From contig CP131612.1 of the NCBI GenBank assembly GCA_030686115.1, forward strand, positions 1,860,001-1,924,000: DNA of 64,000 nucleotides. Direction: 5' to 3'. The notes beneath the pieces are model-generated. The model was not told where the DNA came from. It saw nothing but the letters and a program-made list of their open reading frames with translations, and searched no databases. Origin of the DNA: Psychrobacter cibarius. GTDB lineage: Bacteria > Pseudomonadota > Gammaproteobacteria > Pseudomonadales > Moraxellaceae. Numbering within the stretch: the first letter of the stretch is position 1; each line of letters opens with the position of its first letter. Made by a program: the position numbers and the translations under genes. Of the stretch, positions 1-64,000 are shown piece after piece.

Positions 1-1
1 A

Positions 2-910
2 TTATTGGTTGGTTTACAGCAGCAAAAACAAGATCCCAACAGCCTTGCTAGCATTGCATTTAGCGAAGCATTGTATGGCGAGCATCCTTACGCCCATCCA
101 TCAGCGGGTACGCTTGAAAGCATTCCTACTATCGAAAAGCAACAACTGATAGATTTCAAAAACCGCTACTTAGTCGCAGCGAATGCCTCTGTTGCCATCA
201 CTGGTAATCTAACCTTAGAACAGGCAAAAAAACTGGCGGAAGATATCACTAGCAAATTACCGAAGGGTCAGCCTGCAACTGAGCTGCCTGAACCAAAACC
301 ACTGAGCCAAGCCAAGCACATTCATATTCCCTTTCCAAGTACTCAAACCACCGTACTCATGGGACAATTGGGAGATAAGCGCGCCACCGATCCCCAGTCT
401 CAGCAGAAGCAAACCAACTTTGCGGTTGGTAATGAGGTACTTGCGGGCGGTGATTTTAATGCGCGACTCATGACTGAGATTAGACAAAACTTGGGCTACA
501 CTTATGGCATATCAGGCTCTATGAATCCCATGCTGGCACGAGGACCGTACCAAATCGGTTTTTCAACGCGTAATGACAAGGCGCGCGCGGCCATTGATGC
601 CAGCTTAGCCGTTATCAATGACACTTTAGAAAAAGGTATTACCAGCAATGAAATGCGCTTAACGACGGACAATCTTAAGAATAGCTTTCCGATGGGTTTT
701 GCGAGCAATGCAGGAATTAATGGCTTACTTGGGATGATGAATTTTTATCAATTACCAAACAGCTATCTGACTGATTATGTCAAACGTGTTGAACAAGTAA
801 AGCTATCAGAAGTCAATCAAACCATGCGTGACACCCTTAAGCCTGATGATTTCCTGATTGTCACCGTTGGACAAGAGGATCCTTGGAAAGATAAAAAGAC
901 CAATAAATAG
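2..910 (+). CDS. M16 family zinc peptidase-like protein, C-terminal part
   Basis: The frame is open to the left edge, so the 5' end of the gene is outside the window and the apparent TTG at 5 is not a real start. The visible 302 residues resemble the second half of an M16 (pitrilysin/insulinase) subunit. Near residues 22-40 there is the GEHPYAHPSAGT-type segment that usually follows the active-site region, and near residue 150 an FNARLMTEIRQNLGYTYG segment, which is the conserved region of the M16 C-terminal domain. The zinc motif HxxEH is not in the visible part, so I cannot say whether this is the catalytic or the inactive subunit. These proteins are usually periplasmic or exported in Gram-negatives. 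A strong hairpin terminator follows directly. Confidence 0.85.
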   Translation, partial: LLVGLQQQKQDPNSLASIAFSEALYGEHPYAHPSAGTLESIPTIEKQQLIDFKNRYLVAANASVAITGNLTLEQAKKLAEDITSKLPKGQPATELPEPKPLSQAKHIHIPFPSTQTTVLMGQLGDKRATDPQSQQKQTNFAVGNEVLAGGDFNARLMTEIRQNLGYTYGISGSMNPMLARGPYQIGFSTRNDKARAAIDASLAVINDTLEKGITSNEMRLTTDNLKNSFPMGFASNAGINGLLGMMNFYQLPNSYLTDYVKRVEQVKLSEVNQTMRDTLKPDDFLIVTVGQEDPWKDKKTNK

Positions 911-916
911 CCGCAC

Positions 917-962
917 AAAGAAATGCTGGGCAACACTATTTAGTATTGCCCAGCATTTCTTT
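917..962 (+). terminator. Hairpin terminator after the M16 peptidase gene
   Basis: A perfect 17-bp stem (917-933 pairs with 946-962) rich in GC at its core (TGCTGGGC) with a 12-nt loop, ending in a short T-rich tract, starts 7 bases after the stop codon. Confidence 0.8.
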
Positions 963-970
963 ATAGGTTG

Positions 971-1022
971 GCACTCTTTATGAGTGGTAATAAATTATGA
1001 GTAGCACTGTTTATGAGTGGTA
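971..1022. repeat. Short imperfect tandem repeat
   Basis: TTATGAGT occurs three times at a 16-17 base spacing (starting near 978, 995 and 1011). The outer two copies share GCACTSTTTATGAGTGGTA (971-989 and 1004-1022). No function is visible. It lies between the convergent M16 and lipoprotein genes. Confidence 0.6.
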
Positions 1023-1064
1023 CTAAAAGTCGATAATGGGTTGTCCATACAAAAAATAATGCTC

Positions 1065-1640
1065 TTAACCAGAAATAGTCACTGCCACGTCATACATGAA
1101 ATTTTCAGGCTTATAAGTTGCACCATTATAGGTCAATCGAATCACGTGCTTGTCATAAGAGTCTACTTGATAATCACCATTGGCGAAATCATGCAGGGCT
1201 GGCACTATTAGTAGCGCTTCAATTTGACTGTCGTTAATGCTAACCGAGATCTGCTGACCACTGCGTGGGTATAAGAAATAATCACAATGATTATTCACCA
1301 TCACTTCTGCAGTACGCTCAACGACCTGACTACCTACTTCTTCTTGTATGAATTTTGGACAGATATCTGAGCGCTTTGAAGCCAGCCGAGCGTAAGAGTT
1401 CTTAATATTATCTTCAATATCCTCAACGTCCTGTAAGTTTCTGTCAGGATCAGTAGCGGAATCTTCTGCCGTTAGAGAGCCTTGTTCAGAAAAGGTTTCT
1501 GGGCTACAAGCACTGACCAATAAAAGAGAGAGCAAAACTGAACCAAACAAAGCCATATACGTGTTATTTGATTGCAAAAACACTTTTTTTGGCTTATCAG
1601 ACTTATGTGTTTTCACCATCGTTGAATACCGCTTCTTCAT
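1065..1640 (-). CDS. Hypothetical lipoprotein
   Basis: Product of 191 residues that I do not recognise. A hydrophobic stretch (residues 29-43) ends in a lipobox LVSAC with the lipidated cysteine at residue 45, so it is probably an outer- or inner-membrane lipoprotein. Two starts are possible. ATG at 1640 has an AGGA only three bases upstream and gives a long basic N-terminus. ATG at 1556 (residue 29) gives a classical short lipoprotein signal peptide. The mature part is acidic at first (residues 53-75) and then has a roughly 120-residue region with two cysteines (near 94 and 119) that could pair in the periplasm. It converges on the M16 gene and stands alone. Confidence 0.7.
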   Translation of the reverse strand: MKKRYSTMVKTHKSDKPKKVFLQSNNTYMALFGSVLLSLLLVSACSPETFSEQGSLTAEDSATDPDRNLQDVEDIEDNIKNSYARLASKRSDICPKFIQEEVGSQVVERTAEVMVNNHCDYFLYPRSGQQISVSINDSQIEALLIVPALHDFANGDYQVDSYDKHVIRLTYNGATYKPENFMYDVAVTISG

Positions 1641-1823
1641 AAATCCTACTTACAATAGACGCTATGTGATTTCATAAACTAAATGATCATTAGCCATAGT
1701 TTTTTAATACTAAACTATTTATCATTTAGCGCTGCCTTTCATCAGTATTATTATAGCGCTTTTACTCTATTTTAATTCGCTCTGGCTTATATTTATTTGA
1801 TTTTTTGATAGATCATAAATGAC

Positions 1824-2768
1824 TTAATAGCGGCACGAAGATGAGCTACTGGCATGATTAAAGCCCCATTTACGATAACCATCCGTGTCTAGATGTATTG
1901 CACCCGTAGCATATAGCCCTAAACCGAAATTATGAGATTGTCCTTGATATTGCCAAAATTGACATAAGCCATCTTGCATCGTACTGAGCCGCCATAAGTT
2001 ATCTTCATACTCTGGCACCCAGATGTCAATAGCACTGGCATTCATATGCTTGCTACTATCGGCCCCGCCTGCACAGTCATTAAGACCAGGACTGCGATAT
2101 ACCGAGCGTATTTCACTACTGATAGGTAGAATTCCTTGATGCTTCAATTCGCCGTACAAACGTAATGTTGGGACGATATTTGCCCATAACTCCTGCGGTG
2201 GCAACTGATAAGGCTCATAACCACATTTGCTCCAGCTTCGTGCTGTTGTGAGCAACTGCGACATAGGCGGTACATTTTGTGCGCCTACCCGCGAATTTAG
2301 GTAGCGTTGAAAATCTGCTACTTGCCTAGCACGGTAGCTATTGCTATTCAACCACGCGTTAAAATCCATACTAATAGAATCAGTATAAGTACTATTGTAA
2401 GTATTGTTCGCCGTGCTGTAGCTGTTATTACTGTAAGTTGTATTATAAGCAGGCGCGCGCCGATTGACATTCATGCGCTTATTTTCTTCAATAGACAGAC
2501 TGTCATCGAAATCAAAATCACGCTGCTTTTGAGCAATCAATCCTTGCATGCTATCGCCACTCAGCATGGTAACGCCAGAATTATAGCTTGTAGTATTCGC
2601 CGAAGGTCTGATGTGAGCATTACTGCTACTACCTTGACGTACTTGGATACGGCGCTCACTATTGTCGCTGATAATAGCGGCATGAACAGAGATGCTACTG
2701 GCACACATGAGTAGTGCAAGCATAGGCTTGTGAATCTGCCCATAAGGATATTTTTTTGTATTGGTCAT
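1824..2768 (-). CDS. Exported M15-like peptidase (D-Ala-D-Ala carboxypeptidase fold)
   Basis: 314-residue exported protein with a signal peptide ending near residue 30 (SVHA|A). Residues 31-135 are low complexity, rich in Asn, Ser, Thr and Tyr. The C-terminal half (about 135-314) resembles the M15 peptidase family. SSKHMNASAID contains H241 and D248, and IHLDTDGY contains H292, matching the His-x6-Asp...His zinc site. The ending YRKWG is also typical of this family. Such enzymes cut peptidoglycan stem peptides or act as carboxypeptidases in the periplasm. The substrate is not evident here. The gene lies upstream of and divergent from rodA, in keeping with a cell-wall role. Family assignment is by motif only. 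Confidence 0.7.
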   Translation of the reverse strand: MTNTKKYPYGQIHKPMLALLMCASSISVHAAIISDNSERRIQVRQGSSSNAHIRPSANTTSYNSGVTMLSGDSMQGLIAQKQRDFDFDDSLSIEENKRMNVNRRAPAYNTTYSNNSYSTANNTYNSTYTDSISMDFNAWLNSNSYRARQVADFQRYLNSRVGAQNVPPMSQLLTTARSWSKCGYEPYQLPPQELWANIVPTLRLYGELKHQGILPISSEIRSVYRSPGLNDCAGGADSSKHMNASAIDIWVPEYEDNLWRLSTMQDGLCQFWQYQGQSHNFGLGLYATGAIHLDTDGYRKWGFNHASSSSSCRY

Positions 2769-3031
2769 TGCAACAAGCTACCGCTAAAAACGTTTTATCG
2801 ATACTATCAAATTTTCAGCAAGCAAGCTAAACTATCGCCTCTAATCAGAGGCGTGTTATTGGTAATTAACACTTATCCTTATAATTTTTATAATTATGTG
2901 ACTTTATTTCTTATGTGTTACTTTATCTACGATATTTTACTTGCATAGATATAGATATGGTGCGATTACCTTTAAATGTTGATCTGATTTGAAATTTCCC
3001 TCTTACCTCAATTGCCAGACACACTTTGCCT

Positions 3032-4174
3032 ATGTCTTCTAATCCGCAATACCGTTTTTCACGTCAGAGCCATCATTTAGGCCAAGGCCATGCACCATCG
3101 TTATGGCAGCGTATACATATCGATCCATGGTTGACCCTTCTCTTATTGACGGTTTGCTGCATTGGTTTGACAATTTTATATAGTGCGGCCGGTCAAGATG
3201 TCGGTATGGTATTACGTCAAATGGTCAGTTATGGTGTGGCCTTTACGGTTATGTTTATCATGGCACAGATACCGCCTAGCCTTTATCGCACTTTTACACC
3301 CATCTTTTATGTAATGGGATTAATTTTATTGGTATTGGTCGATATCATTGGTGAAGTACGTATGGGTGCTCAGCGCTGGATTAATTTACCAGGGTTTGGC
3401 AGTGTGCAGCCCTCAGAATTTATGAAACTTGGGATGCCAATGATGTGTGCTTGGTTTTTATCCAAGCGTGATCTACCGCCCTCTCTATCAAGCATCGTCA
3501 TTACCTTAGCCTTAATTATCGTCCCTGTACTATTAATTGCAAAAGAGCCTGATCTTGGGACGTCGCTATTGGTGGCAGCCAGTGGTATCTTTGTGCTTTT
3601 TTTGGCAGGGTTGTCTTGGCGATTGATTTCAGCTGCCGCCATATTAGCGATACCGCTTATTGCGATTGCTTGGAATTTTCTATTACATGATTATCAGCGT
3701 ACCCGTGTCTTAACACTGCTCAATCCTGAAGCCGATGTACAAGGGGCTGGGTGGAACATCATTCAGTCAAAAACTGCCATCGGTGCGGGTGGACTCACTG
3801 GTAAGGGCTATTTAGAAGGCACGCAGTCGCATTTACATTTTTTACCAGAAGGTCATACTGATTTTATTATCGCGGCTTTTTCAGAAGAGTTTGGCTTGTT
3901 GGGCGTGATTTTATTAATGTTCATTTATTCCTGTTTGCTCCTGCGCGCTTTATACATCGCTTTCACCCATCCTGATGTATACAGTAGATTACTAGCGGGT
4001 GCAATTGCCATGTCTTTCTTTGTTTATGTGTTCGTTAATGTGGGTATGGTTGGTGGTATTTTACCCGTCGTTGGCGTTCCTCTGCCCTTCATTAGCTATG
4101 GCGGTACTGCAATCGTCACTTTGATGGCAGGATTTGGACTACTTATGTCCATTCACACTCATAAGCCCAGTTGA
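3032..4174 (+). CDS. rodA: Peptidoglycan glycosyltransferase RodA (SEDS family)
   Basis: RodA polymerises lipid II into glycan strands during cell elongation, working with a class B penicillin-binding protein in the inner membrane. The 380-residue product has about ten hydrophobic segments and the SEDS hallmarks: WINLPGFGSVQPSEF (117-130), NPEADVQGAGWNIIQSK, and FLPEGHTDFI with the essential aspartate at 277. The C-terminal signature VGVPLPFISYGGT is also present. ATG at 3032 is preferred. A TTG two codons earlier keeps the frame open but has no advantage. The partner PBP2 gene is not adjacent. The gene appears monocistronic, followed by a long gene-free stretch. Confidence 0.95.
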   Translation: MSSNPQYRFSRQSHHLGQGHAPSLWQRIHIDPWLTLLLLTVCCIGLTILYSAAGQDVGMVLRQMVSYGVAFTVMFIMAQIPPSLYRTFTPIFYVMGLILLVLVDIIGEVRMGAQRWINLPGFGSVQPSEFMKLGMPMMCAWFLSKRDLPPSLSSIVITLALIIVPVLLIAKEPDLGTSLLVAASGIFVLFLAGLSWRLISAAAILAIPLIAIAWNFLLHDYQRTRVLTLLNPEADVQGAGWNIIQSKTAIGAGGLTGKGYLEGTQSHLHFLPEGHTDFIIAAFSEEFGLLGVILLMFIYSCLLLRALYIAFTHPDVYSRLLAGAIAMSFFVYVFVNVGMVGGILPVVGVPLPFISYGGTAIVTLMAGFGLLMSIHTHKPS

Positions 4175-5094
4175 CGCACAGTTACCAGTGATTCTCTAAT
4201 GAACATTCAAACTTTATCTTAATGCTATTCATGTTAAAAATCAAAAGACACAGGCTATATAAAAGTTGTAAGGCGGATGAATCAGCCAATTAAAGCCTTT
4301 ATCTAAATCATTGTTACATGCAAAATGGTTGAAAATAAATATAAATCAACAACAAATTAAAGGTTTCTAACAAATTTTATTGTTTCATCATTTTATGGCA
4401 AGTCCTATAACTTGCCATAAAAACCCTCCTATCTACTTTTGATAATAAATACAAGCCATTGATTTAATTGAAATAATTAAAAACACCCTTATATTTCCTC
4501 TCATTAAAACACTTCGTTGCCAATTGGTACTGATAGATTTTAATCCTTGTTTTTTACAAATAATTGCGTTAACCTCGTTTAACTGTACTTTGATACATAA
4601 CCCGTACATAGCTACTAATAAACTTTGCATTTAATTATATTTTGGTTGTAGCTCGTACGTATAGTTAGCGAATTGTTGATTCCAAGCTTTCAAATACACT
4701 ACTTAATTAACGGTTTAATAACAAAGACACACGTAAGGCCTTCTAAAACCTTTATTAATTTAGCAATGTTAGAAAGTTTGTAAATAGCACATATAGCGGA
4801 CTCGGTACTCAACCTTTGTATTCGAATTGGGTATTCTACTAATATCGTTAGCTGTCATTTGAGCGTTTCATAAGTATCTTTGGTCGTATTATCCTGACCC
4901 GCTTATGATAATAAAATGAAAAATTACCATACCTTAAAATCTATAAAAGCCACGTTTAGTATCAATAATTATATGAAAAAAATATTGATGATGCGGCTTT
5001 AGAGTTTGTGACGCTGTTAGATTGGTCTAACATTGCCACGCTCAGTCTAGAACTATTAGAGTTAGATTTTAAAGTATAAGTTATAGAGGTATCT
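4175..5094. other. 920-base gene-free AT-rich stretch
   Basis: No convincing gene on either strand. The only open frames are short, AT-rich and lack ribosome binding sites. It contains one perfect inverted repeat (listed separately) and, at its right end, the presumed promoter region of the RlpA-like gene. It could hide a small RNA or decayed sequence. Confidence 0.6.
4392..4421. repeat. Perfect 12-bp inverted repeat
   Basis: TTTATGGCAAGT (4392-4403) and its exact complement (4410-4421) enclose a 6-base loop. There is no T-run on either side, so it is a weak candidate for an intrinsic terminator of rodA, 218 bases upstream. A protein-binding palindrome is an alternative. Confidence 0.6.
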
Positions 5095-5709
5095 ATGAAT
5101 AAGCGTTTATCTGGTTTACTTACCATGTCAGCAGTATTGTTTGCTGGCTCCGCAGTTGCTACTAATGCAAATGCTGTAGAAGCCAAAACCTCTCTTGCGA
5201 TGATTTCACAAGATAACGCCTCCCATATCGATCGTGTACTTGGTGAGCTTAGCCGTCAACATGATGGCGCATCAAGTTTGGTGAAGTCAGCACGCCAACC
5301 AACCTCGTTGGCACTTAGCAGCTCGCTGTTAGCCAGTGACACCTCTCAACTGACTAATGATGAAGATGTATTAGAGCGTCTGACAGCCGTAGCCTCTAAC
5401 TCGGTCAGTAAATTTAAGCAAACAGGTCTAGCCTCTTGGTATGGTCGTAAATTCCATGGTCGTAAAACAGCCAGTGGTGAAACATTCGATATGAATGGTT
5501 TGACAGCGGCGCATCGTTCACTGCCATTGAATTGCTATGTTAAAGTCACGAATAAGACCAATGGTAAAAGCGTCGTGGTAAAAGTGAATGATCGTGGTCC
5601 ATTCCATGGTAACCGTGTGCTAGATTTGTCTTATGGTGCTGCCAAAAAACTCGGTATTACGGGTAAAGGTGTGGGTAATGTTGCTATTGAGCGCGTTTCA
5701 GGACCATAA
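5095..5709 (+). CDS. rlpA: RlpA-like septal lytic transglycosylase domain protein
   Basis: 204-residue exported protein. A signal peptide spans about residues 1-27 (cleavage near NANA|VEA), without a lipobox cysteine. Residues 108-202 form a double-psi beta-barrel domain of the RlpA type: LASWYGRKFHG, KTASGETFD with the acid E129, and VKVNDRGPF with D166. These two acids correspond to the catalytic pair of lytic transglycosylases that cleave stem-peptide-free glycan at the septum. It lacks the C-terminal SPOR domain and the lipid anchor of the longer RlpA proteins, so it may be soluble in the periplasm. Start ATG at 5095 follows GAGGTATCT. A strong terminator follows. Confidence 0.85.
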   Translation: MNKRLSGLLTMSAVLFAGSAVATNANAVEAKTSLAMISQDNASHIDRVLGELSRQHDGASSLVKSARQPTSLALSSSLLASDTSQLTNDEDVLERLTAVASNSVSKFKQTGLASWYGRKFHGRKTASGETFDMNGLTAAHRSLPLNCYVKVTNKTNGKSVVVKVNDRGPFHGNRVLDLSYGAAKKLGITGKGVGNVAIERVSGP

Positions 5710-5742
5710 TTCTAAAAAAACAGTCTATTTGTATTAGAGCAT

Positions 5743-5780
5743 AAAAAGCGCCTAACACATCAGTGTTAGGCGCTTTTTTA
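5743..5780. terminator. Strong hairpin terminator, probably bidirectional
   Basis: GCGCCTAACAC (5748-5758) pairs perfectly with 5763-5773 around a 4-base loop, flanked by A-run and T-run. It can serve the RlpA-like gene on the plus strand and the radA gene on the minus strand. Confidence 0.9.
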
Positions 5781-5880
5781 TAGTTTCAGTTTATTGTATC
5801 CATTAGGCTACAAATAAAGCTGTAGCGCTTAGCAATAACTTATAAAACAAGGTGTAATCAAAATGATTAACCCTTACACC

Positions 5881-7320
5881 TTACAGTTCAAATGCACTCT
5901 CAATGGCATCATCGAGACGTTCAACGGCAATCACATTGATGCCTTTAAATTGAGGAGCATCCTTAGCAGGCGCATTGGCTTTTGGGATAATGGCATACTT
6001 AAATCCATGTTTCATCGCTTCCTTTAAACGTTCTTGACCGTTTGGTACAGGACGGATTTCACCCGACAATCCCACTTCACCAAATACAGCCAATGACGAT
6101 GGCAAGGCTTTTTCTTTAATACTTGAGGCACAAGCCAACAATACTGCCAAGTCAGACCCAGTCTCTATAACCTTGACACCACCGACGACGTTGACATACA
6201 CATCTTGTCCGCTAGTATGAATACCGCCGTGTCGATGCATGACGGCCAGCAGCATGGACAGACGCTGAAAATCCAATCCTAATGCCATTCGTCTAGGTGA
6301 GCCTTGCGAATCATCCACTAATGCTTGCACCTCCACCAACAAGGGTCGTGTGCCTTCGCGGCTGACCATGACGACAGATCCAGCAACGGGTTTGTCATAG
6401 CGACTTAAAAATATCGCTGATGGATTGGCGACCTCTTTCAGTCCCATATCTGTCATACCAAAAATACCTAATTCGTTGACGGCACCGAAGCGGTTTTTGA
6501 CGGCACGAATCATCCGAAAACGTGAGTCTGATTGACCTTCAAAATATAAGACCGTATCAACCATGTGTTCAAGAACGCGCGGCCCTGCGAGCGTGCCTTC
6601 CTTGGTCACGTGACCCACTAAGAATAGCGCGGTGCCAGTCTGTTTGGCATAGCGAGTCAAGATAGCCGCAGACTCTCGAATTTGACTGACGCCGCCAGGT
6701 GCAGAATTGATTGCATCCGTATAAATGGTTTGAATAGAGTCAATAATAGCGATGGCGGGCTGCTCTTGAGTCAAGGCGGCACAAATAGTCTCTACATTGG
6801 TTTCGGCCAGTACGCGTAATCTATCAGCCGGTAAATCTAAGCGCCTAGCGCGCATAGCAACCTGTGCCAATGATTCTTCACCAGTCACATACAAGGCGCT
6901 ACCTGCCAATGAGTCGGCACGTGCCATATTAGTCGCAGTTTGCAGCAAAATCGTCGATTTACCGATACCAGGATCACCGCCGATTAAAACGACTGAACCA
7001 GCAACCAATCCTCCACCAAGTACACGATCAAACTCACTAATACCAGTTGGTAAGCGTGTGTCTAGCGTTACGCTCACAGCATTAAGCGGCATGACCGCAC
7101 TATGCGTACCCGAATAATTTCCTGATGGTGCACCACCTAATTCACGAGAGGCTGATCGATTTGCTGCTGGTTTAGAAACGTTTTTATTGTGATGCGGCAT
7201 GCTCACATTTGGTGCTTCGACCAAGCTATTCCATTCACCGCAATCGGTACATTGCCCTGCCCACTTGCCAAAATGCGCGCCGCAATGCTGACAGACATAA
7301 CTGCTCTTATTTTTTGCCAT
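5881..7320 (-). CDS. radA: DNA repair protein RadA
   Basis: RadA is a RecA-like ATPase that promotes branch migration in homologous recombination. The 479-residue length is usual for the family. Domains in order: a zinc finger with C10, C13, C24 and C27; a RecA-like ATPase with Walker A GGDPGIGKST (114-123); the RadA-specific KNRFG motif (275-279); and a Lon-protease-like C-terminal domain (about 300-479) with no evident protease activity. ATG at 7320 gives the zinc finger close to the N-terminus, as expected. It lies 358 bases downstream of lptB with a repeat element between them, so it probably has its own promoter. Confidence 0.97.
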   Translation of the reverse strand: MAKNKSSYVCQHCGAHFGKWAGQCTDCGEWNSLVEAPNVSMPHHNKNVSKPAANRSASRELGGAPSGNYSGTHSAVMPLNAVSVTLDTRLPTGISEFDRVLGGGLVAGSVVLIGGDPGIGKSTILLQTATNMARADSLAGSALYVTGEESLAQVAMRARRLDLPADRLRVLAETNVETICAALTQEQPAIAIIDSIQTIYTDAINSAPGGVSQIRESAAILTRYAKQTGTALFLVGHVTKEGTLAGPRVLEHMVDTVLYFEGQSDSRFRMIRAVKNRFGAVNELGIFGMTDMGLKEVANPSAIFLSRYDKPVAGSVVMVSREGTRPLLVEVQALVDDSQGSPRRMALGLDFQRLSMLLAVMHRHGGIHTSGQDVYVNVVGGVKVIETGSDLAVLLACASSIKEKALPSSLAVFGEVGLSGEIRPVPNGQERLKEAMKHGFKYAIIPKANAPAKDAPQFKGINVIAVERLDDAIESAFEL

Positions 7321-7678
7321 AACGTATGAACCTTATTCAAGTGTCCAATCAAGATTAATTGATAAAATATCGTGACGCTCTGATAAGCATTAATTTGAGA
7401 ATGATCTTTGAGATAAATTAGCCATCAGTATGATGGACTAGATCTTATAGAAGAGGTGATGCTAAATGTGATGAATAGCTAGATATAGGAAAAGTAGCAA
7501 GCGCTGTCTTGAGAACTTAATGGAAATTATAAGTTTAACAGACAGCGTAAATAGTAGCGCGAAAAACACGTTAAGATATTAAGGGTGTATTGAACATTTA
7601 AAAATACGCAGAGCTAATCGATGCGCATTTAGCAAAAAAATGTATTCGAGACAAGTACAATGTTCAACACATCCTCAT
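7321..7678. other. 358-base intergenic region between lptB and radA
   Basis: Holds the MITE-like element (7582-7675) and, nearer radA, about 260 bases of AT-rich sequence that presumably carry the radA promoter. No gene seen. Confidence 0.6.
7582..7675. mobile_element. Small MITE-like element with terminal inverted repeats
   Basis: The ends of this 94-base piece carry inverted copies of AGGGTGTATTGAACATT (7582-7598; right copy 7659-7675 reads AGGATGTGTTGAACATT on the minus strand), with two mismatches in 17. The inside has a short dyad near 7612-7632 and no coding capacity. Related single copies of the motif occur at 15842-15858 and 49756-49772. The right end lies four bases past the lptB stop codon. 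No clear target duplication is visible, so transposition is inferred only from the repeat structure. Confidence 0.5.
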
Positions 7679-8458
7679 TTATACGTGAAAGTCTTTACCC
7701 AAATAAACGGCTTTCACCAATTCATTTTCTAACACTTCACTAGAAGTACCCTCAGCAATAATAGCACCTTCTGAGACGATATAAGCTTTCTCACAAATAG
7801 CCAAGGTATCGCGAACGTTATGATCGGTAATCAAAACACCAATACCACGATTTTTGAGGGTCAAAATAACGTCTTTGATATCACCAACAGAGATAGGATC
7901 CACGCCTGCAAATGGCTCATCTAATAAAATGAATTTTGGGTCAGCCGCCAATGCACGGGCAATTTCACAGCGACGACGCTCACCACCTGATACGCTCATG
8001 CCTAATGATTTTCGTACATGCTCTAGATGGAATTCACCGATTAGTTTTTCCAGCTCTTGCTTTTGCTCGCTTTTACTCAATTCTTTGCGAGTTTCTAAAA
8101 TAGCTAAGATGTTGTCTTCGATAGACAATTTGCGAAAAATAGACGCCTCTTGTGGTAAGTAACCAATTCCTGCCCGTGCACGCTCATGCATGGCATATTT
8201 AGACAGATCCATTTTTCCTAAAGTAACACGTCCTTTATCCATATTGACCAACCCTACCACCATATAAAAGCTGGTTGTCTTCCCTGCACCGTTTGGACCT
8301 AATAAACCAACGACCTGCCCTTGTTCTACGGAGAAAGAGACATCTTTCACAACCCAGCGCTTACCATAGCGTTTGCCTAGATTTTGCATTGATAGTCGCG
8401 TTGCAGGTACTGCGTTATTGTTGGTTACCAAAGGGTTTGTATTCTTATTATCACTCAT
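7679..8458 (-). CDS. lptB: LPS export ABC transporter ATP-binding protein LptB
   Basis: LptB powers extraction of lipopolysaccharide from the inner membrane by LptFG. The 259 residues include Walker A GPNGAGKT (54-61), the Q-loop near 103, signature SGGERRR (157-163), Walker B FILLDEP (176-182) and the switch histidine H213. It has a roughly 20-residue N-terminal extension compared with short LptB proteins. It is last in the minus-strand order kdsD-kdsC-lptC-lptA-lptB, 79 bases after lptA. The lptF and lptG genes are not in the window. Confidence 0.97.
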
Positions 8459-8537
8459 AACTTACTCATACGGTTGCAAAATTCAAGCACTGATACACTA
8501 AAGGGTGTTGATACAGTTACATTAACCATTCAGATTT

Positions 8538-9116
8538 TTAGCGGATGCTACTTTGGCTACCATTACTACTGGGCGGAAACACCAACTCTACGCGCTGATT
8601 ACCGCCAGCAGTTGCTTCAACATCACCAGCTTTTAGGCTATAACGAATGACATTACCCGCAAAACTGGCGCCATTTTGAACCAACTTAGCATTACCCGTC
8701 AAAGTAACAATACCAGTGACCGCATTATAATCAATCTTATTGGCTTGACCTTTCGCCAGCCCTTTTTCTTGTGTGACTACCTGTTGCATGGTTGCAGGGC
8801 GTCCGGTCGCTACTGCCGAGTTGATACTGCGACCCTGTGATAGGTTGACCGTAATGTTATCAGCGGTCATTTTAAACGTACCTTGAGTGATAATGACACT
8901 ACCTGAATAGCTGGTAACGCCTGTACGCTCACTATAGGTCGCTTTATCAGCCAATAGTTTGATTTCTTGATTGGCATCTGATGGCAGCGCATGACTGTAA
9001 AGTGGCAGTGCCAGCAGCATAACCGTTGGCAGCACATGTAATTGACGCAAGCGGCACGATGTTAGATTGAAGCGTGCTAATGATGAGCGCAAAGTAGGCA
9101 AAAATTTAGATGTCAT
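8538..9116 (-). CDS. lptA: LPS transport periplasmic protein LptA
   Basis: LptA forms the periplasmic bridge that carries LPS from LptC to LptD. The ATG at 9116 is chosen over a TTG at 9155 because it gives a normal signal peptide and has GAG about 8 bases upstream. The product is then 192 residues. A signal peptide is followed by an OstA-like beta-jellyroll (about residues 45-160) with the repeated pattern of thresholds such as GSVIITQGTFKMTADNITV. It lies between lptC (90-base gap) and lptB, as in other Gammaproteobacteria. Confidence 0.93.
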   Translation of the reverse strand: MTSKFLPTLRSSLARFNLTSCRLRQLHVLPTVMLLALPLYSHALPSDANQEIKLLADKATYSERTGVTSYSGSVIITQGTFKMTADNITVNLSQGRSINSAVATGRPATMQQVVTQEKGLAKGQANKIDYNAVTGIVTLTGNAKLVQNGASFAGNVIRYSLKAGDVEATAGGNQRVELVFPPSSNGSQSSIR

Positions 9117-9206
9117 AAAAATCACTCGTTTTATAATGGGTAGTAGGATTTGCAAACTTTATGCTAGCTGCTATTTTTATTACATAGTCAATAAGAGTTA
9201 CTGCGA

Positions 9207-9791
9207 TCAAAACAATGCTTTATCTTGGCGTTCAGCTGGAGTAAAAGCGACGGCAACTTGACCAAACTCATATTCACCGGTCTCAAGGTTGGCGGTCATG
9301 CTAGAAGCTTCAAACCGATTCATGCCTTGTTCTATCTTAACAGGCGCGTCACTATATACTTGCCCTGATTTAGTATTGCCTTTAAGGATACTACCTGTCA
9401 CCTTTATCGGTTCAATATCTGGCGCGTCTTTATTGCCTTCACTAACCAGTGAAAAGCCCCCTGACAAGCTGAGTTCACCCGTCTGCTGACTGATAGCAGC
9501 ACTACCCGCTTCAATACGATAACGCTGCTCTGCCGATGGCTCCCAATTCATAGTGATGCCTGACATCTCGTCTAAATTGGTCTCTGGATTGTGCGTCAAT
9601 GTTTTGGCAGTCAGCTCATACTCAGTTTCGCCTTTCTCATTAGTCTGTACCGCTTTGATATCTGTTGCTTCATAATCAACATCGGTCGCTTCCATGCTAA
9701 CTGGCGGCGCTATCTCTCCTTGCTGTTGAAAAAACCAACCTGCAATACCAGCAATAATCAAGGCAAGAACTATTAGAACACGAGTATTCAC
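9207..9791 (-). CDS. lptC: LPS export system protein LptC
   Basis: LptC is the bitopic inner-membrane protein that hands LPS to LptA. The 194-residue product has one N-terminal membrane helix (about residues 4-22, VLIVLALIIAGIAGWFF) and a periplasmic domain with the LptC-type YELTAKTLTHNP and FEASSMTANLETG segments. Its start overlaps the kdsC stop by four bases (ATGA), which suggests translational coupling. Confidence 0.93.
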   Translation of the reverse strand: MNTRVLIVLALIIAGIAGWFFQQQGEIAPPVSMEATDVDYEATDIKAVQTNEKGETEYELTAKTLTHNPETNLDEMSGITMNWEPSAEQRYRIEAGSAAISQQTGELSLSGGFSLVSEGNKDAPDIEPIKVTGSILKGNTKSGQVYSDAPVKIEQGMNRFEASSMTANLETGEYEFGQVAVAFTPAERQDKALF

Positions 9792-10357
9792 GACAAATTA
9801 TCCTGAGTTTCGGCTGCATCAAGCGTATAGTGCGCGATGAAGTCTTGATAGTGTCCATGACCTTTCAAAATGAGGTCACATACTTCACGTACAGCGCCAG
9901 TGCCACCTGCTCGGGTGGTGACCATGTCACTGCGATTGATGACTTCAGCATGCGCATTGGGTACTGTTGCAGCAAATCCAACGGTCTGCATCGCTTTAAT
10001 GTCTGGTAAATCATCGCCCATATAAGCGCAATCAGCAGCCGTGATATTGAGCGCTGAATCAAGTATGGTTAGCAGCTCATTTAAAGCAACCAGCTTATCA
10101 TCACGACCTTGCACCACATAATTAACGCCCATTTCCGCGGCGCGCTTATCTACCATAGCACTGCTACGACCTGTAATAATAGCCGTCAAAATGCCATAAC
10201 GTGCTAACGACTTAACGCCTACGCCATCATGGACAGAAAAGGCCTTGGTCTCGATACCATTGGCATCATAGATAATTTGACCGTTTGATAAAATACCATC
10301 GACATCCATTATCAACAGCTTTACTTGTCCGGCTTTTTTGATTAAGTCTTGCATCAT
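9788..10357 (-). CDS. kdsC: 3-deoxy-D-manno-octulosonate 8-phosphate phosphatase KdsC
   Basis: KdsC removes phosphate from KDO 8-phosphate to give KDO for the LPS inner core. It is a cytoplasmic HAD phosphatase of the C0 type. The DVDG motif carries the catalytic pair D18 and D20. The later HAD motifs are TGRSS, the lysine region, and GDDLPD. Its 189 residues match the family, which lacks a cap domain and is tetrameric. Two adjacent ATG codons (10357 and 10354) are possible; the second has the better spacing to GAGGG. It is coupled to lptC and 96 bases downstream of kdsD. Confidence 0.95.
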   Translation of the reverse strand: MMQDLIKKAGQVKLLIMDVDGILSNGQIIYDANGIETKAFSVHDGVGVKSLARYGILTAIITGRSSAMVDKRAAEMGVNYVVQGRDDKLVALNELLTILDSALNITAADCAYMGDDLPDIKAMQTVGFAATVPNAHAEVINRSDMVTTRAGGTGAVREVCDLILKGHGHYQDFIAHYTLDAAETQDNLS

Positions 10358-10453
10358 ATCCCTCTTTCTTAAGGCTATTTTTTACATTTTATTGTTATAA
10401 ATCGATACTGTGCGAATCTATACTGTATAAACCGATATCTTTATTAATGCTAT

Positions 10454-11446
10454 TTATTTTACACCGGCTTGTAGCAAATCATGTACCGTAATAATCGCTT
10501 CTAAACGATCTTGGTCGTCAATAATTAGCAACTGGCTAATACCATTTTCATTCATCACACTGAGCGCATCTGATGCGCGCATGGTCTTACTAATGCGCCG
10601 TGGATTACTAACCATTACTTCAGCCATCGGCGTTTGCAAATCGATGCCTTTTTCTAGACCACGGCGTAGGTCACCATCTGTAAATACCCCAACCACCTTA
10701 TCATTATCATCGGTCACCACCGTCATTCCTAAGCGCCCAGCAGACATAGTAAAAAGCGCTTCTTGCAGTGGCGCTTGCTGATGAATGAGCGGCAAATCTT
10801 CCGACTTAGTATGCATTAAATCTTCAACTCGCGTTAGCAGCTGACGACCTAATGCGCCTGCTGGATGCGATAATGCGAAATCCTCTGAGGTAAAGTTGCG
10901 CGCATGGACTAAGGCAACGGCCAATGCATCGCCAAGCGCTAAGGTCGCCGTGGTACTAGAAGTAGGAGCAAGATTAAGTGGACAAGCCTCTTGCGATTTA
11001 CCAAGCGTCAATACAATGCTCGCGGCACGAGGCAACATACCGCGCTTATCACGGCTAATACTAATCAGTGGAATATTTAGGTGTTTGACCACTGGCAGCA
11101 GCATCTTAATCTCGTCGGACTCACCAGAGTTAGAGATAGCAAGCAGTACATCACCTTTTACCAACATGCCTAAATCGCCATGCCCAGCTTCACCAGGGTG
11201 CATAAAAAAGGCTGGCGTGCCAGTAGAGGCAAACGTCGCCGCTATTTTACGCCCAATCAATCCTGACTTACCCATACCAGTGACCACGACTCGACCCTTA
11301 CAAGCCAAAATAATATCGCATGCTTGTGCAAACCTATCGTCTATCTGCTCTGTTAGTAAAGCCAATGCCGATATCTCAGTGTTAATCGCTTCGATGGCCT
11401 TACTAATAAACTGCTCATGGGTTAGATTGATTTGGGTATTACTCAT
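10454..11446 (-). CDS. kdsD: Arabinose 5-phosphate isomerase KdsD
   Basis: KdsD converts ribulose 5-phosphate to arabinose 5-phosphate, the first committed precursor of KDO. Its 330 residues contain an SIS sugar-isomerase domain (about 40-180, with VVVTGMGKSGLIGRKIAATF and the SNSGESDEI loop) and a pair of CBS domains (about 210-330). It begins the minus-strand run kdsD-kdsC-lptCAB, which joins KDO synthesis with LPS transport. Confidence 0.96.
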   Translation of the reverse strand: MSNTQINLTHEQFISKAIEAINTEISALALLTEQIDDRFAQACDIILACKGRVVVTGMGKSGLIGRKIAATFASTGTPAFFMHPGEAGHGDLGMLVKGDVLLAISNSGESDEIKMLLPVVKHLNIPLISISRDKRGMLPRAASIVLTLGKSQEACPLNLAPTSSTTATLALGDALAVALVHARNFTSEDFALSHPAGALGRQLLTRVEDLMHTKSEDLPLIHQQAPLQEALFTMSAGRLGMTVVTDDNDKVVGVFTDGDLRRGLEKGIDLQTPMAEVMVSNPRRISKTMRASDALSVMNENGISQLLIIDDQDRLEAIITVHDLLQAGVK

Positions 11447-11577
11447 GGATTCGCTCTATTTTATAATGAATCAATACTGTATTTTACTATACTATGCCCA
11501 ATATTAATAATAATCTACGAAACCAATCACTAACAACTCGGCACGTCATTTTAGACCATTATTATACGTTTATTTAT

Positions 11578-11608
11578 ACAAAAAAAACCCACTATAAAAA
11601 GCAGGTTT
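11578..11608 (-). terminator. Hairpin terminator after hfq
   Basis: On the minus strand AAACCTGC pairs with GTGGGTTT (8 pairs including two wobbles) around an 8-base loop, followed by a run of T. It lies about 68 bases past the hfq stop codon. Confidence 0.7.
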
Positions 11609-11675
11609 TGATCGGATAAATCACGTATTAGTAATGCACCTTCAATAATGAATCTTGCTCTCTAACCCTTAGTCT

Positions 11676-12206
11676 CTAACCATTATTATCATTAGATCCA
11701 TCATTTGGTTTTTCCTCAAAACCCGTATTATCTGCTGGGTTTTCGAAACCACGGTCTTGACCAAAACCGCCACGCTCAAAGCCACGCTCCTGACTCTGAC
11801 CAAAGCTACCACGCTCAAAACCACGATCTTGACCTTGGCTAAAGCCGCCACGATTAAAACCACTGCGATTAGACGCAAAACCGCGCTCTTCAAAGCCACC
11901 TGTGCTAGCAGGATTACTACCGCGTTCAAACCCACCACCTTGATAACCTGCTGGAGCAGCGCTTTGCGGTTGGGTACTCGTACCTGTCGTCGTACTGCTA
12001 CGTGGATTACGTGCCGGCACGACGGTTGAGATAGCGTGTTTGTATACCATTTGACTGACAGTGTTTTTGAGCAATACCACGTACTGATCAAATGATTCAA
12101 TCTGACCTTGCAGCTTGATACCATTGACCAAAAAAATAGAGACAGGAATGCGATCTTTGCGCAGCGAGTTCAAAAACGGATCTTGTAAAGTTTGTCCTTT
12201 TGACAT
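11676..12206 (-). CDS. hfq: RNA chaperone Hfq with extended Gly/Arg-rich tail
   Basis: Hfq is the hexameric RNA chaperone that pairs small RNAs with mRNAs. Residues 1-68 are a standard Sm core: [11 protein letters not shown], the Sm1 region [18 protein letters not shown] and Sm2 with YKHAIST. The remaining about 108 residues are a low-complexity tail rich in Gly, Phe, Arg, Gln and Asn, with repeated RGF/RGGF units joined by GQ. The total of 176 residues is far longer than the 102 of E. coli, but long glycine-rich tails are known in Moraxellaceae Hfq. Start ATG at 12206 has AGGAGAGC upstream. It follows miaA as in other Gammaproteobacteria, after an unusually large gap. Confidence 0.97.
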
Positions 12207-12693
12207 GAGAGCTCTCCTAAATATTATTAATTATGTTTTAGTGCCAATTATTTTAAGTGTTCATTTAATTATAATGGCTAACGGCAGATACAATAATAAA
12301 TTTTCTTTATAAAACGTATCTAAATAAACGCTACTTGTTCTTAAGTGATTCCACTTTATCGCGAATACATTATTATTGTAAATAATTAAGTAACTAGTTG
12401 TTTCATTAGTTGTTTTTATCAACAAACGTCAATTAATATTGATTAAATACACAGTTAGGCTAGTATTACACCTACTATTTTGATGAATTTAAATTATAAC
12501 AGCTATCTACGATATAATTTGATACTAATTGTCATTACTTTCTAATTGTTGCATAGAGCTTTTTGCAATACTATATTTTTAGTACACTATATTGTATTTA
12601 TAAGGTATTAACTCATACTATATTTTGAGGCAGTTTATCTCATTTTTATCACCATTTTTAAAATGAGGACACGCCCTAGTATCATTGAGAGAT
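12207..12693. other. 487-base AT-rich gap between miaA and hfq
   Basis: No gene seen on either strand. It is very AT-rich with several runs resembling -10 boxes, and probably holds one or more hfq promoters, since hfq here is too far from miaA for simple co-translation. Confidence 0.5.
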
Positions 12694-13842
12694 TTAATAT
12701 AAATAGTCTCTTGCCTGCGCCATGGTAGTGAATGCTTTTACCACCATATCGCGGTCTATAGAATAGCCTTCCTCGCTAGAGGTATCGGCTGCTATCGCCC
12801 CATCCATGGAATTACTAGGTAATTGCATGACTTTACGTAACCATGTGTACTGACGTTTTGCCAATTGTCTTGTCGCATATAATGCCTTATTTTGCATTTG
12901 CTGACAAGCAAGTGCCTCGGTCGCACCATCAGATAAGCTTGATTGAGCTGAAGACTGGAGCACTTCAAAAGTACTGTAAAATTGCGCTTTGTCTAGATGA
13001 GGCTGTTCAAATACTGGGTGATCGATATGTACTAGGTATTCTAGTACTTGTCGATAACCAACGCAGCGCATAGATGGTAGATTTGGTGTTAAAGGATAGC
13101 GCTCCAGCAGATCAATGACCTCAGTTACTAACCCGTCATTCCACATGATATCTAAACGCTGCTCGATACGTGTATGCAACCATGGACGATCAGGCATGAC
13201 TGTCAATGCATGCCATTGCTGATTGGGATTATTTGCCAATGCCTGCTTGGGCTTGCGCTGCCAGTCACTTATAGGGATATTAGTTTGTAGATAAACTTCA
13301 ACTGCTCGGGTGATGCGCTGAGTATCGGTCGCATTAAGGCGCTCATGGCTGATCAGATCTATCTCACCCAAATAGTCGTAAAGCGCACTAATGCCTTCAT
13401 CTTGCCGCCACTGCTCCACACGTGCGCGAACGCTATCATCACTGTCAGGTACTGGAGATAGCCCGTCTAGCAGCGCCATGTAATACATCATAGTACCGCC
13501 AACCAGCAACGGTATTTTGCCATTCTCGTGACAGCTATCAATCAAACGGGCAACGTCATGCACAAATTCGGCGACGCTATAGCTCTGCATAGGATCGATA
13601 ATATCAACCAAATGATGTGGATAACGCGCCAACTCAATAGCGGTTGGTTTTGCTGTACCGATATTCATATCACGATAAATCAGCGCTGAATCTACTGAAA
13701 TTAGCTCATAACGCCCTGTATCATATAACTCATAAGCCAGTGCAGTCTTGCCACTTGCTGTCGGCGCCATCAAACACACCACGCTATTATCCGCTAAATT
13801 GGCGTTTAGGCGATAAGATGAGCTGTCAGATGAAAGTTGCAT
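12694..13842 (-). CDS. miaA: tRNA dimethylallyltransferase MiaA
   Basis: MiaA adds an isopentenyl group to A37 of tRNAs reading UNN codons. The 382 residues include a P-loop APTASGKT (the usual first Gly is Ala here), the DSALIYRDMNIGTAKP segment, and the late R-Q-L-A-K-R-Q-Y-T-W-L-R motif. It is about 65 residues longer than E. coli MiaA, mainly from a Ser/Gln-rich insertion near residues 285-310 and a C-terminal extension. It lies 86 bases after mutL on the same strand, matching the mutL-miaA-hfq order. Confidence 0.96.
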   Translation of the reverse strand: MQLSSDSSSYRLNANLADNSVVCLMAPTASGKTALAYELYDTGRYELISVDSALIYRDMNIGTAKPTAIELARYPHHLVDIIDPMQSYSVAEFVHDVARLIDSCHENGKIPLLVGGTMMYYMALLDGLSPVPDSDDSVRARVEQWRQDEGISALYDYLGEIDLISHERLNATDTQRITRAVEVYLQTNIPISDWQRKPKQALANNPNQQWHALTVMPDRPWLHTRIEQRLDIMWNDGLVTEVIDLLERYPLTPNLPSMRCVGYRQVLEYLVHIDHPVFEQPHLDKAQFYSTFEVLQSSAQSSLSDGATEALACQQMQNKALYATRQLAKRQYTWLRKVMQLPSNSMDGAIAADTSSEEGYSIDRDMVVKAFTTMAQARDYLY

Positions 13843-13928
13843 AGGCTTGCCTTTATTAATGATATTAGTAGCAATAAATAACTTTGAGCGGTGTCATCGC
13901 TAAAACTTGCTTATTATATTTTTTGTCG

Positions 13929-15779
13929 TTATAGCTGTATTGACTCAGGCGCAGATAATAGCATCAATGTTGCTAATTGATTACCATCTATCGCTTTAAT
14001 CGCATGCTGAGTCAGTAACGCATCGATATCCGCCAAGAACACCATCAAATCTTGCTTTGACATCTGCATGCTCACGGCGGCAAGTTGCTGATTAATGTCA
14101 TTTGCACTGTGCAACCATTGATCTTTTTTACCTGCCCTATTACTAAGTAAACTTGACTCAAATAATGAACGCATCTTTGATTGCCAATTCTCTGCACCGA
14201 TCAATACACATTGGCTTTGATGATAAAATAACAACCAAGGCAGCGCTTTGTCCTCACTATATGTTGTACCAACAGATTCGGTTAATGCCTCATTTAAATG
14301 AGTAACAACGTCTAGGCAATAAGGCAAAGATGTCGAATGTATTGCGACATCGTTAGCGATATCTGTGGTGTTTTGACTTATTTTCTCAGAAACACTTGAT
14401 ACGTTTAAGGTTTGAGGCGAATACCTATTTTCTGACAACTGATAGGGTTGTTTGGGCGCTTTTACCTGATGGCTTTTGCTTGAATGAATGGTCGTTGATG
14501 TGTTTAGCATTACAGTAGCGAATGCATTATCGATAGACAGATTGCTATCTACTATCTGACTATTACCTAGTATTTGAATAGTATCATTAGCATTGGTAGA
14601 TCTGATCGTCTCTGTAGTCACTACCGTCTTAAGTTTTGCCCGAATCGCATGGCTTACATGCGCCATAATATTATTGAGCGGACTTATTTTAATACGCTGT
14701 TTAGATGGATGCACATTGATATTGAGCCACTGAGTGGGCAAATCAAAATAAAGCGCATAGCCAATACCCACCAACTGAGCAGTTTGAGCAAGTTGGCGTA
14801 GCTGATTGCTTATCAATGCTTCTTTGACCAGTCTGCCATTCACATAGATTAACTTTGGTAAGGTATCCTGCGAATCAGTGATAGGCCATAACCAACCATT
14901 AACGCTTGCTTGATCGCCAAAGCTATTATTAACATACTCTCTAGGTGACTGCATTAAACTGGTGAGGTCTATCGCTATCTCTAACGCCTTTTTGGTTAAC
15001 GACAATCCAGTCGCTTGCTCAAGACGTGCCAATGGCAAAGGATTGACATTATTATTGCCATTAGCATTTGTAGAAACGGCACTTAAAGACTTTGAATTTG
15101 AAAGCCTTGTAGTTGAAGACATCGTACTTAAAGACATCGCACTTGAAGAAAGTGACAACCGTTTTTTATGGTCATGAAAGAGCGCCAATGCCACATCTGC
15201 TCGCGCCAAAGCTACTTCGCGCACAATCGTTTCGATATAACCGAACTCCGTCGCAATAGATTTCAAATTGCCACGGCGTGCTGGTACATTAAAATATAAA
15301 TCCTTAACCGTAATGGTCGTACCACGATGATGCACAACTGGCATAAGCTTTGGCGCATCATCTAACACACCCGCGACTTGCAACTGGCGACCGATGCCAC
15401 TGTCATCATGGCTACTGGTTAAAGTCAGCCGAGATACTGCCGCCGTCGCCGCCAACGCCTCCCCGCGAAAACCCAACGTCGTAATACCTTGTAAGTTAGC
15501 GACATCCGCGACTTTACTGGTTGCATGACGGGTGATCGCCATGACCATATCATCGGGATGAATACCCACGCCATTGTCGACCACTTCAATCATACCCATG
15601 CCGCCTTGAGTAATATGTATCTCAATATTAGTCGCACCAGCGTCAATGGCATTTTCTAGCAGCTCTTTAACTACGGCTGCTGGGCGTGTCACTACCTCAC
15701 CCGCTGCCAATTGATTGATGAGCAGCGGCGATAGTTTTTTGATGCGAGTATAAGAATGATTGTCTGGCATTTGCGGCAT
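13929..15779 (-). CDS. mutL: DNA mismatch repair protein MutL
   Basis: MutL couples MutS mismatch recognition to strand removal. The 616-residue product has the GHKL ATPase motifs ELLENAIDAGA, DNGVGI, GFRGEAL and the NVHPSK sequence that ends the N-terminal domain. A poorly conserved linker (about 390-470) joins it to a C-terminal dimerisation domain. I see no DQHAxxE endonuclease motif, which matches gammaproteobacterial MutL that works with MutH. An additional serine-rich insertion lies near residue 215-245. It lies between tsaE and miaA. Confidence 0.96.
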   Translation of the reverse strand: MPQMPDNHSYTRIKKLSPLLINQLAAGEVVTRPAAVVKELLENAIDAGATNIEIHITQGGMGMIEVVDNGVGIHPDDMVMAITRHATSKVADVANLQGITTLGFRGEALAATAAVSRLTLTSSHDDSGIGRQLQVAGVLDDAPKLMPVVHHRGTTITVKDLYFNVPARRGNLKSIATEFGYIETIVREVALARADVALALFHDHKKRLSLSSSAMSLSTMSSTTRLSNSKSLSAVSTNANGNNNVNPLPLARLEQATGLSLTKKALEIAIDLTSLMQSPREYVNNSFGDQASVNGWLWPITDSQDTLPKLIYVNGRLVKEALISNQLRQLAQTAQLVGIGYALYFDLPTQWLNINVHPSKQRIKISPLNNIMAHVSHAIRAKLKTVVTTETIRSTNANDTIQILGNSQIVDSNLSIDNAFATVMLNTSTTIHSSKSHQVKAPKQPYQLSENRYSPQTLNVSSVSEKISQNTTDIANDVAIHSTSLPYCLDVVTHLNEALTESVGTTYSEDKALPWLLFYHQSQCVLIGAENWQSKMRSLFESSLLSNRAGKKDQWLHSANDINQQLAAVSMQMSKQDLMVFLADIDALLTQHAIKAIDGNQLATLMLLSAPESIQL

Positions 15780-15841
15780 TAAGAGGTATCGTTGTTTTAC
15801 GTGATGATAAGTAGTACTGGCAGATATTGATGATTTATATT

Positions 15842-15858
15842 AGGGTCTATTGAACATT
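15842..15858 (+). repeat. Single copy of the AGGGTSTRTTGAACATT motif
   Basis: Reads AGGGTCTATTGAACATT, matching the end of the element at 7582 with one mismatch. It lies 12 bases past the tsaE stop codon. No inverted partner is seen within the mutL-tsaE gap. Confidence 0.55.
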
Positions 15859-15869
15859 CAAATGTATAA

Positions 15870-16394
15870 TTAAATCTTAATAAAGGATAAATCCAAGCCT
15901 TGCGCTTGTCCAGCCTTCGATAGCCGCAGCTCAACTTGACGAGACTCATTATCCTTATCAGTGCTAGTAGCTTGCGTCATATTAATAAACAAGGTGGGCG
16001 GCGGTAAATAGCTGTCCGCACGGCTTGCCCATTCGATGACAACCAACGCATTTGGCTCATCCAAATACTCATCAAAACCGATAAAAGACAGCTCTTCTGG
16101 GTCTTGCAGACGATATAAATCCGCGTGGTAAACTGGCTTGATTGAGCCATCTTTTTGCTCGATGCTATAAGGCTCAACCAAAGTATAAGTCGGGCTTTTG
16201 ACGGCACCTGCATGCCCGAGCGCCTGCAACCAATAGCGAGTCAGAGTCGTTTTACCTGCCCCTAAATCACCTGCCAACCAGACACTACCTGTCAAAGGTA
16301 AAGCTGCCAATTGTGCAGCCAAACGCTGAGTATCGGCTTCTGTATACAGTGTCAGCGTCTTAGCATTTTTGTCCTCTGTTGTACTATTAGGCAT
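15870..16394 (-). CDS. tsaE: tRNA threonylcarbamoyladenosine biosynthesis ATPase TsaE
   Basis: TsaE is the ATPase that, with TsaB and TsaD, forms the t6A modification at A37 of ANN-decoding tRNAs. The 174 residues contain the P-loop GDLGAGKTT (42-50), the SPTYTLVEPY segment and HADLYRL with the conserved Asp-Tyr-Arg. It starts inside the 3' end of the queD-like gene (8-base overlap), which suggests coupling. Confidence 0.94.
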   Translation of the reverse strand: MPNSTTEDKNAKTLTLYTEADTQRLAAQLAALPLTGSVWLAGDLGAGKTTLTRYWLQALGHAGAVKSPTYTLVEPYSIEQKDGSIKPVYHADLYRLQDPEELSFIGFDEYLDEPNALVVIEWASRADSYLPPPTLFINMTQATSTDKDNESRQVELRLSKAGQAQGLDLSFIKI

Positions 16395-17010
16395 CGGGCT
16401 TACCTGCCTGCACTTGCGTCTGTACCTGCATAGTCACCGTTGGGTTGATAAAGCTTTCACCGCGGATCAATTTGGCATATAGCTCAGGGTCGTGCCACTC
16501 GGCACTGACTTGATCGCTAAACTCAAACGCTTCTAGATGAAGCTTACCCATTTGCTCGTTCGCCACATCATCAGCAAAGCACTGCGCGTAACCAGTAGCG
16601 GTTTCGTGTGCAATCACCGAGTAAACGCTGACATCAGATTCACCGTTTTGCATTTGGGTTTGTTTTAGAATTTCTTGCGCCCAAAAGAATATCACGCGTG
16701 AAAACTGCTCTGCCGATGGCGATACTGGCAAGCTTATCCAGCGCGCACTGAATTTTTTACAGGCAGCGACATATTCAGGGTCGTCTTTATTCCAAAAACA
16801 AATCGCATGATCAAAGCTATCGATAATGTCCTTGATAGACGATTTTAATAAGCCAAAATCATAGACCATTTGCCCATGATCTAAGCGCTTAGCCTCAAGA
16901 ATCAGCTCAATCTGATAACTATGACCATGGATAGAGTGTTTGCAGCGCTCAGAGCTACAATTACGCACAATATGTGCATTTTCAAATTTAAAAAGTTTAC
17001 GGATACGCAT
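16387..17010 (-). CDS. 6-carboxytetrahydropterin synthase family protein (QueD-like)
   Basis: Members of this family make 6-carboxy-tetrahydropterin for queuosine and other deazapurines, or pyruvoyl-tetrahydropterin. Visible motifs are FENAH near the N-terminus, then C-x3-IHGHSY, giving the three zinc histidines and the catalytic cysteine, and FDHAICFW with the partner histidine. The C-terminal ETATGYA segment carries the conserved Glu. ATG at 17010 is preferred over a TTG three codons earlier. At 207 residues it is much longer than the about 120 residues of E. coli QueD, with an extra region near 85-140. The exact product is therefore unsure. It heads the queD-like-tsaE-mutL-miaA-hfq series. 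Confidence 0.85.
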   Translation of the reverse strand: MRIRKLFKFENAHIVRNCSSERCKHSIHGHSYQIELILEAKRLDHGQMVYDFGLLKSSIKDIIDSFDHAICFWNKDDPEYVAACKKFSARWISLPVSPSAEQFSRVIFFWAQEILKQTQMQNGESDVSVYSVIAHETATGYAQCFADDVANEQMGKLHLEAFEFSDQVSAEWHDPELYAKLIRGESFINPTVTMQVQTQVQAGKPDA

Positions 17011-17407
17011 AACAATCAACCAAAACAGTAAGCATTTTTATGCTAAATATGAATATTATAAAAGTTTGCCGCGACGACCTATCGGCTTGTGGCTTATTAT
17101 AGCAAATCATGATGACTCCGTAAGTAAGCACTTATTAATAGCAGTATTGACTAAATAAATTCATGGCATCGAAAATCTACTTATAAAATTTATTTATCAG
17201 ACAAATTTTTGAAAAGTAGTATTAAACAAGGGATGGATACAGGATTGACTCAAATCGTAGGTGAATTGTGCTAGCGCTATCTATTTCGAGACCTTAAGCA
17301 TATACTCATTGCAGTACGCACTATTTGCGTCATCAGCGTTAATCTAACCTTTCAGCTATTTACATTGGCTTAAAAGGTATTACGGCTTATCTCAAGAGGA
17401 AAAAACC
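17011..17407. other. 397-base intergenic region upstream of the QueD-like and small lysine-rich genes
   Basis: Divergent promoter region. No further gene seen. AAGAGGA about 9 bases before the ATG at 17408 is a strong ribosome binding site for the small gene. Confidence 0.5.
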
Positions 17408-17530
17408 ATGAGTAAAGGTCAAGACAGTAAAAAGAACGTAAAAAAGAAACCGCTATTAACGGCAAAAGAGAAAAAAGCCGCCAAACAATCTAAGAAAGAC
17501 GACAACGGCAGTATCTTAGGTAAACATTAA
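17408..17530 (+). CDS. Small lysine-rich protein, 40 residues
   Basis: A 40-residue frame beginning MSKGQDSKKNVKKK and ending SILGKH. About 35 percent of residues are Lys, with a short predicted helix TAKEKKAAKQSKK, so it is strongly basic and hydrophilic. A clear ribosome binding site (AAGAGGA) precedes the ATG and a strong terminator follows 25 bases after the stop, which makes it a self-contained transcription unit. I recall similar short lysine-rich proteins in related Gammaproteobacteria, but the function is not known to me. Nucleic-acid or ribosome binding would be a guess from charge. Confidence 0.75.
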   Translation: MSKGQDSKKNVKKKPLLTAKEKKAAKQSKKDDNGSILGKH

Positions 17531-17555
17531 TATTTAGTGTATCATTGTGCCATTT

Positions 17556-17597
17556 AAAAAATGCCAATCGAACCTCACGGTTTGATTGGCATTTTTT
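17556..17597. terminator. Bidirectional hairpin terminator
   Basis: The arm 17556-17574 pairs with 17579-17597 over 19 positions with a single wobble and a TCAC loop, with A-run and T-run at the ends. It serves the small lysine-rich gene and the convergent ynfA gene. Confidence 0.9.
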
Positions 17598-17618
17598 ATG
17601 CTAGGTGCGGTCTTTATG

Positions 17619-17957
17619 CTAAGCACCGCGCGGCGCAAACATAATAATTGCCATGCCTAATAACGCAACCGCAGAACCTACTATATCCCACGTGGTCGGC
17701 CTGATACCGTTCACCGCCCACAACCATAAAATAGCCATCGAAATATACACGCCGCCATAAGCCGCGTAGACTCTACCAGCTGCGGTAGGATGTAAAGACA
17801 ACAGCCAAACGAAAGCGACCAGACTTAGTACGCCAGGGACAAGCAGCCAAATAGATTTACCTTCTCGCAGCCAAAGATAAGGCAAATAGCAGCCCGCAAT
17901 CTCTGCTAATGCGGTCAGTGCGAACAATCCAACGGTTTTTAATTCAGTCAAAACCAT
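17619..17957 (-). CDS. ynfA: YnfA family small membrane protein (UPF0060)
   Basis: 112 residues with four hydrophobic helices and the YnfA-type segments [30 protein letters not shown] and ATWDIVG-like region near the C-terminus. YnfA belongs to the small multidrug resistance superfamily, and E. coli members have been linked to efflux of cationic dyes. It ends next to a shared terminator and starts 6 bases after the PhzF gene stop, so the two are likely co-transcribed. Confidence 0.93.
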
Positions 17958-17963
17958 CTACTC

Positions 17964-18770
17964 CTAAACGGTGATAAATCCTGTCATATACTGTACGGCA
18001 TGACCAGAGATAATGACTCTATCGCCAGCGACCACACAGTCTAGAACCCCGCCGCGACGTGATGCTTGATAAGCGACCAAGTTATTTTTAGCCAAACGCT
18101 CAGCCCATAATGGGGCAAGACCAGTATGCACTGAACCCGTCACTGGGTCTTCATCGCCACCATTGGCTGGCCAAAAATAACGTGAAATAAAATCATAGTT
18201 TTCGTAGTCAGCAGACTTAGCCTGACAAGTCACCACCACATCTAAAGGCGCAAGCTGTTTTAGCTGCTCGTTATCACGCGCTACTGTTAAGACGTCGGAC
18301 TCAGCATTATAAATCACAAAATAGGCTTGAGTATTTTTATAGACTTCAACGGGTGCAATAGATAGTCCTGCAAGCAAGCTATCAGGGATATTGTCAACTT
18401 TCTCAGGCTTAGTATTAGGAAAGTCCATTTGTATCTTGCCATCGTCTGTTTGCACAATGGTCAAAACACCAACCGCTTTGGCTGAAAATTTAATGTTTTC
18501 TACATTGGGGTTTTTGTTAAATAACACAAAGGCTGACGCTAGCGTTGCATGTCCACAAAATGCAATCTCAGTGAATGGTGAAAACCAGCGGATATGACAA
18601 ATGTCTTTGTCATCAACCACAATAAAAGCTGTCTCAGATAAATTATTCTCAAAAGCGATAGACTGCATCAAATCATCACTTAACCAATTATCTGTAATGA
18701 TAACCGCCGCTGAATTGCCTTTAAAAACGGTATCCGTAAAAGCATCAACGACATTTATTTCTAGTTGCAT
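17964..18770 (-). CDS. PhzF family phenazine biosynthesis-like isomerase/epimerase
   Basis: 268 residues with the two-fold PhzF fold. The N-terminal half has FKGNSAAV, then NNLSETAFIV with the conserved catalytic Glu near residue 45, and FCGHATLASAF. The C-terminal half has GGDEDPVTGSVHTGLAP. PhzF itself isomerises an intermediate in phenazine synthesis, but most family members in organisms without phz genes have unknown substrates, and no phz genes are present here. It is followed directly by ynfA. Confidence 0.88.
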   Translation of the reverse strand: MQLEINVVDAFTDTVFKGNSAAVIITDNWLSDDLMQSIAFENNLSETAFIVVDDKDICHIRWFSPFTEIAFCGHATLASAFVLFNKNPNVENIKFSAKAVGVLTIVQTDDGKIQMDFPNTKPEKVDNIPDSLLAGLSIAPVEVYKNTQAYFVIYNAESDVLTVARDNEQLKQLAPLDVVVTCQAKSADYENYDFISRYFWPANGGDEDPVTGSVHTGLAPLWAERLAKNNLVAYQASRRGGVLDCVVAGDRVIISGHAVQYMTGFITV

Positions 18771-18843
18771 TTTATGTTCTCGCTTTATTTTTATAGATCT
18801 ATGGTTTTATAGCTTTATGAATTTTATGGTGTTACTGGCAATA

Positions 18844-19173
18844 TCAATCAACAATAAATAGCTTAGCGCCTATCTTCGTTGACGAACGATGGGCAATCGT
18901 ATTGTCCGCCACTTGATAAGTCATGCCCGCTGTTAAGGTGAAAGTGCGCCCATCTTTTAGTTCGGTGTTCAGCTCGCCCTCAACACAGAATAAAATATGT
19001 CCTTTATCGCACCAGTGATCGGCAAGGTAGCCTGCGGAGTACTCAACCATATGCACATTGATATTGTTAAATTCGCAAGTCTTCCAATACCCCGTGCCCG
19101 TTTCACCTCTGTTTTCTACCGCTTCTACTGTCGTCCAATCGGTAATAGCAAAAGGTATATTTTTCATTTCCAT
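18844..19173 (-). CDS. DHCW-motif cupin fold protein
   Basis: 109-residue single-domain cupin. The segment YLADHWCDKGH matches the signature that names this small family, followed by the cupin core ILFCVEGELNTELKDGRTFTL and a late AHRSSTKIGAKLF strand. The function of the family is not known to me, though the His and Cys residues could hold a metal. It lies 73 bases upstream of the PhzF gene on the same strand. Confidence 0.85.
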   Translation of the reverse strand: MEMKNIPFAITDWTTVEAVENRGETGTGYWKTCEFNNINVHMVEYSAGYLADHWCDKGHILFCVEGELNTELKDGRTFTLTAGMTYQVADNTIAHRSSTKIGAKLFIVD

Positions 19174-19234
19174 AACGTCATCTCCCTGATTTTATTGTTC
19201 ATTCATTTATCATAAAATCTTTACTTACTATACC

Positions 19235-19696
19235 TCAAATCCAGCGCCGCACTTTATTTAGATAATCCTGATAAGTTTTGCCAAATTTCTGTGCCATCAT
19301 TCGCTCTTCTGGCTGGATTTGAAAGCGCGTCATATAAAGTATAAAAATAGGCAATAATACAAACGCCAGAAAGTGAGAAAGATAGAACGCCCAGCCTAAT
19401 AGTATAAGCACCAAGCCAACATACATCGGATTGCGGCTATACTGATATACGCCGCTGGTCACTAAACTAGAGACCTTCTCTAACGCTTGTGGATTGGGCG
19501 TGGTCTGAGCTATTCTAAATTGAGTCACACCCATAATACCTAAGCTCAGCCCTATCACACCCAAACACCCTGCCAGTGTAGTTGAGCCGTTGAGTGAGAA
19601 CGTCAAAGCAGGAACCATTTTAGAGATGCCATACATAGCAGCAGCAGTAATAATGACTTGGGCGACTGGAGGGACTTTAAGTGTTAGAGCGTTCAT
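19235..19696 (-). CDS. Isoprenylcysteine carboxyl methyltransferase-like membrane protein
   Basis: 153 residues with about four hydrophobic segments. The motifs SGVYQYSRNPMYVGLVLILLG and PEERMMAQKFGKTYQDYLNKVRRWI are the hallmarks of the ICMT/phospholipid methyltransferase superfamily, with the RNPMY and E-R...F-G-x-x-Y residues that bind S-adenosylmethionine. The bacterial substrates are mostly unknown. Confidence 0.88.
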   Translation of the reverse strand: MNALTLKVPPVAQVIITAAAMYGISKMVPALTFSLNGSTTLAGCLGVIGLSLGIMGVTQFRIAQTTPNPQALEKVSSLVTSGVYQYSRNPMYVGLVLILLGWAFYLSHFLAFVLLPIFILYMTRFQIQPEERMMAQKFGKTYQDYLNKVRRWI

Positions 19697-20021
19697 GATT
19701 AGACCTCATAGAGCGTTAAATGAAAAACCTCAACAGTGAGTGCTCATTATACCTGCTCACTATTTTCGTTTTAATTTTTACTTTTAGCCCTTGACTATTT
19801 AAACCGTCAAAAAACAATTATTCTTACCTTTTAGATGTCGCTATTCTTTATTTTTATTCTTTGCTCGCTAACCATATCACTGTATTTATACGGTTAACTG
19901 GGATTGTTATTTATCAAAATAACGCCATTTATGTAAAGTAAAAACATATATAAAAATATAATACCTCATAGAGTATTATGTCTTAAAGTTGTATTTAAAT
20001 TTAAATGAGGAAACTGGCATC
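19697..20021. promoter_or_regulatory. htpX upstream region
   Basis: 325 bases without a gene. A TATAAT at 19957-19962 is a likely -10 box for htpX, 60 bases before its ATG. The phrase ACCTCATAGAG occurs both near 19704 and near 19963; its meaning is unclear. Confidence 0.45.
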
Positions 20022-20936
20022 ATGATGCGCATCGGATTGTTCTTATTAACCAACTTAGCGGTTATTGTGGTATTTAGCATCGTGTTTGGTATTTTATCCA
20101 GATTTTTTGGAATTGGTGGCGTACATGGTGCGGGCGGGCTAAATTACACCAGTCTTGCCATTATGTGCGGCGTGTACGGCATGGTTGGTTCGATGGTATC
20201 ACTATTTATCTCGAAATGGATGGCCAAAAGATCAACGGGAACGGTGGTTATTGAAACGCCAAGCAATGCCACTGAAAAATGGCTGGTAGATACGGTCGCT
20301 AGACAAGCGCGAGCGGTAAATATTGGCATGCCAGAAGTGGGGATTTTTAATAATTCTCAGCCAAACGCGTTTGCCACAGGCTGGAATAAAAACAAAGCGT
20401 TGGTCGCTGTTTCATCTGGCTTACTGCAAAGCATGACACCCGATGAAGTAGAAGCGGTATTGGCGCATGAAATTGGTCACGTCGCAAACGGTGATATGGT
20501 CACGCTGGCGCTCATCCAAGGGGTGGTAAACGCCTTTGTGATGTTCTTTGCGCGTATCATTGGTAGCTTCGTCGATCGGACGGTGTTTAAAAACACCAGT
20601 GATAGCCCAGGTATTGGTTACTTCATCACGAGTATTGTGATGGATATTTTGCTTGGATTTTTGGCGTCTGCCATCGTAATGTGGTTCTCGCGTCTACGCG
20701 AATTCCGTGCCGATCAGATGGGAGCAAAACTTGCTAGCAAAGATAAAATGATTAGTGCGCTTGATGCCTTGCGTCCTTCCGAGCAGCGTCCAGATCAAAT
20801 GCCTGAGAGCATGAAAGCATTTGCTATTTCATCAGGACAGTCTACGGGCTTTAGTATCGCAAACCTTTTCCGCTCACATCCAACGCTTGATGACCGTATT
20901 GCGGCGTTGAGAAATTATAATCCTAATGAAGGGTAA
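20022..20936 (+). CDS. htpX: Membrane protease HtpX
   Basis: HtpX is a zinc metalloprotease of the inner membrane that degrades misfolded membrane proteins. From the ATG at 20022 the product has 304 residues and begins [14 protein letters not shown], almost as in E. coli; the longer open frame upstream is not needed. GAGG lies 11 bases before this ATG. Two N-terminal helices precede the zinc site HEIGH (149-153), two more helices follow, then [12 protein letters not shown] with the third ligand Glu. A terminator follows. Confidence 0.97.
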
Positions 20937-20990
20937 TGACAGGATCAGCTCCCCTACCTCCTCGTAAAATTAACGTAAAAACCCAGACAT

Positions 20991-21022
20991 AAAAAAAGCC
21001 TATCTATTAAAGATAGGCTTTT
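20991..21022. terminator. Bidirectional hairpin terminator
   Basis: AAAAGCCTATCT (20994-21005) pairs perfectly with 21011-21022 around a 5-base loop. It sits between the convergent htpX and carboxyspermidine dehydrogenase genes. Confidence 0.85.
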
Positions 21023-21040
21023 CTAAATCAAACTCGTTAT

Positions 21041-22315
21041 TTAAATATCAAACGCTAACGCTCTGTCGCCTTCGCTATCTTTGATACGCGTTGGCAAACC
21101 AATCTTATTTAGCAGATTGATAAATGGCTTGGCATCCAGCTCTTCAACGTTGACCATCTTGCCAGCATCCCACTCACCAGTTGCGACCAGAATCGCAGCA
21201 GCGACGGGTGGTACGCCTGCGGTATAAGAGATACCTTGGCTACCGACTTCGTTATAAGCGTCTTTATGATCTGAGATATTGTAAATAAATACCTCGCTAT
21301 CAACGCCGTTGATTTTGCCTTTGACTTTGTCACCGATGCAGGTCTTGCCCGTATAGTTTGGCGCAAGTGAACTTGGGTCTGGCAGAACCGCTTTCACTAC
21401 TTTTAACGGAATTACTTCTTGCCCTTCAGCAGTCATCACCGGCTGCTCAGAGAGTAGACCCAAACTTTGTAGCACAGTGAATACATTAATATAATGCTCA
21501 CCAAAGCCCATCCAAAAACGGATATTTGGTACGTCTAAATTGGCGGATAACGAATGCACTTCATCATGACCACTTAAGTAACTGTTTTGCACGCCAACCA
21601 CTGGCAAATCGTCAGTACGCTTCACTTCGAACATTTTATTAGACTGCCACTTGCTGTCCTGCCAAGAGTAAACCGTACCGGTAAATTCACGGAAGTTAAT
21701 CTCAGGATCGAAGTTAGTAGCGAAGTATTTACCGTGGCTGCCAGCATTGATATCAATGATATCGATATCCGTCACCGAACCTGCATCCATCATGTCATAG
21801 CCAAGACGCGCATAGGCGTTGACCATACCGGGGTCAAATCCTGCCCCTAAAATCGCCGTGACATTATTGTCCGCACAGCGCTGTTTGCGCTGCCATTCGT
21901 AATTGTCATACCATGGTGGCGTCTCGCAAATCTTGCGTGGATCTTCGTGAATGGCAGTATCGATATAAGCAACACCTGTCTCGATACAAGCTTCCAATAC
22001 CGTCATATTGATAAATGCCGAACCGACATTGATGACGATTTGGATACCCGACTCTTGAATCAGCTGTATCAGCGCTTGAGTATCCATAGCATCCACTTGA
22101 TGCGTATGCAATACTGCAGGCTGCTTGAAGCTATTCTTATCTTTCACGCTTTGGGCGATGGCATCACATTTATCTTGCGTGCGCGAGGCAATATGAATCT
22201 CGCCAAGGATATCGTTATGCATCGCACATTTATGCGCGACCACTTGAGCGACACCGCCGGCTCCGATGATGAGTACGTCTTTTTTGCTAGATTTGGCTTG
22301 TTGGTTTGTGTTCAA
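21041..22315 (-). CDS. Carboxyspermidine/carboxynorspermidine dehydrogenase (saccharopine dehydrogenase family)
   Basis: This NADPH enzyme condenses aspartate semialdehyde with putrescine (or diaminopropane) to carboxyspermidine (or carboxynorspermidine), which NspC then decarboxylates. The 424 residues begin with a Rossmann motif VLIIGAGGVAQVVAHKCA. They continue with the family segments ILGAGFDPGMVNAYAR and GISYTAGVPPVAAAILVATG. The start is TTG at 22315, with an excellent GGAGG eight bases upstream and no in-frame ATG nearby. The nspC gene lies upstream on the same strand but 285 bases away, with a structured leader in between, so it can be expressed separately. Lysine-forming saccharopine dehydrogenase is unlikely given the nspC neighbour. 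Confidence 0.9.
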   Translation of the reverse strand: MNTNQQAKSSKKDVLIIGAGGVAQVVAHKCAMHNDILGEIHIASRTQDKCDAIAQSVKDKNSFKQPAVLHTHQVDAMDTQALIQLIQESGIQIVINVGSAFINMTVLEACIETGVAYIDTAIHEDPRKICETPPWYDNYEWQRKQRCADNNVTAILGAGFDPGMVNAYARLGYDMMDAGSVTDIDIIDINAGSHGKYFATNFDPEINFREFTGTVYSWQDSKWQSNKMFEVKRTDDLPVVGVQNSYLSGHDEVHSLSANLDVPNIRFWMGFGEHYINVFTVLQSLGLLSEQPVMTAEGQEVIPLKVVKAVLPDPSSLAPNYTGKTCIGDKVKGKINGVDSEVFIYNISDHKDAYNEVGSQGISYTAGVPPVAAAILVATGEWDAGKMVNVEELDAKPFINLLNKIGLPTRIKDSEGDRALAFDI

Positions 22316-22432
22316 TGAACAATCCTCCTTTGTGTCTCTGTCGATACCATCGATAGTGGCGAGTCAAAACAGAAACGAGTGAATGATATGCGTGAATTAA
22401 AAAGGAAGACCGAGGAAAACCCACGCACCCGT

Positions 22433-22482
22433 CGGGCAAAGCACCATTTGATTGTTGGCTTTTGCCCGTGGCGATTATAACA
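22433..22482 (-). promoter_or_regulatory. Extended -10 promoter and leader hairpin of the carboxyspermidine dehydrogenase gene
   Basis: On the minus strand TGTTATAAT (22482-22474) is an extended -10 box. A transcript starting about 7 bases later would open directly with a GC-rich hairpin: CGGGCAAAAGC (22468-22458) pairs with GCTTTGCCCG (22442-22433) with one bulged base around a 15-base loop. The next bases (CGACGGGTGCGTGGG) can compete for the CCCG of the hairpin. The leader to the TTG start is about 150 bases. Confidence 0.5.
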
Positions 22483-22600
22483 ATTTTTATGAAGACATCG
22501 GTAAAAATAATGTATAAAAAACAGACGAGTTAAAGTCATTCAAAAACACACTTAAGTCTTTGTTTTCTAAAATTTAAATCAATTTATCGACACAATTAAA

Positions 22601-23839
22601 CTAAGACAAGCTGGCTTTGTAATCTTGATAATCAAATTCGCGCTGCACATCTATACTGCCATCTAGACGACGAATCACAATCGCCGGCATATTAACACCA
22701 TTGAACCAGTTCTTTTTCACCATGGTATAACCTGCGGCATTACCAAAGGTTACGGTATCACCTATTGTTAAGTTATTTGGCAAGGCATACTCACCAAAGA
22801 TATCACCTGCTAAGCAAGAACGACCATAAATAATGGTATTATCAGCTGATTCAGTATTTTCGCTTATGGGTGCAATATTGGTCGGGTCGATATCAAGAGA
22901 GGCAATATTCATTAAATCACTATTAACAGCCGCTATCGGCGCTGACTCACGGTAAATTAACAAATCAAGCATGTGCGCTTCAATGGATGAATCTACTACA
23001 GCGAGATTTTTTTCATTATGCATGGTATCTAAGACGGTCGTGACCAATGACCCAGCACCATGGATACTTGCCTCACCCGGTTCAAGATAAACTTGCACCC
23101 CATATTTTTCACTAAAGCCTTTTAACCTGTCAGCCAGTTTTTCTAGTGGATAATCAGGCGCGATAAAATGAATACCACCGCCCAAACTCACCCACTCAAG
23201 CTGCGCTAAAACATCACCAAATCTGTCTTCGATATCGGCTAAGCTTGCACTAAAGGCTTCAAAGCTGTCATTTTCACAGTTGTTATGAATCATTACCCCA
23301 GTAATGTCATCAAGTACCACTGCAATCTTGTTTTTATCATGTTCACCCAAACGGCTAAAAGGACGCGCAGGATCAGCGATGATAAATGACGAGTTGCTGG
23401 TCTTTGGGTTTAAGCGCAGTCCCACTGGTATATTTTTTGCCGCCGCTTGATCTTTAAAAGCATTTAGTTGCGAGATAGAGTTAAAGATAATTTTATCAGC
23501 ATAGCTCAATACTTCATCGATCTCATCAGCACTATAGGCGACGCTGTAAGCATGAGTTTCTTTTTTATTATCACTGTCTTTACCTTTACCAAAAGTCTCG
23601 TAGCCCAAACGCACTTCATTGAGTGACGATGAGGTTGTGCCGTGCAAATAAGGCTGCATCACATCAAACACGCCCCAAGTGGCAAAGCATTTGAGCGCCA
23701 ATAATGCTTTAGCGCCTGATAGCTCACACAGCCGTGAGATAATCTGCATATTGGCAACGATTGCCGCTTCATCGAGCAAATAATAAGGCGTGGGCGGTAG
23801 AGATGATTGGGTGGTGTTTAGTGAAGTTTTTGTATTCAT
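22601..23839 (-). CDS. nspC: Carboxynorspermidine/carboxyspermidine decarboxylase NspC
   Basis: NspC is a pyridoxal-phosphate enzyme of the alanine racemase fold that decarboxylates carboxy(nor)spermidine to (nor)spermidine. The 412 residues show LALKCFATW with the PLP lysine K50, SLGGGIHF, YLEPGEA and the GRSCLAGDIFGEY segment with the catalytic cysteine from the partner subunit. An acidic insertion (near residue 90) is unusual. Together with the dehydrogenase downstream it forms the alternative polyamine route that does not need S-adenosylmethionine decarboxylase. Confidence 0.94.
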   Translation of the reverse strand: MNTKTSLNTTQSSLPPTPYYLLDEAAIVANMQIISRLCELSGAKALLALKCFATWGVFDVMQPYLHGTTSSSLNEVRLGYETFGKGKDSDNKKETHAYSVAYSADEIDEVLSYADKIIFNSISQLNAFKDQAAAKNIPVGLRLNPKTSNSSFIIADPARPFSRLGEHDKNKIAVVLDDITGVMIHNNCENDSFEAFSASLADIEDRFGDVLAQLEWVSLGGGIHFIAPDYPLEKLADRLKGFSEKYGVQVYLEPGEASIHGAGSLVTTVLDTMHNEKNLAVVDSSIEAHMLDLLIYRESAPIAAVNSDLMNIASLDIDPTNIAPISENTESADNTIIYGRSCLAGDIFGEYALPNNLTIGDTVTFGNAAGYTMVKKNWFNGVNMPAIVIRRLDGSIDVQREFDYQDYKASLS

Positions 23840-23929
23840 AAGAGGTTACCTAATAGCTGCTGTTGGCATCATGACAGACATAAATATTTGCGCTATAGTA
23901 GACTAAATTCATCATAATTAGAATATCTT

Positions 23930-24595
23930 ATGTCACTATCAACCGATTATTCCACTGCTACTAGCCAAGCTTATTCATCGCAGCTCGACCCAAAAAATAT
24001 TCATTTAGAGCATCTTGATGCTAATGCGCGTGCAGTACTGGAGTTTTGGTTTGACAAAGAAAATGAGCAATATTGGTTTGCGCAAAATGATGCTTTTGAT
24101 AAGCAGATAAAGGATAAATTCAGTGACATCTGGCACGCGGCAAAGCAAGGTGAATGCGTGACGTGGCGTATCGCAAACGCGCCAACCGATAGCAATAGCT
24201 CCATCACGGCGTTGGCAGGCAGACTAGCAGAAATTATTGTCTTAGATCAGTTTTCGCGTAATTTATGTCGCGGGCAAGCAGGCGCTTTTGCACAAGATAG
24301 TATGGCTATCGCATTGGCACAAGAGGCTATTGGACAACCACACTTTGATACGTTACCGACTGAATGGCGCAAGTTTATCATCATGCCATTTATGCATTCT
24401 GAATCATTGATGATCCATAAGCGCTACTTACCATTGTTTGAAAAATTACATGATGACAATACGCTGGATTTCGAAAATCGTCATAAAGATATCATTGAAC
24501 AATTCGGTCGCTATCCGCATCGCAATGACATTTTAGATCGCGAGTCAACGGATGAAGAAGAAGCCTTCTTGCAACAACCGAACTCATCGTTTTAG
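23930..24595 (+). CDS. DUF924 family protein
   Basis: 221 residues recognisable as DUF924: VLEFWFDKENEQYWF at residues 37-51, LAEIIVLDQFSRNLCRG in the middle, FIIMPFMHSESL, and FGRYPHRNDIL with STDEEEAFL at the C-terminus. The protein is predicted to be helical and soluble, with a tetratricopeptide-like fold, and its function is unknown. It is divergent from nspC with only 90 bases between the starts. Confidence 0.9.
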   Translation: MSLSTDYSTATSQAYSSQLDPKNIHLEHLDANARAVLEFWFDKENEQYWFAQNDAFDKQIKDKFSDIWHAAKQGECVTWRIANAPTDSNSSITALAGRLAEIIVLDQFSRNLCRGQAGAFAQDSMAIALAQEAIGQPHFDTLPTEWRKFIIMPFMHSESLMIHKRYLPLFEKLHDDNTLDFENRHKDIIEQFGRYPHRNDILDRESTDEEEAFLQQPNSSF

Positions 24596-24757
24596 CGCTT
24601 ATATATCTATATGATTGATTGCAATATGATTTATTGTAATATAGTTACTTCGACTCAAAAGAAGTGTGAAGTACAAGGCAACCAAGTATAGGCATATACA
24701 CTATTTCAAGCGAGAGGAACGCCGAACTCTTTTATAGTGCAAGGGATTGACTATGGT

Positions 24758-24805
24758 AATAAAGCAAGGGCTGAATCAGATAACTGGTTCAGCCCTTGCT
24801 TTATT
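24758..24805. terminator. Strong bidirectional hairpin terminator
   Basis: An 18-bp perfect stem (24758-24775 with 24788-24805), core GCAAGGGCTGAA, with a 12-base loop and a T-rich end. It separates the DUF924 gene from the convergent CAP-domain lipoprotein gene. Confidence 0.9.
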
Positions 24806-24882
24806 TTACTTACTCTTTAGATACTTTCGTTCAGATTGGTGCTTTTATTCAGATTAAGAACACGTCTTAGTACACCTAATTA

Positions 24883-26106
24883 TTAGTTGACTATCCCTGT
24901 CATAAAGGTAAAGCTCTCACGCTCGATAGTTTTATTATCCACTAAAATATCAAAGCTGACACGGTAGTCACTGTTGCCATGTAAACCACAGTTTTTGCCT
25001 TTTTTACTGGCAATCTGGCAGCTTTTTAAATTATCAGTGATTGGTAATATAAAAGCTTCGTTTGCTGGCAGCGCATTTGCCGTATTTTTATAGGGATCTT
25101 GGCGATAGTCTAGCAGCTCAATCGGTACATCGATATTTCGCTGGATATCATGAAATCTCACATTGCTGATATCAATCGTTTGAGCGGCTGGCATATTGAT
25201 ATAAATGGGTTGCCCGATAGGATCCACTCTCAAGTCACGCCCTGTATGCTTGACAGGATCTGGTGTCTCATTATATAGCGCGGTTACTGTATCCGTCACG
25301 CCTTCACATGGATAAGTGAATACGCCTTTAACCGTATTATCTTTAGTCGCTTGGGTTGCTGCTGCATGGTTGACCAATACATAACCTTGGTTATTCGCCG
25401 CCTCTTTATTGTATGGCTTATAGATAACCACGCCAGTACCCGTCACGCTTGCACTAGGCATCATTAATGAACGCAAATGGTAAGGTGCTGCCAGCAAGGA
25501 CTTTGCCATCGAGCCTGCCACAACATCCGAGCGAATAAGATTGCCTGCTGAACTATAGTGAATAGATTGGGCGATATTCTCAGTCACACCATATCGTACA
25601 TTTGGGTAATTTGCATTTGATAAGCGATCGGTAAAACTTAACCCACCAAAAAATGGATTATTGCTACTGGTAACGCCCGAAATATCTGCAATCTTATTTT
25701 CGTAATGCGCGCTGAATGCGGTCGGTGAGCTATTGGCAAAGACGTATTTAATATAATTTGCATGTTTAATGGCAACATCATCAAGCGCGGTATCAACAGA
25801 TAAACCGCTCAGACCACAGCTGGTACGCGCCAAACTGAACTTATTGTTGGTAATCAATGCAGCCTTTGCCTCATCATTAGTAGCAATAGTGCTATCAGGT
25901 TGGTCGCCAACATTATCGCTTGAATTGTCACTTGTATTACCATTGGGCTGATCGTTTGGCTCGATAGCAGGTGGGTTCGGGCTTGGCGCATTGGTATTAG
26001 AGCTGCTATCAGAGCCACCACCACAAGCCGTTATAAATACTGTCAAAAAAAGCACTGCAGCAAGATTTTTCTGTGGTGTACTGATTAATAGCGTACTGAG
26101 CGTCAT
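24883..26106 (-). CDS. CAP-domain (SCP-like) lipoprotein
   Basis: 407 residues. A lipoprotein signal ends at LFLTVFITAC, with the lipidated cysteine near residue 28 followed by GGGSDSSS. A low-complexity Asn/Ser/Pro/Asp linker (about 30-75) leads to a CAP domain (about 80-245). Its hallmarks are a DDVAIKHANYIKY helix, AHYEN, ENIAQS and LAAPYHLRSLMMPS. The remaining C-terminal domain (about 270-407) is not recognised and has cysteines that may pair (CEG, SCQIASKKGKNCG). CAP proteins of bacteria are mostly uncharacterised; sterol or peptidoglycan-related roles have been suggested for some. The gene stands alone. Confidence 0.82.
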   Translation of the reverse strand: MTLSTLLISTPQKNLAAVLFLTVFITACGGGSDSSSNTNAPSPNPPAIEPNDQPNGNTSDNSSDNVGDQPDSTIATNDEAKAALITNNKFSLARTSCGLSGLSVDTALDDVAIKHANYIKYVFANSSPTAFSAHYENKIADISGVTSSNNPFFGGLSFTDRLSNANYPNVRYGVTENIAQSIHYSSAGNLIRSDVVAGSMAKSLLAAPYHLRSLMMPSASVTGTGVVIYKPYNKEAANNQGYVLVNHAAATQATKDNTVKGVFTYPCEGVTDTVTALYNETPDPVKHTGRDLRVDPIGQPIYINMPAAQTIDISNVRFHDIQRNIDVPIELLDYRQDPYKNTANALPANEAFILPITDNLKSCQIASKKGKNCGLHGNSDYRVSFDILVDNKTIERESFTFMTGIVN

Positions 26107-26378
26107 TTTTTATCCTATAGAATAATAGCGCGTATATAAGTCAATAAAAGCCAGCGTTAAATATGCGGATATAAGCTAAGTAGACTTAAACTGCTAATAT
26201 CACAGTATTGAGTTTATTTGTTATGACATTGTAATACAGTCCAAAAATTTTTACTTGGTGTTTGTTGAATACTGATACGTTCATTATAGACTGTCTTATT
26301 TTTAGTTATGACTATTTCCACTTAGGCTACTTTAAAGAAGCACGCTCAGCTCAACGTTTATTTTTAAGTGCTTTGTTC

Positions 26379-27233
26379 TTAAGTAGCTTTCTCTAATGAC
26401 TTCCTGACTGGTGCAAAACTACGTCTATGCGCAGATAATACGCCGTATTTTTCGATTGCCTCCATGTGTGCGCGTGTTGGATAGCCTTTATGTTTGGCGA
26501 TACCATATTCTGGATGCTCAGCATCAAGCGCATACATGGCTTTGTCACGGCTGACTTTAGCCAATATACTGGCGGCAGCAATGCTGGTATGACGCGCATC
26601 GCCCTTTACCCACGCTTGGCAATCGATAATCGATTTCTCTATACCCAGTTCAGCGAGCATTACCTCATTTAATTCAGGGCAGCGATTACCATCGAACAAA
26701 ACTTCAACCTGCCTCATAGAGTTGACAAGATGATGAGCAATGGCTTTTAACAACACTTCGGTACATAAGCGCATACCGAGCATCGTCGCTTGCAAGATAT
26801 TGACTTGATCGATGACCGCTGCTGGGATCTCGGCGACAACATAACCAATAGCATGCTGCTGAACCAACGGATAAAGACGGTCACGCTTCTTTTCACTCAG
26901 CTGCTTGGAGTCGGTCAAGATAGATAATGGCGTGTCCTTTAATGGCTGCATCTCAATCAATCCTGACCAAGTTTTAGGCAATATCGCAGCAGCCACATTG
27001 ACGCTACCGAGCAACGGCCCACGTCCTGCTTCATCAACGCCTATTTGTAGCGTTGACTGCTGTAAGCCTTGTTCCACCTTGATCGGATACTGAGTAAGTA
27101 GCTCATCAATATATACCTGACCCGATAAACGAATAGGCTCAACCAGCTGTAGATATTGACCTTTGATATCAATTTGCTCAATACTTACTTCAATCGGGGT
27201 GACAGAGTTGTGGGTTTGGTACTGGTTACTCAT
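26379..27233 (-). CDS. rnhB: Ribonuclease HII
   Basis: RNase HII nicks RNA embedded in DNA, including single ribonucleotides. The catalytic motif [12 protein letters not shown] carries D67 and E68; the other acids are in LFDGNRCP and the [19 protein letters not shown] region. The total of 284 residues is longer than the usual about 200, owing to a 60-residue N-terminal extension with no counterpart in E. coli. The ATG at 27233 lacks a good ribosome binding site, but there is no better ATG before the motif. It is 73 bases after lpxB, as in many Gammaproteobacteria. Confidence 0.95.
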
Positions 27234-27306
27234 AGGGGCGCGGTATCTTTGTTATTAGGTATCTTTGTAATTAATAGAAGAAGAAATGATCGCAATCAAT
27301 AATGGC

Positions 27307-28614
27307 TTAAATCCGATGTTTCTCTTGGATAAACCATTGCTCAATCACACTATTAGCAGGATCATGATTACTCTGCTGTTGTAATAAGTACTTTGTGGCG
27401 ACGAGATCTTTTAATTGCTCAGCATAGGCACGCGGTTGCAATAGCCGCATGACCGTACGACAGATATTGTCACCACTCGCCTGCTCTTGGATCAGCTCAG
27501 GAACGATTGCAGTATTAGCCAAAATATTGGGCAGCGCCACATAAGGCACTTTGACCAAGCGTTTGGCAATCTGATAGGTGAGCTTATTTAATTGATAAAC
27601 CACCACCATCGGTCGCTCTAACAGCATCGCCTCTAGCGTTGCAGTGCCAGATGCTAGCATTACAATATCTGAGGCTGCCATCGCTTGTTGGCTAAAGGCT
27701 GGCTGGCTAACATCATAAACCACAACGATGGCAGCACGTAGTTGCTCTGAGCGCTGATCAATAACATCTTGGACGATATATTGGTGATTCTGATCGACGG
27801 TCGGAATGATAAAGCACAGCTTGGGGTCAAGCAATATCAACTTTTGAATACCATCTAACATCAATGGCAAAATAGCCGTGATTTCACCGCGCCGAGAGCC
27901 TGGCATCACACAAATAAGCTGGCTGACATCGTCAAATCGTTCAATAAAAAACTGCTGCAAGCCATCGTTGTGCCAAACCAGCTCACTACGGCGCTGATTG
28001 ATCGGTGTCTCTAATAATGTTTGATCGATCGTACGCAACAGCGGATGACCAACACATATTGCTGGATGATTATGACGCTCATAAACGGACAGCTCAAAGG
28101 GGAACAAACACAACACAAGGTCGGTCGCCGCTTTGATATTATGAATACGTGACTCACGCCATGCCCAAATAGAAGGGCTGACATACTGCACGCAGAATAC
28201 GCCTTGCGGTTTTAATTTTTTAGCCACTCTAAGATTAAAATCAGGCGCATCAATGCCAATAAACCAATCAATATCAGCGGCTTTAAATGCGCTCAGTAAT
28301 TCACGGCGCGCTTTAAGCAAGTCAGGTAATTGCGCCATGACTTCTACCAAACCCATTACTGCCAAACGCTCTAACGGAAAAATGCTGTGCAGCCCTTGCG
28401 CTTGCATCTTTGTACCACCGACGCCGACCCACACAATATCATCGCGTAGATTATTCATTTGCTGCATGAAGTCTGCGCCCAAGCTATCCCCTGACACCTC
28501 ACCTGCGACGATACCGATGACCAATGGCACAGTCTGTAATTCAGCACTTCGAATTTCAGTCTCTGTTTGGTCTATAAAGTTATGATATTGATCAGGCGTA
28601 GCAGAATCTGTCAT
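27307..28614 (-). CDS. lpxB: Lipid A disaccharide synthase LpxB
   Basis: LpxB joins UDP-2,3-diacylglucosamine and lipid X into the disaccharide of lipid A at the inner membrane. The 435 residues have GEVSGDSLGADFM near residue 38, the middle segment YVSPSIWAWRESR, CLFPFE, VGHPL, VMPGSRRGEI and the C-terminal ASGTATLEAML sugar-nucleotide binding region. It is about 50 residues longer than E. coli LpxB, partly from an N-terminal extension. It is co-oriented with rnhB. Confidence 0.96.
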   Translation of the reverse strand: MTDSATPDQYHNFIDQTETEIRSAELQTVPLVIGIVAGEVSGDSLGADFMQQMNNLRDDIVWVGVGGTKMQAQGLHSIFPLERLAVMGLVEVMAQLPDLLKARRELLSAFKAADIDWFIGIDAPDFNLRVAKKLKPQGVFCVQYVSPSIWAWRESRIHNIKAATDLVLCLFPFELSVYERHNHPAICVGHPLLRTIDQTLLETPINQRRSELVWHNDGLQQFFIERFDDVSQLICVMPGSRRGEITAILPLMLDGIQKLILLDPKLCFIIPTVDQNHQYIVQDVIDQRSEQLRAAIVVVYDVSQPAFSQQAMAASDIVMLASGTATLEAMLLERPMVVVYQLNKLTYQIAKRLVKVPYVALPNILANTAIVPELIQEQASGDNICRTVMRLLQPRAYAEQLKDLVATKYLLQQQSNHDPANSVIEQWFIQEKHRI

Positions 28615-29041
28615 GACAAGCTCTCGATATTAAAAAATACAATAAATGCATATAAAATAAATGAATGATTATTATAAAATACGACGCATAAAATCTGCGC
28701 GAAAGCTCTGTGATACCTAAGCATTCGCCATACTCACTATTTTATCGTCATACCTTTTATATTGTCATCATACGTGACGATGATACAAATAGCTAAATTA
28801 GCTGATAAAAGCCAGAAATGACCACTTAACGGGTTAGTTCGTTTTTCTATACGGACAGATAAATTGAGTAACAATCTTGCTTGTTGAAGCGCTCATATAC
28901 GATTAGCGCTGAACAAGTATAACTAAGTTTTGGTTTCCTCATTCCAGTTATCAGTCAATTAACTGCGCGACTGCCCTTGTCAACCAACACTTTTGTCCGC
29001 ATAATGAAACTCCCTATAAATCAGCTAGACGATATATAACC
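28615..29041. other. 427-base divergent intergenic region (lpxB / DAHP synthase)
   Basis: No gene seen. AT-rich with likely promoters for both directions. I looked for an aromatic leader peptide before the DAHP synthase gene and did not find one. Confidence 0.5.
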
Positions 29042-30124
29042 ATGACAACATCAGTTACCCATAATGCAGATATTGACGACGTGAATATTGAAAAGTTCAT
29101 TCCTTTGATCACTCCCGCTGAGCTAAAAACTGAGCTACCTTTATCAGATGCAGCCTATAAAACCGTATTAAACGGTCGTAATACCATCCAAAACATCTTG
29201 GACGGTAAAGACAAGCGCCTCTTTGTGGTCATCGGCCCCTGCTCTATTCATGATATCAAAGCCGCTCACGAATATGCCGATCGTTTGGCCATATTAGCAA
29301 AAGAAATCGAAGATAGCGTGTTCGTTGTGATGCGCGTATATTTTGAAAAGCCGCGCACAACCGTTGGCTGGAAAGGCATGATTAATGACCCTGATATGAA
29401 CGATAGCTTCGATATTGAAAAAGGTCTGCGTACTGCCCGTAAGCTACTGCTCGATTTGAATGAAAAAGGTCTGCCTTGCGCCACCGAAGCATTAGACCCG
29501 AATACCCCGCAGTACATGCAGGATTTGATCAGCTGGTCAGCGATTGGCGCACGTACCACTGAGAGCCAAACGCATCGTGAAATGAGTTCAGGCTTATCGT
29601 GCCCAGTAGGCTTCAAGAATGGAACAGACGGCGGCATGACGGTCGCTGTTAACGCAATGCAAGCCGTAAAAGAAGGTCATAGCTTCTTGGGTTTATCTGC
29701 AGATGGCAAAGTCTCAATCATCAAGTCTAAAGGCAACCCTTACGCGCACGTGGTACTTCGCGGTGGTAACGGCAAGCCCAACTATGACGAGACTGCGGTT
29801 GCACAAGTGGAAAACGAGCTGGCAAAAGGCAAAACCAATAGCAAGATTATGATTGACTCAAGCCATGCCAACTCAGGTAAAGACCCATATCTACAGCCGA
29901 TGGTTATCCAAAACGTTGCAGAGCAAATTCAAAACGGCAATAAATCTATCATTGGTATGATGATTGAGAGTCATCTAAAGGGCGGCAATCAAAAACTGAC
30001 GGCTGACTTAAGCCAGCTCGAATATGGCAAGTCTATCACTGACGGTTGCTTAGATTGGGATAGTACGGTCACTGCCCTGTATAATCTACGTGATATGGTC
30101 AAAGACGTTTTGCCGAATCGTTAA
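29042..30124 (+). CDS. 3-deoxy-7-phosphoheptulonate (DAHP) synthase, class I
   Basis: This enzyme condenses phosphoenolpyruvate with erythrose 4-phosphate, the first step of the shikimate pathway. The 360 residues are typical of the E. coli AroF/AroG/AroH type: GPCSIHD, KPRTTVGWKGMINDP, ARTTESQTHREMSSG, PVGFKNGTDG, and DSSHANSGKD with metal ligands. I cannot tell from sequence alone which aromatic amino acid gives feedback, so no letter is assigned. A strong terminator follows. Confidence 0.95.
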   Translation: MTTSVTHNADIDDVNIEKFIPLITPAELKTELPLSDAAYKTVLNGRNTIQNILDGKDKRLFVVIGPCSIHDIKAAHEYADRLAILAKEIEDSVFVVMRVYFEKPRTTVGWKGMINDPDMNDSFDIEKGLRTARKLLLDLNEKGLPCATEALDPNTPQYMQDLISWSAIGARTTESQTHREMSSGLSCPVGFKNGTDGGMTVAVNAMQAVKEGHSFLGLSADGKVSIIKSKGNPYAHVVLRGGNGKPNYDETAVAQVENELAKGKTNSKIMIDSSHANSGKDPYLQPMVIQNVAEQIQNGNKSIIGMMIESHLKGGNQKLTADLSQLEYGKSITDGCLDWDSTVTALYNLRDMVKDVLPNR

Positions 30125-30190
30125 TTTTTAATAACGATTGCCCATAAACACAGGTTATTAAGTTTTTTAAGCATTATTAAGCGTTCAATA

Positions 30191-30228
30191 AAAAAGCCCG
30201 TCCGATACTATTATCGGACGGGCTTTTT
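30191..30228. terminator. Perfect bidirectional hairpin terminator
   Basis: A 17-bp perfect stem (30191-30207 with 30212-30228) with a CTAT loop, core GCCCGTCCGATA, flanked by A5 and T5. It serves both the DAHP synthase gene and the convergent pepN gene. Confidence 0.95.
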
Positions 30229-30274
30229 CTTATAAAATAATTTAGTTTATTGTTATAGAGTCATTTAATTTACC

Positions 30275-32917
30275 CTACTCGCTCGCTGATCCTAAAACAC
30301 TGTTTAGACTTTCAAGTACATGCTTAGAAGAAGCCTGCTTTTGCAACTCAATCAACCGCTCATGCGCCATTTGACGACGTGGCTCAGCCAAGGTATTCCA
30401 ACGCGCTAGCACTTGCAATAAGCGCGACGCCAAAACAGGATTGGCATCATCCAACTTTTTAATCACACCAATATAAAGCTCTAACCCTTCTGCCGTCCAT
30501 AAAGTCGTTGGCTGCGAGGTGAAGGCGCTGACCACTGAGCGTACACGATTGGGCGTATTCCAATCAAAATCTGCGTGAGCGATCAAGGATTGGATAGTAT
30601 CAGCGGTGACAGTATCAGCAGACGCTTGCACACTAAACCATAAATCGATGACCAAATCATTATTTTGGAAACGATTATAAAAGTCCGCCAAATACTCATC
30701 AGCATTTAGCAGTTGATGATTGACCATCGCTTTCAACGCACCGAAACGCTCTGTCATACAGCTTGCATCATCATACTGCTGCTGCGCCCATTCATCTGCG
30801 CCATCGACATTTGCGGTCAGCGCCATATCGAGCACCACATTACGCAAGGCACGGATGCCACGAGCTTCGGCATTATCTTCATAAGACTGCATAGGTAGCT
30901 GCTCATAAAGCTCAGACCATTGATCTTTTAGCGCCTCTGCAAGCTGCTGATACAAGTCGTCGCGCTGCGCTTTCACCAATGCTGGATCGTAATTTTTATG
31001 AATAGCAGACGCCAGCTCTTGCGCTGATGGAATATCAAGCAAGCGGGCAGCCAACATCGCATCCTCAGCCGCGAGCACAGGCAATGTCTGCGCTAGTGCT
31101 TGCAGATAGATGTCAGGACTGCTCTTCTCGCCTTGACCTTGCAGCAAGATACGATTGACCAGCATCTGCGTCACTTGCCAGCGGTTAAAACCATTAGTTT
31201 CATGTTTGAGCAAAAATGCCAAATCTGCATCTTGATAATCATAATTGAGCTGTACTGGCGCACTAAAATCACGTAGCAAAGATACAACAGGCTCACGCGC
31301 TACATGTTCGAAGGTAAAGGTTTGCGTGGCTTGATCGAGTAGCAGCATACGCTCAGCCACAATGTCACCAGTGTCTTTATCAAATAGCGCAGTCGCTACC
31401 GGAATAGGCAAAGGTTTTGGCGCAGCAAAGCCACTGACATGACGGGTTTGCTGACTTAACGTAATCATCAGTGTCTGCGCTGCATGGTCATAATATTGAT
31501 GACCAGAAACCATTGGTGTGCCCGGCTGACGATACCAGTCGATGAAGCTTTCAATCTTGCTATCCGTGATGCTAAGCGCTGACAAAAAGTCCTCAACCGT
31601 CACCGCTTGCCCATCATAACGACGGAAATACTCATCCGTGCCTTTACGAAAATTCTCGGCTCCTAACGTATTGGCAATCATGCGTACGATTTCAGCGCCT
31701 TTCTCATAAACAGTCGTCGTATAAAAATTATTAATCTCGACAAAACTCTCAGGGCGTACCGGGTGTGCCAATGGTCCTGCATCCTCCGCAAACTGATGAG
31801 CACGCAAGGTCGCCACATCGTCGATACGCTGTACGGCACTCGACTGCTGATCCGCTGAGAATGATTGATCGCGGTAAACGGTAAAGCCTTCTTTTAAGCA
31901 CAATTGAAACCAATCACGGCAAGTGATGCGATTGCCTGTCCAGTTATGAAAATACTCATGGGCAATGATGGCTTTCACACTAAAGCTACGCGCATCCGTT
32001 GTCGTCTCAGGACTGGATAACACACAAGCGGTGTTAAAAATATTTAGACCCTTGTTTTCCATTGCGCCCATATTAAATTGACTCACGGCAACAATCATAT
32101 AACGGTCTAAATCATACGCACGACCATAATTGACCTCATCCCATTTCATCGAATCTTTCAACGCTTGCATACCGACATCACATTTATCGATGTCAGCAGA
32201 CTTTGCGTATATTTCCAGCAACACCTCACGACCTTCGTTGGTGGTATAATAATCCGTTAATACGTCTAAATCAGCGACAACGCAGGCAAATAGATAGCTT
32301 GGTTTATTGGTTGGATCATGCCATATCGCATAATGACGGTCTGGGGCATCTGCCACCTCACCCGCTTCAACCAAGTTACCATTGGCCAATAGTGTTGGAT
32401 AACGCTTATCCGCCTCAAGACGCGTGGTAAATATCGCCAATACATCGGGGCGGTCTGGATAAAAGGTAATCTTGCGAAAACCTTCCGGCTCACACTGGGT
32501 GACAAACATCGTCTCATCACCACTTCCCGCCATATAGAACCCTTCAAGTGCGGTATTGGTCTGCGGACAGATGCGTACTTGAATCTCTAAAACAAGCTCA
32601 TCAGGTGCATTAGCAATCGTCAACGTGCCTGCTTGTTGTTGATAATCCTCAGCCGTCAATGGCTTATCATTCATCGTAATGGCGATCAGCTCCAACTCCT
32701 CACCAAACAATACGAGATCTCCTGCTGTTTGACGTACCATCTTCAGTGTGCTGTCTAACTGTGCATGATTTTCAAACAGTTTAATATCTAAATCAACCGT
32801 TTCCACATCAAAGCTAGGTTTCTGGTAATCTTTTAAATTAATTTTACTTGGTGTATGCGGTGGCACATCTGGCATATCAGGATTAATGATTTGAGCATCA
32901 GTTTCAGCAATAGACAT
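30275..32917 (-). CDS. pepN: Aminopeptidase N
   Basis: PepN is the main cytosolic broad-specificity aminopeptidase of the M1 family. The 880 residues include the substrate-binding GAMEN (284-288), zinc motif HEYFH (320-324) and the third ligand E343 in LKEGFTVYRDQ. N-terminal beta domain, thermolysin-like catalytic domain, Ig-like domain and a long helical C-terminal domain are in the order and size of E. coli PepN (870). It appears to be a single-gene unit. Confidence 0.97.
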   Translation of the reverse strand: MSIAETDAQIINPDMPDVPPHTPSKINLKDYQKPSFDVETVDLDIKLFENHAQLDSTLKMVRQTAGDLVLFGEELELIAITMNDKPLTAEDYQQQAGTLTIANAPDELVLEIQVRICPQTNTALEGFYMAGSGDETMFVTQCEPEGFRKITFYPDRPDVLAIFTTRLEADKRYPTLLANGNLVEAGEVADAPDRHYAIWHDPTNKPSYLFACVVADLDVLTDYYTTNEGREVLLEIYAKSADIDKCDVGMQALKDSMKWDEVNYGRAYDLDRYMIVAVSQFNMGAMENKGLNIFNTACVLSSPETTTDARSFSVKAIIAHEYFHNWTGNRITCRDWFQLCLKEGFTVYRDQSFSADQQSSAVQRIDDVATLRAHQFAEDAGPLAHPVRPESFVEINNFYTTTVYEKGAEIVRMIANTLGAENFRKGTDEYFRRYDGQAVTVEDFLSALSITDSKIESFIDWYRQPGTPMVSGHQYYDHAAQTLMITLSQQTRHVSGFAAPKPLPIPVATALFDKDTGDIVAERMLLLDQATQTFTFEHVAREPVVSLLRDFSAPVQLNYDYQDADLAFLLKHETNGFNRWQVTQMLVNRILLQGQGEKSSPDIYLQALAQTLPVLAAEDAMLAARLLDIPSAQELASAIHKNYDPALVKAQRDDLYQQLAEALKDQWSELYEQLPMQSYEDNAEARGIRALRNVVLDMALTANVDGADEWAQQQYDDASCMTERFGALKAMVNHQLLNADEYLADFYNRFQNNDLVIDLWFSVQASADTVTADTIQSLIAHADFDWNTPNRVRSVVSAFTSQPTTLWTAEGLELYIGVIKKLDDANPVLASRLLQVLARWNTLAEPRRQMAHERLIELQKQASSKHVLESLNSVLGSASE

Positions 32918-33270
32918 GGGTATTCCTATTATTATTTATGGCAAAAAATATATATGGTAAAAAGCGTGATAATTTAGGTTAAGGCAGGTCGTCAATTAGC
33001 ATAATCTTATGACCATCAACATGATAATGGTATCTTGCTACATTGACCTAAACTGCCAAATTTCAAGAGCAGGTCCCAATTTTATTATGTCCATCGTCCA
33101 TGACACTTATCAAAATGCGATGGCAATGAGAGAGTCGATATATCAAAAGAATGAGAGAGTCGACATATTAAAAGAGCAGCATAATCAGCATCAATCACCC
33201 ATTGGATAATCGCGATTAAAATGATTTAATAGGGTCACTGATGACCAACACTCGATAAACGGCCTATTAT
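32918..33270. other. 353-base intergenic region upstream of pepN
   Basis: Divergent promoter region. A 66-codon open frame at 33009-33209 has no ribosome binding site or recognisable protein features and is not accepted as a gene. Confidence 0.5.
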
Positions 33271-33867
33271 ATGATAAAGCAAACTGCCAGTCGCTCAGAC
33301 ATTACGTTACCATTATTGATAGATTACGTTGAAGCTCTTTTGCCCTCACTAACCATACAAGCGAACGCATCCACAACCATTGAATCTACTGATAATGACA
33401 CTGAGTTGCTGTGGGTCGTCCCAGACCAAAATGCGCGGTTAGCATTAAAGACACTACTAAAAAATACCCGCTCACCACAAATATCGACACTATTAGAGCT
33501 CAATCAACGACAATTGCCTGAACGTTATGAGCTCGCCTGTTTTTGGTTACCCACACTCTCACCAGAGTTGCTGCAGCAGTATATTCCGCTGCTCATGCGC
33601 TATCGAGATCTTTATGCGGCACACCTGCTCATCGCCCTTGATGGCACCCTAGATTTAAAAGCTTATGGCTTTACCCCATTTGATATCTTGCATGAGCCAT
33701 CTTTAGAGATGAATACTACTGAGCAAACAGAGCAGCCTTTATCTGTAAAGTCATCAGCGTCCGCCAGACTTTGGCAGTTCAATTTATATGATTATAAACA
33801 GCTGCCAAATTGGTTAAATGCGGATTATTGGGCCAATCCTGAAAATTGGGGCAAGCACCGCTGGTAG
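33271..33867 (+). CDS. Conserved hypothetical protein (possibly DUF6231)
   Basis: 198 residues, no signal peptide or membrane segment. It has an ELLWVVPDQNARLALKTLL segment and RYRDLYAAHLLIALDGTLDLKAYGF in the middle, and a Trp-rich C-terminus (LPNWLNADYWANPENWGKHRW region). It reminds me of a small family in Pseudomonas and Acinetobacter annotated as DUF6231, but I am not certain. A poorly ordered Glu/Thr/Ser stretch lies near residues 147-165. Function unknown. Confidence 0.65.
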   Translation: MIKQTASRSDITLPLLIDYVEALLPSLTIQANASTTIESTDNDTELLWVVPDQNARLALKTLLKNTRSPQISTLLELNQRQLPERYELACFWLPTLSPELLQQYIPLLMRYRDLYAAHLLIALDGTLDLKAYGFTPFDILHEPSLEMNTTEQTEQPLSVKSSASARLWQFNLYDYKQLPNWLNADYWANPENWGKHRW

Positions 33868-34022
33868 TAGATCTCATATCTATCTGTAAATTCTAGCATT
33901 ATTTACAGTAATACTACTTACATAAAGTAACATTTAGTATATGATAGATAGCAATTGCCTAAGTTTTATCGTAAGCAGTTCAAAAAAACAATTTTAATTA
34001 ATTAAAATTTTAGGAGCTCATT

Positions 34023-34541
34023 ATGTCAACCAGTTTTTCTAAGATCGCAGCCCTCGCTGTATTATCAAGCGCTGTGGCACTAACCACAGGTTGTGCGACC
34101 AAACGTGCTACCTCTGAAGTCGTGGTTGCCCCACTAGGTATCCCAGGTGGTCAAGTTGGATACACTGGCGCAGTCATCGTAGATAACTCAAGCGCGGTTA
34201 TTATGGGCGCTGAAAACCTACAGGCGGTTGTTTACTTTGCTTTTGATAGCAGCGAAATTACTTCACAAGCAGCAAGCATTCTTAATCAACATGCCAGCTT
34301 GCTCAACTCAAATCCAGCAGCCAGCGTTGTTATCGCAGGTAACACTGATGATCGTGGTAGCCGTGAATACAACATGGCACTAGGTGAGCGCCGTGCTGCT
34401 GCAGCACGTGATTACCTTGCTACTCAAGGCGTCGCAGTAAACAATATCCGCGTCATCAGCTATGGTGAAGAGCGCCCTGCTGCCGCTGGTAATACTGAAG
34501 AAGCTTATGCACTAAATCGCCGTGCTGAATTGTCTTACTAA
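34023..34541 (+). CDS. pal: Peptidoglycan-associated lipoprotein (Pal-like, OmpA C-terminal domain)
   Basis: Pal anchors the outer membrane to peptidoglycan as part of the Tol-Pal system. The 172-residue product has a lipoprotein signal with lipobox TTGC (cysteine near residue 24) and an OmpA-like domain from about 68 to 172. That domain carries YFAFDSSEI, NTDDRGSREYN with the diaminopimelate-binding Asp and Arg, and ALNRRAEL. The length equals E. coli Pal (173). The tolQRAB genes are not in the window, so another OmpA-type lipoprotein is an alternative. An AGGAGC lies just before the ATG. Confidence 0.85.
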   Translation: MSTSFSKIAALAVLSSAVALTTGCATKRATSEVVVAPLGIPGGQVGYTGAVIVDNSSAVIMGAENLQAVVYFAFDSSEITSQAASILNQHASLLNSNPAASVVIAGNTDDRGSREYNMALGERRAAAARDYLATQGVAVNNIRVISYGEERPAAAGNTEEAYALNRRAELSY

Positions 34542-34591
34542 CACCAGTAAAACTAATCACAGTCGATAAAGCTCAACATATTTTATAATTG

Positions 34592-34622
34592 AAAGCCCAG
34601 CAATAATATATCGCTGGGCTTT
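34592..34622 (+). terminator. Hairpin terminator after the Pal-like gene
   Basis: AAAGCCCAGC (34592-34601) pairs with 34613-34622 around an 11-base loop, followed by TTTTT overlap. It lies 50 bases past the stop codon. Confidence 0.8.
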
Positions 34623-34662
34623 TTGCATATTACTAAGCGAACGAATCCAATAGATATAATCA

Positions 34663-35463
34663 ATGATGCCAAGCTCTATCTTAAACCTGACCCATGTCCA
34701 ATATACCCAGCTCGATCCTGCAACGTGGTGCGCCACTGCACAAGTGAGCGAGCGTTCATTCCTCAACTTCAAAAGACTGTGGGATGAATTACTGTGGTCA
34801 TCCGCTAACAATATATCGCAAGTAAATTTTCAGAAATTTTACGAGCTTAATTGGCATTACTGCCTGTCACCAGTAAGTTTATCAACACGTGAAATGGCGC
34901 AGCATCAACGTCGCCTACAACGCAAAGGCGTTCGATTATTGCTACAACAATTACTGGCTGAGCTAAAGTTGCGCGATACTTTGGATGAGTCAAATTTCCC
35001 GTATCGGCTTAGCAGCAGTGAATATTACGTATGCTTTAGTCATACAGGCAGCAAGAATCATGATATTAATCAAAATACTGTTCAGACAATCAATAAATCA
35101 TTGAACAGTAAAGTAACAGTGGTCATTAGTCGTCACCGTCCCATTGGTATTGATATTGAAACCAATCATGTAGCATGGCACGTAGCACATCGGTTTTACT
35201 CTAAGCATGAAATAGCTGCTTTACAAGCACTATCACCACTTCAGCGTGAGACTATCGCTAAATTACTATGGCAAATAAAAGAAAGTTTTATCAAAATTTA
35301 TCAATACAAACTGGCACAAGGGTTAGGAGTAGATTACTCCTACCTGATTGCTGATTTGATTCATGCTATTAGAGAACCATCACCTTTAATGGTCATAGCA
35401 GACATTAAGTCCGATTACCGTATCGCGGTATTGTCAGCGCAACAAACCATCGTTATTTTCTAG
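34663..35463 (+). CDS. 4'-phosphopantetheinyl transferase superfamily protein
   Basis: These enzymes move phosphopantetheine from coenzyme A to carrier proteins. The 266-residue product has the two hallmark motifs, IGIDIE (161-166, metal-binding D164 and E166) and WQIKESFIK (203-211), and an upstream SHTGS (126-130). Size and motif spacing fit the Sfp/HetI type rather than the short AcpS type. No polyketide or peptide synthetase is near, so the target carrier is unknown. The gene has two adjacent ATG codons and a weak ribosome binding site. Confidence 0.85.
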   Translation: MMPSSILNLTHVQYTQLDPATWCATAQVSERSFLNFKRLWDELLWSSANNISQVNFQKFYELNWHYCLSPVSLSTREMAQHQRRLQRKGVRLLLQQLLAELKLRDTLDESNFPYRLSSSEYYVCFSHTGSKNHDINQNTVQTINKSLNSKVTVVISRHRPIGIDIETNHVAWHVAHRFYSKHEIAALQALSPLQRETIAKLLWQIKESFIKIYQYKLAQGLGVDYSYLIADLIHAIREPSPLMVIADIKSDYRIAVLSAQQTIVIF

Positions 35464-35510
35464 ATTATTTATACATATGATTCATTCTAACAACTACCCT
35501 TTCACAAACA

Positions 35511-35541
35511 AAAAAAACGACCCTAAAAAGGATCGTTTTTT
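35511..35541. terminator. Bidirectional hairpin terminator
   Basis: AAAAAACGACC and GGATCGTTTTTT pair with a single mismatch around a short A-rich loop, with A-run and T-run ends. It separates the convergent transferase and CarO-like genes. Confidence 0.8.
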
Positions 35542-35582
35542 CTTACTATTCTTCTAATAACAGTACTTAAACTGTGATTAGA

Positions 35583-36476
35583 TTAGAAACGGTAAGTTGC
35601 ACCAAGCTTAACAATTGGCATCCACTCAAGATAGTCTTTATCTTCAAGCTCACGCTCAGCAAGTTTAGCAACTTGACCAGCATTTAAGCCTGAATCTACA
35701 CCACCTGGAGTAACACCATTATCAATATTCACATTTCTTTCTGGGTCAACTGCATTTACAGTCGCGTTAGTTTTACCCATATAGGCTGCACCGATTTCGC
35801 CGAATACACCCCAGTTGTTACCGATGTTAGGACGGAAACCGATAGTACCATAAGGTGCTAGTTTGTTACGATGTTCCATAGTACCTTGTAAAGAACCTAC
35901 ACCGTTTTCGCCATCAGCAACAAACGTTCTATCGTTAATTTTGTATACGCCGCCATCTGGATTAGCAGTTACGTCGATGTCGTTGTCAGGTACAATGATA
36001 CCAGCACCCATTGTAAACCAGTTACCAGTAGGACGTAATTGCACACCTAGGTACGGGTTGCTGAAGTCAGAATCAACGTCATAGTTTACGTCGTTTGCGT
36101 CAAAGTCACCGCCGAATAGGTCAGCAACATCGCCACCAGCCCAACCAGCTTGTAATTCAGTTTTCTCATTTAGTGACCAACCGATGTTAGCACCATAACC
36201 TAGTGTACCAACTTCAGCGCTAACAGAAGCTGGGTTGATAGCAGTTTGGAAGAAAGTCTTAGTACCACCAACAACAGCACCAGTAGTATTGCGAACGATA
36301 CCAGCGTCAGCATTGTATGCATAAGCAACAGGCTCAGCTTCATATGCAACAGCAACAGGCTCAGCTTCATATACAACTGCATCGTTACCATCAACAACGA
36401 TAACAGGTTCAGCAGCTAGTGCAGCAGTTGACGCTAAAACGGCAGCAGAAATTGCTGTTAATTTAATAAGTCTCAT
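35583..36476 (-). CDS. CarO-like outer membrane porin
   Basis: 297 residues with a signal peptide (cleavage near ALA|AEP). The mature part shows the CarO pattern known from Acinetobacter: VSAEVGTLGYGANIGW at the first strands, a central KLAPYGTIGFRPNIGNNWGVFGEIGAAYMG, and a final EWMPIVKLGATYRF ending in an aromatic, as expected of a beta-barrel. CarO forms an 8-strand channel implicated in uptake of ornithine and other basic amino acids and in carbapenem entry. The start of the mature protein carries a repeated YEAEPVA unit, which is odd (see the repeat entry). ATG at 36476 follows AGGAGAGT. Confidence 0.82.
   Translation of the reverse strand: MRLIKLTAISAAVLASTAALAAEPVIVVDGNDAVVYEAEPVAVAYEAEPVAYAYNADAGIVRNTTGAVVGGTKTFFQTAINPASVSAEVGTLGYGANIGWSLNEKTELQAGWAGGDVADLFGGDFDANDVNYDVDSDFSNPYLGVQLRPTGNWFTMGAGIIVPDNDIDVTANPDGGVYKINDRTFVADGENGVGSLQGTMEHRNKLAPYGTIGFRPNIGNNWGVFGEIGAAYMGKTNATVNAVDPERNVNIDNGVTPGGVDSGLNAGQVAKLAERELEDKDYLEWMPIVKLGATYRF
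36325..36372. repeat. In-frame 27-base duplication in the CarO-like gene
   Basis: A 21-base identical sequence occurs at 36325-36345 and 36352-36372 (period 27 bases, 9 codons). It makes two YEAEPVAxA units followed by a degenerate YNADAG unit at the N-terminus of the mature porin. Confidence 0.8.
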
Positions 36477-37103
36477 AAATACTCTCCTAAAGTGTGGAAT
36501 AAGTCGCCCATAAAAAATGACAATTTAGCTTTTTTTAAATCGATCATTTTGTTGAGCAGATTAAAACAATTTTGGCCGGAAAAGTCACCCCTCTAGGAGC
36601 GCTTTTTATTTGCCGTTATGTAAAGATTGCATAGATATTGTAATAATTACTACACCAATCCGCAAAACTTCGACTTTCTGTTACACAATGCTCTTAAAGT
36701 AACTCAGCAGCGCAAACATGAATATTGGTTAGCTTAATCTTCATGTAAGGATATTACAAAATATGTCATTATAATGACCTACCTCTTTATTTAACTCAAT
36801 AACAGTTATATAGCTTATTACTACAGTTTGTTGTATTTTGTGAGATGGTGTAGTAATTATTGCTTTTAGAAAACTTTTCAGAAAAAAGTATTGGTATCAG
36901 TTTTCAATATTGTATGACTGTGTGACGTTAGTATTGATACATTTAGTATTGGCATATAGAGTAACTAGATCTTGTCTAGGCTTGATATTATGCTAAATTA
37001 GAGGTTAGGGAAAATGTGTCGCAAGGCTGCGTATTTACTTTTATCTGTTAATGCCTTGTTGTATTTCCTACTGTATTCTTTTTATTCTTATTGAGCCACT
37101 CAT
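36477..37103. promoter_or_regulatory. 627-base divergent region between the CarO-like and IclR genes
   Basis: No gene seen. It holds the CarO-like gene leader and a distant pair of inverted 16-mers, AATAATTACTACACCA at 36642-36657 and its exact complement at 36846-36861, 188 bases apart. Possible regulator-binding half sites or a looped control region. Confidence 0.5.
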
Positions 37104-37862
37104 ATGCCTAAAGTATCGTCGATTACCCGTGTGTTAGAGATTATCGAGGCGGTGTCCTATGCCTCAAAACCGCTCTCGCCACTTGAGCTATCGCAAGAGC
37201 TTGATATTCCCAAGCCGACCATTCATCGATTGATTCAAAATCTGCTCGATGAAGGGTTTGTGACTGTGGATATTGGCGGCGGCATTATACCGGGCAAGCG
37301 AGTACGAAACTTGGGTGTTGAGCTTTGGCAGCAGCGATTGTTCTTTAATGAGCGACAAATGATTTTGCAAAAGCTGGTTGATGAGCTAAAAGAGACCTGC
37401 GGGATCGGTGTGCCTTATCAGATGAATATGATCTATACCAACCGTGCAAATACGACCTTGCCGATACAGATTTATTTGCCAGTGGGCGCAAAATCACCAA
37501 TGTGGTGTACAGCGACTGGTAAGCTGTATTTAAGTCAGTTGCCGCGCACAAGCCGCGACAAAATACTGCAAAACCTTTCATTGGATAAGTTTACCAAAAA
37601 TACGATCACCGATATCGATGCGCTAAACGCTGAGCTTGATCGCATCGCTGAAACAGGTATCGGTATCGATAATGAGGAGTTTATCTCTGAGATGGTCGCA
37701 ATCGCCGTACCGATACGGGATAGAAAGTCGCGCTACCTTGCTTCGCTATATCTTCATGCACCGACCATACGAGTGTCTTTAGATGATCTCTTAACCCATG
37801 TCCCACGACTGCAAAAAGCAGCGCAAGATATTCAGTCTCTAGTCTATGACCTACCCAGCTAG
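37104..37862 (+). CDS. IclR family transcriptional regulator
   Basis: 252 residues. An N-terminal winged helix-turn-helix (about 5-65, SSITRVLEIIEAVSYAS, LELSQELDIPKPTIHRLIQNLLDEGFV) is followed by the IclR effector-binding domain (about 75-250), with PMWCTATGKLYLS and DNEEFISEMVAIAVPI as family marks. IclR proteins control catabolic operons in response to small acids. It converges on the valine-degradation genes, which it may control; this is inference from position. ATG at 37104. Confidence 0.92.
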   Translation: MPKVSSITRVLEIIEAVSYASKPLSPLELSQELDIPKPTIHRLIQNLLDEGFVTVDIGGGIIPGKRVRNLGVELWQQRLFFNERQMILQKLVDELKETCGIGVPYQMNMIYTNRANTTLPIQIYLPVGAKSPMWCTATGKLYLSQLPRTSRDKILQNLSLDKFTKNTITDIDALNAELDRIAETGIGIDNEEFISEMVAIAVPIRDRKSRYLASLYLHAPTIRVSLDDLLTHVPRLQKAAQDIQSLVYDLPS

Positions 37863-37881
37863 ATGATGCAATATAAGCAAA

Positions 37882-37919
37882 AAAAAGGTCTGCATTAAGA
37901 TAATAATGCAGACCTTTTT
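37882..37919. terminator. Perfect bidirectional hairpin terminator
   Basis: 16-bp perfect stem (37882-37897 with 37904-37919), core GGTCTGCATTA, loop of six, flanked by A5 and T5. It serves the IclR gene and the convergent mmsB gene. Confidence 0.93.
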
Positions 37920-37937
37920 CATAGGTACTTTGATAAT

Positions 37938-38882
37938 TTAAGTCAATACAGAGCTGTCATGACGCGCCATAATGCTCGAGAAATCTCTATCACCATTCTC
38001 GACAGTATGTGCAGCATAAAGCTCAGTCGCTTTAGCGCCCATCGGCGTCTCTACCTGAGTATCTTCAGCAGTCTGCATGGCAAGGTTAAGATCTTTTTGC
38101 ATCAGCTTACTCATAAAGCCGCCTTGGTAGCCATTGCTAGAGGGGACATTTTCCATCACTTGCGGATAAGGGTTGTAGACCTCTAACGTCCAGTTGCGAC
38201 CTGAGCTTTGTAGCATGATATCCGATAGCACTTTTGGATCGAGACCGTTTTTGACGCCCAGATTAATTGCTTCTGCCGTTCCTGCCATCAGAATACCTAA
38301 CAGCATGTTATTACAGATTTTTGCCACTTGTCCTGCGCCATGCTCGCCTGCATGAAAGATATTTTTGCCCATCACAGCCAGTATCGGCTCAGCTTTGGCA
38401 AAGGCATCAGTGCTGCCACCGACTATAAAGGTTAACGTACCAGCGATAGCACCGCCCGTACCACCAGAGACTGGGGCATCTAAGAAGTCTATGCCAAGCT
38501 TGCTTGCCGCCTCCGCCACTGTTCTTGCATCAGCCGCTGCAATGGTACTGCTATCAATGACTAAAGTACCTTTCGGTAACTCTGCAAGTAGACCGTCAGC
38601 GCCATTATCTCCTAGATAGACTGAATGGACGTGCTTGCCAGCAGGCAACATACTGATAACGACCTGTGCATGACGTGCAGCGTCTTTAGGACTATCTGCT
38701 ACATTAGCACCCGCTTGTTGCAAGCGCGTGGTCGCCTCTGCGGATAAATCATAAACCGATAACGTATAACCTGCTTTTAAAAAGTTCTCTGCCATCGGTG
38801 CGCCCATATTACCAAGCCCAATAAAGGCGATATTTGGCTTAGTAGTATCGCTACTGGTGACATTCACATCCTTTGTATTCAT
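37938..38882 (-). CDS. mmsB: 3-hydroxyisobutyrate dehydrogenase
   Basis: MmsB oxidises 3-hydroxyisobutyrate to methylmalonate semialdehyde with NAD, late in valine breakdown. The 314 residues have an N-terminal Rossmann motif FIGLGNMGAPMAENFLKAGY, the substrate loop DAPVSGGTGGA and the catalytic lysine in GAGQVAKICNNML. It is the last gene of the minus-strand series mmsA, acyl-CoA dehydrogenase, hydratase, hydrolase, mmsB, 124 bases after the hydrolase gene. Confidence 0.95.
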   Translation of the reverse strand: MNTKDVNVTSSDTTKPNIAFIGLGNMGAPMAENFLKAGYTLSVYDLSAEATTRLQQAGANVADSPKDAARHAQVVISMLPAGKHVHSVYLGDNGADGLLAELPKGTLVIDSSTIAAADARTVAEAASKLGIDFLDAPVSGGTGGAIAGTLTFIVGGSTDAFAKAEPILAVMGKNIFHAGEHGAGQVAKICNNMLLGILMAGTAEAINLGVKNGLDPKVLSDIMLQSSGRNWTLEVYNPYPQVMENVPSSNGYQGGFMSKLMQKDLNLAMQTAEDTQVETPMGAKATELYAAHTVENGDRDFSSIMARHDSSVLT

Positions 38883-39006
38883 CTCATCATTCCTTGATGG
38901 TTAAGTATTGATCATGCGTGCAGGCATTGCTACACATATAGCTGTAAACTATTTAATTGAGTGTAATTTTAATTTGATGTCTATATTGAATTGATAAATT
39001 CAATTT

Positions 39007-40236
39007 TTAACGCACAGACTGACTGCCTAAAGCATTATCACCCAACCAATCGCCTAACGGATGCGCATCTTTAGCATAAGGATTCACAAAATGCTGCTGT
39101 ATGTACGTCTGCCCTTCGCTACTCAGGCAGTCTGCTAGTGAACGCGACCATTGTGGATTACGATCTTTATCAATGAGCAGCGCACGTACCCCTTCCTTAA
39201 AGTCAGGATTGGCGGCACAATGTACGGCTACATTGGCTTCTAAATACAGAACTTGCTCTAGCGATAAGTCAGTGACTTTATAATAAAGCGCATAGGTCAA
39301 CGCCGCAGTCACTGGGCAGCCATGGCGATAAGTGTCTACTGCTCGCCGCGTCCAGCTATCATTAGCAAACTCTGTATCTATTTTTTCGAGTGCTGCATCA
39401 CTTTGTAATAAAGCATCGATATCACCAAGTCCGCCGCTGTTCATCAACTGCTGGATAGGTTGCCAATGGATTGCCAATTTACTAGCAGGCAACTCGGCAA
39501 TTGGTTGCGCTGCAAGCACACGGCTAACGATACTATGAGCACTATTGTTATCGCATTTATCCGTACGACTAGCGGCAACCTGCCAATCACTCTGTTTTAA
39601 ACTTTGTATGACGGCATCATAGTCACTACTGGCGACGGCATACTCTGCAAGATTGGCTAATAGCGCATCATTGCCATTACACATCGCGCCCGTTAACCCT
39701 AAAAACAAGCCCGTCTTAGCTGGCATACGCTGCAAAAACCAACTGCCAGAAGCATCAGGGAACAGCCCAATAGTCACTTCTGGCATGGCAAAGCGCGTGC
39801 GCTCTGTGACCAAGCGGTGACTACAACCTGCCATCAAGCCCATGCCGCCACCCATAATAATGCCGTCACCCCAGAGTATTAGTGGTTTGGAATAAAAGTG
39901 CATCTGCCGATAAAGACGATATTCATGACCAAAAAATTCTGTCGCGTAAGGATTCGGTAGCGGTGCATCACTAGACATACTGTCATAAAGCTTACGAATA
40001 TCACCGCCAGCACAAAATGCCTTATCGCCTGCGCCTTTTAATACCAATGCTACTATCCGATCGTCATTTTGCCACTGCTCTAGCTGCTGGGCTAATAACT
40101 GACACATCTCAACGCTAAGGGCATTAAGAGATTTGGGTGTGTTTAACATCATTATTCCAATCAGGTGACCACAATCTGTCGGCTCGGTGCTGAATAGTAC
40201 AGGCGCTTCTAGTTTGCCTTCTATAGCTGTTGTCAT
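39007..40236 (-). CDS. 3-hydroxyisobutyryl-CoA hydrolase (enoyl-CoA hydratase/isomerase family)
   Basis: This crotonase-fold enzyme frees 3-hydroxyisobutyrate from its CoA ester in valine catabolism. The 409-residue length is typical of the hydrolase rather than the 260-residue hydratases. It shows AFCAGGDIRKLYD, GGGMGLMAGCSHRLVTERTRF and MPEVTIGLFPDASGSWFLQRM, with the catalytic Glu in the PE-x-x-IGLFPD motif. The context between mmsB and a hydratase supports the role. Confidence 0.92.
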   Translation of the reverse strand: MTTAIEGKLEAPVLFSTEPTDCGHLIGIMMLNTPKSLNALSVEMCQLLAQQLEQWQNDDRIVALVLKGAGDKAFCAGGDIRKLYDSMSSDAPLPNPYATEFFGHEYRLYRQMHFYSKPLILWGDGIIMGGGMGLMAGCSHRLVTERTRFAMPEVTIGLFPDASGSWFLQRMPAKTGLFLGLTGAMCNGNDALLANLAEYAVASSDYDAVIQSLKQSDWQVAASRTDKCDNNSAHSIVSRVLAAQPIAELPASKLAIHWQPIQQLMNSGGLGDIDALLQSDAALEKIDTEFANDSWTRRAVDTYRHGCPVTAALTYALYYKVTDLSLEQVLYLEANVAVHCAANPDFKEGVRALLIDKDRNPQWSRSLADCLSSEGQTYIQQHFVNPYAKDAHPLGDWLGDNALGSQSVR

Positions 40237-40297
40237 AAAGGTGACCTACAAATATTAAAAGAAAAAAATAGTATCATTAAGTTTGATTTTATGGCGT

Positions 40298-41080
40298 TTA
40301 TTTATTTTTCCAAACGGGCTTACGCTTCTCTAAAAATGCTTGCACGCCTTCACGCTGATCTTTGGTATCAAATAATTTAACGAAGGCTTCACGCTCATGG
40401 ATAAGATTTTGCGCAGGCGGTGTGTGTCTTGCTGCTTGAATAAGCGCTTTGGAATAACTGACGGCAACTGGTGATTGCTTAGCAACTTTTTGCGCCAGTG
40501 CTTGTGCTGCTAATAAACCGCCACCTTTTGCAGTGACTTCTTCAACCAAACCAATACGCAAGGCAGTGTTCGCATCGACGCGCTCACCGCATAATATCAT
40601 GCGCTTCGCCCAGCCTTCACCTACTAAAGCTGTTAGATTTTGCGTACCGCCAGCACAAGGTAACAAACCGACGCCAGTCTCAGGCAATGCCATTTGGGCA
40701 TGGTCTTCTGCGATACGGATATCACAAGCGAGCGCACATTCAAGACCACCGCCCATCGCATAACCATTGATAACCGCTATACTAACGCCGCGATAGGCTG
40801 ACAGTGCCTCAAATGCTTCACCAAAGGCGATCGCCATACTGATCGCGCGGCCTTTATCACCATCGGCAAAATTATTTAAATCAGCGCCTGCTGAAAAGAA
40901 CTTCTCGCCATCGCCATGAACAATTAGTGCATATACCTCATCATTGGTATTGAGGTCAGTGACCAGTTGCTTAAGCGCCTGTAGACTATCCATCGTCCAC
41001 GTATGAGCAGGTGGGTTATTTAGGGTTAGCGTCGCAATATGACCATTAATTGATAGTTTTAAGTTGGTATAATCCGTCAT
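40298..41080 (-). CDS. Enoyl-CoA hydratase (probable methacrylyl-CoA hydratase)
   Basis: 260-residue crotonase family protein with FFSAGADLNNFADGD, GYAMGGGLECALACDIRIA and ALPETGVGLLPCAGGTQNL; the two catalytic Glu residues sit in the last two regions. In this operon it would hydrate methacrylyl-CoA to 3-hydroxyisobutyryl-CoA. The substrate is inferred from the neighbours. Gaps to the genes on either side are 61 and 81 bases. Confidence 0.9.
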   Translation of the reverse strand: MTDYTNLKLSINGHIATLTLNNPPAHTWTMDSLQALKQLVTDLNTNDEVYALIVHGDGEKFFSAGADLNNFADGDKGRAISMAIAFGEAFEALSAYRGVSIAVINGYAMGGGLECALACDIRIAEDHAQMALPETGVGLLPCAGGTQNLTALVGEGWAKRMILCGERVDANTALRIGLVEEVTAKGGGLLAAQALAQKVAKQSPVAVSYSKALIQAARHTPPAQNLIHEREAFVKLFDTKDQREGVQAFLEKRKPVWKNK

Positions 41081-41161
41081 GAAATATCCTTGTTATAATT
41101 TTTTATAAAACTGCTTTATCCATAAATTCGAATAGGCAAATCATCTATTCATATAAAATGA

Positions 41162-42322
41162 TTAGCGTAACTGGCTTAACGCATTATCTTGTAAGAGCTG
41201 ACGCGAGACAATCACGCGCATAATCTCATTGGTACCTTCTAAGATTTGATGGACCCGCAAATCTCGCACATGACGTTCAAGCGGATACTCATTGAGATAA
41301 CCGTAGCCACCGTGTAGTTGCAGAGCTTCATTGGCGACATCGAAACACAAGTCAGTAGACAAACGCTTTGCCATTGCACAATAAGTAGAGGCCTGTGCAT
41401 CATTATTATCGACTTTGCTAGCTGCCAAATAGAGCATTTGCCGTGCAGTGATAGTTTGAGTCAGCATATCAGCAAGCTTAAACTGTACTGCTTGTAGGCT
41501 AGCAATCGGGCTGCCAAACTGGCTACGCTCTTGCACGTAATTGGTCGCTGTCTCAAGCGCCGCTTGCGCTGTCCCTACTGCACAGATACCAATATTAATC
41601 CGGCCGCCATCTAAGCCTTTCATAGCAATACGAAAACCTTGGCCTTCCTCGCCGATGAGGTTTTCTACTGGCACTTTGACGTCTTTAAAGCTAATCGTCC
41701 GCGTTGGCTGTGCTTTCCAGCCCATTTTATGCTCGTTTTTGCCGTATTCGATACCAGCACTGTCAGCGTCTACCACAAATGCAGAAACCCCTTTTGGGCC
41801 TGCGCCGCCCGTACGAGCCATAACGACCAACACATCGGTGGAGCCTGCGCCTGAGATAAAGGTTTTTTCGCCGTTAAGAATATAATGCTCGCCTTGCTTA
41901 TCGGCTTTGGTACGCAGTGATGCGGCATCAGAACCGGCATTAGGTTCCGTTAGACAATAGCTGCCCAGCCATTCACCACTAACCATATTTGGCAAATATT
42001 TTTTGCACAGCGCATCACTGCCAAACTCACCAATCATCCAGCCAGCCATGTTATGAATACTCATATAAGCAGCAACAGCCGTATCACCCCATGCTAACTC
42101 CTCAAACACCATCGCAGAATCTAGACGCGGCAGACCCAAGCCATCATAGTCAGGGTTGGTATATAACCCTAAAAAGCCGAGCTCGCCTGATTTTTTAATC
42201 ACATCAATTGGGAAATGCGAAGTACGATCCCATTCAGCAGCATTGGGCTTTAGCTCTTTTTGGGCAAACTGTCTAGCGGTTTGGCGAAAGGCAATTTGGT
42301 CATCGGTTAATGAAAAATCCAT
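41162..42322 (-). CDS. Acyl-CoA dehydrogenase (probable isobutyryl-CoA dehydrogenase)
   Basis: FAD enzyme of 386 residues. Family marks: YCLTEPNAGSDAASLRT, GEKTFISGAGSTDV, ERSQFGSPIASLQAVQFKLADM, and the C-terminal HGGYGYLNEYPLERHVRDLRVHQILEGTNEIMR with the catalytic Glu in EGTNEI. In this operon it would convert isobutyryl-CoA to methacrylyl-CoA. It follows mmsA by 63 bases. Confidence 0.93.
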   Translation of the reverse strand: MDFSLTDDQIAFRQTARQFAQKELKPNAAEWDRTSHFPIDVIKKSGELGFLGLYTNPDYDGLGLPRLDSAMVFEELAWGDTAVAAYMSIHNMAGWMIGEFGSDALCKKYLPNMVSGEWLGSYCLTEPNAGSDAASLRTKADKQGEHYILNGEKTFISGAGSTDVLVVMARTGGAGPKGVSAFVVDADSAGIEYGKNEHKMGWKAQPTRTISFKDVKVPVENLIGEEGQGFRIAMKGLDGGRINIGICAVGTAQAALETATNYVQERSQFGSPIASLQAVQFKLADMLTQTITARQMLYLAASKVDNNDAQASTYCAMAKRLSTDLCFDVANEALQLHGGYGYLNEYPLERHVRDLRVHQILEGTNEIMRVIVSRQLLQDNALSQLR

Positions 42323-42385
42323 GGGGTCATCCTTATGCTGAATAGAGTGTGTTAAGTCGTCAATGCAAATATAGGTGATTCAGCA

Positions 42386-43870
42386 TTAAATTGAAATAGT
42401 CGTATTAACACCGCGACTTGCTTCATCATCAAACCAGCGCGCCGTAACCGTCTTAGTTTGGGTATAAAACTGCACTGCTTGCTTACCATAAGGACCCAAA
42501 TCACCAAGCTTACTAGCACGTGAGCCTGAGAATGAGAACATCGGTAGTGGCACAGGAATCGGCAAGTTAATACCGATTTGACCGACTTGGATATCTTGTT
42601 GAAATTTATGCGCAGCAGCCCCTGACTGAGTGAAGATAGCCGTACCATTACCATGTGGGTTGGCATTGAGCAGCTCAATCGCTTCATCTAAGCTATTGGC
42701 ACGCATGATACACAGGACAGGTCCAAAGATTTCTTCTTTGTAGATTTGCATATCTGCAGTGACATTATCAAAAATAGTTGGACCAACAAAATTACCCTGT
42801 TCATAACCTTCAACCGTAATGCCACGACCATCAAGTATCAAGCTCGCCCCTTCTTCTACCCCCGTACCAATCAAATGCTCAACACGCGCTTTTGCCGCAG
42901 GAGAAATCAATGGACCCAGATCTTTATCATGCTTACCTGCTGAAACGATTAAACCCTCAGCTTTGGCCTTGATATCATCAATCCATTCACCGGCTGCACC
43001 GACAAGGACAACGACAGATAGCGCCATACAGCGCTGACCAGCAGCACCAAATGCAGCACCTGCTAGCTGATTTAGCGTTTGCTCTTTATTGGCATCTGGC
43101 AGGATAACGCCATGATTTTTTGCGCCCATCATACACTGCGCACGTTTTCCTGATTGACTGGCACGCTCATAAACGTGTTTACCAACGTTGGTCGAACCAA
43201 CAAACGAAACCGCTTTGATATCTGGGTGGTCACAAATCGCATCAACCGTTGCTTTACCGCCATGCACGACGTTTAGCACGCCTTCAGGTAAACCTGCCTC
43301 AACGGCTAGCTCAACCAGACGCATAGTTACCATTGGGTCTTGCTCAGAAGGTTTTAAGATAAAAGTATTACCCGTGGCAATCGCCATTGGGAACATCCAC
43401 AGTGGAATCATCGCTGGGAAGTTAAACGGCGTGATGCCTGCACAAACACCCAGTGGCTGCCAAATACTATAGGTATCCACGCCTGAAGCAACGTTTTCAA
43501 CGAAGTCACCAATCTGTAAGTTGGCAATACCCGCTGCATGCTCAACTACTTCTAAACCACGGAACACATCACCGCGTGCATCAGCAATAGTCTTGCCCTG
43601 CTCTGCGGTCAGGATTTCTGCTAACTCATCCATATGATCGCGTATCAGTGCTTGATACTTTAAAAAGATACGGGCACGTGTGGTAATCGGTGTTTTGCGC
43701 CACGTTTGAAATGCCTTTTGAGCGGCAGCGACCGCTTGATTGATTTCATCATCTGTGGTTTGTGGGACTTTGGCGATGACTTCTTGAGTAGCAGGATCGG
43801 TAATATCAATCCATTCGCTGGTATTAGAATCAACAAATTGACCATTTATAAGCTGCTGAACGTGGTGCAT
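42386..43870 (-). CDS. mmsA: Methylmalonate-semialdehyde dehydrogenase (CoA-acylating)
   Basis: MmsA converts methylmalonate semialdehyde to propionyl-CoA with NAD and CoA. The 494 residues match the family length. Marks are [37 protein letters not shown], and the catalytic cysteine in [11 protein letters not shown]; the usual activating Glu of other aldehyde dehydrogenases is replaced by the GAKNHGV segment typical of this CoA-acylating group. ATG at 43870 follows AAGGAT. First gene of the valine operon; its promoter must lie in 43871-44141. Confidence 0.95.
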
Positions 43871-44219
43871 AAGATATCCTTATCTTGTTTGCAAGACTGC
43901 CATTAGGTGACGTCTTAGAATCTTGAAAGTTTTGAATTTATCATTTTGTTATATAATTTTAAAATGATTTATTTCGTATCGTTATTGACTATACCAATAA
44001 ACCATTTTTAGGGTCAAGCGCTTTGTCAAAATTTTATCTGAGTTTATGTTAACGAAAAAAACTTTATGTAAGGTATATTTTCAGTTTGAGCGAAAGCGAC
44101 TAAGTAGTGATAAAAATTAGGAGACGCCTTAAATTGAAAACAAAAAAGCCCATGATTGTGCATGAGCTTTTTTTCAATATTAACGTTAGATGGCTTTTTT
44201 CAATTAATACGCCATCGTA
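43871..44219. other. 349-base region between mmsA and prpE
   Basis: Holds the presumed promoter of the valine operon and the prpE terminator. An 8-bp inverted repeat ATCATTTT (43940-43947) / AAAATGAT (43961-43968) with a 13-base spacer, 70-98 bases upstream of mmsA, is a possible operator. No gene seen. Confidence 0.45.
44142..44173 (-). terminator. Hairpin terminator after prpE
   Basis: On the minus strand AAAAAAGCTCATG pairs with CATGGGCTTTTTT with one mismatch around a six-base loop, followed by T's. About 47 bases past the prpE stop. Confidence 0.75.
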
Positions 44220-46274
44220 TTAGTAGTCTTTCATAGACTGCTTAATCGCCTCAATCGCTGTTGGATTATCAAGCGTTGACATATCTCCTGTTTCGTTGCC
44301 TTCTGCTAAAGCACGAATGGCTCGACGTAAGATTTTGCCAGAGCGCGTTTTTGGTAGTGCTTGCGGGAAATAAATTGCCGCTGGCCTTGCGATACCGCCA
44401 AGGGATTTGACCACAGCACCGATGACCTGCTGCTCAATACGGAAACGATTTTCGGTGGTTGTGACTTGTTCATGATCTCTCAGCACACAAAAGGCTATCG
44501 GCAACTCTCCTTTCAATTCATCATGAATACCCACAACCGCACATTCTGCCATCTCTGGATGCGTACTAATCGCTTCTTCAATTTCTTGCGTGCCAATACG
44601 ATGACCGGCGACGTTAATCACATCATCAGTGCGGCCTAAAATATAAAAATAACCCTCCTCATCAGTCACGGCATAGTCTGAGGTTGAATATTGCTTGCCA
44701 TCAAACAGACCAAAATAACTGCTAATAAAGCGTTCGTCATTTCGCCATACCGTGGTCAGACAACCGGGCGGCAATGGTGCACGAATCGCGAGCAGTCCTT
44801 TTTCGCCAGCTTTACAAGGTTCGCCAGTTTCTTCATTAATGACATGCGCATCATAACCATACATGGGATAACCAGGTGAGCCTTGTTTGTGCGGCTTATG
44901 ATTGAATTTGGGCGTGTTACTCAGAATGGGCCAGCCAGACTCTGTTTGCCAATAATGGTCTAAAATTGGCACACCTAAATGCTTAGTCAGCCAGTTGGCT
45001 GTCGATTCATCCAGTGGTTCACCTGCCAAAAAGAAGGATTTTACGCTGGAGACATCATAGCGTGTCATCCATGTCTCATCTTGTTTTTTCAGCATACGGA
45101 CACCCGTCGGTGCCGTGAATAAGATATTGACCTTGTTTGCTTCGACAATTCGCCACCAAATACCGGGGTTGGGGCGATGCGGTAGACCTTCATACATCAC
45201 ACTCGTCATGCCCGCCAGCAATGGTGCGTAAATGGTGTAAGAATGCCCAACCGCCCAGCCGATATCTGATATCGCCCAAAATGTCTCGCCCGCCTTGCCA
45301 TCGTAGATATAGTCCATCGACGTCGTTAACGCAACCGCGTGACCACCGGTATCACGTTGCACACCTTTTGGCGTACCCGTAGTGCCTGAGGTATAAAGTA
45401 AATATGATGGCGTATTTGACTCAAGCCAAACTGGCTCGACAATCGCATTGGCTTCACAGCTGATACGGCGCTGGGTTGCATAATCAACATCAATATTTTT
45501 TGGCTCAAATGGTAAAATGCCACGATTAATGACCAATACATGCTCGGGTTTAACTGTTGCTTGCTCGACCCCTTGATTGACAAGATTTTTATAATTAATA
45601 ACTTTACCACCGCGCAAACCTGCATCCACCGTGATGACCATTTTCGCTTCGGCATCATCCATGCGAATGGCTAAGTTATGAGCCGCAAAACCACCAAATA
45701 CCACCGAATGTACCGCACCGATACGAGCGCAAGCCAACATGGCATAAGCGGCTTCTAGAATCATCGGCATGTAAATGACAACGCGATCGCCCTTGCCAAT
45801 ACCATGACGCTGTAGCACATCAGCAAAATAATTGACTTCTTTATATAGGTCATTATAGGTCAGACGACGCTTGGTATAGTCCGTATAAAGCTCAACGTTA
45901 TTACCCAAGTCTTTAAACGCATCGACGACTGCAGGAAAGGTTTCGATTAACTCTTGGTTAATCTCAGAGGATAACCAGATAAAAGCATCCTGCTCTGCGC
46001 GCTCTGCAAGATGGCGATCCACACAGTTATAGCAAAGATTGGTCTCGCCACCGACATACCACTGCGCAAATGGCAGATTGCTGTCATCAAGGATTTGTTC
46101 AGGCTCTTTATGCCAATAGACACGCTTTGCTTGCTCTGCCCAAAACTGCTCTTTATTTTCAATAGAAGACTGATAAATCTCAGCAAAGGTTTGAGTGGTA
46201 TTAGATAACGCTTGAGAAGTCTGAGCTTGCTCTGACGATTGGTTGGTCACTGAAGTGGCGGTTTGCTCGCTCAT
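44220..46274 (-). CDS. prpE: Propionate-CoA ligase
   Basis: PrpE activates propionate to propionyl-CoA through an adenylate. From the ATG at 46274 (AAGGA eight bases upstream) the product has 684 residues; an ATG six codons earlier is less likely because the ribosome site lies inside that extension. Marks are LCYNCVDRH, YTSGTTGTPKGVQRDTGGHA (the QRDTGG segment separates PrpE from acetyl-CoA synthetase) and the C-terminal acetylatable lysine in PKTRSGKILRR. It sits directly upstream of the valine operon, which yields propionyl-CoA, so the two link to a common propionyl-CoA pool. Confidence 0.93.
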   Translation of the reverse strand: MSEQTATSVTNQSSEQAQTSQALSNTTQTFAEIYQSSIENKEQFWAEQAKRVYWHKEPEQILDDSNLPFAQWYVGGETNLCYNCVDRHLAERAEQDAFIWLSSEINQELIETFPAVVDAFKDLGNNVELYTDYTKRRLTYNDLYKEVNYFADVLQRHGIGKGDRVVIYMPMILEAAYAMLACARIGAVHSVVFGGFAAHNLAIRMDDAEAKMVITVDAGLRGGKVINYKNLVNQGVEQATVKPEHVLVINRGILPFEPKNIDVDYATQRRISCEANAIVEPVWLESNTPSYLLYTSGTTGTPKGVQRDTGGHAVALTTSMDYIYDGKAGETFWAISDIGWAVGHSYTIYAPLLAGMTSVMYEGLPHRPNPGIWWRIVEANKVNILFTAPTGVRMLKKQDETWMTRYDVSSVKSFFLAGEPLDESTANWLTKHLGVPILDHYWQTESGWPILSNTPKFNHKPHKQGSPGYPMYGYDAHVINEETGEPCKAGEKGLLAIRAPLPPGCLTTVWRNDERFISSYFGLFDGKQYSTSDYAVTDEEGYFYILGRTDDVINVAGHRIGTQEIEEAISTHPEMAECAVVGIHDELKGELPIAFCVLRDHEQVTTTENRFRIEQQVIGAVVKSLGGIARPAAIYFPQALPKTRSGKILRRAIRALAEGNETGDMSTLDNPTAIEAIKQSMKDY

Positions 46275-46367
46275 AATAGCTGTCCTTAGCATAAATGATG
46301 GGTAATACGATGTAATATTGTCATAGTAAAGATTGGCTATCCCTGCCAGCTATCTCTAATAGAACAA

Positions 46368-46407
46368 AAACCGATACACTACGTATCGATTTAGTAGGTA
46401 TCGGTTT
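46368..46407. terminator. Hairpin with alternative pairings between the two ligase genes
   Basis: AAACCGATAC (46368-46377) pairs with GTATCGGTTT (46398-46407). The first arm can instead pair over CGATAC with GTATCG at 46383-46388. It probably terminates the upstream fatty acyl-CoA ligase transcript on the minus strand (stop at 46482), though no long T-run follows. Confidence 0.45.
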
Positions 46408-46481
46408 AAAATGTAGCAGAGCTAACAATAAAGGTCAACTATTAAGCCAGTTATCTGCTCAATAGTTAAGCCACTTTAAGC

Positions 46482-48152
46482 CTATACCTCAGTTTGATCA
46501 GCATACATCTCACGCATCACTTTTTTGTCATGTTTACCAATAGAAGTCTTTGGTAGCTCATTGACGAACTTAAACTGACTTGGCACACCATATTTCGGGA
46601 TAATACCCCGCTCTACAGCTTTCTCAGCAATGGCTTTGATATCATCAACGCTCGTGTCTTGAGCATTAGGTTTTAACACAATCAAGGCCAATGGACGCTC
46701 GCCCCACTGTTTGTCACGTACCCCAATCACAGATACGTCAGCGACCGCTGGATGTAACGACAAAATCGTCTCAATCTCTAATGACGATATCCACTCGCCG
46801 CCTGACTTAATGACATCTTTTAAGCGATCAGTAATTCTAATATAACCATCAGGACGTATATAAGCAATGTCTTGGGTGTGCATATAGCCGTTTTCCCACA
46901 GCTCTTTGCCCGCATCGTCATTTTTTAGATAGCTTTGCGTTAGCCAAGGTGCGCGTAATACCAGCTCGCCAGTATTGTCTTGACCGGTACCAACCGACTC
47001 ATTATTGCTACTCCATATTTGAGCATCCACCATCAATACTGGCTTACCAGTCATACAACGGCGAGTGATATCTTCATCTTCACTCATTTCAGGCTCGTCG
47101 AGACTAAATTCTGTCAAGCTAATAAGGGGCGCTGTCTCTGACATACCATAACCAGTATATACTTCGATGCCTTGTGCCATGGCGGTTTTTGCCAGACCTT
47201 CAGTCAATCTTGAACCACCGATGATCATTTTTAAACCATTAAAGCTAGCACCGCGATCTTGCGCTTCTTTGAGCACCATTTGCAAAATCGTTGGGACACA
47301 ATGGGTAATACTGACTTTTTCATTAATAATCAAATCCATTAACACATCTGGTGCATAGCGTCCTGGATACACTTGCTTCAGACCAGCCATGGTCGCGGTA
47401 AATGGAAAGCCCCATGCATGAACGTGGAACATCGGCGTCATCGGCATATAGACATCACCGTAACTGACGCCTTGCTTGTCGGGCAGCATACCTAGTGTCG
47501 CCGCTTCGGTAAGAGTATGCAATACTAACTGGCGGTGGCTAAAGAACACGCCTTTTGGATCGCCCGTCGTGCCTGAGGTATAAAACGTTGTGGCAATGGT
47601 ATTTTCATCAAAATCTGGGAAGTCAAACTCACTATCAGCAGCTTGTAATAATTCTTCATACTCACCTACTACGCGGTTTTGATTACCACCGAAGACTCCT
47701 TCAGATGTCGCACCATCATCATCTAGCCAAATAATGTGCTCAATACTAGAGTTTTCAAACTGATAGCTTTTGACCAATGGCGCAAACTCAGAGTTGAGCA
47801 GCAGCACTTTTGGCTTAGCATGATTGATGGTATAAAGAATTTTTTCTGGCGATAGGCGGATATTAACGGTTTGTAAAATATACTCTGACATCGGTATAGC
47901 AAAATACGACTCCAGATAACGATTGCTGTCCCAATCCATCACCGCCACTATATCACCTGCATCTAGATTTAAACCTGCTAAGACATTGGCCAAGCGATTG
48001 ATACGATTGAATAAATCTTTATACGTAAGGCGTTTTTTGTCAGCATAAACGATTTCTTGCTCAAGCGACACCGTTTTGGCACGGTTCAATAGCTGCTTGA
48101 CTAATAAGGGATAATCGTAAGCAGAAGGGGCGCTGTGGTAAATATTTGACAT
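46482..48152 (-). CDS. AMP-dependent fatty acyl-CoA ligase (AlkK-like)
   Basis: Activates a fatty acid to its CoA thioester. From ATG 48152 the product has 556 residues and starts MSNIYHSAPSAYDYPLL; an ATG at 48176 would add eight residues but has no ribosome site. Marks are VAVMDWDSNRYLE, RLSPEKILYTINHAKP, TTFYTSGTTGDPKGVFFSHRQ (ATP-binding) and DRLKDVIKSGGEWIS. The pattern matches the medium-chain AlkK group of Pseudomonas. The chain length it prefers cannot be read from sequence. Confidence 0.9.
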   Translation of the reverse strand: MSNIYHSAPSAYDYPLLVKQLLNRAKTVSLEQEIVYADKKRLTYKDLFNRINRLANVLAGLNLDAGDIVAVMDWDSNRYLESYFAIPMSEYILQTVNIRLSPEKILYTINHAKPKVLLLNSEFAPLVKSYQFENSSIEHIIWLDDDGATSEGVFGGNQNRVVGEYEELLQAADSEFDFPDFDENTIATTFYTSGTTGDPKGVFFSHRQLVLHTLTEAATLGMLPDKQGVSYGDVYMPMTPMFHVHAWGFPFTATMAGLKQVYPGRYAPDVLMDLIINEKVSITHCVPTILQMVLKEAQDRGASFNGLKMIIGGSRLTEGLAKTAMAQGIEVYTGYGMSETAPLISLTEFSLDEPEMSEDEDITRRCMTGKPVLMVDAQIWSSNNESVGTGQDNTGELVLRAPWLTQSYLKNDDAGKELWENGYMHTQDIAYIRPDGYIRITDRLKDVIKSGGEWISSLEIETILSLHPAVADVSVIGVRDKQWGERPLALIVLKPNAQDTSVDDIKAIAEKAVERGIIPKYGVPSQFKFVNELPKTSIGKHDKKVMREMYADQTEV

Positions 48153-48329
48153 AGATGTGACGTCCTTGTTGGTCATGCGGATAAGTTATTATGCGGGTGA
48201 ATCATGGATAATTGATGGCGTATTGAGCAGGCTATATCGATAGTAAGAAAAAATCGGTGCTATGTAAAGCGACCTTACGTAAACATCCTAAGCTGCAATA
48301 GCTTGATGAATATTGCTCAAAAACAGCCA

Positions 48330-49529
48330 TCAAGCCGCGCGTGATTTTGTTTTAATCATACCAAAACTGGCAACCAGTAATGCCAAAATCTGTACAAATA
48401 AGAGCAGCCATACTGTGAGCGACCACTGCCCGCGCGCATAAGTCATGCCGCATAACCACGCACCCATCGTACCGCCAGCATAATACCCCATGTAATATAA
48501 ACCAGACGCCAATGAGCGCCCTTTTTTGACATTGACGGCGATATAACTGATGGTGGCAGCTTGGGTGATAAAGACACCTGAGGACATAATAGCAAGACCA
48601 ATAATAATGCCCCATAACGGCGTCACTAGTGTTAACAGCACCCCAATCATAGAAACGAAAACAGCCACGCGTACTGTGCGCGCTGAACCAAAGCGACGTA
48701 GCAAAGTCGTCGACAATGGCGTGATGACAACGCCTATCAAATAAACGGCAAAAATATTGGCAAGCGCACCCGTACTCAACTCATATGGCGTCTTAGCAAG
48801 ATGTAGATTGATAAAGGTAAAACAACCCACGAGTGAGAATAAAACACACGCCCCTAGCAGACACGCCGTTACCACATAACGATTGGTTAAATGCTCACCG
48901 AGCGTCTGCATCGCGGAACGAAAATTCGGATTGGCCACAAACTGCTGTGATGATGGCAGCATCTTGCCGACCCACAGCGCACCAATAAGGGTCATCGCTG
49001 CCATCACATAATAGCCTGCACGCCAGCCGATAAGCTCGTGCAAATGCCCAAGCAAAAATCGCCCCATGAAGCCGCCAAGTACCGAGCCTGAGACATAGAA
49101 CGACATCAGTTCCGTGACAGCGCGTCCCTCAAACTCTTCACCGATATAAGCAATCGTCACCACGGTAATGCCCGGTACAGATAACCCTTGCATAAACCGC
49201 CACATGCCCATCCAACCAATACTCGGACTTTGGGCAATTAAAGCAGTTGGTATCGCTAAAAATAATAACGCGCCAACGATAAAGGATTTACGCCCCACAG
49301 CGTCAGACAGCATGCCCAAGAATGGCGACATAATAGCAATCGCCATCACCGTTGCACCGACGATCATGCCAGCTTGCACTTCAGTTGCAGAAAGGTCTAC
49401 CATTAATACGGGCAAAATGGCCTGAATAGAATACACTTGCAAAAAAGCAAACATCCCAATCAAGCCAACGGTAAGTTTTAAGACCCACGATGTTGCATTA
49501 TTGATTGGCGTAGATAGAGGTTCTGGCAT
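48330..49529 (-). CDS. MFS transporter (YnfM-like)
   Basis: From ATG 49529 the product is 399 residues with twelve hydrophobic segments. The open frame extends a further 98 codons upstream, but that part has no membrane or conserved features and is rich in His, Tyr and Cys, so it is not accepted. Loop 2-3 carries the MFS signature GMLSDAVGRKSF; the VSGSVLGGFMGRFLLG segment in TM5 is typical of the YnfM/arabinose-efflux-like group. Substrate unknown. It diverges from the polyester-hydrolase-like gene. Confidence 0.88.
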   Translation of the reverse strand: MPEPLSTPINNATSWVLKLTVGLIGMFAFLQVYSIQAILPVLMVDLSATEVQAGMIVGATVMAIAIMSPFLGMLSDAVGRKSFIVGALLFLAIPTALIAQSPSIGWMGMWRFMQGLSVPGITVVTIAYIGEEFEGRAVTELMSFYVSGSVLGGFMGRFLLGHLHELIGWRAGYYVMAAMTLIGALWVGKMLPSSQQFVANPNFRSAMQTLGEHLTNRYVVTACLLGACVLFSLVGCFTFINLHLAKTPYELSTGALANIFAVYLIGVVITPLSTTLLRRFGSARTVRVAVFVSMIGVLLTLVTPLWGIIIGLAIMSSGVFITQAATISYIAVNVKKGRSLASGLYYMGYYAGGTMGAWLCGMTYARGQWSLTVWLLLFVQILALLVASFGMIKTKSRAA

Positions 49530-49941
49530 ATTATTTTGGGGTTTACTGATGGTATTTTTCACAGGGATACAGGCTATGTTGGACGCGGATGATCTGGCGT
49601 GAGTAATAGAAATAGGACGATAATAGCTGAAATAATGACAAAAACAATGATGACAATAATGGCTGATGCTAGGGATAGCCGTCATGTATGATTTTAGCAC
49701 ACCAAATACCAGACTCTGGTTTCGGTGTGTTATCGGTATTGCTTTATTTATGCTTAGGGTCTGTTGAACACTAAAAATTGCTGCTTTGTATACTGCGTAG
49801 GTGACGTATATTTTTGACAGCAAGCAGATTACTGTCTACTATTATTTTGATCTATTATATATAAATGCGATTCACAAAAACTTATATCCACAAAATATAA
49901 CCTGCGACAAAATCCAACTCACCTATAACAGATTCTCTATC
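49530..49941. promoter_or_regulatory. 412-base divergent region (MFS / PETase-like hydrolase)
   Basis: No gene seen. It contains one copy of the AGGGTCTGTTGAACA repeat motif (49756-49772) and AT-rich sequence upstream of the hydrolase that should hold its promoter. Confidence 0.5.
49756..49772 (+). repeat. Single copy of the AGGGTSTRTTGAACATT motif
   Basis: Reads AGGGTCTGTTGAACACT, with one mismatch to the consensus seen at 7582, 7659 (inverted) and 15842. Confidence 0.5.
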
Positions 49942-50931
49942 ATGCCCAAATACCCTTTTTATTCGCAATGGATTGTCGCTATAGGTGCACTGGTTTTTTC
50001 TATAAATGCGTCGGCAGTTACGTTAGACGAAGTAGCCGCAACGAACAAGCTCATAATTAAAGAGCAATCGACCAAAATAGTATCCACCCCGATAGCGTCA
50101 GCGGTTGCAATAACATCGCCTGTATCAACACCAGCCGTGCCGTCAAACTGTATCGCTGACAGTATTATTACAGCGGCTAATCTGTCAGATACGCGTGATA
50201 AGGGGCCTTTTTCGGTGGCTAAGAAAGCTGTTCCTCGTCAGTTAGCCAATGGCTTTGGTGGCGGAACCATTTATTATCCAACCGATGCAGGTGGCTGTGG
50301 TCTGTTAGGCGGAATCGCGGTAGTACCCGGTTATGTGTCCTACGAATCTTCTATTAAATGGTGGGGGCCGCGTTTGGCATCTTGGGGATTTGTGGTTATC
50401 ACCATCGATACCAACTCCATTTATGATGACCCAGAGAGCCGTGCGGCGCAGTTAAGTGCCGCGCTTGATCATATGCTTCATGACGATACGGTAGGCGCTC
50501 AGATAGATAGTACGCGCTTGGGTGCTATTGGCTGGTCAATGGGCGGCGGCGGTGCACTCGAGCTAGCGACAAAACGTCAGACGGTTCGAGCGATTATTCC
50601 GCAAACGCCCTATCACGATAAAGACTATGGCGAAATGAACACGCCTGCTTTATTCATTACTTGCCAAAATGACCGTATCGCCTCAAATAAAAAATACAGC
50701 AGTCGTTTTTATGATAAAGCTACAGGCGCAAAAATGAAGATTGAGATAAAGAATGGTAGCCATTTTTGTCCAAGTTATCGTTTTAATGAGATATTGCTGA
50801 GCAAGCCAGGTATTGCTTGGATGCATCGCTATATTAATGGCGATATCCGCTTTAATCAGTTTTTATGTAGTAACGACAACTATGGCAACAATCCTCGTAT
50901 ATCCGCTTACGACTATAAAAACTGCTCATAA
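49942..50931 (+). CDS. Secreted polyester hydrolase / cutinase-like enzyme (PETase-like)
   Basis: Alpha/beta hydrolase of 329 residues from ATG 49942. A signal peptide (residues 1-25, SINASA|VT) marks it as exported. The core closely follows the PETase/cutinase family: GFGGGTIYYP, VVPGY with the oxyanion Tyr131, SSIKWWGPRLASWGFVVITI, nucleophile S199 in GWSMGGGG, D244 in CQNDRIA and H274 in NGSHFC. Cys241 and Cys276 flank the triad exactly where the extra disulfide of Ideonella PETase lies, and Cys309-Cys328 match the C-terminal disulfide. Two more cysteines (70 and 119) could form a third bond. Position 224 is Tyr where PETase has the mobile Trp185. The closest family I know is the cold-adapted Moraxella TA144 enzyme. 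Natural substrates may be cutin-like esters or lipids. No MHETase gene is near. Confidence 0.9.
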   Translation: MPKYPFYSQWIVAIGALVFSINASAVTLDEVAATNKLIIKEQSTKIVSTPIASAVAITSPVSTPAVPSNCIADSIITAANLSDTRDKGPFSVAKKAVPRQLANGFGGGTIYYPTDAGGCGLLGGIAVVPGYVSYESSIKWWGPRLASWGFVVITIDTNSIYDDPESRAAQLSAALDHMLHDDTVGAQIDSTRLGAIGWSMGGGGALELATKRQTVRAIIPQTPYHDKDYGEMNTPALFITCQNDRIASNKKYSSRFYDKATGAKMKIEIKNGSHFCPSYRFNEILLSKPGIAWMHRYINGDIRFNQFLCSNDNYGNNPRISAYDYKNCS

Positions 50932-51019
50932 ACAAGGCACTCATGAGAAAAGCACTTATAAACTAGGTACTGATAAACAATCTGCTGGTCAATCTCTGAC
51001 TTAGGAGCGCTTAGCATAG

Positions 51020-51049
51020 AAAAAGGCTACCGAAATGGCAGCCTTTTTT
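51020..51049. terminator. Bidirectional hairpin terminator
   Basis: AAAAAGGCTACC and TGGCAGCCTTTTTT pair with one mismatch around a short GAAA-type loop. It lies between the convergent hydrolase and ankyrin lipoprotein genes. Confidence 0.8.
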
Positions 51050-51067
51050 GTAAAGTCATTGACGCAA

Positions 51068-51862
51068 TTATTCACAGCTCGCTTTGCCAGTGCGATGATT
51101 CACAGCACCATTGGCGGCTAATAGCTTTTGCATATCAACCAAATCTCGCGAACACGCATATGAATAGGTACCTTGATTATACGAGCCCATTTTTTTGTCT
51201 TTGGTCGTTGCCACTAGATTTGGATTAGCACCTTGCGCCAATAAATATTTGACAGTTTCAAGGCGATTATTACTAGCTGCAACCATAATCAAGGTTTCAC
51301 CATCACTTTCTACCGTCTGATCATTTAAGTCCACAGGCGCTTTTTCATTCAATAACGTATGTACTTTTTTGACAATATTGGTATTTTTTCCCAGTACAGC
51401 AGATTTCATGACGTTATACACATCACCGTCATCTTTAGCATAGATATCAGCGCCTTTACTGACTAAATAATCTACCATATCTTCATAGCCGATAAAGGCA
51501 GCCCAGCCTAACGCCGTTTGGTTTAGGCTACCTGTATCTTTTACTTCTAAGTCTTGACCATTGTTAACCATGTATTTGACCGTGGCTAGATCACCATGTT
51601 TTACGGCGTCAAACCAAGTAGCATCTGCACCTGTAGAAGGTTTGTCATAAAACACACGCCAAGAAAGTTTGTTTTGATTGGCAAGATCAAAATTCTCAGT
51701 AGTGCTGAAACGAAAACCCACTTGTGGGACTGGTGCAGTTTGAGCAGCTTGGATAGTGTCCATTTTAGTGACGCTGTTATCATTGTTTAGGCTTGAGCAA
51801 CCTGCTAATAACATCGTTGCCATAACCGCTGATGCGCTCATTTTTCCAAAAAATCTCATCAC
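51068..51862 (-). CDS. Ankyrin repeat lipoprotein
   Basis: 264 residues. Lipoprotein signal ending in LLAGC (cysteine near residue 22). Residues from about 80 to the end form ankyrin-like repeats: DAVKHGDLATVKYMVNNGQDL, ALGWAAFIGYEDMVDYLVSKGAD, and LIMVAASNNRLETVKYLLAQGANPN. It is probably a periplasm-facing protein that binds another protein. No partner gene is evident. Two adjacent ATG codons at the start are equally possible. Confidence 0.85.
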   Translation of the reverse strand: MMRFFGKMSASAVMATMLLAGCSSLNNDNSVTKMDTIQAAQTAPVPQVGFRFSTTENFDLANQNKLSWRVFYDKPSTGADATWFDAVKHGDLATVKYMVNNGQDLEVKDTGSLNQTALGWAAFIGYEDMVDYLVSKGADIYAKDDGDVYNVMKSAVLGKNTNIVKKVHTLLNEKAPVDLNDQTVESDGETLIMVAASNNRLETVKYLLAQGANPNLVATTKDKKMGSYNQGTYSYACSRDLVDMQKLLAANGAVNHRTGKASCE

Positions 51863-52160
51863 TCAACCTTCAAATACAAATTAAATAGTGAGAGGTATTA
51901 TACAGATTCATTAAATAACAATCTATAAATTATAAGCTATGAATGACAATGACCCTCGGTTAATATAGGCTTATATCAGACTTTAACGCTATACACTGAA
52001 CCTAACAATCAACATCTTTTTTATAACAGACTTTAGGTACATGACTCACCATAATAAGAGGTCGTTTATAATAAATTGTCATTTATTGATGAGAAATATT
52101 CATTATTAAAATTGCTAAGACATCAAGAAACTCAAATAAAAACACTAAGGAATAATTTCG

Positions 52161-52907
52161 ATGACCGATAAAATTCATGATTTAGGGGCAGGATTTTGGA
52201 ATATACGCGGATCTTTTCGCATTGGTGGTGTTCTAAACATTGGTACTCACTGCTCACTTATACAGTTAAACTCAGGAAAGTTTATATTTTTGGATAGTTA
52301 TTCATTGACTGGTGACGTACGCGATGAGGTGATGGCATTAACCAATAATGGTCAAGATGTCGAAGCAGTACTGAACGTCCACCCATTCCATACGGTGCAC
52401 TGTGCACAAATGGCAAAAGACTTCCCGCAGGCGACCTTTTATGGCAGTAGCCGCCACCATAAAAAAGCACCTGAAGTAAAATGGGCAGATGACTTGGTTG
52501 AAAGCGATACGGTCGCCAAGCGTTACCCTGAGCTTAAGTTCTCAATGTCACAAGGCATCCACTATATCTCACCCAATGAGATGATTCATGCAGGCTCACT
52601 ATTAGCCTATCATCCTACCAGTCAAAGCTTGCACGTCGATGATACCTTTATGAGTCCACCGATGAAGTTATTAGAGGCGATATTACCTGAACTGATACTA
52701 CACCCAACGACCAAAAAAGCGCTAAAAAATGAGCCCAATGCAGGCAAGCAATATTGCGATTGGGCAAGCAATTTGGCACATGAATGGCGCGATGTGCGTA
52801 ATTTCTGCGCTGCACATTCCTATTTAGTGACATTCAATGACGGTGAGTTTGAAGTGGCACTATTAAAAGCCATTGATAAAGCCCGTCCAAAATTAGAAAA
52901 AGCTTAA
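52161..52907 (+). CDS. Hypothetical protein, metallo-beta-lactamase-like with altered motif
   Basis: 248 residues, no signal peptide. The order of segments (SLIQLNSGKFIFLDSYSL, then VLNVHPFHTVHC, then SLHVDDTF) recalls the metallo-beta-lactamase fold. The usual HxHxDH is replaced by H74-x2-H77-x2-H80, with H158/D160 as possible further ligands. I do not know this family's function. Start ATG at 52161 follows AAGGAA. A strong terminator follows. It appears to be a single-gene unit next to the NO-response genes. Confidence 0.6.
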   Translation: MTDKIHDLGAGFWNIRGSFRIGGVLNIGTHCSLIQLNSGKFIFLDSYSLTGDVRDEVMALTNNGQDVEAVLNVHPFHTVHCAQMAKDFPQATFYGSSRHHKKAPEVKWADDLVESDTVAKRYPELKFSMSQGIHYISPNEMIHAGSLLAYHPTSQSLHVDDTFMSPPMKLLEAILPELILHPTTKKALKNEPNAGKQYCDWASNLAHEWRDVRNFCAAHSYLVTFNDGEFEVALLKAIDKARPKLEKA

Positions 52908-52939
52908 TTGACCGTATAATCTCATATTAGAAGCATAAC

Positions 52940-52973
52940 AAAGGGAGTGACCAAGATGGTCGCTCCCTTTTTT
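52940..52973. terminator. Hairpin terminator
   Basis: AAAGGGAGTGACC (52940-52952) pairs with GGTCGCTCCCTTT (from 52958) with one wobble around a 5-base loop, followed by a T-run. It also faces the end of the nsrR-like gene on the other strand. Confidence 0.88.
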
Positions 52974-53001
52974 GCAATGATGCCATCAACATCAAAAGTT
53001 A

Positions 53002-53511
53002 TTAACGAAACAATAAAGACGCTAGCTCATCTTCGTTATTGATGATATCTGCCAAGGTATAGCGTTCAAGGACGTTAATAAATGCCGTCAGCGCTTCAAA
53101 GAACACACTTTTTAGTTGGCATGCTGGGCTAATGACACAGCCTCTAGCATTATTTGTCGTTTCATCAATAAGCGTAATAGGCAAACCAGTCTGTCGACCA
53201 TCACTGCTCTTGCCATTCGCGGGGGTCGCAAAGCATTCGACCAAATCAAAGTCTGGCTCTATTTGTTTAATTAATACACCCAAATTGATGTCTTTTGGCG
53301 CACGAGCCAAACGTATACCACCATTTTTACCACGCACACTTTCTATATAACCAAGCTGACCCAACTGATGAATAATCTTGGTCAAATGACTTTTAGAAAT
53401 GCCATAACTGTCGGCAATATCACTGATATTTGCGAGTAATGGCGGCTCTGGTCTCACTGCCAAGTAAATCAATGAGCGCAGTGCATAATCGCTATAATTG
53501 GTCAATCGCAT
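53002..53511 (-). CDS. nsrR: Rrf2 family regulator, NsrR-like nitric oxide sensor
   Basis: NsrR is an iron-sulfur repressor of nitric-oxide defence genes. The 169 residues start with the Rrf2 winged helix (MRLTNYSDYALRSLIYLA; recognition helix GISKSHLTKIIHQL) and end with ACQLKSVFFEALTAFINVLERYTLADI, close to E. coli NsrR. The three cluster cysteines are C93, C125 and C131. The last two keep the normal five-residue spacing, but 31 residues separate the first two where E. coli has four. Position near nnrS and the operator upstream of that gene support the call. Confidence 0.88.
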   Translation of the reverse strand: MRLTNYSDYALRSLIYLAVRPEPPLLANISDIADSYGISKSHLTKIIHQLGQLGYIESVRGKNGGIRLARAPKDINLGVLIKQIEPDFDLVECFATPANGKSSDGRQTGLPITLIDETTNNARGCVISPACQLKSVFFEALTAFINVLERYTLADIINNEDELASLLFR

Positions 53512-53811
53512 TTATTTGCGCTCCTATTTTATATAAATCTCTCAAGTATGTATCAGCCTAAATTTTAGCAATGTAATTCTATGAGTTTGAAAATGAGAGT
53601 CTTGAAGAATCAGTGTCTCAGACAAACGGTATTTCGGATAAACGGTATTTTGAACAAACTGTATTTTAAACAAACAGTGTCTGGAAAACAAAGGTCTCAA
53701 AACCTTATAACATTTGCAAAACAACCTACTCAAAAACGTCAACAATCAGTCGATAGACTTGGATAAATCCCCTATTCTTTTGGCGATAGTATTATAACGG
53801 CTCTACAGACT
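53512..53811. other. 300-base intergenic region between nnrS and nsrR
   Basis: Holds the 16-base tandem repeat and presumably the nsrR promoter. No gene is accepted; small open frames here arise from the repeat. Confidence 0.55.
53592..53687. repeat. Six degenerate copies of a 16-base tandem repeat
   Basis: Consecutive 16-base units start at 53592, 53608, 53624, 53640, 53656 and 53672. The best are AAACGGTATTTCGGAT, AAACGGTATTTTGAAC and AAACTGTATTTTAAAC; the outer units are more diverged. They lie in the 300-base gap between nnrS and nsrR. No spacers, so not a CRISPR. Confidence 0.75.
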
Positions 53812-55053
53812 CTAACCAAACAGACCATCAGGTCTAGGACGTGCCAGCATCGGCAAATAACTGATGCAAAATAGCACGAAGCAAGCAATCCACGCCCCTT
53901 GGGCAATCATGATCCATAGTAGATAGTGACTCATATCGGCAAGCGGCAACAGCACGCGACTGACAAATGCCAATACCATCAGACCGTACATAATATTCAC
54001 CGTCTTGGGCGGCTGATGAATGCTGCGTCCCGTATGGCCAAGCGATACCCGCGTCATCATCGCCACGGTCATCATACCAACACATGCAATGGCAAGCCCA
54101 TGCATCGCAATACTATGAGTATAGCCCAACCATGGTTGCAGCGCATACAGCAGAAAACTCAAACACATGCCCAAAAATGCAACATATAATGACCAAAGCA
54201 ATGGTTTTTGCCAGATATCGCGATGATACCAGCCTACCAAACGGACGATATTAACCACTGCTACGCCAAGCGCCGTAATAGTCAGCAGATACTGATTAGG
54301 ATAAAACAAGTCACTGATAAAAAAGACTAAGAAAAACAATAAACTCGCAATATCCTGTACTTTACTATTGCGCAACTTGATGACTTCCGTCGTTCCAACA
54401 CTCAGACCACGTTCAATAAAGAATGGCACCACGCGGCGACCAATGGTCAGCACGAAGCCGATAATTAAGTAAAACCCTAGATAAATACCTATTTTAGTCA
54501 TACTCATATCGGCATTGATAATACCCCAGTAGCAGATTCCATTGCCAACGGTCAATAATGCCAATTTCGCTAAAATACCCATTTGCTTATACTGCTTGAC
54601 CTGTAATACCGCTCGACATATCACAAATGCCATCGAGGCGATAAACAATAAGTCAAATACTGCGGCGACATATAACAACGATATACTGCTACCCGCAACC
54701 GTCATACCAAGCCCAAAACCTGCCCAGCTCAAACGTGCCAACAGCCAACAGCCAAATATAGCCAGCAGCTTATAACCATGCGGCATCATTACCCCTGTCC
54801 ACGTCTTCACTGCCGTGAGGAGAAATCCTGCAATGACTGCCAAGGCATAACCATAGACCATCTCATGACCGTGCCAATACAATGGGTTCAGTGCTTGTGC
54901 GTCAATATCTGTATGACCAGTAAATACAAAAGACCATAGCAGCATCGTTATCACGGCAAATAGCGCGGCAGCACTAAAAAATATTCGAAAGCTTAAGTTC
55001 AGAATAGGATGCGGAGAGCTGGGCGGCTTGCTGGGTAAGTTGATCGATTGCAT
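53812..55053 (-). CDS. nnrS: NnrS family protein (nitric-oxide response, haem-copper membrane protein)
   Basis: 413 residues with about twelve hydrophobic helices. Family marks are the N-terminal FRIFFSAAALFAV, WHGHEMVYGYALAVIAGFLLTAVKTWTG, FRRVVPFFIERG-like segment (GRRVVPFFIERGL) and GMMTVAMMTRVSLGHTGR. The His residues in WHGHEM and in the late GHTGR region are candidate haem or copper ligands. NnrS helps bacteria resist nitric oxide, and its gene is often under NsrR or NnrR control. An NsrR-type operator lies 40 bases upstream of the ATG. Confidence 0.94.
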   Translation of the reverse strand: MQSINLPSKPPSSPHPILNLSFRIFFSAAALFAVITMLLWSFVFTGHTDIDAQALNPLYWHGHEMVYGYALAVIAGFLLTAVKTWTGVMMPHGYKLLAIFGCWLLARLSWAGFGLGMTVAGSSISLLYVAAVFDLLFIASMAFVICRAVLQVKQYKQMGILAKLALLTVGNGICYWGIINADMSMTKIGIYLGFYLIIGFVLTIGRRVVPFFIERGLSVGTTEVIKLRNSKVQDIASLLFFLVFFISDLFYPNQYLLTITALGVAVVNIVRLVGWYHRDIWQKPLLWSLYVAFLGMCLSFLLYALQPWLGYTHSIAMHGLAIACVGMMTVAMMTRVSLGHTGRSIHQPPKTVNIMYGLMVLAFVSRVLLPLADMSHYLLWIMIAQGAWIACFVLFCISYLPMLARPRPDGLFG

Positions 55054-55092
55054 GGCACTCTTCTTAGAAGCATGTGAATAGAGTTTAACTTA

Positions 55093-55115
55093 AAGATTCA
55101 TTTTAAATGAATGTT
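55093..55115. promoter_or_regulatory. Probable NsrR operator upstream of nnrS
   Basis: A perfect inverted repeat ATTCATTT-T-AAATGAAT (55096-55112) sits inside a 23-base site starting AAGATTCATTT. It has the 11-1-11 form and most of the bases of the E. coli NsrR consensus (AAGATGYATTT-N-AAATRCATCTT). It is 40 bases upstream of the nnrS start. Confidence 0.75.
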
Positions 55116-55251
55116 ATAGGTTATACAATAGGGATAATTTTATAACTCATTATAACGGTTTGCTATTAGCATAAAAAACAACCACTGATAAGACTATTAG
55201 CGGTTTAGCACGTGCTATTTAGTATTTGTGCTCTAAAATCCATAAACCGCT

Positions 55252-56664
55252 TTAACTTATATGACCGCCTTGCCATTTATCAATGAACCCACTATTGGAA
55301 TCATATTGTTGGGTTTGCTTGCTAAGATTAAATTGCCGACATCCTCTTGGATCAGCGCCTACGCCCGCTAGATATTGCCAATTCCCCCAATTACTCGCGA
55401 CATCATAATCGATAAGATGCTGCTCAAAATAGGTTGCACCGTAACGCCAGTCTAAACCCAGCTCATGAATAAAGCAGCTAGCAACGATTTGCCTGCCTCG
55501 ATTGGACATATACCCTGTTTGCTTTAGCTGATTCATGCAAGCATTGACGATAGGATATGGCGTGCTGCCATTCTGCCATTGCTGCAAACGCTGATCGTCA
55601 AAATGAGTAGCTGGTAATTGATGACCAATCCCCTTAAACAAAAATAGCTTACTACCATGTTCAATCGCATACCAATAAAAATACTCGCGCCACAGCAGCT
55701 CAAACCATATCCAATACGTTGACTCATTGGCGATAACCTCACGCTCATAATGACGTAAGCGATTCAACAGTATTTTCACAGACAAGCAACCATTTGCTAG
55801 CCAAGGCGAGAATTTAGTGGAATGCGTCCAGTCATCCAGTGCATTACGTGTGGTTTTATAAGTGCGCGGCGCAGCAGAATCAAAATAGTGAGTTAAATGA
55901 AGCATTGCATTTGTTTCACCACCTTTAAAGCTAAGCGCTTGCTGTGCTTGCTCATCAGATGGTTTTGTTTTAAAAAGATATTTACTATGAGCTATCAACG
56001 CATCAGGCATTGGCGGCAGCGACTTTGGTGTAGGAGAAACAGCCACCTCATCGTCAGCATTCAATAAATCATGGCTTGCTTCAACCTTTTTACGAAACTG
56101 GGTAAAGCTTTTGGGCAGGTCTTGTGTCGTTAAATCAGCGAATAGCGTATTGGTTGATTGCCTGTGCCATATTATCTGCGGATATTTGCTCTGCAAGGCA
56201 GCATAGCCTTTATTTTGATTATAATCTGCCGTGTGGCTGACACAGATATCGGTGACTTGTTGCTGCTCAATGAGCTGGCATAACTGAGTAAAGGTGTTTA
56301 AGGCAGACTCCACCTTATCTGGTGACAACTGACTCTTTGATAAATAGCTTGGCGACAGATACAGCAATCGATTACCAAGGCGCTGAAGCGATCGATCCAA
56401 ATCAGCCAAGCTCTCAGACAAGAACTGCTGACGAGCAGCACCCATCTCATTAAAGTGGTAAGCTTGACGGCTCTCTTTCGGTTCAATGCAATCAGCCAAA
56501 AAATCAGCATAGATGAGCATCAGGTTGCCTTGATTACTTTTAGTCAATGTCGCCGCTTTGACTAACGTTTCATTGTCCTCTATGCGCAAATCGTTATGAA
56601 ATAAGACCAATACCGCTTTTTTGACTGACTTATTTGATGCGTTGTCTGATTGGTGGTTTGACAT
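55252..56664 (-). CDS. Cryptochrome/photolyase family protein, DASH type
   Basis: Flavoprotein that uses blue light to split pyrimidine dimers; DASH members act mainly on single-stranded DNA. From ATG 56664 (GAG six bases upstream) the product has 470 residues; a GTG eleven codons earlier is possible. An N-terminal photolyase domain (LVLFHNDLRIEDNETL) is followed by the FAD domain with SPWLANGCLSVK, ELLWREYFYWYA, and YMSNRGRQIVASCF. The ending NWGNWQYLAGVGADPRGCRQFNLSKQ is typical of DASH cryptochromes rather than class I photolyases. Confidence 0.88.
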   Translation of the reverse strand: MSNHQSDNASNKSVKKAVLVLFHNDLRIEDNETLVKAATLTKSNQGNLMLIYADFLADCIEPKESRQAYHFNEMGAARQQFLSESLADLDRSLQRLGNRLLYLSPSYLSKSQLSPDKVESALNTFTQLCQLIEQQQVTDICVSHTADYNQNKGYAALQSKYPQIIWHRQSTNTLFADLTTQDLPKSFTQFRKKVEASHDLLNADDEVAVSPTPKSLPPMPDALIAHSKYLFKTKPSDEQAQQALSFKGGETNAMLHLTHYFDSAAPRTYKTTRNALDDWTHSTKFSPWLANGCLSVKILLNRLRHYEREVIANESTYWIWFELLWREYFYWYAIEHGSKLFLFKGIGHQLPATHFDDQRLQQWQNGSTPYPIVNACMNQLKQTGYMSNRGRQIVASCFIHELGLDWRYGATYFEQHLIDYDVASNWGNWQYLAGVGADPRGCRQFNLSKQTQQYDSNSGFIDKWQGGHIS

Positions 56665-56864
56665 ACTCTCGATTCCCAAGTAGTTAAACGCGCTCACTTG
56701 AAGCTGAGTCTAAACTATAATATTTTAGAATGTGACACACAGTATAAAGCGTGTTACCCGTTCAACTTAAGTCGCTACCCTCGTTGTTATCTGCGTTATA
56801 CTAGCCATAAGCATTGACTATCACTGAGCTGACTGCTTAGATGGTTTATAACTAGGAGAATGTC

Positions 56865-57095
56865 ATGACTCAAGAACACGCTTCCCATGAAAAGCGCAAA
56901 ATCATCGATAAGTTTTTGATGAAACTCACCAAAGAAGAGCCGCAAATGTATTATGCTAGCACCTCTGAGGTCGCTCGTAGCATCCATACTATGATAAAAG
57001 AGCACACTCATCGCTTGTCGGTAGAAGATCAGGCGCTCGTTAGACATATGACCGTCGAGGAGATACAAGGCTTGCTAGGCTTTCACCTTAAATAA
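56865..57095 (+). CDS. Small conserved hypothetical protein
   Basis: 76 residues, predicted to be mostly helical and soluble, with balanced charge. An AGGAG lies 8 bases before the ATG and a terminator lies 21 bases after the stop, which supports expression. I do not recognise the family. It diverges from the photolyase gene by about 200 bases. Confidence 0.7.
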   Translation: MTQEHASHEKRKIIDKFLMKLTKEEPQMYYASTSEVARSIHTMIKEHTHRLSVEDQALVRHMTVEEIQGLLGFHLK

Positions 57096-57116
57096 TCACA
57101 CTTTCAACGTTCCCAT

Positions 57117-57147
57117 AAAAAAAGCCCGCTTATTTGCAGGCTTTTTT
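57117..57147. terminator. Bidirectional hairpin terminator
   Basis: AAAAAAAGCCCGC (57117-57129) pairs with GCAGGCTTTTTT (57136-57147) with one mismatch. It separates the small hypothetical gene from the convergent aldehyde dehydrogenase gene. Confidence 0.8.
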
Positions 57148-57189
57148 ATTATTAAAACTTTAATTTAGAGCATTGAAAATATACATCGC

Positions 57190-58680
57190 TTAAAACGGAT
57201 ACTCGCGTGGCTCATGTTGCATAGATATCCAGTGCGTTCTAGTGAACTCTTCTAGCACCCACTCACCGTTAAAACGACCAATACCTGAGTTTTTCTCGCC
57301 ACCGAATGGTAAGTTACTTTCATCATTGACTGAAATATCATTAATATGGGTCATGCCCGCTCTGATACCGCGAGCAAAGCGCATGCCTTTTGCCATATCT
57401 TTTGTAAATACCGCACTCGACAAACCAAACATTGAGTCATTGGCGATCGATAATGCATCCTCTTCATCTTTGGCACGGATGATACCGACCAATGGTCCAA
57501 ACACCTCATTACGTGACAAATCCATCTCGCGCGTCACTTCAGTAAAGATGTGCGGCGGTACCACTTGACCTTTAATCTCACCACTTAGTCTCATTTTTGC
57601 GCCTTCTTGCTGCGCATTAGCGATTTTCTCTTTCAACGATTCGACTTGTTTTTTATTAATAATCGGACCAACCGCCGTGTCTTGTTTGCTCGGATCACCG
57701 ACGTTTAACGTTTTGACGTGCGCCAAGAAACGCTCAACAAAGTCATCATAAATCTCGTCTTCAACGATAATACGATTAATAGCAATACAGATTTGACCTT
57801 GATGTAAGAACTTCCCAAAGGCAGCTGCTTTGACCGCTTGCTCAATATCAGCGTCTTTTAGTACCACAAATGGACTGTTACCACCCAACTCAAGCGCTAC
57901 TTGTTTAATGTAGTCGCCGCCATTGGCCAACTCGCCAATGCGCTTACCGACTGAAGTAGAGCCAGTAAATGATACAAAGCTTGGGGTTTTGTGTTCAACG
58001 ATAGCATCTCCTATCTCTTTGCCTGAGCCAACCACCACGTTGAGCAAGCCTTTTAGTAAACCTGCTTCTTCGAATACTTTTGCTAGCAACAAACCACCAG
58101 TCACTGGGGTATCACTCGCAGGCTTTAGTACCACAGCGTTACCAAGTGCTAAAGCTGGTGCAATAGAACGTTGGGTCAAATGTAATGGAAAGTTCCACGG
58201 ACTAATGACAGCGACGACACCGATGGGCTCACGGTAAACAAAGTTTTCTTTGCCAGGGGTGTTAGAGGGACGAATCTCGCCATGTACACGACTGGGGAAA
58301 GTCGCAGCCTCAAGGGTAATGGCGCGGGTAGCAGCAAACTCAACCATGGCTTTAACACGGGTACTGCCCGACTCTTTAATGAGCCAATCGACGATTTCAT
58401 CTTGGCGCTGATCTAAAATCTCAACCACCTTATATAGCACACCTGCTCGTGTCGCTGGCGTTTGCTGTGACCACTCTTTTTGTGCCGCACTTGCTGCTTG
58501 ATAAGCTTCATTAAGCTGCGCTTCTGTCGCCTGCTGAATCTTTACAAGTGTATCGCCATTGTAGGGGTTGGTATTGGTATTGACGCTATCGTCTTGACCA
58601 ATTTGCCATTCCCCTGCAATGTACTGTAGGTGGAAATCATTATAGGCATTGGCTTTGGTATTATCGGTATCAGGTGACAT
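57190..58680 (-). CDS. Aldehyde dehydrogenase family protein
   Basis: NAD(P)-dependent oxidation of an aldehyde to an acid. From ATG 58680 the product has 496 residues; an ATG four codons earlier is also possible. Marks are the NAD-binding [20 protein letters not shown] and [15 protein letters not shown], the activating Glu in [13 protein letters not shown] and the catalytic cysteine in GQICIAINR. It resembles the benzaldehyde/vanillin/salicylaldehyde dehydrogenase group, but the substrate is not clear. It diverges from the NemR-like regulator gene, with an operator-like repeat in between, and so probably belongs to the same aldehyde-defence regulon. Confidence 0.9.
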
Positions 58681-58692
58681 AATTTTTCTCAT

Positions 58693-59100
58693 TTATTTTA
58701 TGGATGTTATGTTGGTTGTCAATAAAACAGTATGACTAGCAAATTGAGGCAGATAAAAAATAACTATTAACAAAGTTATTTATATTAAATAGCCTGCGCT
58801 CGCGACATTTGATTAAGCACATCAAAACGAAACTTGCTAGACGACTGGTCTAATGCTACCATAGACCTCATACAAATAAGCGTATTTCGTCAGCAAGTAT
58901 TGTTGAAAAAACGTAACGTGACCATATCAACCCTTACAAATCAACCCTTACAATAAGCACTCATTATAAGCAAAGATAAAAATCTGCATCGACCCATAGA
59001 AAGTATCATGAATAATTGTTAATAGCGCGCTAAGTAGCATTATTCGCCATACCTTATCTCTGAAATACATTCATAAAAAATATAGGAGGACATTACCATT
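58693..59100. promoter_or_regulatory. 408-base divergent control region of the aldehyde cluster
   Basis: Contains CTAGACGACTGGTCTA (58837-58852), identical to the site before yqhD, and a perfect 14-base tandem repeat (ATCAACCCTTACAA at 58926-58939 and 58940-58953). No gene seen. Confidence 0.6.
58837..58852. promoter_or_regulatory. Operator-like inverted repeat, copy 1
   Basis: CTAGACGACTGGTCTA: arms TAGAC and GTCTA around a 5-base centre. Identical in all 16 bases to 59791-59806. Probably bound by the adjacent NemR-like repressor; this resembles the TAGAC...GTCTA form reported for NemR, but binding here is inferred. Confidence 0.65.
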
Positions 59101-59703
59101 ATGTCTGCGGCCTCAACCACAATCCCACCAGATACCAAAACGCATCTGTTAGAAACAGGCTATCAACTGATTTCCAAAAAAGGTTTTACTGCCGTCGGTA
59201 TCAAACAAATACTAGACACAGCCGGTATTCCTAAAGGCTCTTTTTACCATTATTTTGCCTCAAAGGAAGCGTTCGGTGAAGCTATCATCAGTCATTATTT
59301 CACTGACTATAAGATACGCTTAGACACCATTGGTCGTCAAAAAGTTAATGCTCAGCAAAAGATTTATGATTACTTTCAAAGCTGGTATGACACCCAGCAA
59401 AATGGCTGTGATCATGAAAAGTGCTTGGTGGTGAAGCTCAGCGCTGAGGTTGCAGATCTGTCTGAACCTATGCGCATCGCACTGAATGCTGGTTACCAGC
59501 AGACCATCAGCTGGCTTGCCGAACAAATCAAAGCAGGCTGGGCGGATGACTCTGTACCACAGCCTGACAATATCGCGGCCGAGAGCATGGCAAAACGTTG
59601 GTATTTTGCTTGGCTTGGTGCCAGTTTAATCGCCAAGATTAGCCAAACCAATACACCGCTTGCAGAAGTATGGCAGATGACTACTTCTCAATTGGGACGC
59701 TAA
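59101..59703 (+). CDS. TetR family regulator, NemR-like electrophile sensor
   Basis: 200 residues. TetR helix-turn-helix near 15-60 (GYQLISKKGFTAVGIKQIL, AGIPKGSFYHYFASKEAFG). The ligand domain shows EKCLVVKLSAEVADLSEPMR, which is close to E. coli NemR around its redox cysteine C106; here that is C108, with a second cysteine C103. A lysine (K179) lies at a spacing similar to the NemR Lys175 partner. NemR represses genes for detoxifying quinones, glyoxals and reactive chlorine. The genes around it (aldehyde dehydrogenase, yqhD, curA-like, DJ-1-like, GST) fit that role. Confidence 0.88.
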   Translation: MSAASTTIPPDTKTHLLETGYQLISKKGFTAVGIKQILDTAGIPKGSFYHYFASKEAFGEAIISHYFTDYKIRLDTIGRQKVNAQQKIYDYFQSWYDTQQNGCDHEKCLVVKLSAEVADLSEPMRIALNAGYQQTISWLAEQIKAGWADDSVPQPDNIAAESMAKRWYFAWLGASLIAKISQTNTPLAEVWQMTTSQLGR

Positions 59704-59790
59704 TTTCGTGCGTTAAACGCTTTTTAGCCATTTATACATCCCTATATCTAAAGCAAAAAATTGAGTTATAAGAGAGTTTTGTAAAAAATA

Positions 59791-59806
59791 CTAGACGACT
59801 GGTCTA
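59791..59806. promoter_or_regulatory. Operator-like inverted repeat, copy 2, at the yqhD promoter
   Basis: CTAGACGACTGGTCTA, the same 16 bases as at 58837-58852. It lies just upstream of a TACAAT (59814-59819) that is a likely -10 box, so a bound repressor would cover the -35 area. Confidence 0.7.
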
Positions 59807-59828
59807 TTTAATGTACAATGCCCACAGT

Positions 59829-59868
59829 TGCAAAAATGAATGGCTAATTTGCCACTGAGATTTTTGCA
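59829..59868 (+). promoter_or_regulatory. Leader hairpin before yqhD
   Basis: TGCAAAAAT (59829-59837) pairs with ATTTTTGCA (59860-59868), with an inner GGC/GCC pair (59842-59844 and 59851-59853). It lies in the transcribed leader, 44 bases before the ATG. It could affect transcription or translation, or be a second protein site. Confidence 0.4.
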
Positions 59869-59911
59869 CCCCATACGCCCAACACAAATATTTAATAATT
59901 TTAGGAATACT

Positions 59912-61132
59912 ATGAATAATTTCCAATATTACAATCCAGTACGTATCGTCTTTGGTGAGGGTCAAATCAAACAACTATCAGAATTGGTCCCGACTGATGC
60001 CCGTGTGCTTATCACTTATGGTGGCGGTTCGGCACAGCGCACAGGTACGCTAGACGAAGTAAAAGAAGCCTTGGTTGCAAGTGGTACACGTACCGTATTC
60101 GAATTTGGTGGTATTGAAGCCAATCCAGAATTCACGACTCTTTTAAAAGCAGCAGACATGGTCAATGAGCACAATATTGACTTTTTGCTAGCGGTCGGTG
60201 GTGGCTCAGTCATTGATGGTAGTAAATTTGTGGCATTGGTATCGTCCCTTACTGAAGAAGATGGCACGACAGTCTCACGCGAACAAGCATGGAATGCATT
60301 AACCAGCTATTGCAGAGACATTGATTCTGCCAACGATTTGGGTGCTGTTTTGACCATTCCAGCCACTGGCTCTGAGATGAACTCAGGCGGAGTCATCAAT
60401 TATAGTGAACGTCAAGCTAAGCTACCATTTGGCAACGCACTTGCCTTCCCTAAGTTCTCAATATTAGATCCAATCAAAACATTGACATTACCTGAGCGTC
60501 AAGTGATGAATGGTGTTGCGGATGCCTTTGTCCATGTCATGGAACAGTACCTAACGTATCCAGTCAATGCAAAAGTGCAAGATGCCTTTGCTGAGAGCTT
60601 ACTGAAAATCCTTATTGATGAAGGTCGTATCGTTAAACAAGATCCAGAAAACTTAGAAACACGTAAGAATATTATGTGGACAGCGACCATGGCACTCAAT
60701 GGTCTAATCGGTGCAGGCGTACCGCAGGACTGGACGACACATATGATCGGTCATGAGCTAACCTCGTTACACAGCATCGATCATGCTCGCACCCTAACCA
60801 TTTTATTACCCTCAGTAATGCGTGAGTTGAAAGACAGCAAAAAAGAGAAACTACTTCAATATGCACATAATGTCTGGAATATTACGCTCGATGATACTCA
60901 TCAAGACGAAGACGCTGTCATTGAAGACGCTATTGTCCGTACAGAAAACTTCTTCCGCGAGCTTGGCTTGCCCGTCAGTTTAGAAGATGCAGAACTTGAT
61001 GCGTCAGCTATTGACCCGATTATCAAGCAGCTTGAAGTACACAACATGGTGAAACTGGGCGAGCACAGCAACAATGATTTAGAAGTATCACGCCGTATTC
61101 TACAACGTGCTATTAGTAGCAAAGCTGCTTAA
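59912..61132 (+). CDS. yqhD: NADPH-dependent iron-containing alcohol dehydrogenase YqhD
   Basis: YqhD reduces short-chain and toxic aldehydes (such as acrolein, methylglyoxal and butanal) to alcohols. From ATG 59912 (TTAGGA just upstream) the product is 406 residues and starts MNNFQYYNPVRIVFG, like E. coli YqhD; the frame upstream would add 24 residues inside a leader hairpin and is not accepted. The cofactor motif is AVGGGSVIDGSKF. The metal ligands D204, H208, H277 and H291 have exactly the spacing of E. coli D194, H198, H267 and H281. It lies downstream of the NemR-like gene with its own operator. Confidence 0.95.
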   Translation: MNNFQYYNPVRIVFGEGQIKQLSELVPTDARVLITYGGGSAQRTGTLDEVKEALVASGTRTVFEFGGIEANPEFTTLLKAADMVNEHNIDFLLAVGGGSVIDGSKFVALVSSLTEEDGTTVSREQAWNALTSYCRDIDSANDLGAVLTIPATGSEMNSGGVINYSERQAKLPFGNALAFPKFSILDPIKTLTLPERQVMNGVADAFVHVMEQYLTYPVNAKVQDAFAESLLKILIDEGRIVKQDPENLETRKNIMWTATMALNGLIGAGVPQDWTTHMIGHELTSLHSIDHARTLTILLPSVMRELKDSKKEKLLQYAHNVWNITLDDTHQDEDAVIEDAIVRTENFFRELGLPVSLEDAELDASAIDPIIKQLEVHNMVKLGEHSNNDLEVSRRILQRAISSKAA

Positions 61133-61288
61133 TAAAAACACCACCGTAATAAGAAACACATATTGTTATGCTATTTATAGTAGTTGCTCAGCACTGAGTA
61201 ACTACTCCATTCACTATTAAATATCAAAACCAGTAAATATTAAAATCAATAGAATCTTAAAATCAATAAATAGAAAAGGAATCTGATA

Positions 61289-62338
61289 ATGAGCTTTGAT
61301 AAACAACAAAATCAAAAAATAAACCGTCAAATCAAATTGGCAAGCCGTCCAACAGGTGAGCCAAAAGCTGAAAACTTTGATATGGTAACCAGCGATATCC
61401 CATCGCCAAATAACAATGAAATGCTGCTGCGTACCGTTTACTTATCATTAGATCCATACATGCGTGGACGTATGAGCGATGCAAAAAGCTATGCTGATCC
61501 GCTAGAAGTGGGTGACGTCATGATGGGTGGCACGGTTGCCCAAGTCGTTGAATCCAATATCGATAAATTTGCTGTGGGTGACTTAGTGGTCTCAAACTCA
61601 GGCTGGCAAGACTATAGCGTCAGTGATGGCGAAGGCGTCTTAAAGCTTGACAAAAACATGTCAAATCCTTCTTATGGTTTAGGTGTACTAGGTATGCCCG
61701 GCTTTACCGGTTACATGGGTTTGACCGACATCGGTAAGCCGCAAAAAGGGGAAACTTTGGTCGTCGCTGCTGCAACGGGTCCCGTTGGTGCAACAGTAGG
61801 TCAAGTTGGCAACCAATATGGCTTACGTACCGTTGGTGTGGCTGGTGGCAAAGAGAAATGTGACTTTGCTGTCAATGAGCTAGGCTTTGATCTCTGTATT
61901 GACCATAAAGCGGATGACTTTGCCGAGCAATTAAAAGCGGCTTGCCCAGATGGCATCGATATCTATTACGAAAACGTCGGTGGCAAAGTATTTGATGCCG
62001 TTATGCCATTATTAAATGCGCATGCACGTATCCCAGTCTGTGGTCTGGTTTCGCAATACAACGCCACCGAGCTGCCTGATGGCAAAGATCGTTTAGGCGT
62101 ATTAATGGGCAACATTCTAAGCCGTCGTCTCACCATTAAAGGGTTCATTATTTTTGAAGAATATGGCGATCACTTCCCAGAATTCTTAAAAACCATGAGT
62201 AAATGGGTCGAGTCAGGCGATGTTAAAACCAAAGAATATATCGCTGAAGGCTTAGACGATGCACCAAACGCCTTTGTTCGCATGCTAAATGGCGATAACT
62301 TTGGTAAAACAGTGGTTAAAGTTTCTGAGGTTGAATAA
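61289..62338 (+). CDS. NADP-dependent oxidoreductase, CurA/YncB-like zinc-free MDR
   Basis: 349 residues of the medium-chain reductase family without zinc. Marks are SLDPYMRGRMSD near the N-terminus, LGMPGFTGYMGL, VAAATGPVGATVGQ (NADP-binding), VAGGKEKC and YYENVGGKVFDAVMPLL. Relatives reduce double bonds of alkenals, prostaglandin-like enones or curcumin. In this cluster it likely detoxifies unsaturated aldehydes. The 156-base gap after yqhD suggests either co-transcription or a separate promoter. Confidence 0.92.
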   Translation: MSFDKQQNQKINRQIKLASRPTGEPKAENFDMVTSDIPSPNNNEMLLRTVYLSLDPYMRGRMSDAKSYADPLEVGDVMMGGTVAQVVESNIDKFAVGDLVVSNSGWQDYSVSDGEGVLKLDKNMSNPSYGLGVLGMPGFTGYMGLTDIGKPQKGETLVVAAATGPVGATVGQVGNQYGLRTVGVAGGKEKCDFAVNELGFDLCIDHKADDFAEQLKAACPDGIDIYYENVGGKVFDAVMPLLNAHARIPVCGLVSQYNATELPDGKDRLGVLMGNILSRRLTIKGFIIFEEYGDHFPEFLKTMSKWVESGDVKTKEYIAEGLDDAPNAFVRMLNGDNFGKTVVKVSEVE

Positions 62339-62438
62339 CAGAGCCAATGGTTATCAGTTGGTTGAATCGCAAATAACGACTTAACAACATAACTTGCTAA
62401 GACAACCACTGAAAATGACCTCTCAACCATGAATACTG

Positions 62439-62480
62439 TTCTATGAATACCGCTAGCAGTTCTATGAATACCGCTAGCAG
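62439..62480. repeat. Perfect 21-base tandem duplication
   Basis: The 21 bases at 62439-62459 are repeated exactly at 62460-62480; each unit starts TTCTATGAATACC and ends GCTAGCAG. A partial third unit (ATGAATACTG) precedes them. They lie in the 240-base gap between the curA-like and DJ-1-like genes. Confidence 0.9.
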
Positions 62481-62578
62481 TCATTGCAAATACTCATATT
62501 GATTACAGATGACCAATTAAGCATGACTGCTAACAACCCATGATTTAAGAACAACATTAATAATAAATAAGGACGACT

Positions 62579-63256
62579 ATGAATATTTTAATGGTACTAA
62601 CCTCACATGATAAGTTGGGCGATACTGGTAAAAAAACGGGCTTTTGGCTAGAAGAGTTTGCCGCGCCTTATTACGCTTTTATCGATGCGGGCGTCAATGT
62701 GACACTTGCTTCTCCTGCTGGCGGGCAGCCACCGCTTGATCCGAGCAGCGATACTGAAGACACGCAAACGAAAGATACCAAGCGTTTTAAAGAAGACAGC
62801 GACGCTCAAAAGCATCTTGCCAATACTGAAAAACTCGCTGATATGAACGCTGAAGATTTTGATTCAGTCTTTTATCCAGGCGGTCATGGTCCACTATGGG
62901 ACTTGGCAGTTGATAAAAATTCGATCAATTTGATTGAGACTTTCGTCAAACAAGACAAACCTGTCGCCTTTGTTTGTCATTCTCCAGCCGCTCTTAAAAA
63001 TGTCAAAATTGACGGTGAGTATTTAGTCAAAGGCAAAACAGTGACTGGCTTTACCAATTCAGAAGAAGACGCCGTTGGTCTCACAGATGTCGTGCCATTC
63101 TTAGTAGAAGATGCACTAAAAGCCAATGGTGGTAACTATGAAAAAGCCGCTGATTGGGAATCATTTGTGGTCGAAGATGGCTTGCTGATTACTGGGCAAA
63201 ACCCAGCGTCATCAGAAGAAGCTGCCAAGCGCTTAATCACTAAGCTGAAAGGTTAA
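62579..63256 (+). CDS. DJ-1/PfpI superfamily protein (Hsp31/type 1 glutamine amidotransferase-like)
   Basis: 225 residues. The nucleophile elbow is C133 in FVCHSPAAL with H134 beside it, and an acid near E25/E26 in WLEEFAAPYYAF. The PGGHGPLWDL segment completes the site. The pattern matches the Hsp31/yeast YDR533C group, several of which act as glutathione-independent glyoxalases or deglycases. This fits the aldehyde cluster, but the reaction is inferred. ATG at 62579 follows AAGGACG. Confidence 0.9.
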   Translation: MNILMVLTSHDKLGDTGKKTGFWLEEFAAPYYAFIDAGVNVTLASPAGGQPPLDPSSDTEDTQTKDTKRFKEDSDAQKHLANTEKLADMNAEDFDSVFYPGGHGPLWDLAVDKNSINLIETFVKQDKPVAFVCHSPAALKNVKIDGEYLVKGKTVTGFTNSEEDAVGLTDVVPFLVEDALKANGGNYEKAADWESFVVEDGLLITGQNPASSEEAAKRLITKLKG

Positions 63257-63302
63257 TATCTTTTTAACGTTAATATAATAGACCATGCAAAAGGCCACTA
63301 TC

Positions 63303-63932
63303 ATGATTCGCTTACATCATCTCAACCAGTCTCGCTCATTACGTATTTTATGGCTTTTAGAAGAGCTGGGCGTGCCTTATGAGATCATTAGTCATCAACG
63401 CGATCCTAATACTCATTTGGCACCAGACAGTTTAAAGGCGGTACATCCACTCGGTAAATCTCCGGTTATCGAGATGGATGGTCAACTTTATGCCGAGTCG
63501 GGTGCAATCACTGAGTTATTGATTGAGCGATTTGCGCCAGAGCGCTTACGTCCTACGACTGATAGCGTAGACTATGGCCATTATCTGCAATGGATTAACT
63601 TTGCTGAAAGCTCGCTCATGTTGCCGTTATTACTGGAGCTATTTACCAAAAAAGCCGGTATTGTCGATAACGAGTTTTTAGATGGTTATATCAGTCAAGA
63701 AAAACACAGACTGTTGAGCTATCTAAACGAGGAAGTTGCAGATAAGCCATTTATCGTTGGTCATAAGCTAAGCGGCGCTGACTTTATGCTGTCTTTTGAC
63801 TTAATCATGCTGGCTAAGCGTGAAGCGTTAGATGATTATCCGCATATCAAGCAGTATGCTTTACAGCTTGCCAGTCTTGATAGCTATCAGCGCAGCATGC
63901 GTTTAGAGGCGAATTATGATCACTCAATTTAG
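63303..63932 (+). CDS. Glutathione S-transferase
   Basis: 209 residues from ATG 63303; an ATG six codons earlier is possible, but AAAGG lies within that extension and suits the later start. N-terminal thioredoxin-like domain: HHLNQSRSLRILWLLEELGVPYEII, VHPLGKSPVIE with the cis-proline, and ESGAITELLIERF that binds glutathione. All-helical C-terminal domain with KPFIVGHKLSGADFMLSFDL. Conjugation of electrophiles to glutathione would suit this cluster. It starts 46 bases after the DJ-1-like gene and so is likely in the same transcript. Confidence 0.92.
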   Translation: MIRLHHLNQSRSLRILWLLEELGVPYEIISHQRDPNTHLAPDSLKAVHPLGKSPVIEMDGQLYAESGAITELLIERFAPERLRPTTDSVDYGHYLQWINFAESSLMLPLLLELFTKKAGIVDNEFLDGYISQEKHRLLSYLNEEVADKPFIVGHKLSGADFMLSFDLIMLAKREALDDYPHIKQYALQLASLDSYQRSMRLEANYDHSI

Positions 63933-63970
63933 TACCATGGTCTAACTGTTTATCGACTACTTAATGTATA

Positions 63971-64000
63971 AAAAAACAGCTCTTTATAGAGCTGTTTTTT
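63971..64000 (+). terminator. Hairpin terminator at the end of the aldehyde cluster
   Basis: AAAAAACAGCTC (63971-63982) pairs perfectly with GAGCTGTTTTTT (63989-64000) around TTTATA. It reaches the window edge. Confidence 0.88.

Follow-up and report, generated by a model that had tools for sequence, protein, structure and literature searches.

The window, a 64,000-nucleotide stretch of the Psychrobacter cibarius contig CP131612.1 (positions 1,860,001 to 1,924,000), carries on its + strand a gene for a 329-residue PETase-like protein that runs from an ATG at 49942 to a TAA at 50929-50931. The mechanically called open reading frame extends upstream in frame as far as a GTG at 49801, but we place the start at the ATG because a signal-like peptide, MPKYPFYSQWIVAIGALVFSINASA, begins there and the alignment of close relatives begins there as well. 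Divergent genes for an MFS transporter and two CoA ligases lie upstream, and genes for an ankyrin-repeat protein and for a 248-residue protein of no known family lie downstream. A promoter scan found 6 promoter-like sites, against 3.8 expected, an excess that we give no weight. The features of the gene are as follows, with counts taken from the 64-row alignment described below, in which 39 rows form a clade of Psychrobacter proteins and 8SPK.

49942..50931, + strand: PETase-like polyester hydrolase, probably secreted, 329 aa plus stop (open reading frame; PF12740, 284.5 bits; 8SPK, 75% identity over 261 aa)
49942..50016, + strand: signal-peptide-like N-terminus, residues 1-25, M...ASA (hydrophobic stretch then A-x-A in the translation; helix at residues 8-17 in the model)
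50017..50142, + strand: variable linker, residues 26-67, for the most part predicted to be disordered (pLDDT below 50 at residues 19-62; length differs among relatives)
50149..50151, + strand: Cys70 in the N-terminal segment, clade-wide (39/39 clade rows, 11/25 other rows)
50296..50298, + strand: Cys119 in a small insertion, clade-specific (39/39 clade rows; a gap in 25/25 others)
50332..50334, + strand: Tyr131, aligned with IsPETase Y87, an oxyanion-hole residue by family knowledge
50533..50550, + strand: nucleophile elbow WSMGGG, W198-G203, with Ser199 at 50536-50538 (aligned with IsPETase W159-S160)
50611..50613, + strand: Tyr224, where IsPETase has Trp185 (Y in 39/39 clade rows; of the 25 others, 23 have W and 2 have Y)
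50662..50673, + strand: Cys241 through the catalytic Asp244 (aligned with IsPETase C203 and D206)
50761..50769, + strand: catalytic His274, Phe275 and Cys276 (aligned with IsPETase H237, S238 and C239)
50866..50925, + strand: C-terminal cysteine pair, Cys309 to Cys328, equivalent to IsPETase C273 and C289 (C in 39/39 clade rows and 21/21 other PETase rows)

The first-pass annotation had described a secreted protein with a signal peptide, and the translation does open with a signal-like sequence: residues 1-25 resemble a Sec signal peptide, and the protein is probably secreted. The predicted structure (mean pLDDT 80.8, pTM 0.77, 188 of the 329 residues at 90 or above) is disordered at residues 19-62, and the remainder folds, mostly with high confidence.

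Profile and structure comparisons placed the protein in the PETase family, as that annotation had proposed, with scores far beyond chance. The Pfam PETase model PF12740 matched residues 86-324 at 284.5 bits (cut-off 28, E = 1e-84), covering profile positions 21-259 of 263, and the best match in the PDB was 8SPK (E = 1.7e-138), an entry titled “Crystal structure of Antarctic PET-degrading enzyme” whose chain is named “Lipase 1.” The structure model also matches PETase structures, and the triad of Ser199, Asp244 and His274 lies in the GxSxG alpha/beta fold by which the PF12740 family is recognized. The NCBIfam model NF051441, for bis(hydroxyethyl) terephthalate hydrolase, scored 242 bits, below its equivalog cut-off of 520. 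A dienelactone hydrolase or a plain intracellular alpha/beta hydrolase could be read from a match to the DLH model (PF01738), but that match is weak (21.2 bits, just above a cut-off of 21) and partial (profile positions 93-179 of 217). Dienelactone hydrolases have a cysteine nucleophile, whereas the nucleophile here is the serine of GWSMG; the N-terminus is signal-like, and the tree placed the protein in the same clade as 8SPK. The Pfam scores, the tree and the structure match thus refute such an identity, to which we assign practically no probability. It is very likely that 49942-50931 encodes a member of the PETase/bacterial cutinase family, a probably secreted serine hydrolase that belongs to the same clade as 8SPK and would cut polyesters.

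Residues were mapped by MAFFT alignment with the Ideonella sakaiensis PETase (IsPETase, 6EQD). All of the motifs and residues listed at first pass (GWSMGGGG with Ser199, Asp244, His274, Tyr131 and the segment IKWWGPRLAS) were found in the translation and the alignment, where Ser199, Asp244, His274 and Tyr131 correspond to S160, D206, H237 and Y87 and, with Trp198 and Met200, are identical to their IsPETase equivalents. Four aligned positions differ: Tyr224 stands in place of W185, a replacement also recognized earlier, Phe275 in place of S238, Tyr252 in place of S214, and Phe256 in place of I218. In the scheme of Joo et al., Type II PETases are reportedly those with the active-site cysteine pair C203-C239 and W159, and the IsPETase-like Type IIb is said to have serine at 238. 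By alignment the protein has the Type II residues (C241, C276 and W198) and lacks the Type IIb serine, as do its relatives, with phenylalanine in 37 of the 39 clade rows and leucine in 2. Phe275 at this position would fit type IIa of that scheme.

Both Ideonella-type cysteine pairs are present, Cys241 and Cys276 at the positions of C203 and C239 and Cys309 and Cys328 at those of C273 and C289, and both are kept in every clade row. The first of these pairs had been presented as an Ideonella feature missing from ordinary cutinases. Three actinobacterial rows and 8ETZ do lack it, but the emphasis on Ideonella did not hold, since 17 of the 21 PETase rows from outside Psychrobacter have the pair (a single ORF, entered twice as L079 and L091, counts among both these 21 rows and the 25 non-clade rows). 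Because the pair is so common among these relatives, it marks the proteobacterial branch, and is neither peculiar to Ideonella nor a sign of PET use or specialism. Cys70 and Cys119 are, as previously claimed, additional to the cysteines of 6EQD. Those of the 11 non-clade rows with a cysteine aligned to Cys70 that were inspected carry a second cysteine 3-5 residues earlier, a pattern which suggests that the Cys70 equivalent changed its disulfide partner between those rows and the Psychrobacter and 8SPK clade. Three disulfides are predicted: bonds 241-276 and 309-328 are expected, and a 70-119 bond is most likely, given that Cys70 and Cys119 are conserved together and the number of cysteines is even. 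The unnamed Psychrobacter loci left out of the tree encode six cysteines each, except L063 with seven; L064, which is in the tree, also has seven. Against gammaproteobacterial rows such as L080 and L084, the clade is shorter by five residues after position 179, by two after 226 and by two near 260; 8ETZ likewise lacks the five after 179.

The tree and column counts are based on 64 rows, 63 of them different (L079 and L091 are identical), and the tree was rooted on L087-L090. It includes 32 of the 34 named Psychrobacter loci, the frameshifted L003 and L031 being omitted, and 5 of the 29 unnamed loci from the same genus (L042, L044, L049, L062 and L064 from L036-L064), many of the others being repeats of named ones; also omitted were L074-L078 (repeat loci), L083 (no start found), L092, and a second G1062 paralogue. 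The protein groups with 37 other Psychrobacter rows and with 8SPK in a single clade (support 100/100) on a long stem of 1.01 changes per column, and this placement, with Cys70 and Cys119, Tyr224 and the shortened loops, makes the protein a member of the 8SPK (Mors1-type) clade. The clade is placed among gammaproteobacterial PETases, its sister placement supported at 80/70 only; the IsPETase group branches outside the 53 rows of this assemblage (99/94), and further out than both come the actinobacterial cutinases and 8ETZ (100/94). Placement is unsure for seven long end branches (L088, L090, 7Z6B, L089, L073, L072 and L033). We take 8SPK to be Mors1 of Moraxella sp. TA144, and the kinship with the Moraxella TA144 enzyme suggested at first pass agrees with its 75% identity and position in the same clade. 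Since 8SPK is nested inside the Psychrobacter rows, grouping with L042 and L044 (100/97), its source strain probably either belongs to Psychrobacter or acquired the gene from that genus.

The gene is widespread in the genus. All 34 named loci from the genome scan are Psychrobacter, the nearest (95-97%) being from P. glacincola, P. immobilis, P. cibarius and other strains. At E <= 1e-20, 50 of 105 Psychrobacter genomes carry it, and among the 97 of good quality the figure is 46 (both counts include the source genome); it is therefore an accessory gene in Psychrobacter. When the Pfam model was run against 199 genomes from the family, all 31 matches at E <1e-78 came from Psychrobacter (own genome included), the best match from elsewhere having E = 2.5e-29. 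Matches were found in 21 of 390 genomes at the order level (E <= 1e-20; 6 of them Psychrobacter, including this one), 3 of 369 at the class level (E <= 1e-20) and 4 of 398 at the phylum level (E <= 1e-15), the last two counts again including the source genome, which has a single PF12740 match on its 2 contigs. Some copies are apparently broken: L031 has an early stop, the end of L003 is shifted, and G956 is in two pieces. The PETase gene has long been resident in Psychrobacter. The protein is an ordinary addition to a known polyester-cutting family, with some features common to its Psychrobacter relatives, and as a new PETase from a nearly complete genome it joins those of cold-living bacteria. 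The crystallised Antarctic enzyme 8SPK thus belongs to a family spread over nearly half of the Psychrobacter genomes searched, whose dozens of naturally occurring members, sharing about 60-97% identity with this protein, offer material for dissecting the cold function of polyester hydrolases.

One copy, in Psychrobacter sp. PG1 (L009:6001-6987), appears to be a mosaic when compared with window positions 49942-50928. Its flanks match the window mostly at 94-100% nucleotide identity, with two dips to 87 and 89%, and the ends of the gene (residues 1-75 and from 276 on) at 91-96%; at residues ~76-100 and 151-275, nucleotide identity is 92-100% with the P. maritimus-type gene (L034) but just 73-87% with the window. 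This suggests that the catalytic core of L009 recombined between species. A broader, tentative reading, which we hold to be somewhat less probable than even, is that Psychrobacter has its own PETase branch, carried by about half of the species sampled, in which an N-terminal cysteine pair found in other gammaproteobacterial PETases was exchanged for a C70-C119 staple tying the N-terminal segment to the core, the surface loops were shortened, and the core was swapped by recombination in at least one lineage (L009), so that the genus may carry cold polyesterases whose parts have been shuffled in nature.

The chromosomal setting is largely conserved. At 33 of the 34 named loci, all except L023, the PETase lies between the MFS gene and the 248-residue gene (tblastn, E <= 1e-20), and the 248-residue marker was found in 11 of 12 PETase-less Psychrobacter genomes searched. 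At the eight PETase-less loci from these genomes the acyl-CoA ligase, MFS and 248-residue genes are all present and keep their order (8/8), and the site holds no PETase remnant at E <= 1e-5; the acetyl-CoA synthetase keeps its place in seven, and in L111 it is outside or absent from the stretch examined. The PETase gene therefore comes and goes at one chromosomal site, independently of its neighbours. The flanking CoA ligase and MFS genes were rejected as operon partners, as these are on the opposite strand and the acyl-CoA ligase and MFS genes persist without the PETase. Carriage by phage or plasmid was also rejected: there was no phage match (20 pattern matches in viral contigs, none confirmed), and the five plasmid matches were all below 60% identity and from other genera. 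Pairwise dN/dS against 10 chosen loci was 0.09-0.22 for the PETase and 0.035-0.09 for the acyl-CoA ligase, MFS and NnrS genes (one pair not computable), with dS near saturation in the distant pairs; the 248-residue gene had 0.21-0.30 in the three closest pairs, above the PETase, while its value was 0.116 with L030 and 0.04-0.06 for the remaining six. By this comparison the PETase is under purifying selection, and it evolves more quickly than all but one of the four neighbours compared.

The two downstream neighbours were also seen elsewhere. The 248-residue protein (52161-52907, + strand) has no match in Pfam, NCBIfam or the PDB sequences, and its gene is present as two adjacent copies in L106-L109. 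The ankyrin-repeat protein (51068-51862, - strand) has a lipoprotein-like start. Of the 34 named loci, 10 have its gene next to that of the PETase (tblastn, E <= 1e-20), and it is also found in the PETase-less loci L107, L111 and L112, and in part in L110.

By the mechanism of the family, His274 and Asp244 would activate Ser199 for attack on an ester carbonyl bound in a shallow groove at the surface; Tyr131 would be part of the oxyanion hole, and hydrolysis of the acyl-enzyme would follow. The source genome has no match to Ring_hydroxyl_A (ring-hydroxylating dioxygenase alpha subunits; controls matched in 4 of 14) or to Esterase_PHB (controls matched in 2 of 14); a tannase search, for the MHETase family, was without a match both in this genome and in the controls, and so carries no information. 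Growth on terephthalate by the dioxygenase route is unlikely given the missing Ring_hydroxyl_A match. The fold and the two Ideonella-type cysteine pairs might suggest an enzyme of PET assimilation like that of Ideonella, within a pathway from PET to growth on terephthalate, but we consider this highly improbable: beyond the Ring_hydroxyl_A result, and a tannase result whose controls were equally silent, Pfam found no such pathway gene among eight neighbours, and the gene is an old resident of Psychrobacter. The natural substrates are most likely aliphatic esters or polyesters (cutin-like, storage or glyceride esters), cut outside the cell at low temperature, with PET cutting as a side activity, a reading drawn from the two missing matches. 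The enzyme may cut PET slowly, as its crystallised relative does according to the title of 8SPK, and its efficiency need not resemble that of IsPETase, since W185 and S238 are replaced by Tyr224 and Phe275. A narrower form of the polyester hydrolase reading, in which the protein is a lipase- or cutinase-like esterase acting on glycerides or cutin and PET cutting has no selective role, seems to us somewhat favoured; the chain name of 8SPK, Phe275 and Tyr224, and the missing Ring_hydroxyl_A match point this way (the tannase search, its controls silent, also gave no match), although the substrate cannot be read from a sequence and the cutting of polyesters and glycerides can coexist. The first-pass annotation is supported overall, being right on its facts and largely right in its reading of a polyester hydrolase.

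Among known enzymes, the actinobacterial cutinases (a Thermomonospora curvata mutant, 7YKQ; Nonomuraea, L072; Streptomyces, L073) and 8ETZ, probably a reconstructed protein since sister entries are titled “Ancestral PETase,” share the family and the C-terminal cysteine pair. They are the outermost PETase groups short of the L087-L090 outgroup; 7YKQ and 8ETZ are 43% identical to this protein, and all four rows lack the C203/C239 equivalents and have histidine at the W159 position. IsPETase shares the triad, the oxyanion tyrosine, W159 and both cysteine pairs, but is only 41% identical over 281 columns, is on a deeper, separate branch, and differs in the extra Cys70 and Cys119 and the four substitutions given above. 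A near-identical copy of the Ideonella enzyme was seen on a 201-kb Piscinibacter gummiphilus plasmid (NZ_CP136337.1, L071), where the annotation places a lipase secretion chaperone and an AraC-family regulator beside it. The Vibrio gazogenes enzyme PET6 (7Z6B, 52% identity over 238 columns) and PETases from other genomes of the same order as Psychrobacter (such as L080, L081 and L084) share the family, the W198 equivalent and both Ideonella-type cysteine pairs; they differ in having tryptophan (tyrosine in two rows) at 224, no Cys119, and longer loops after 179, 226 and 260. Closest is 8SPK, which has the same clade, triad, six cysteines, tyrosine at the W185 position and loop deletions; it diverges by 25% in sequence and falls in a subgroup with L042 and L044, whereas the protein described here groups with those of P. 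glacincola and P. immobilis.
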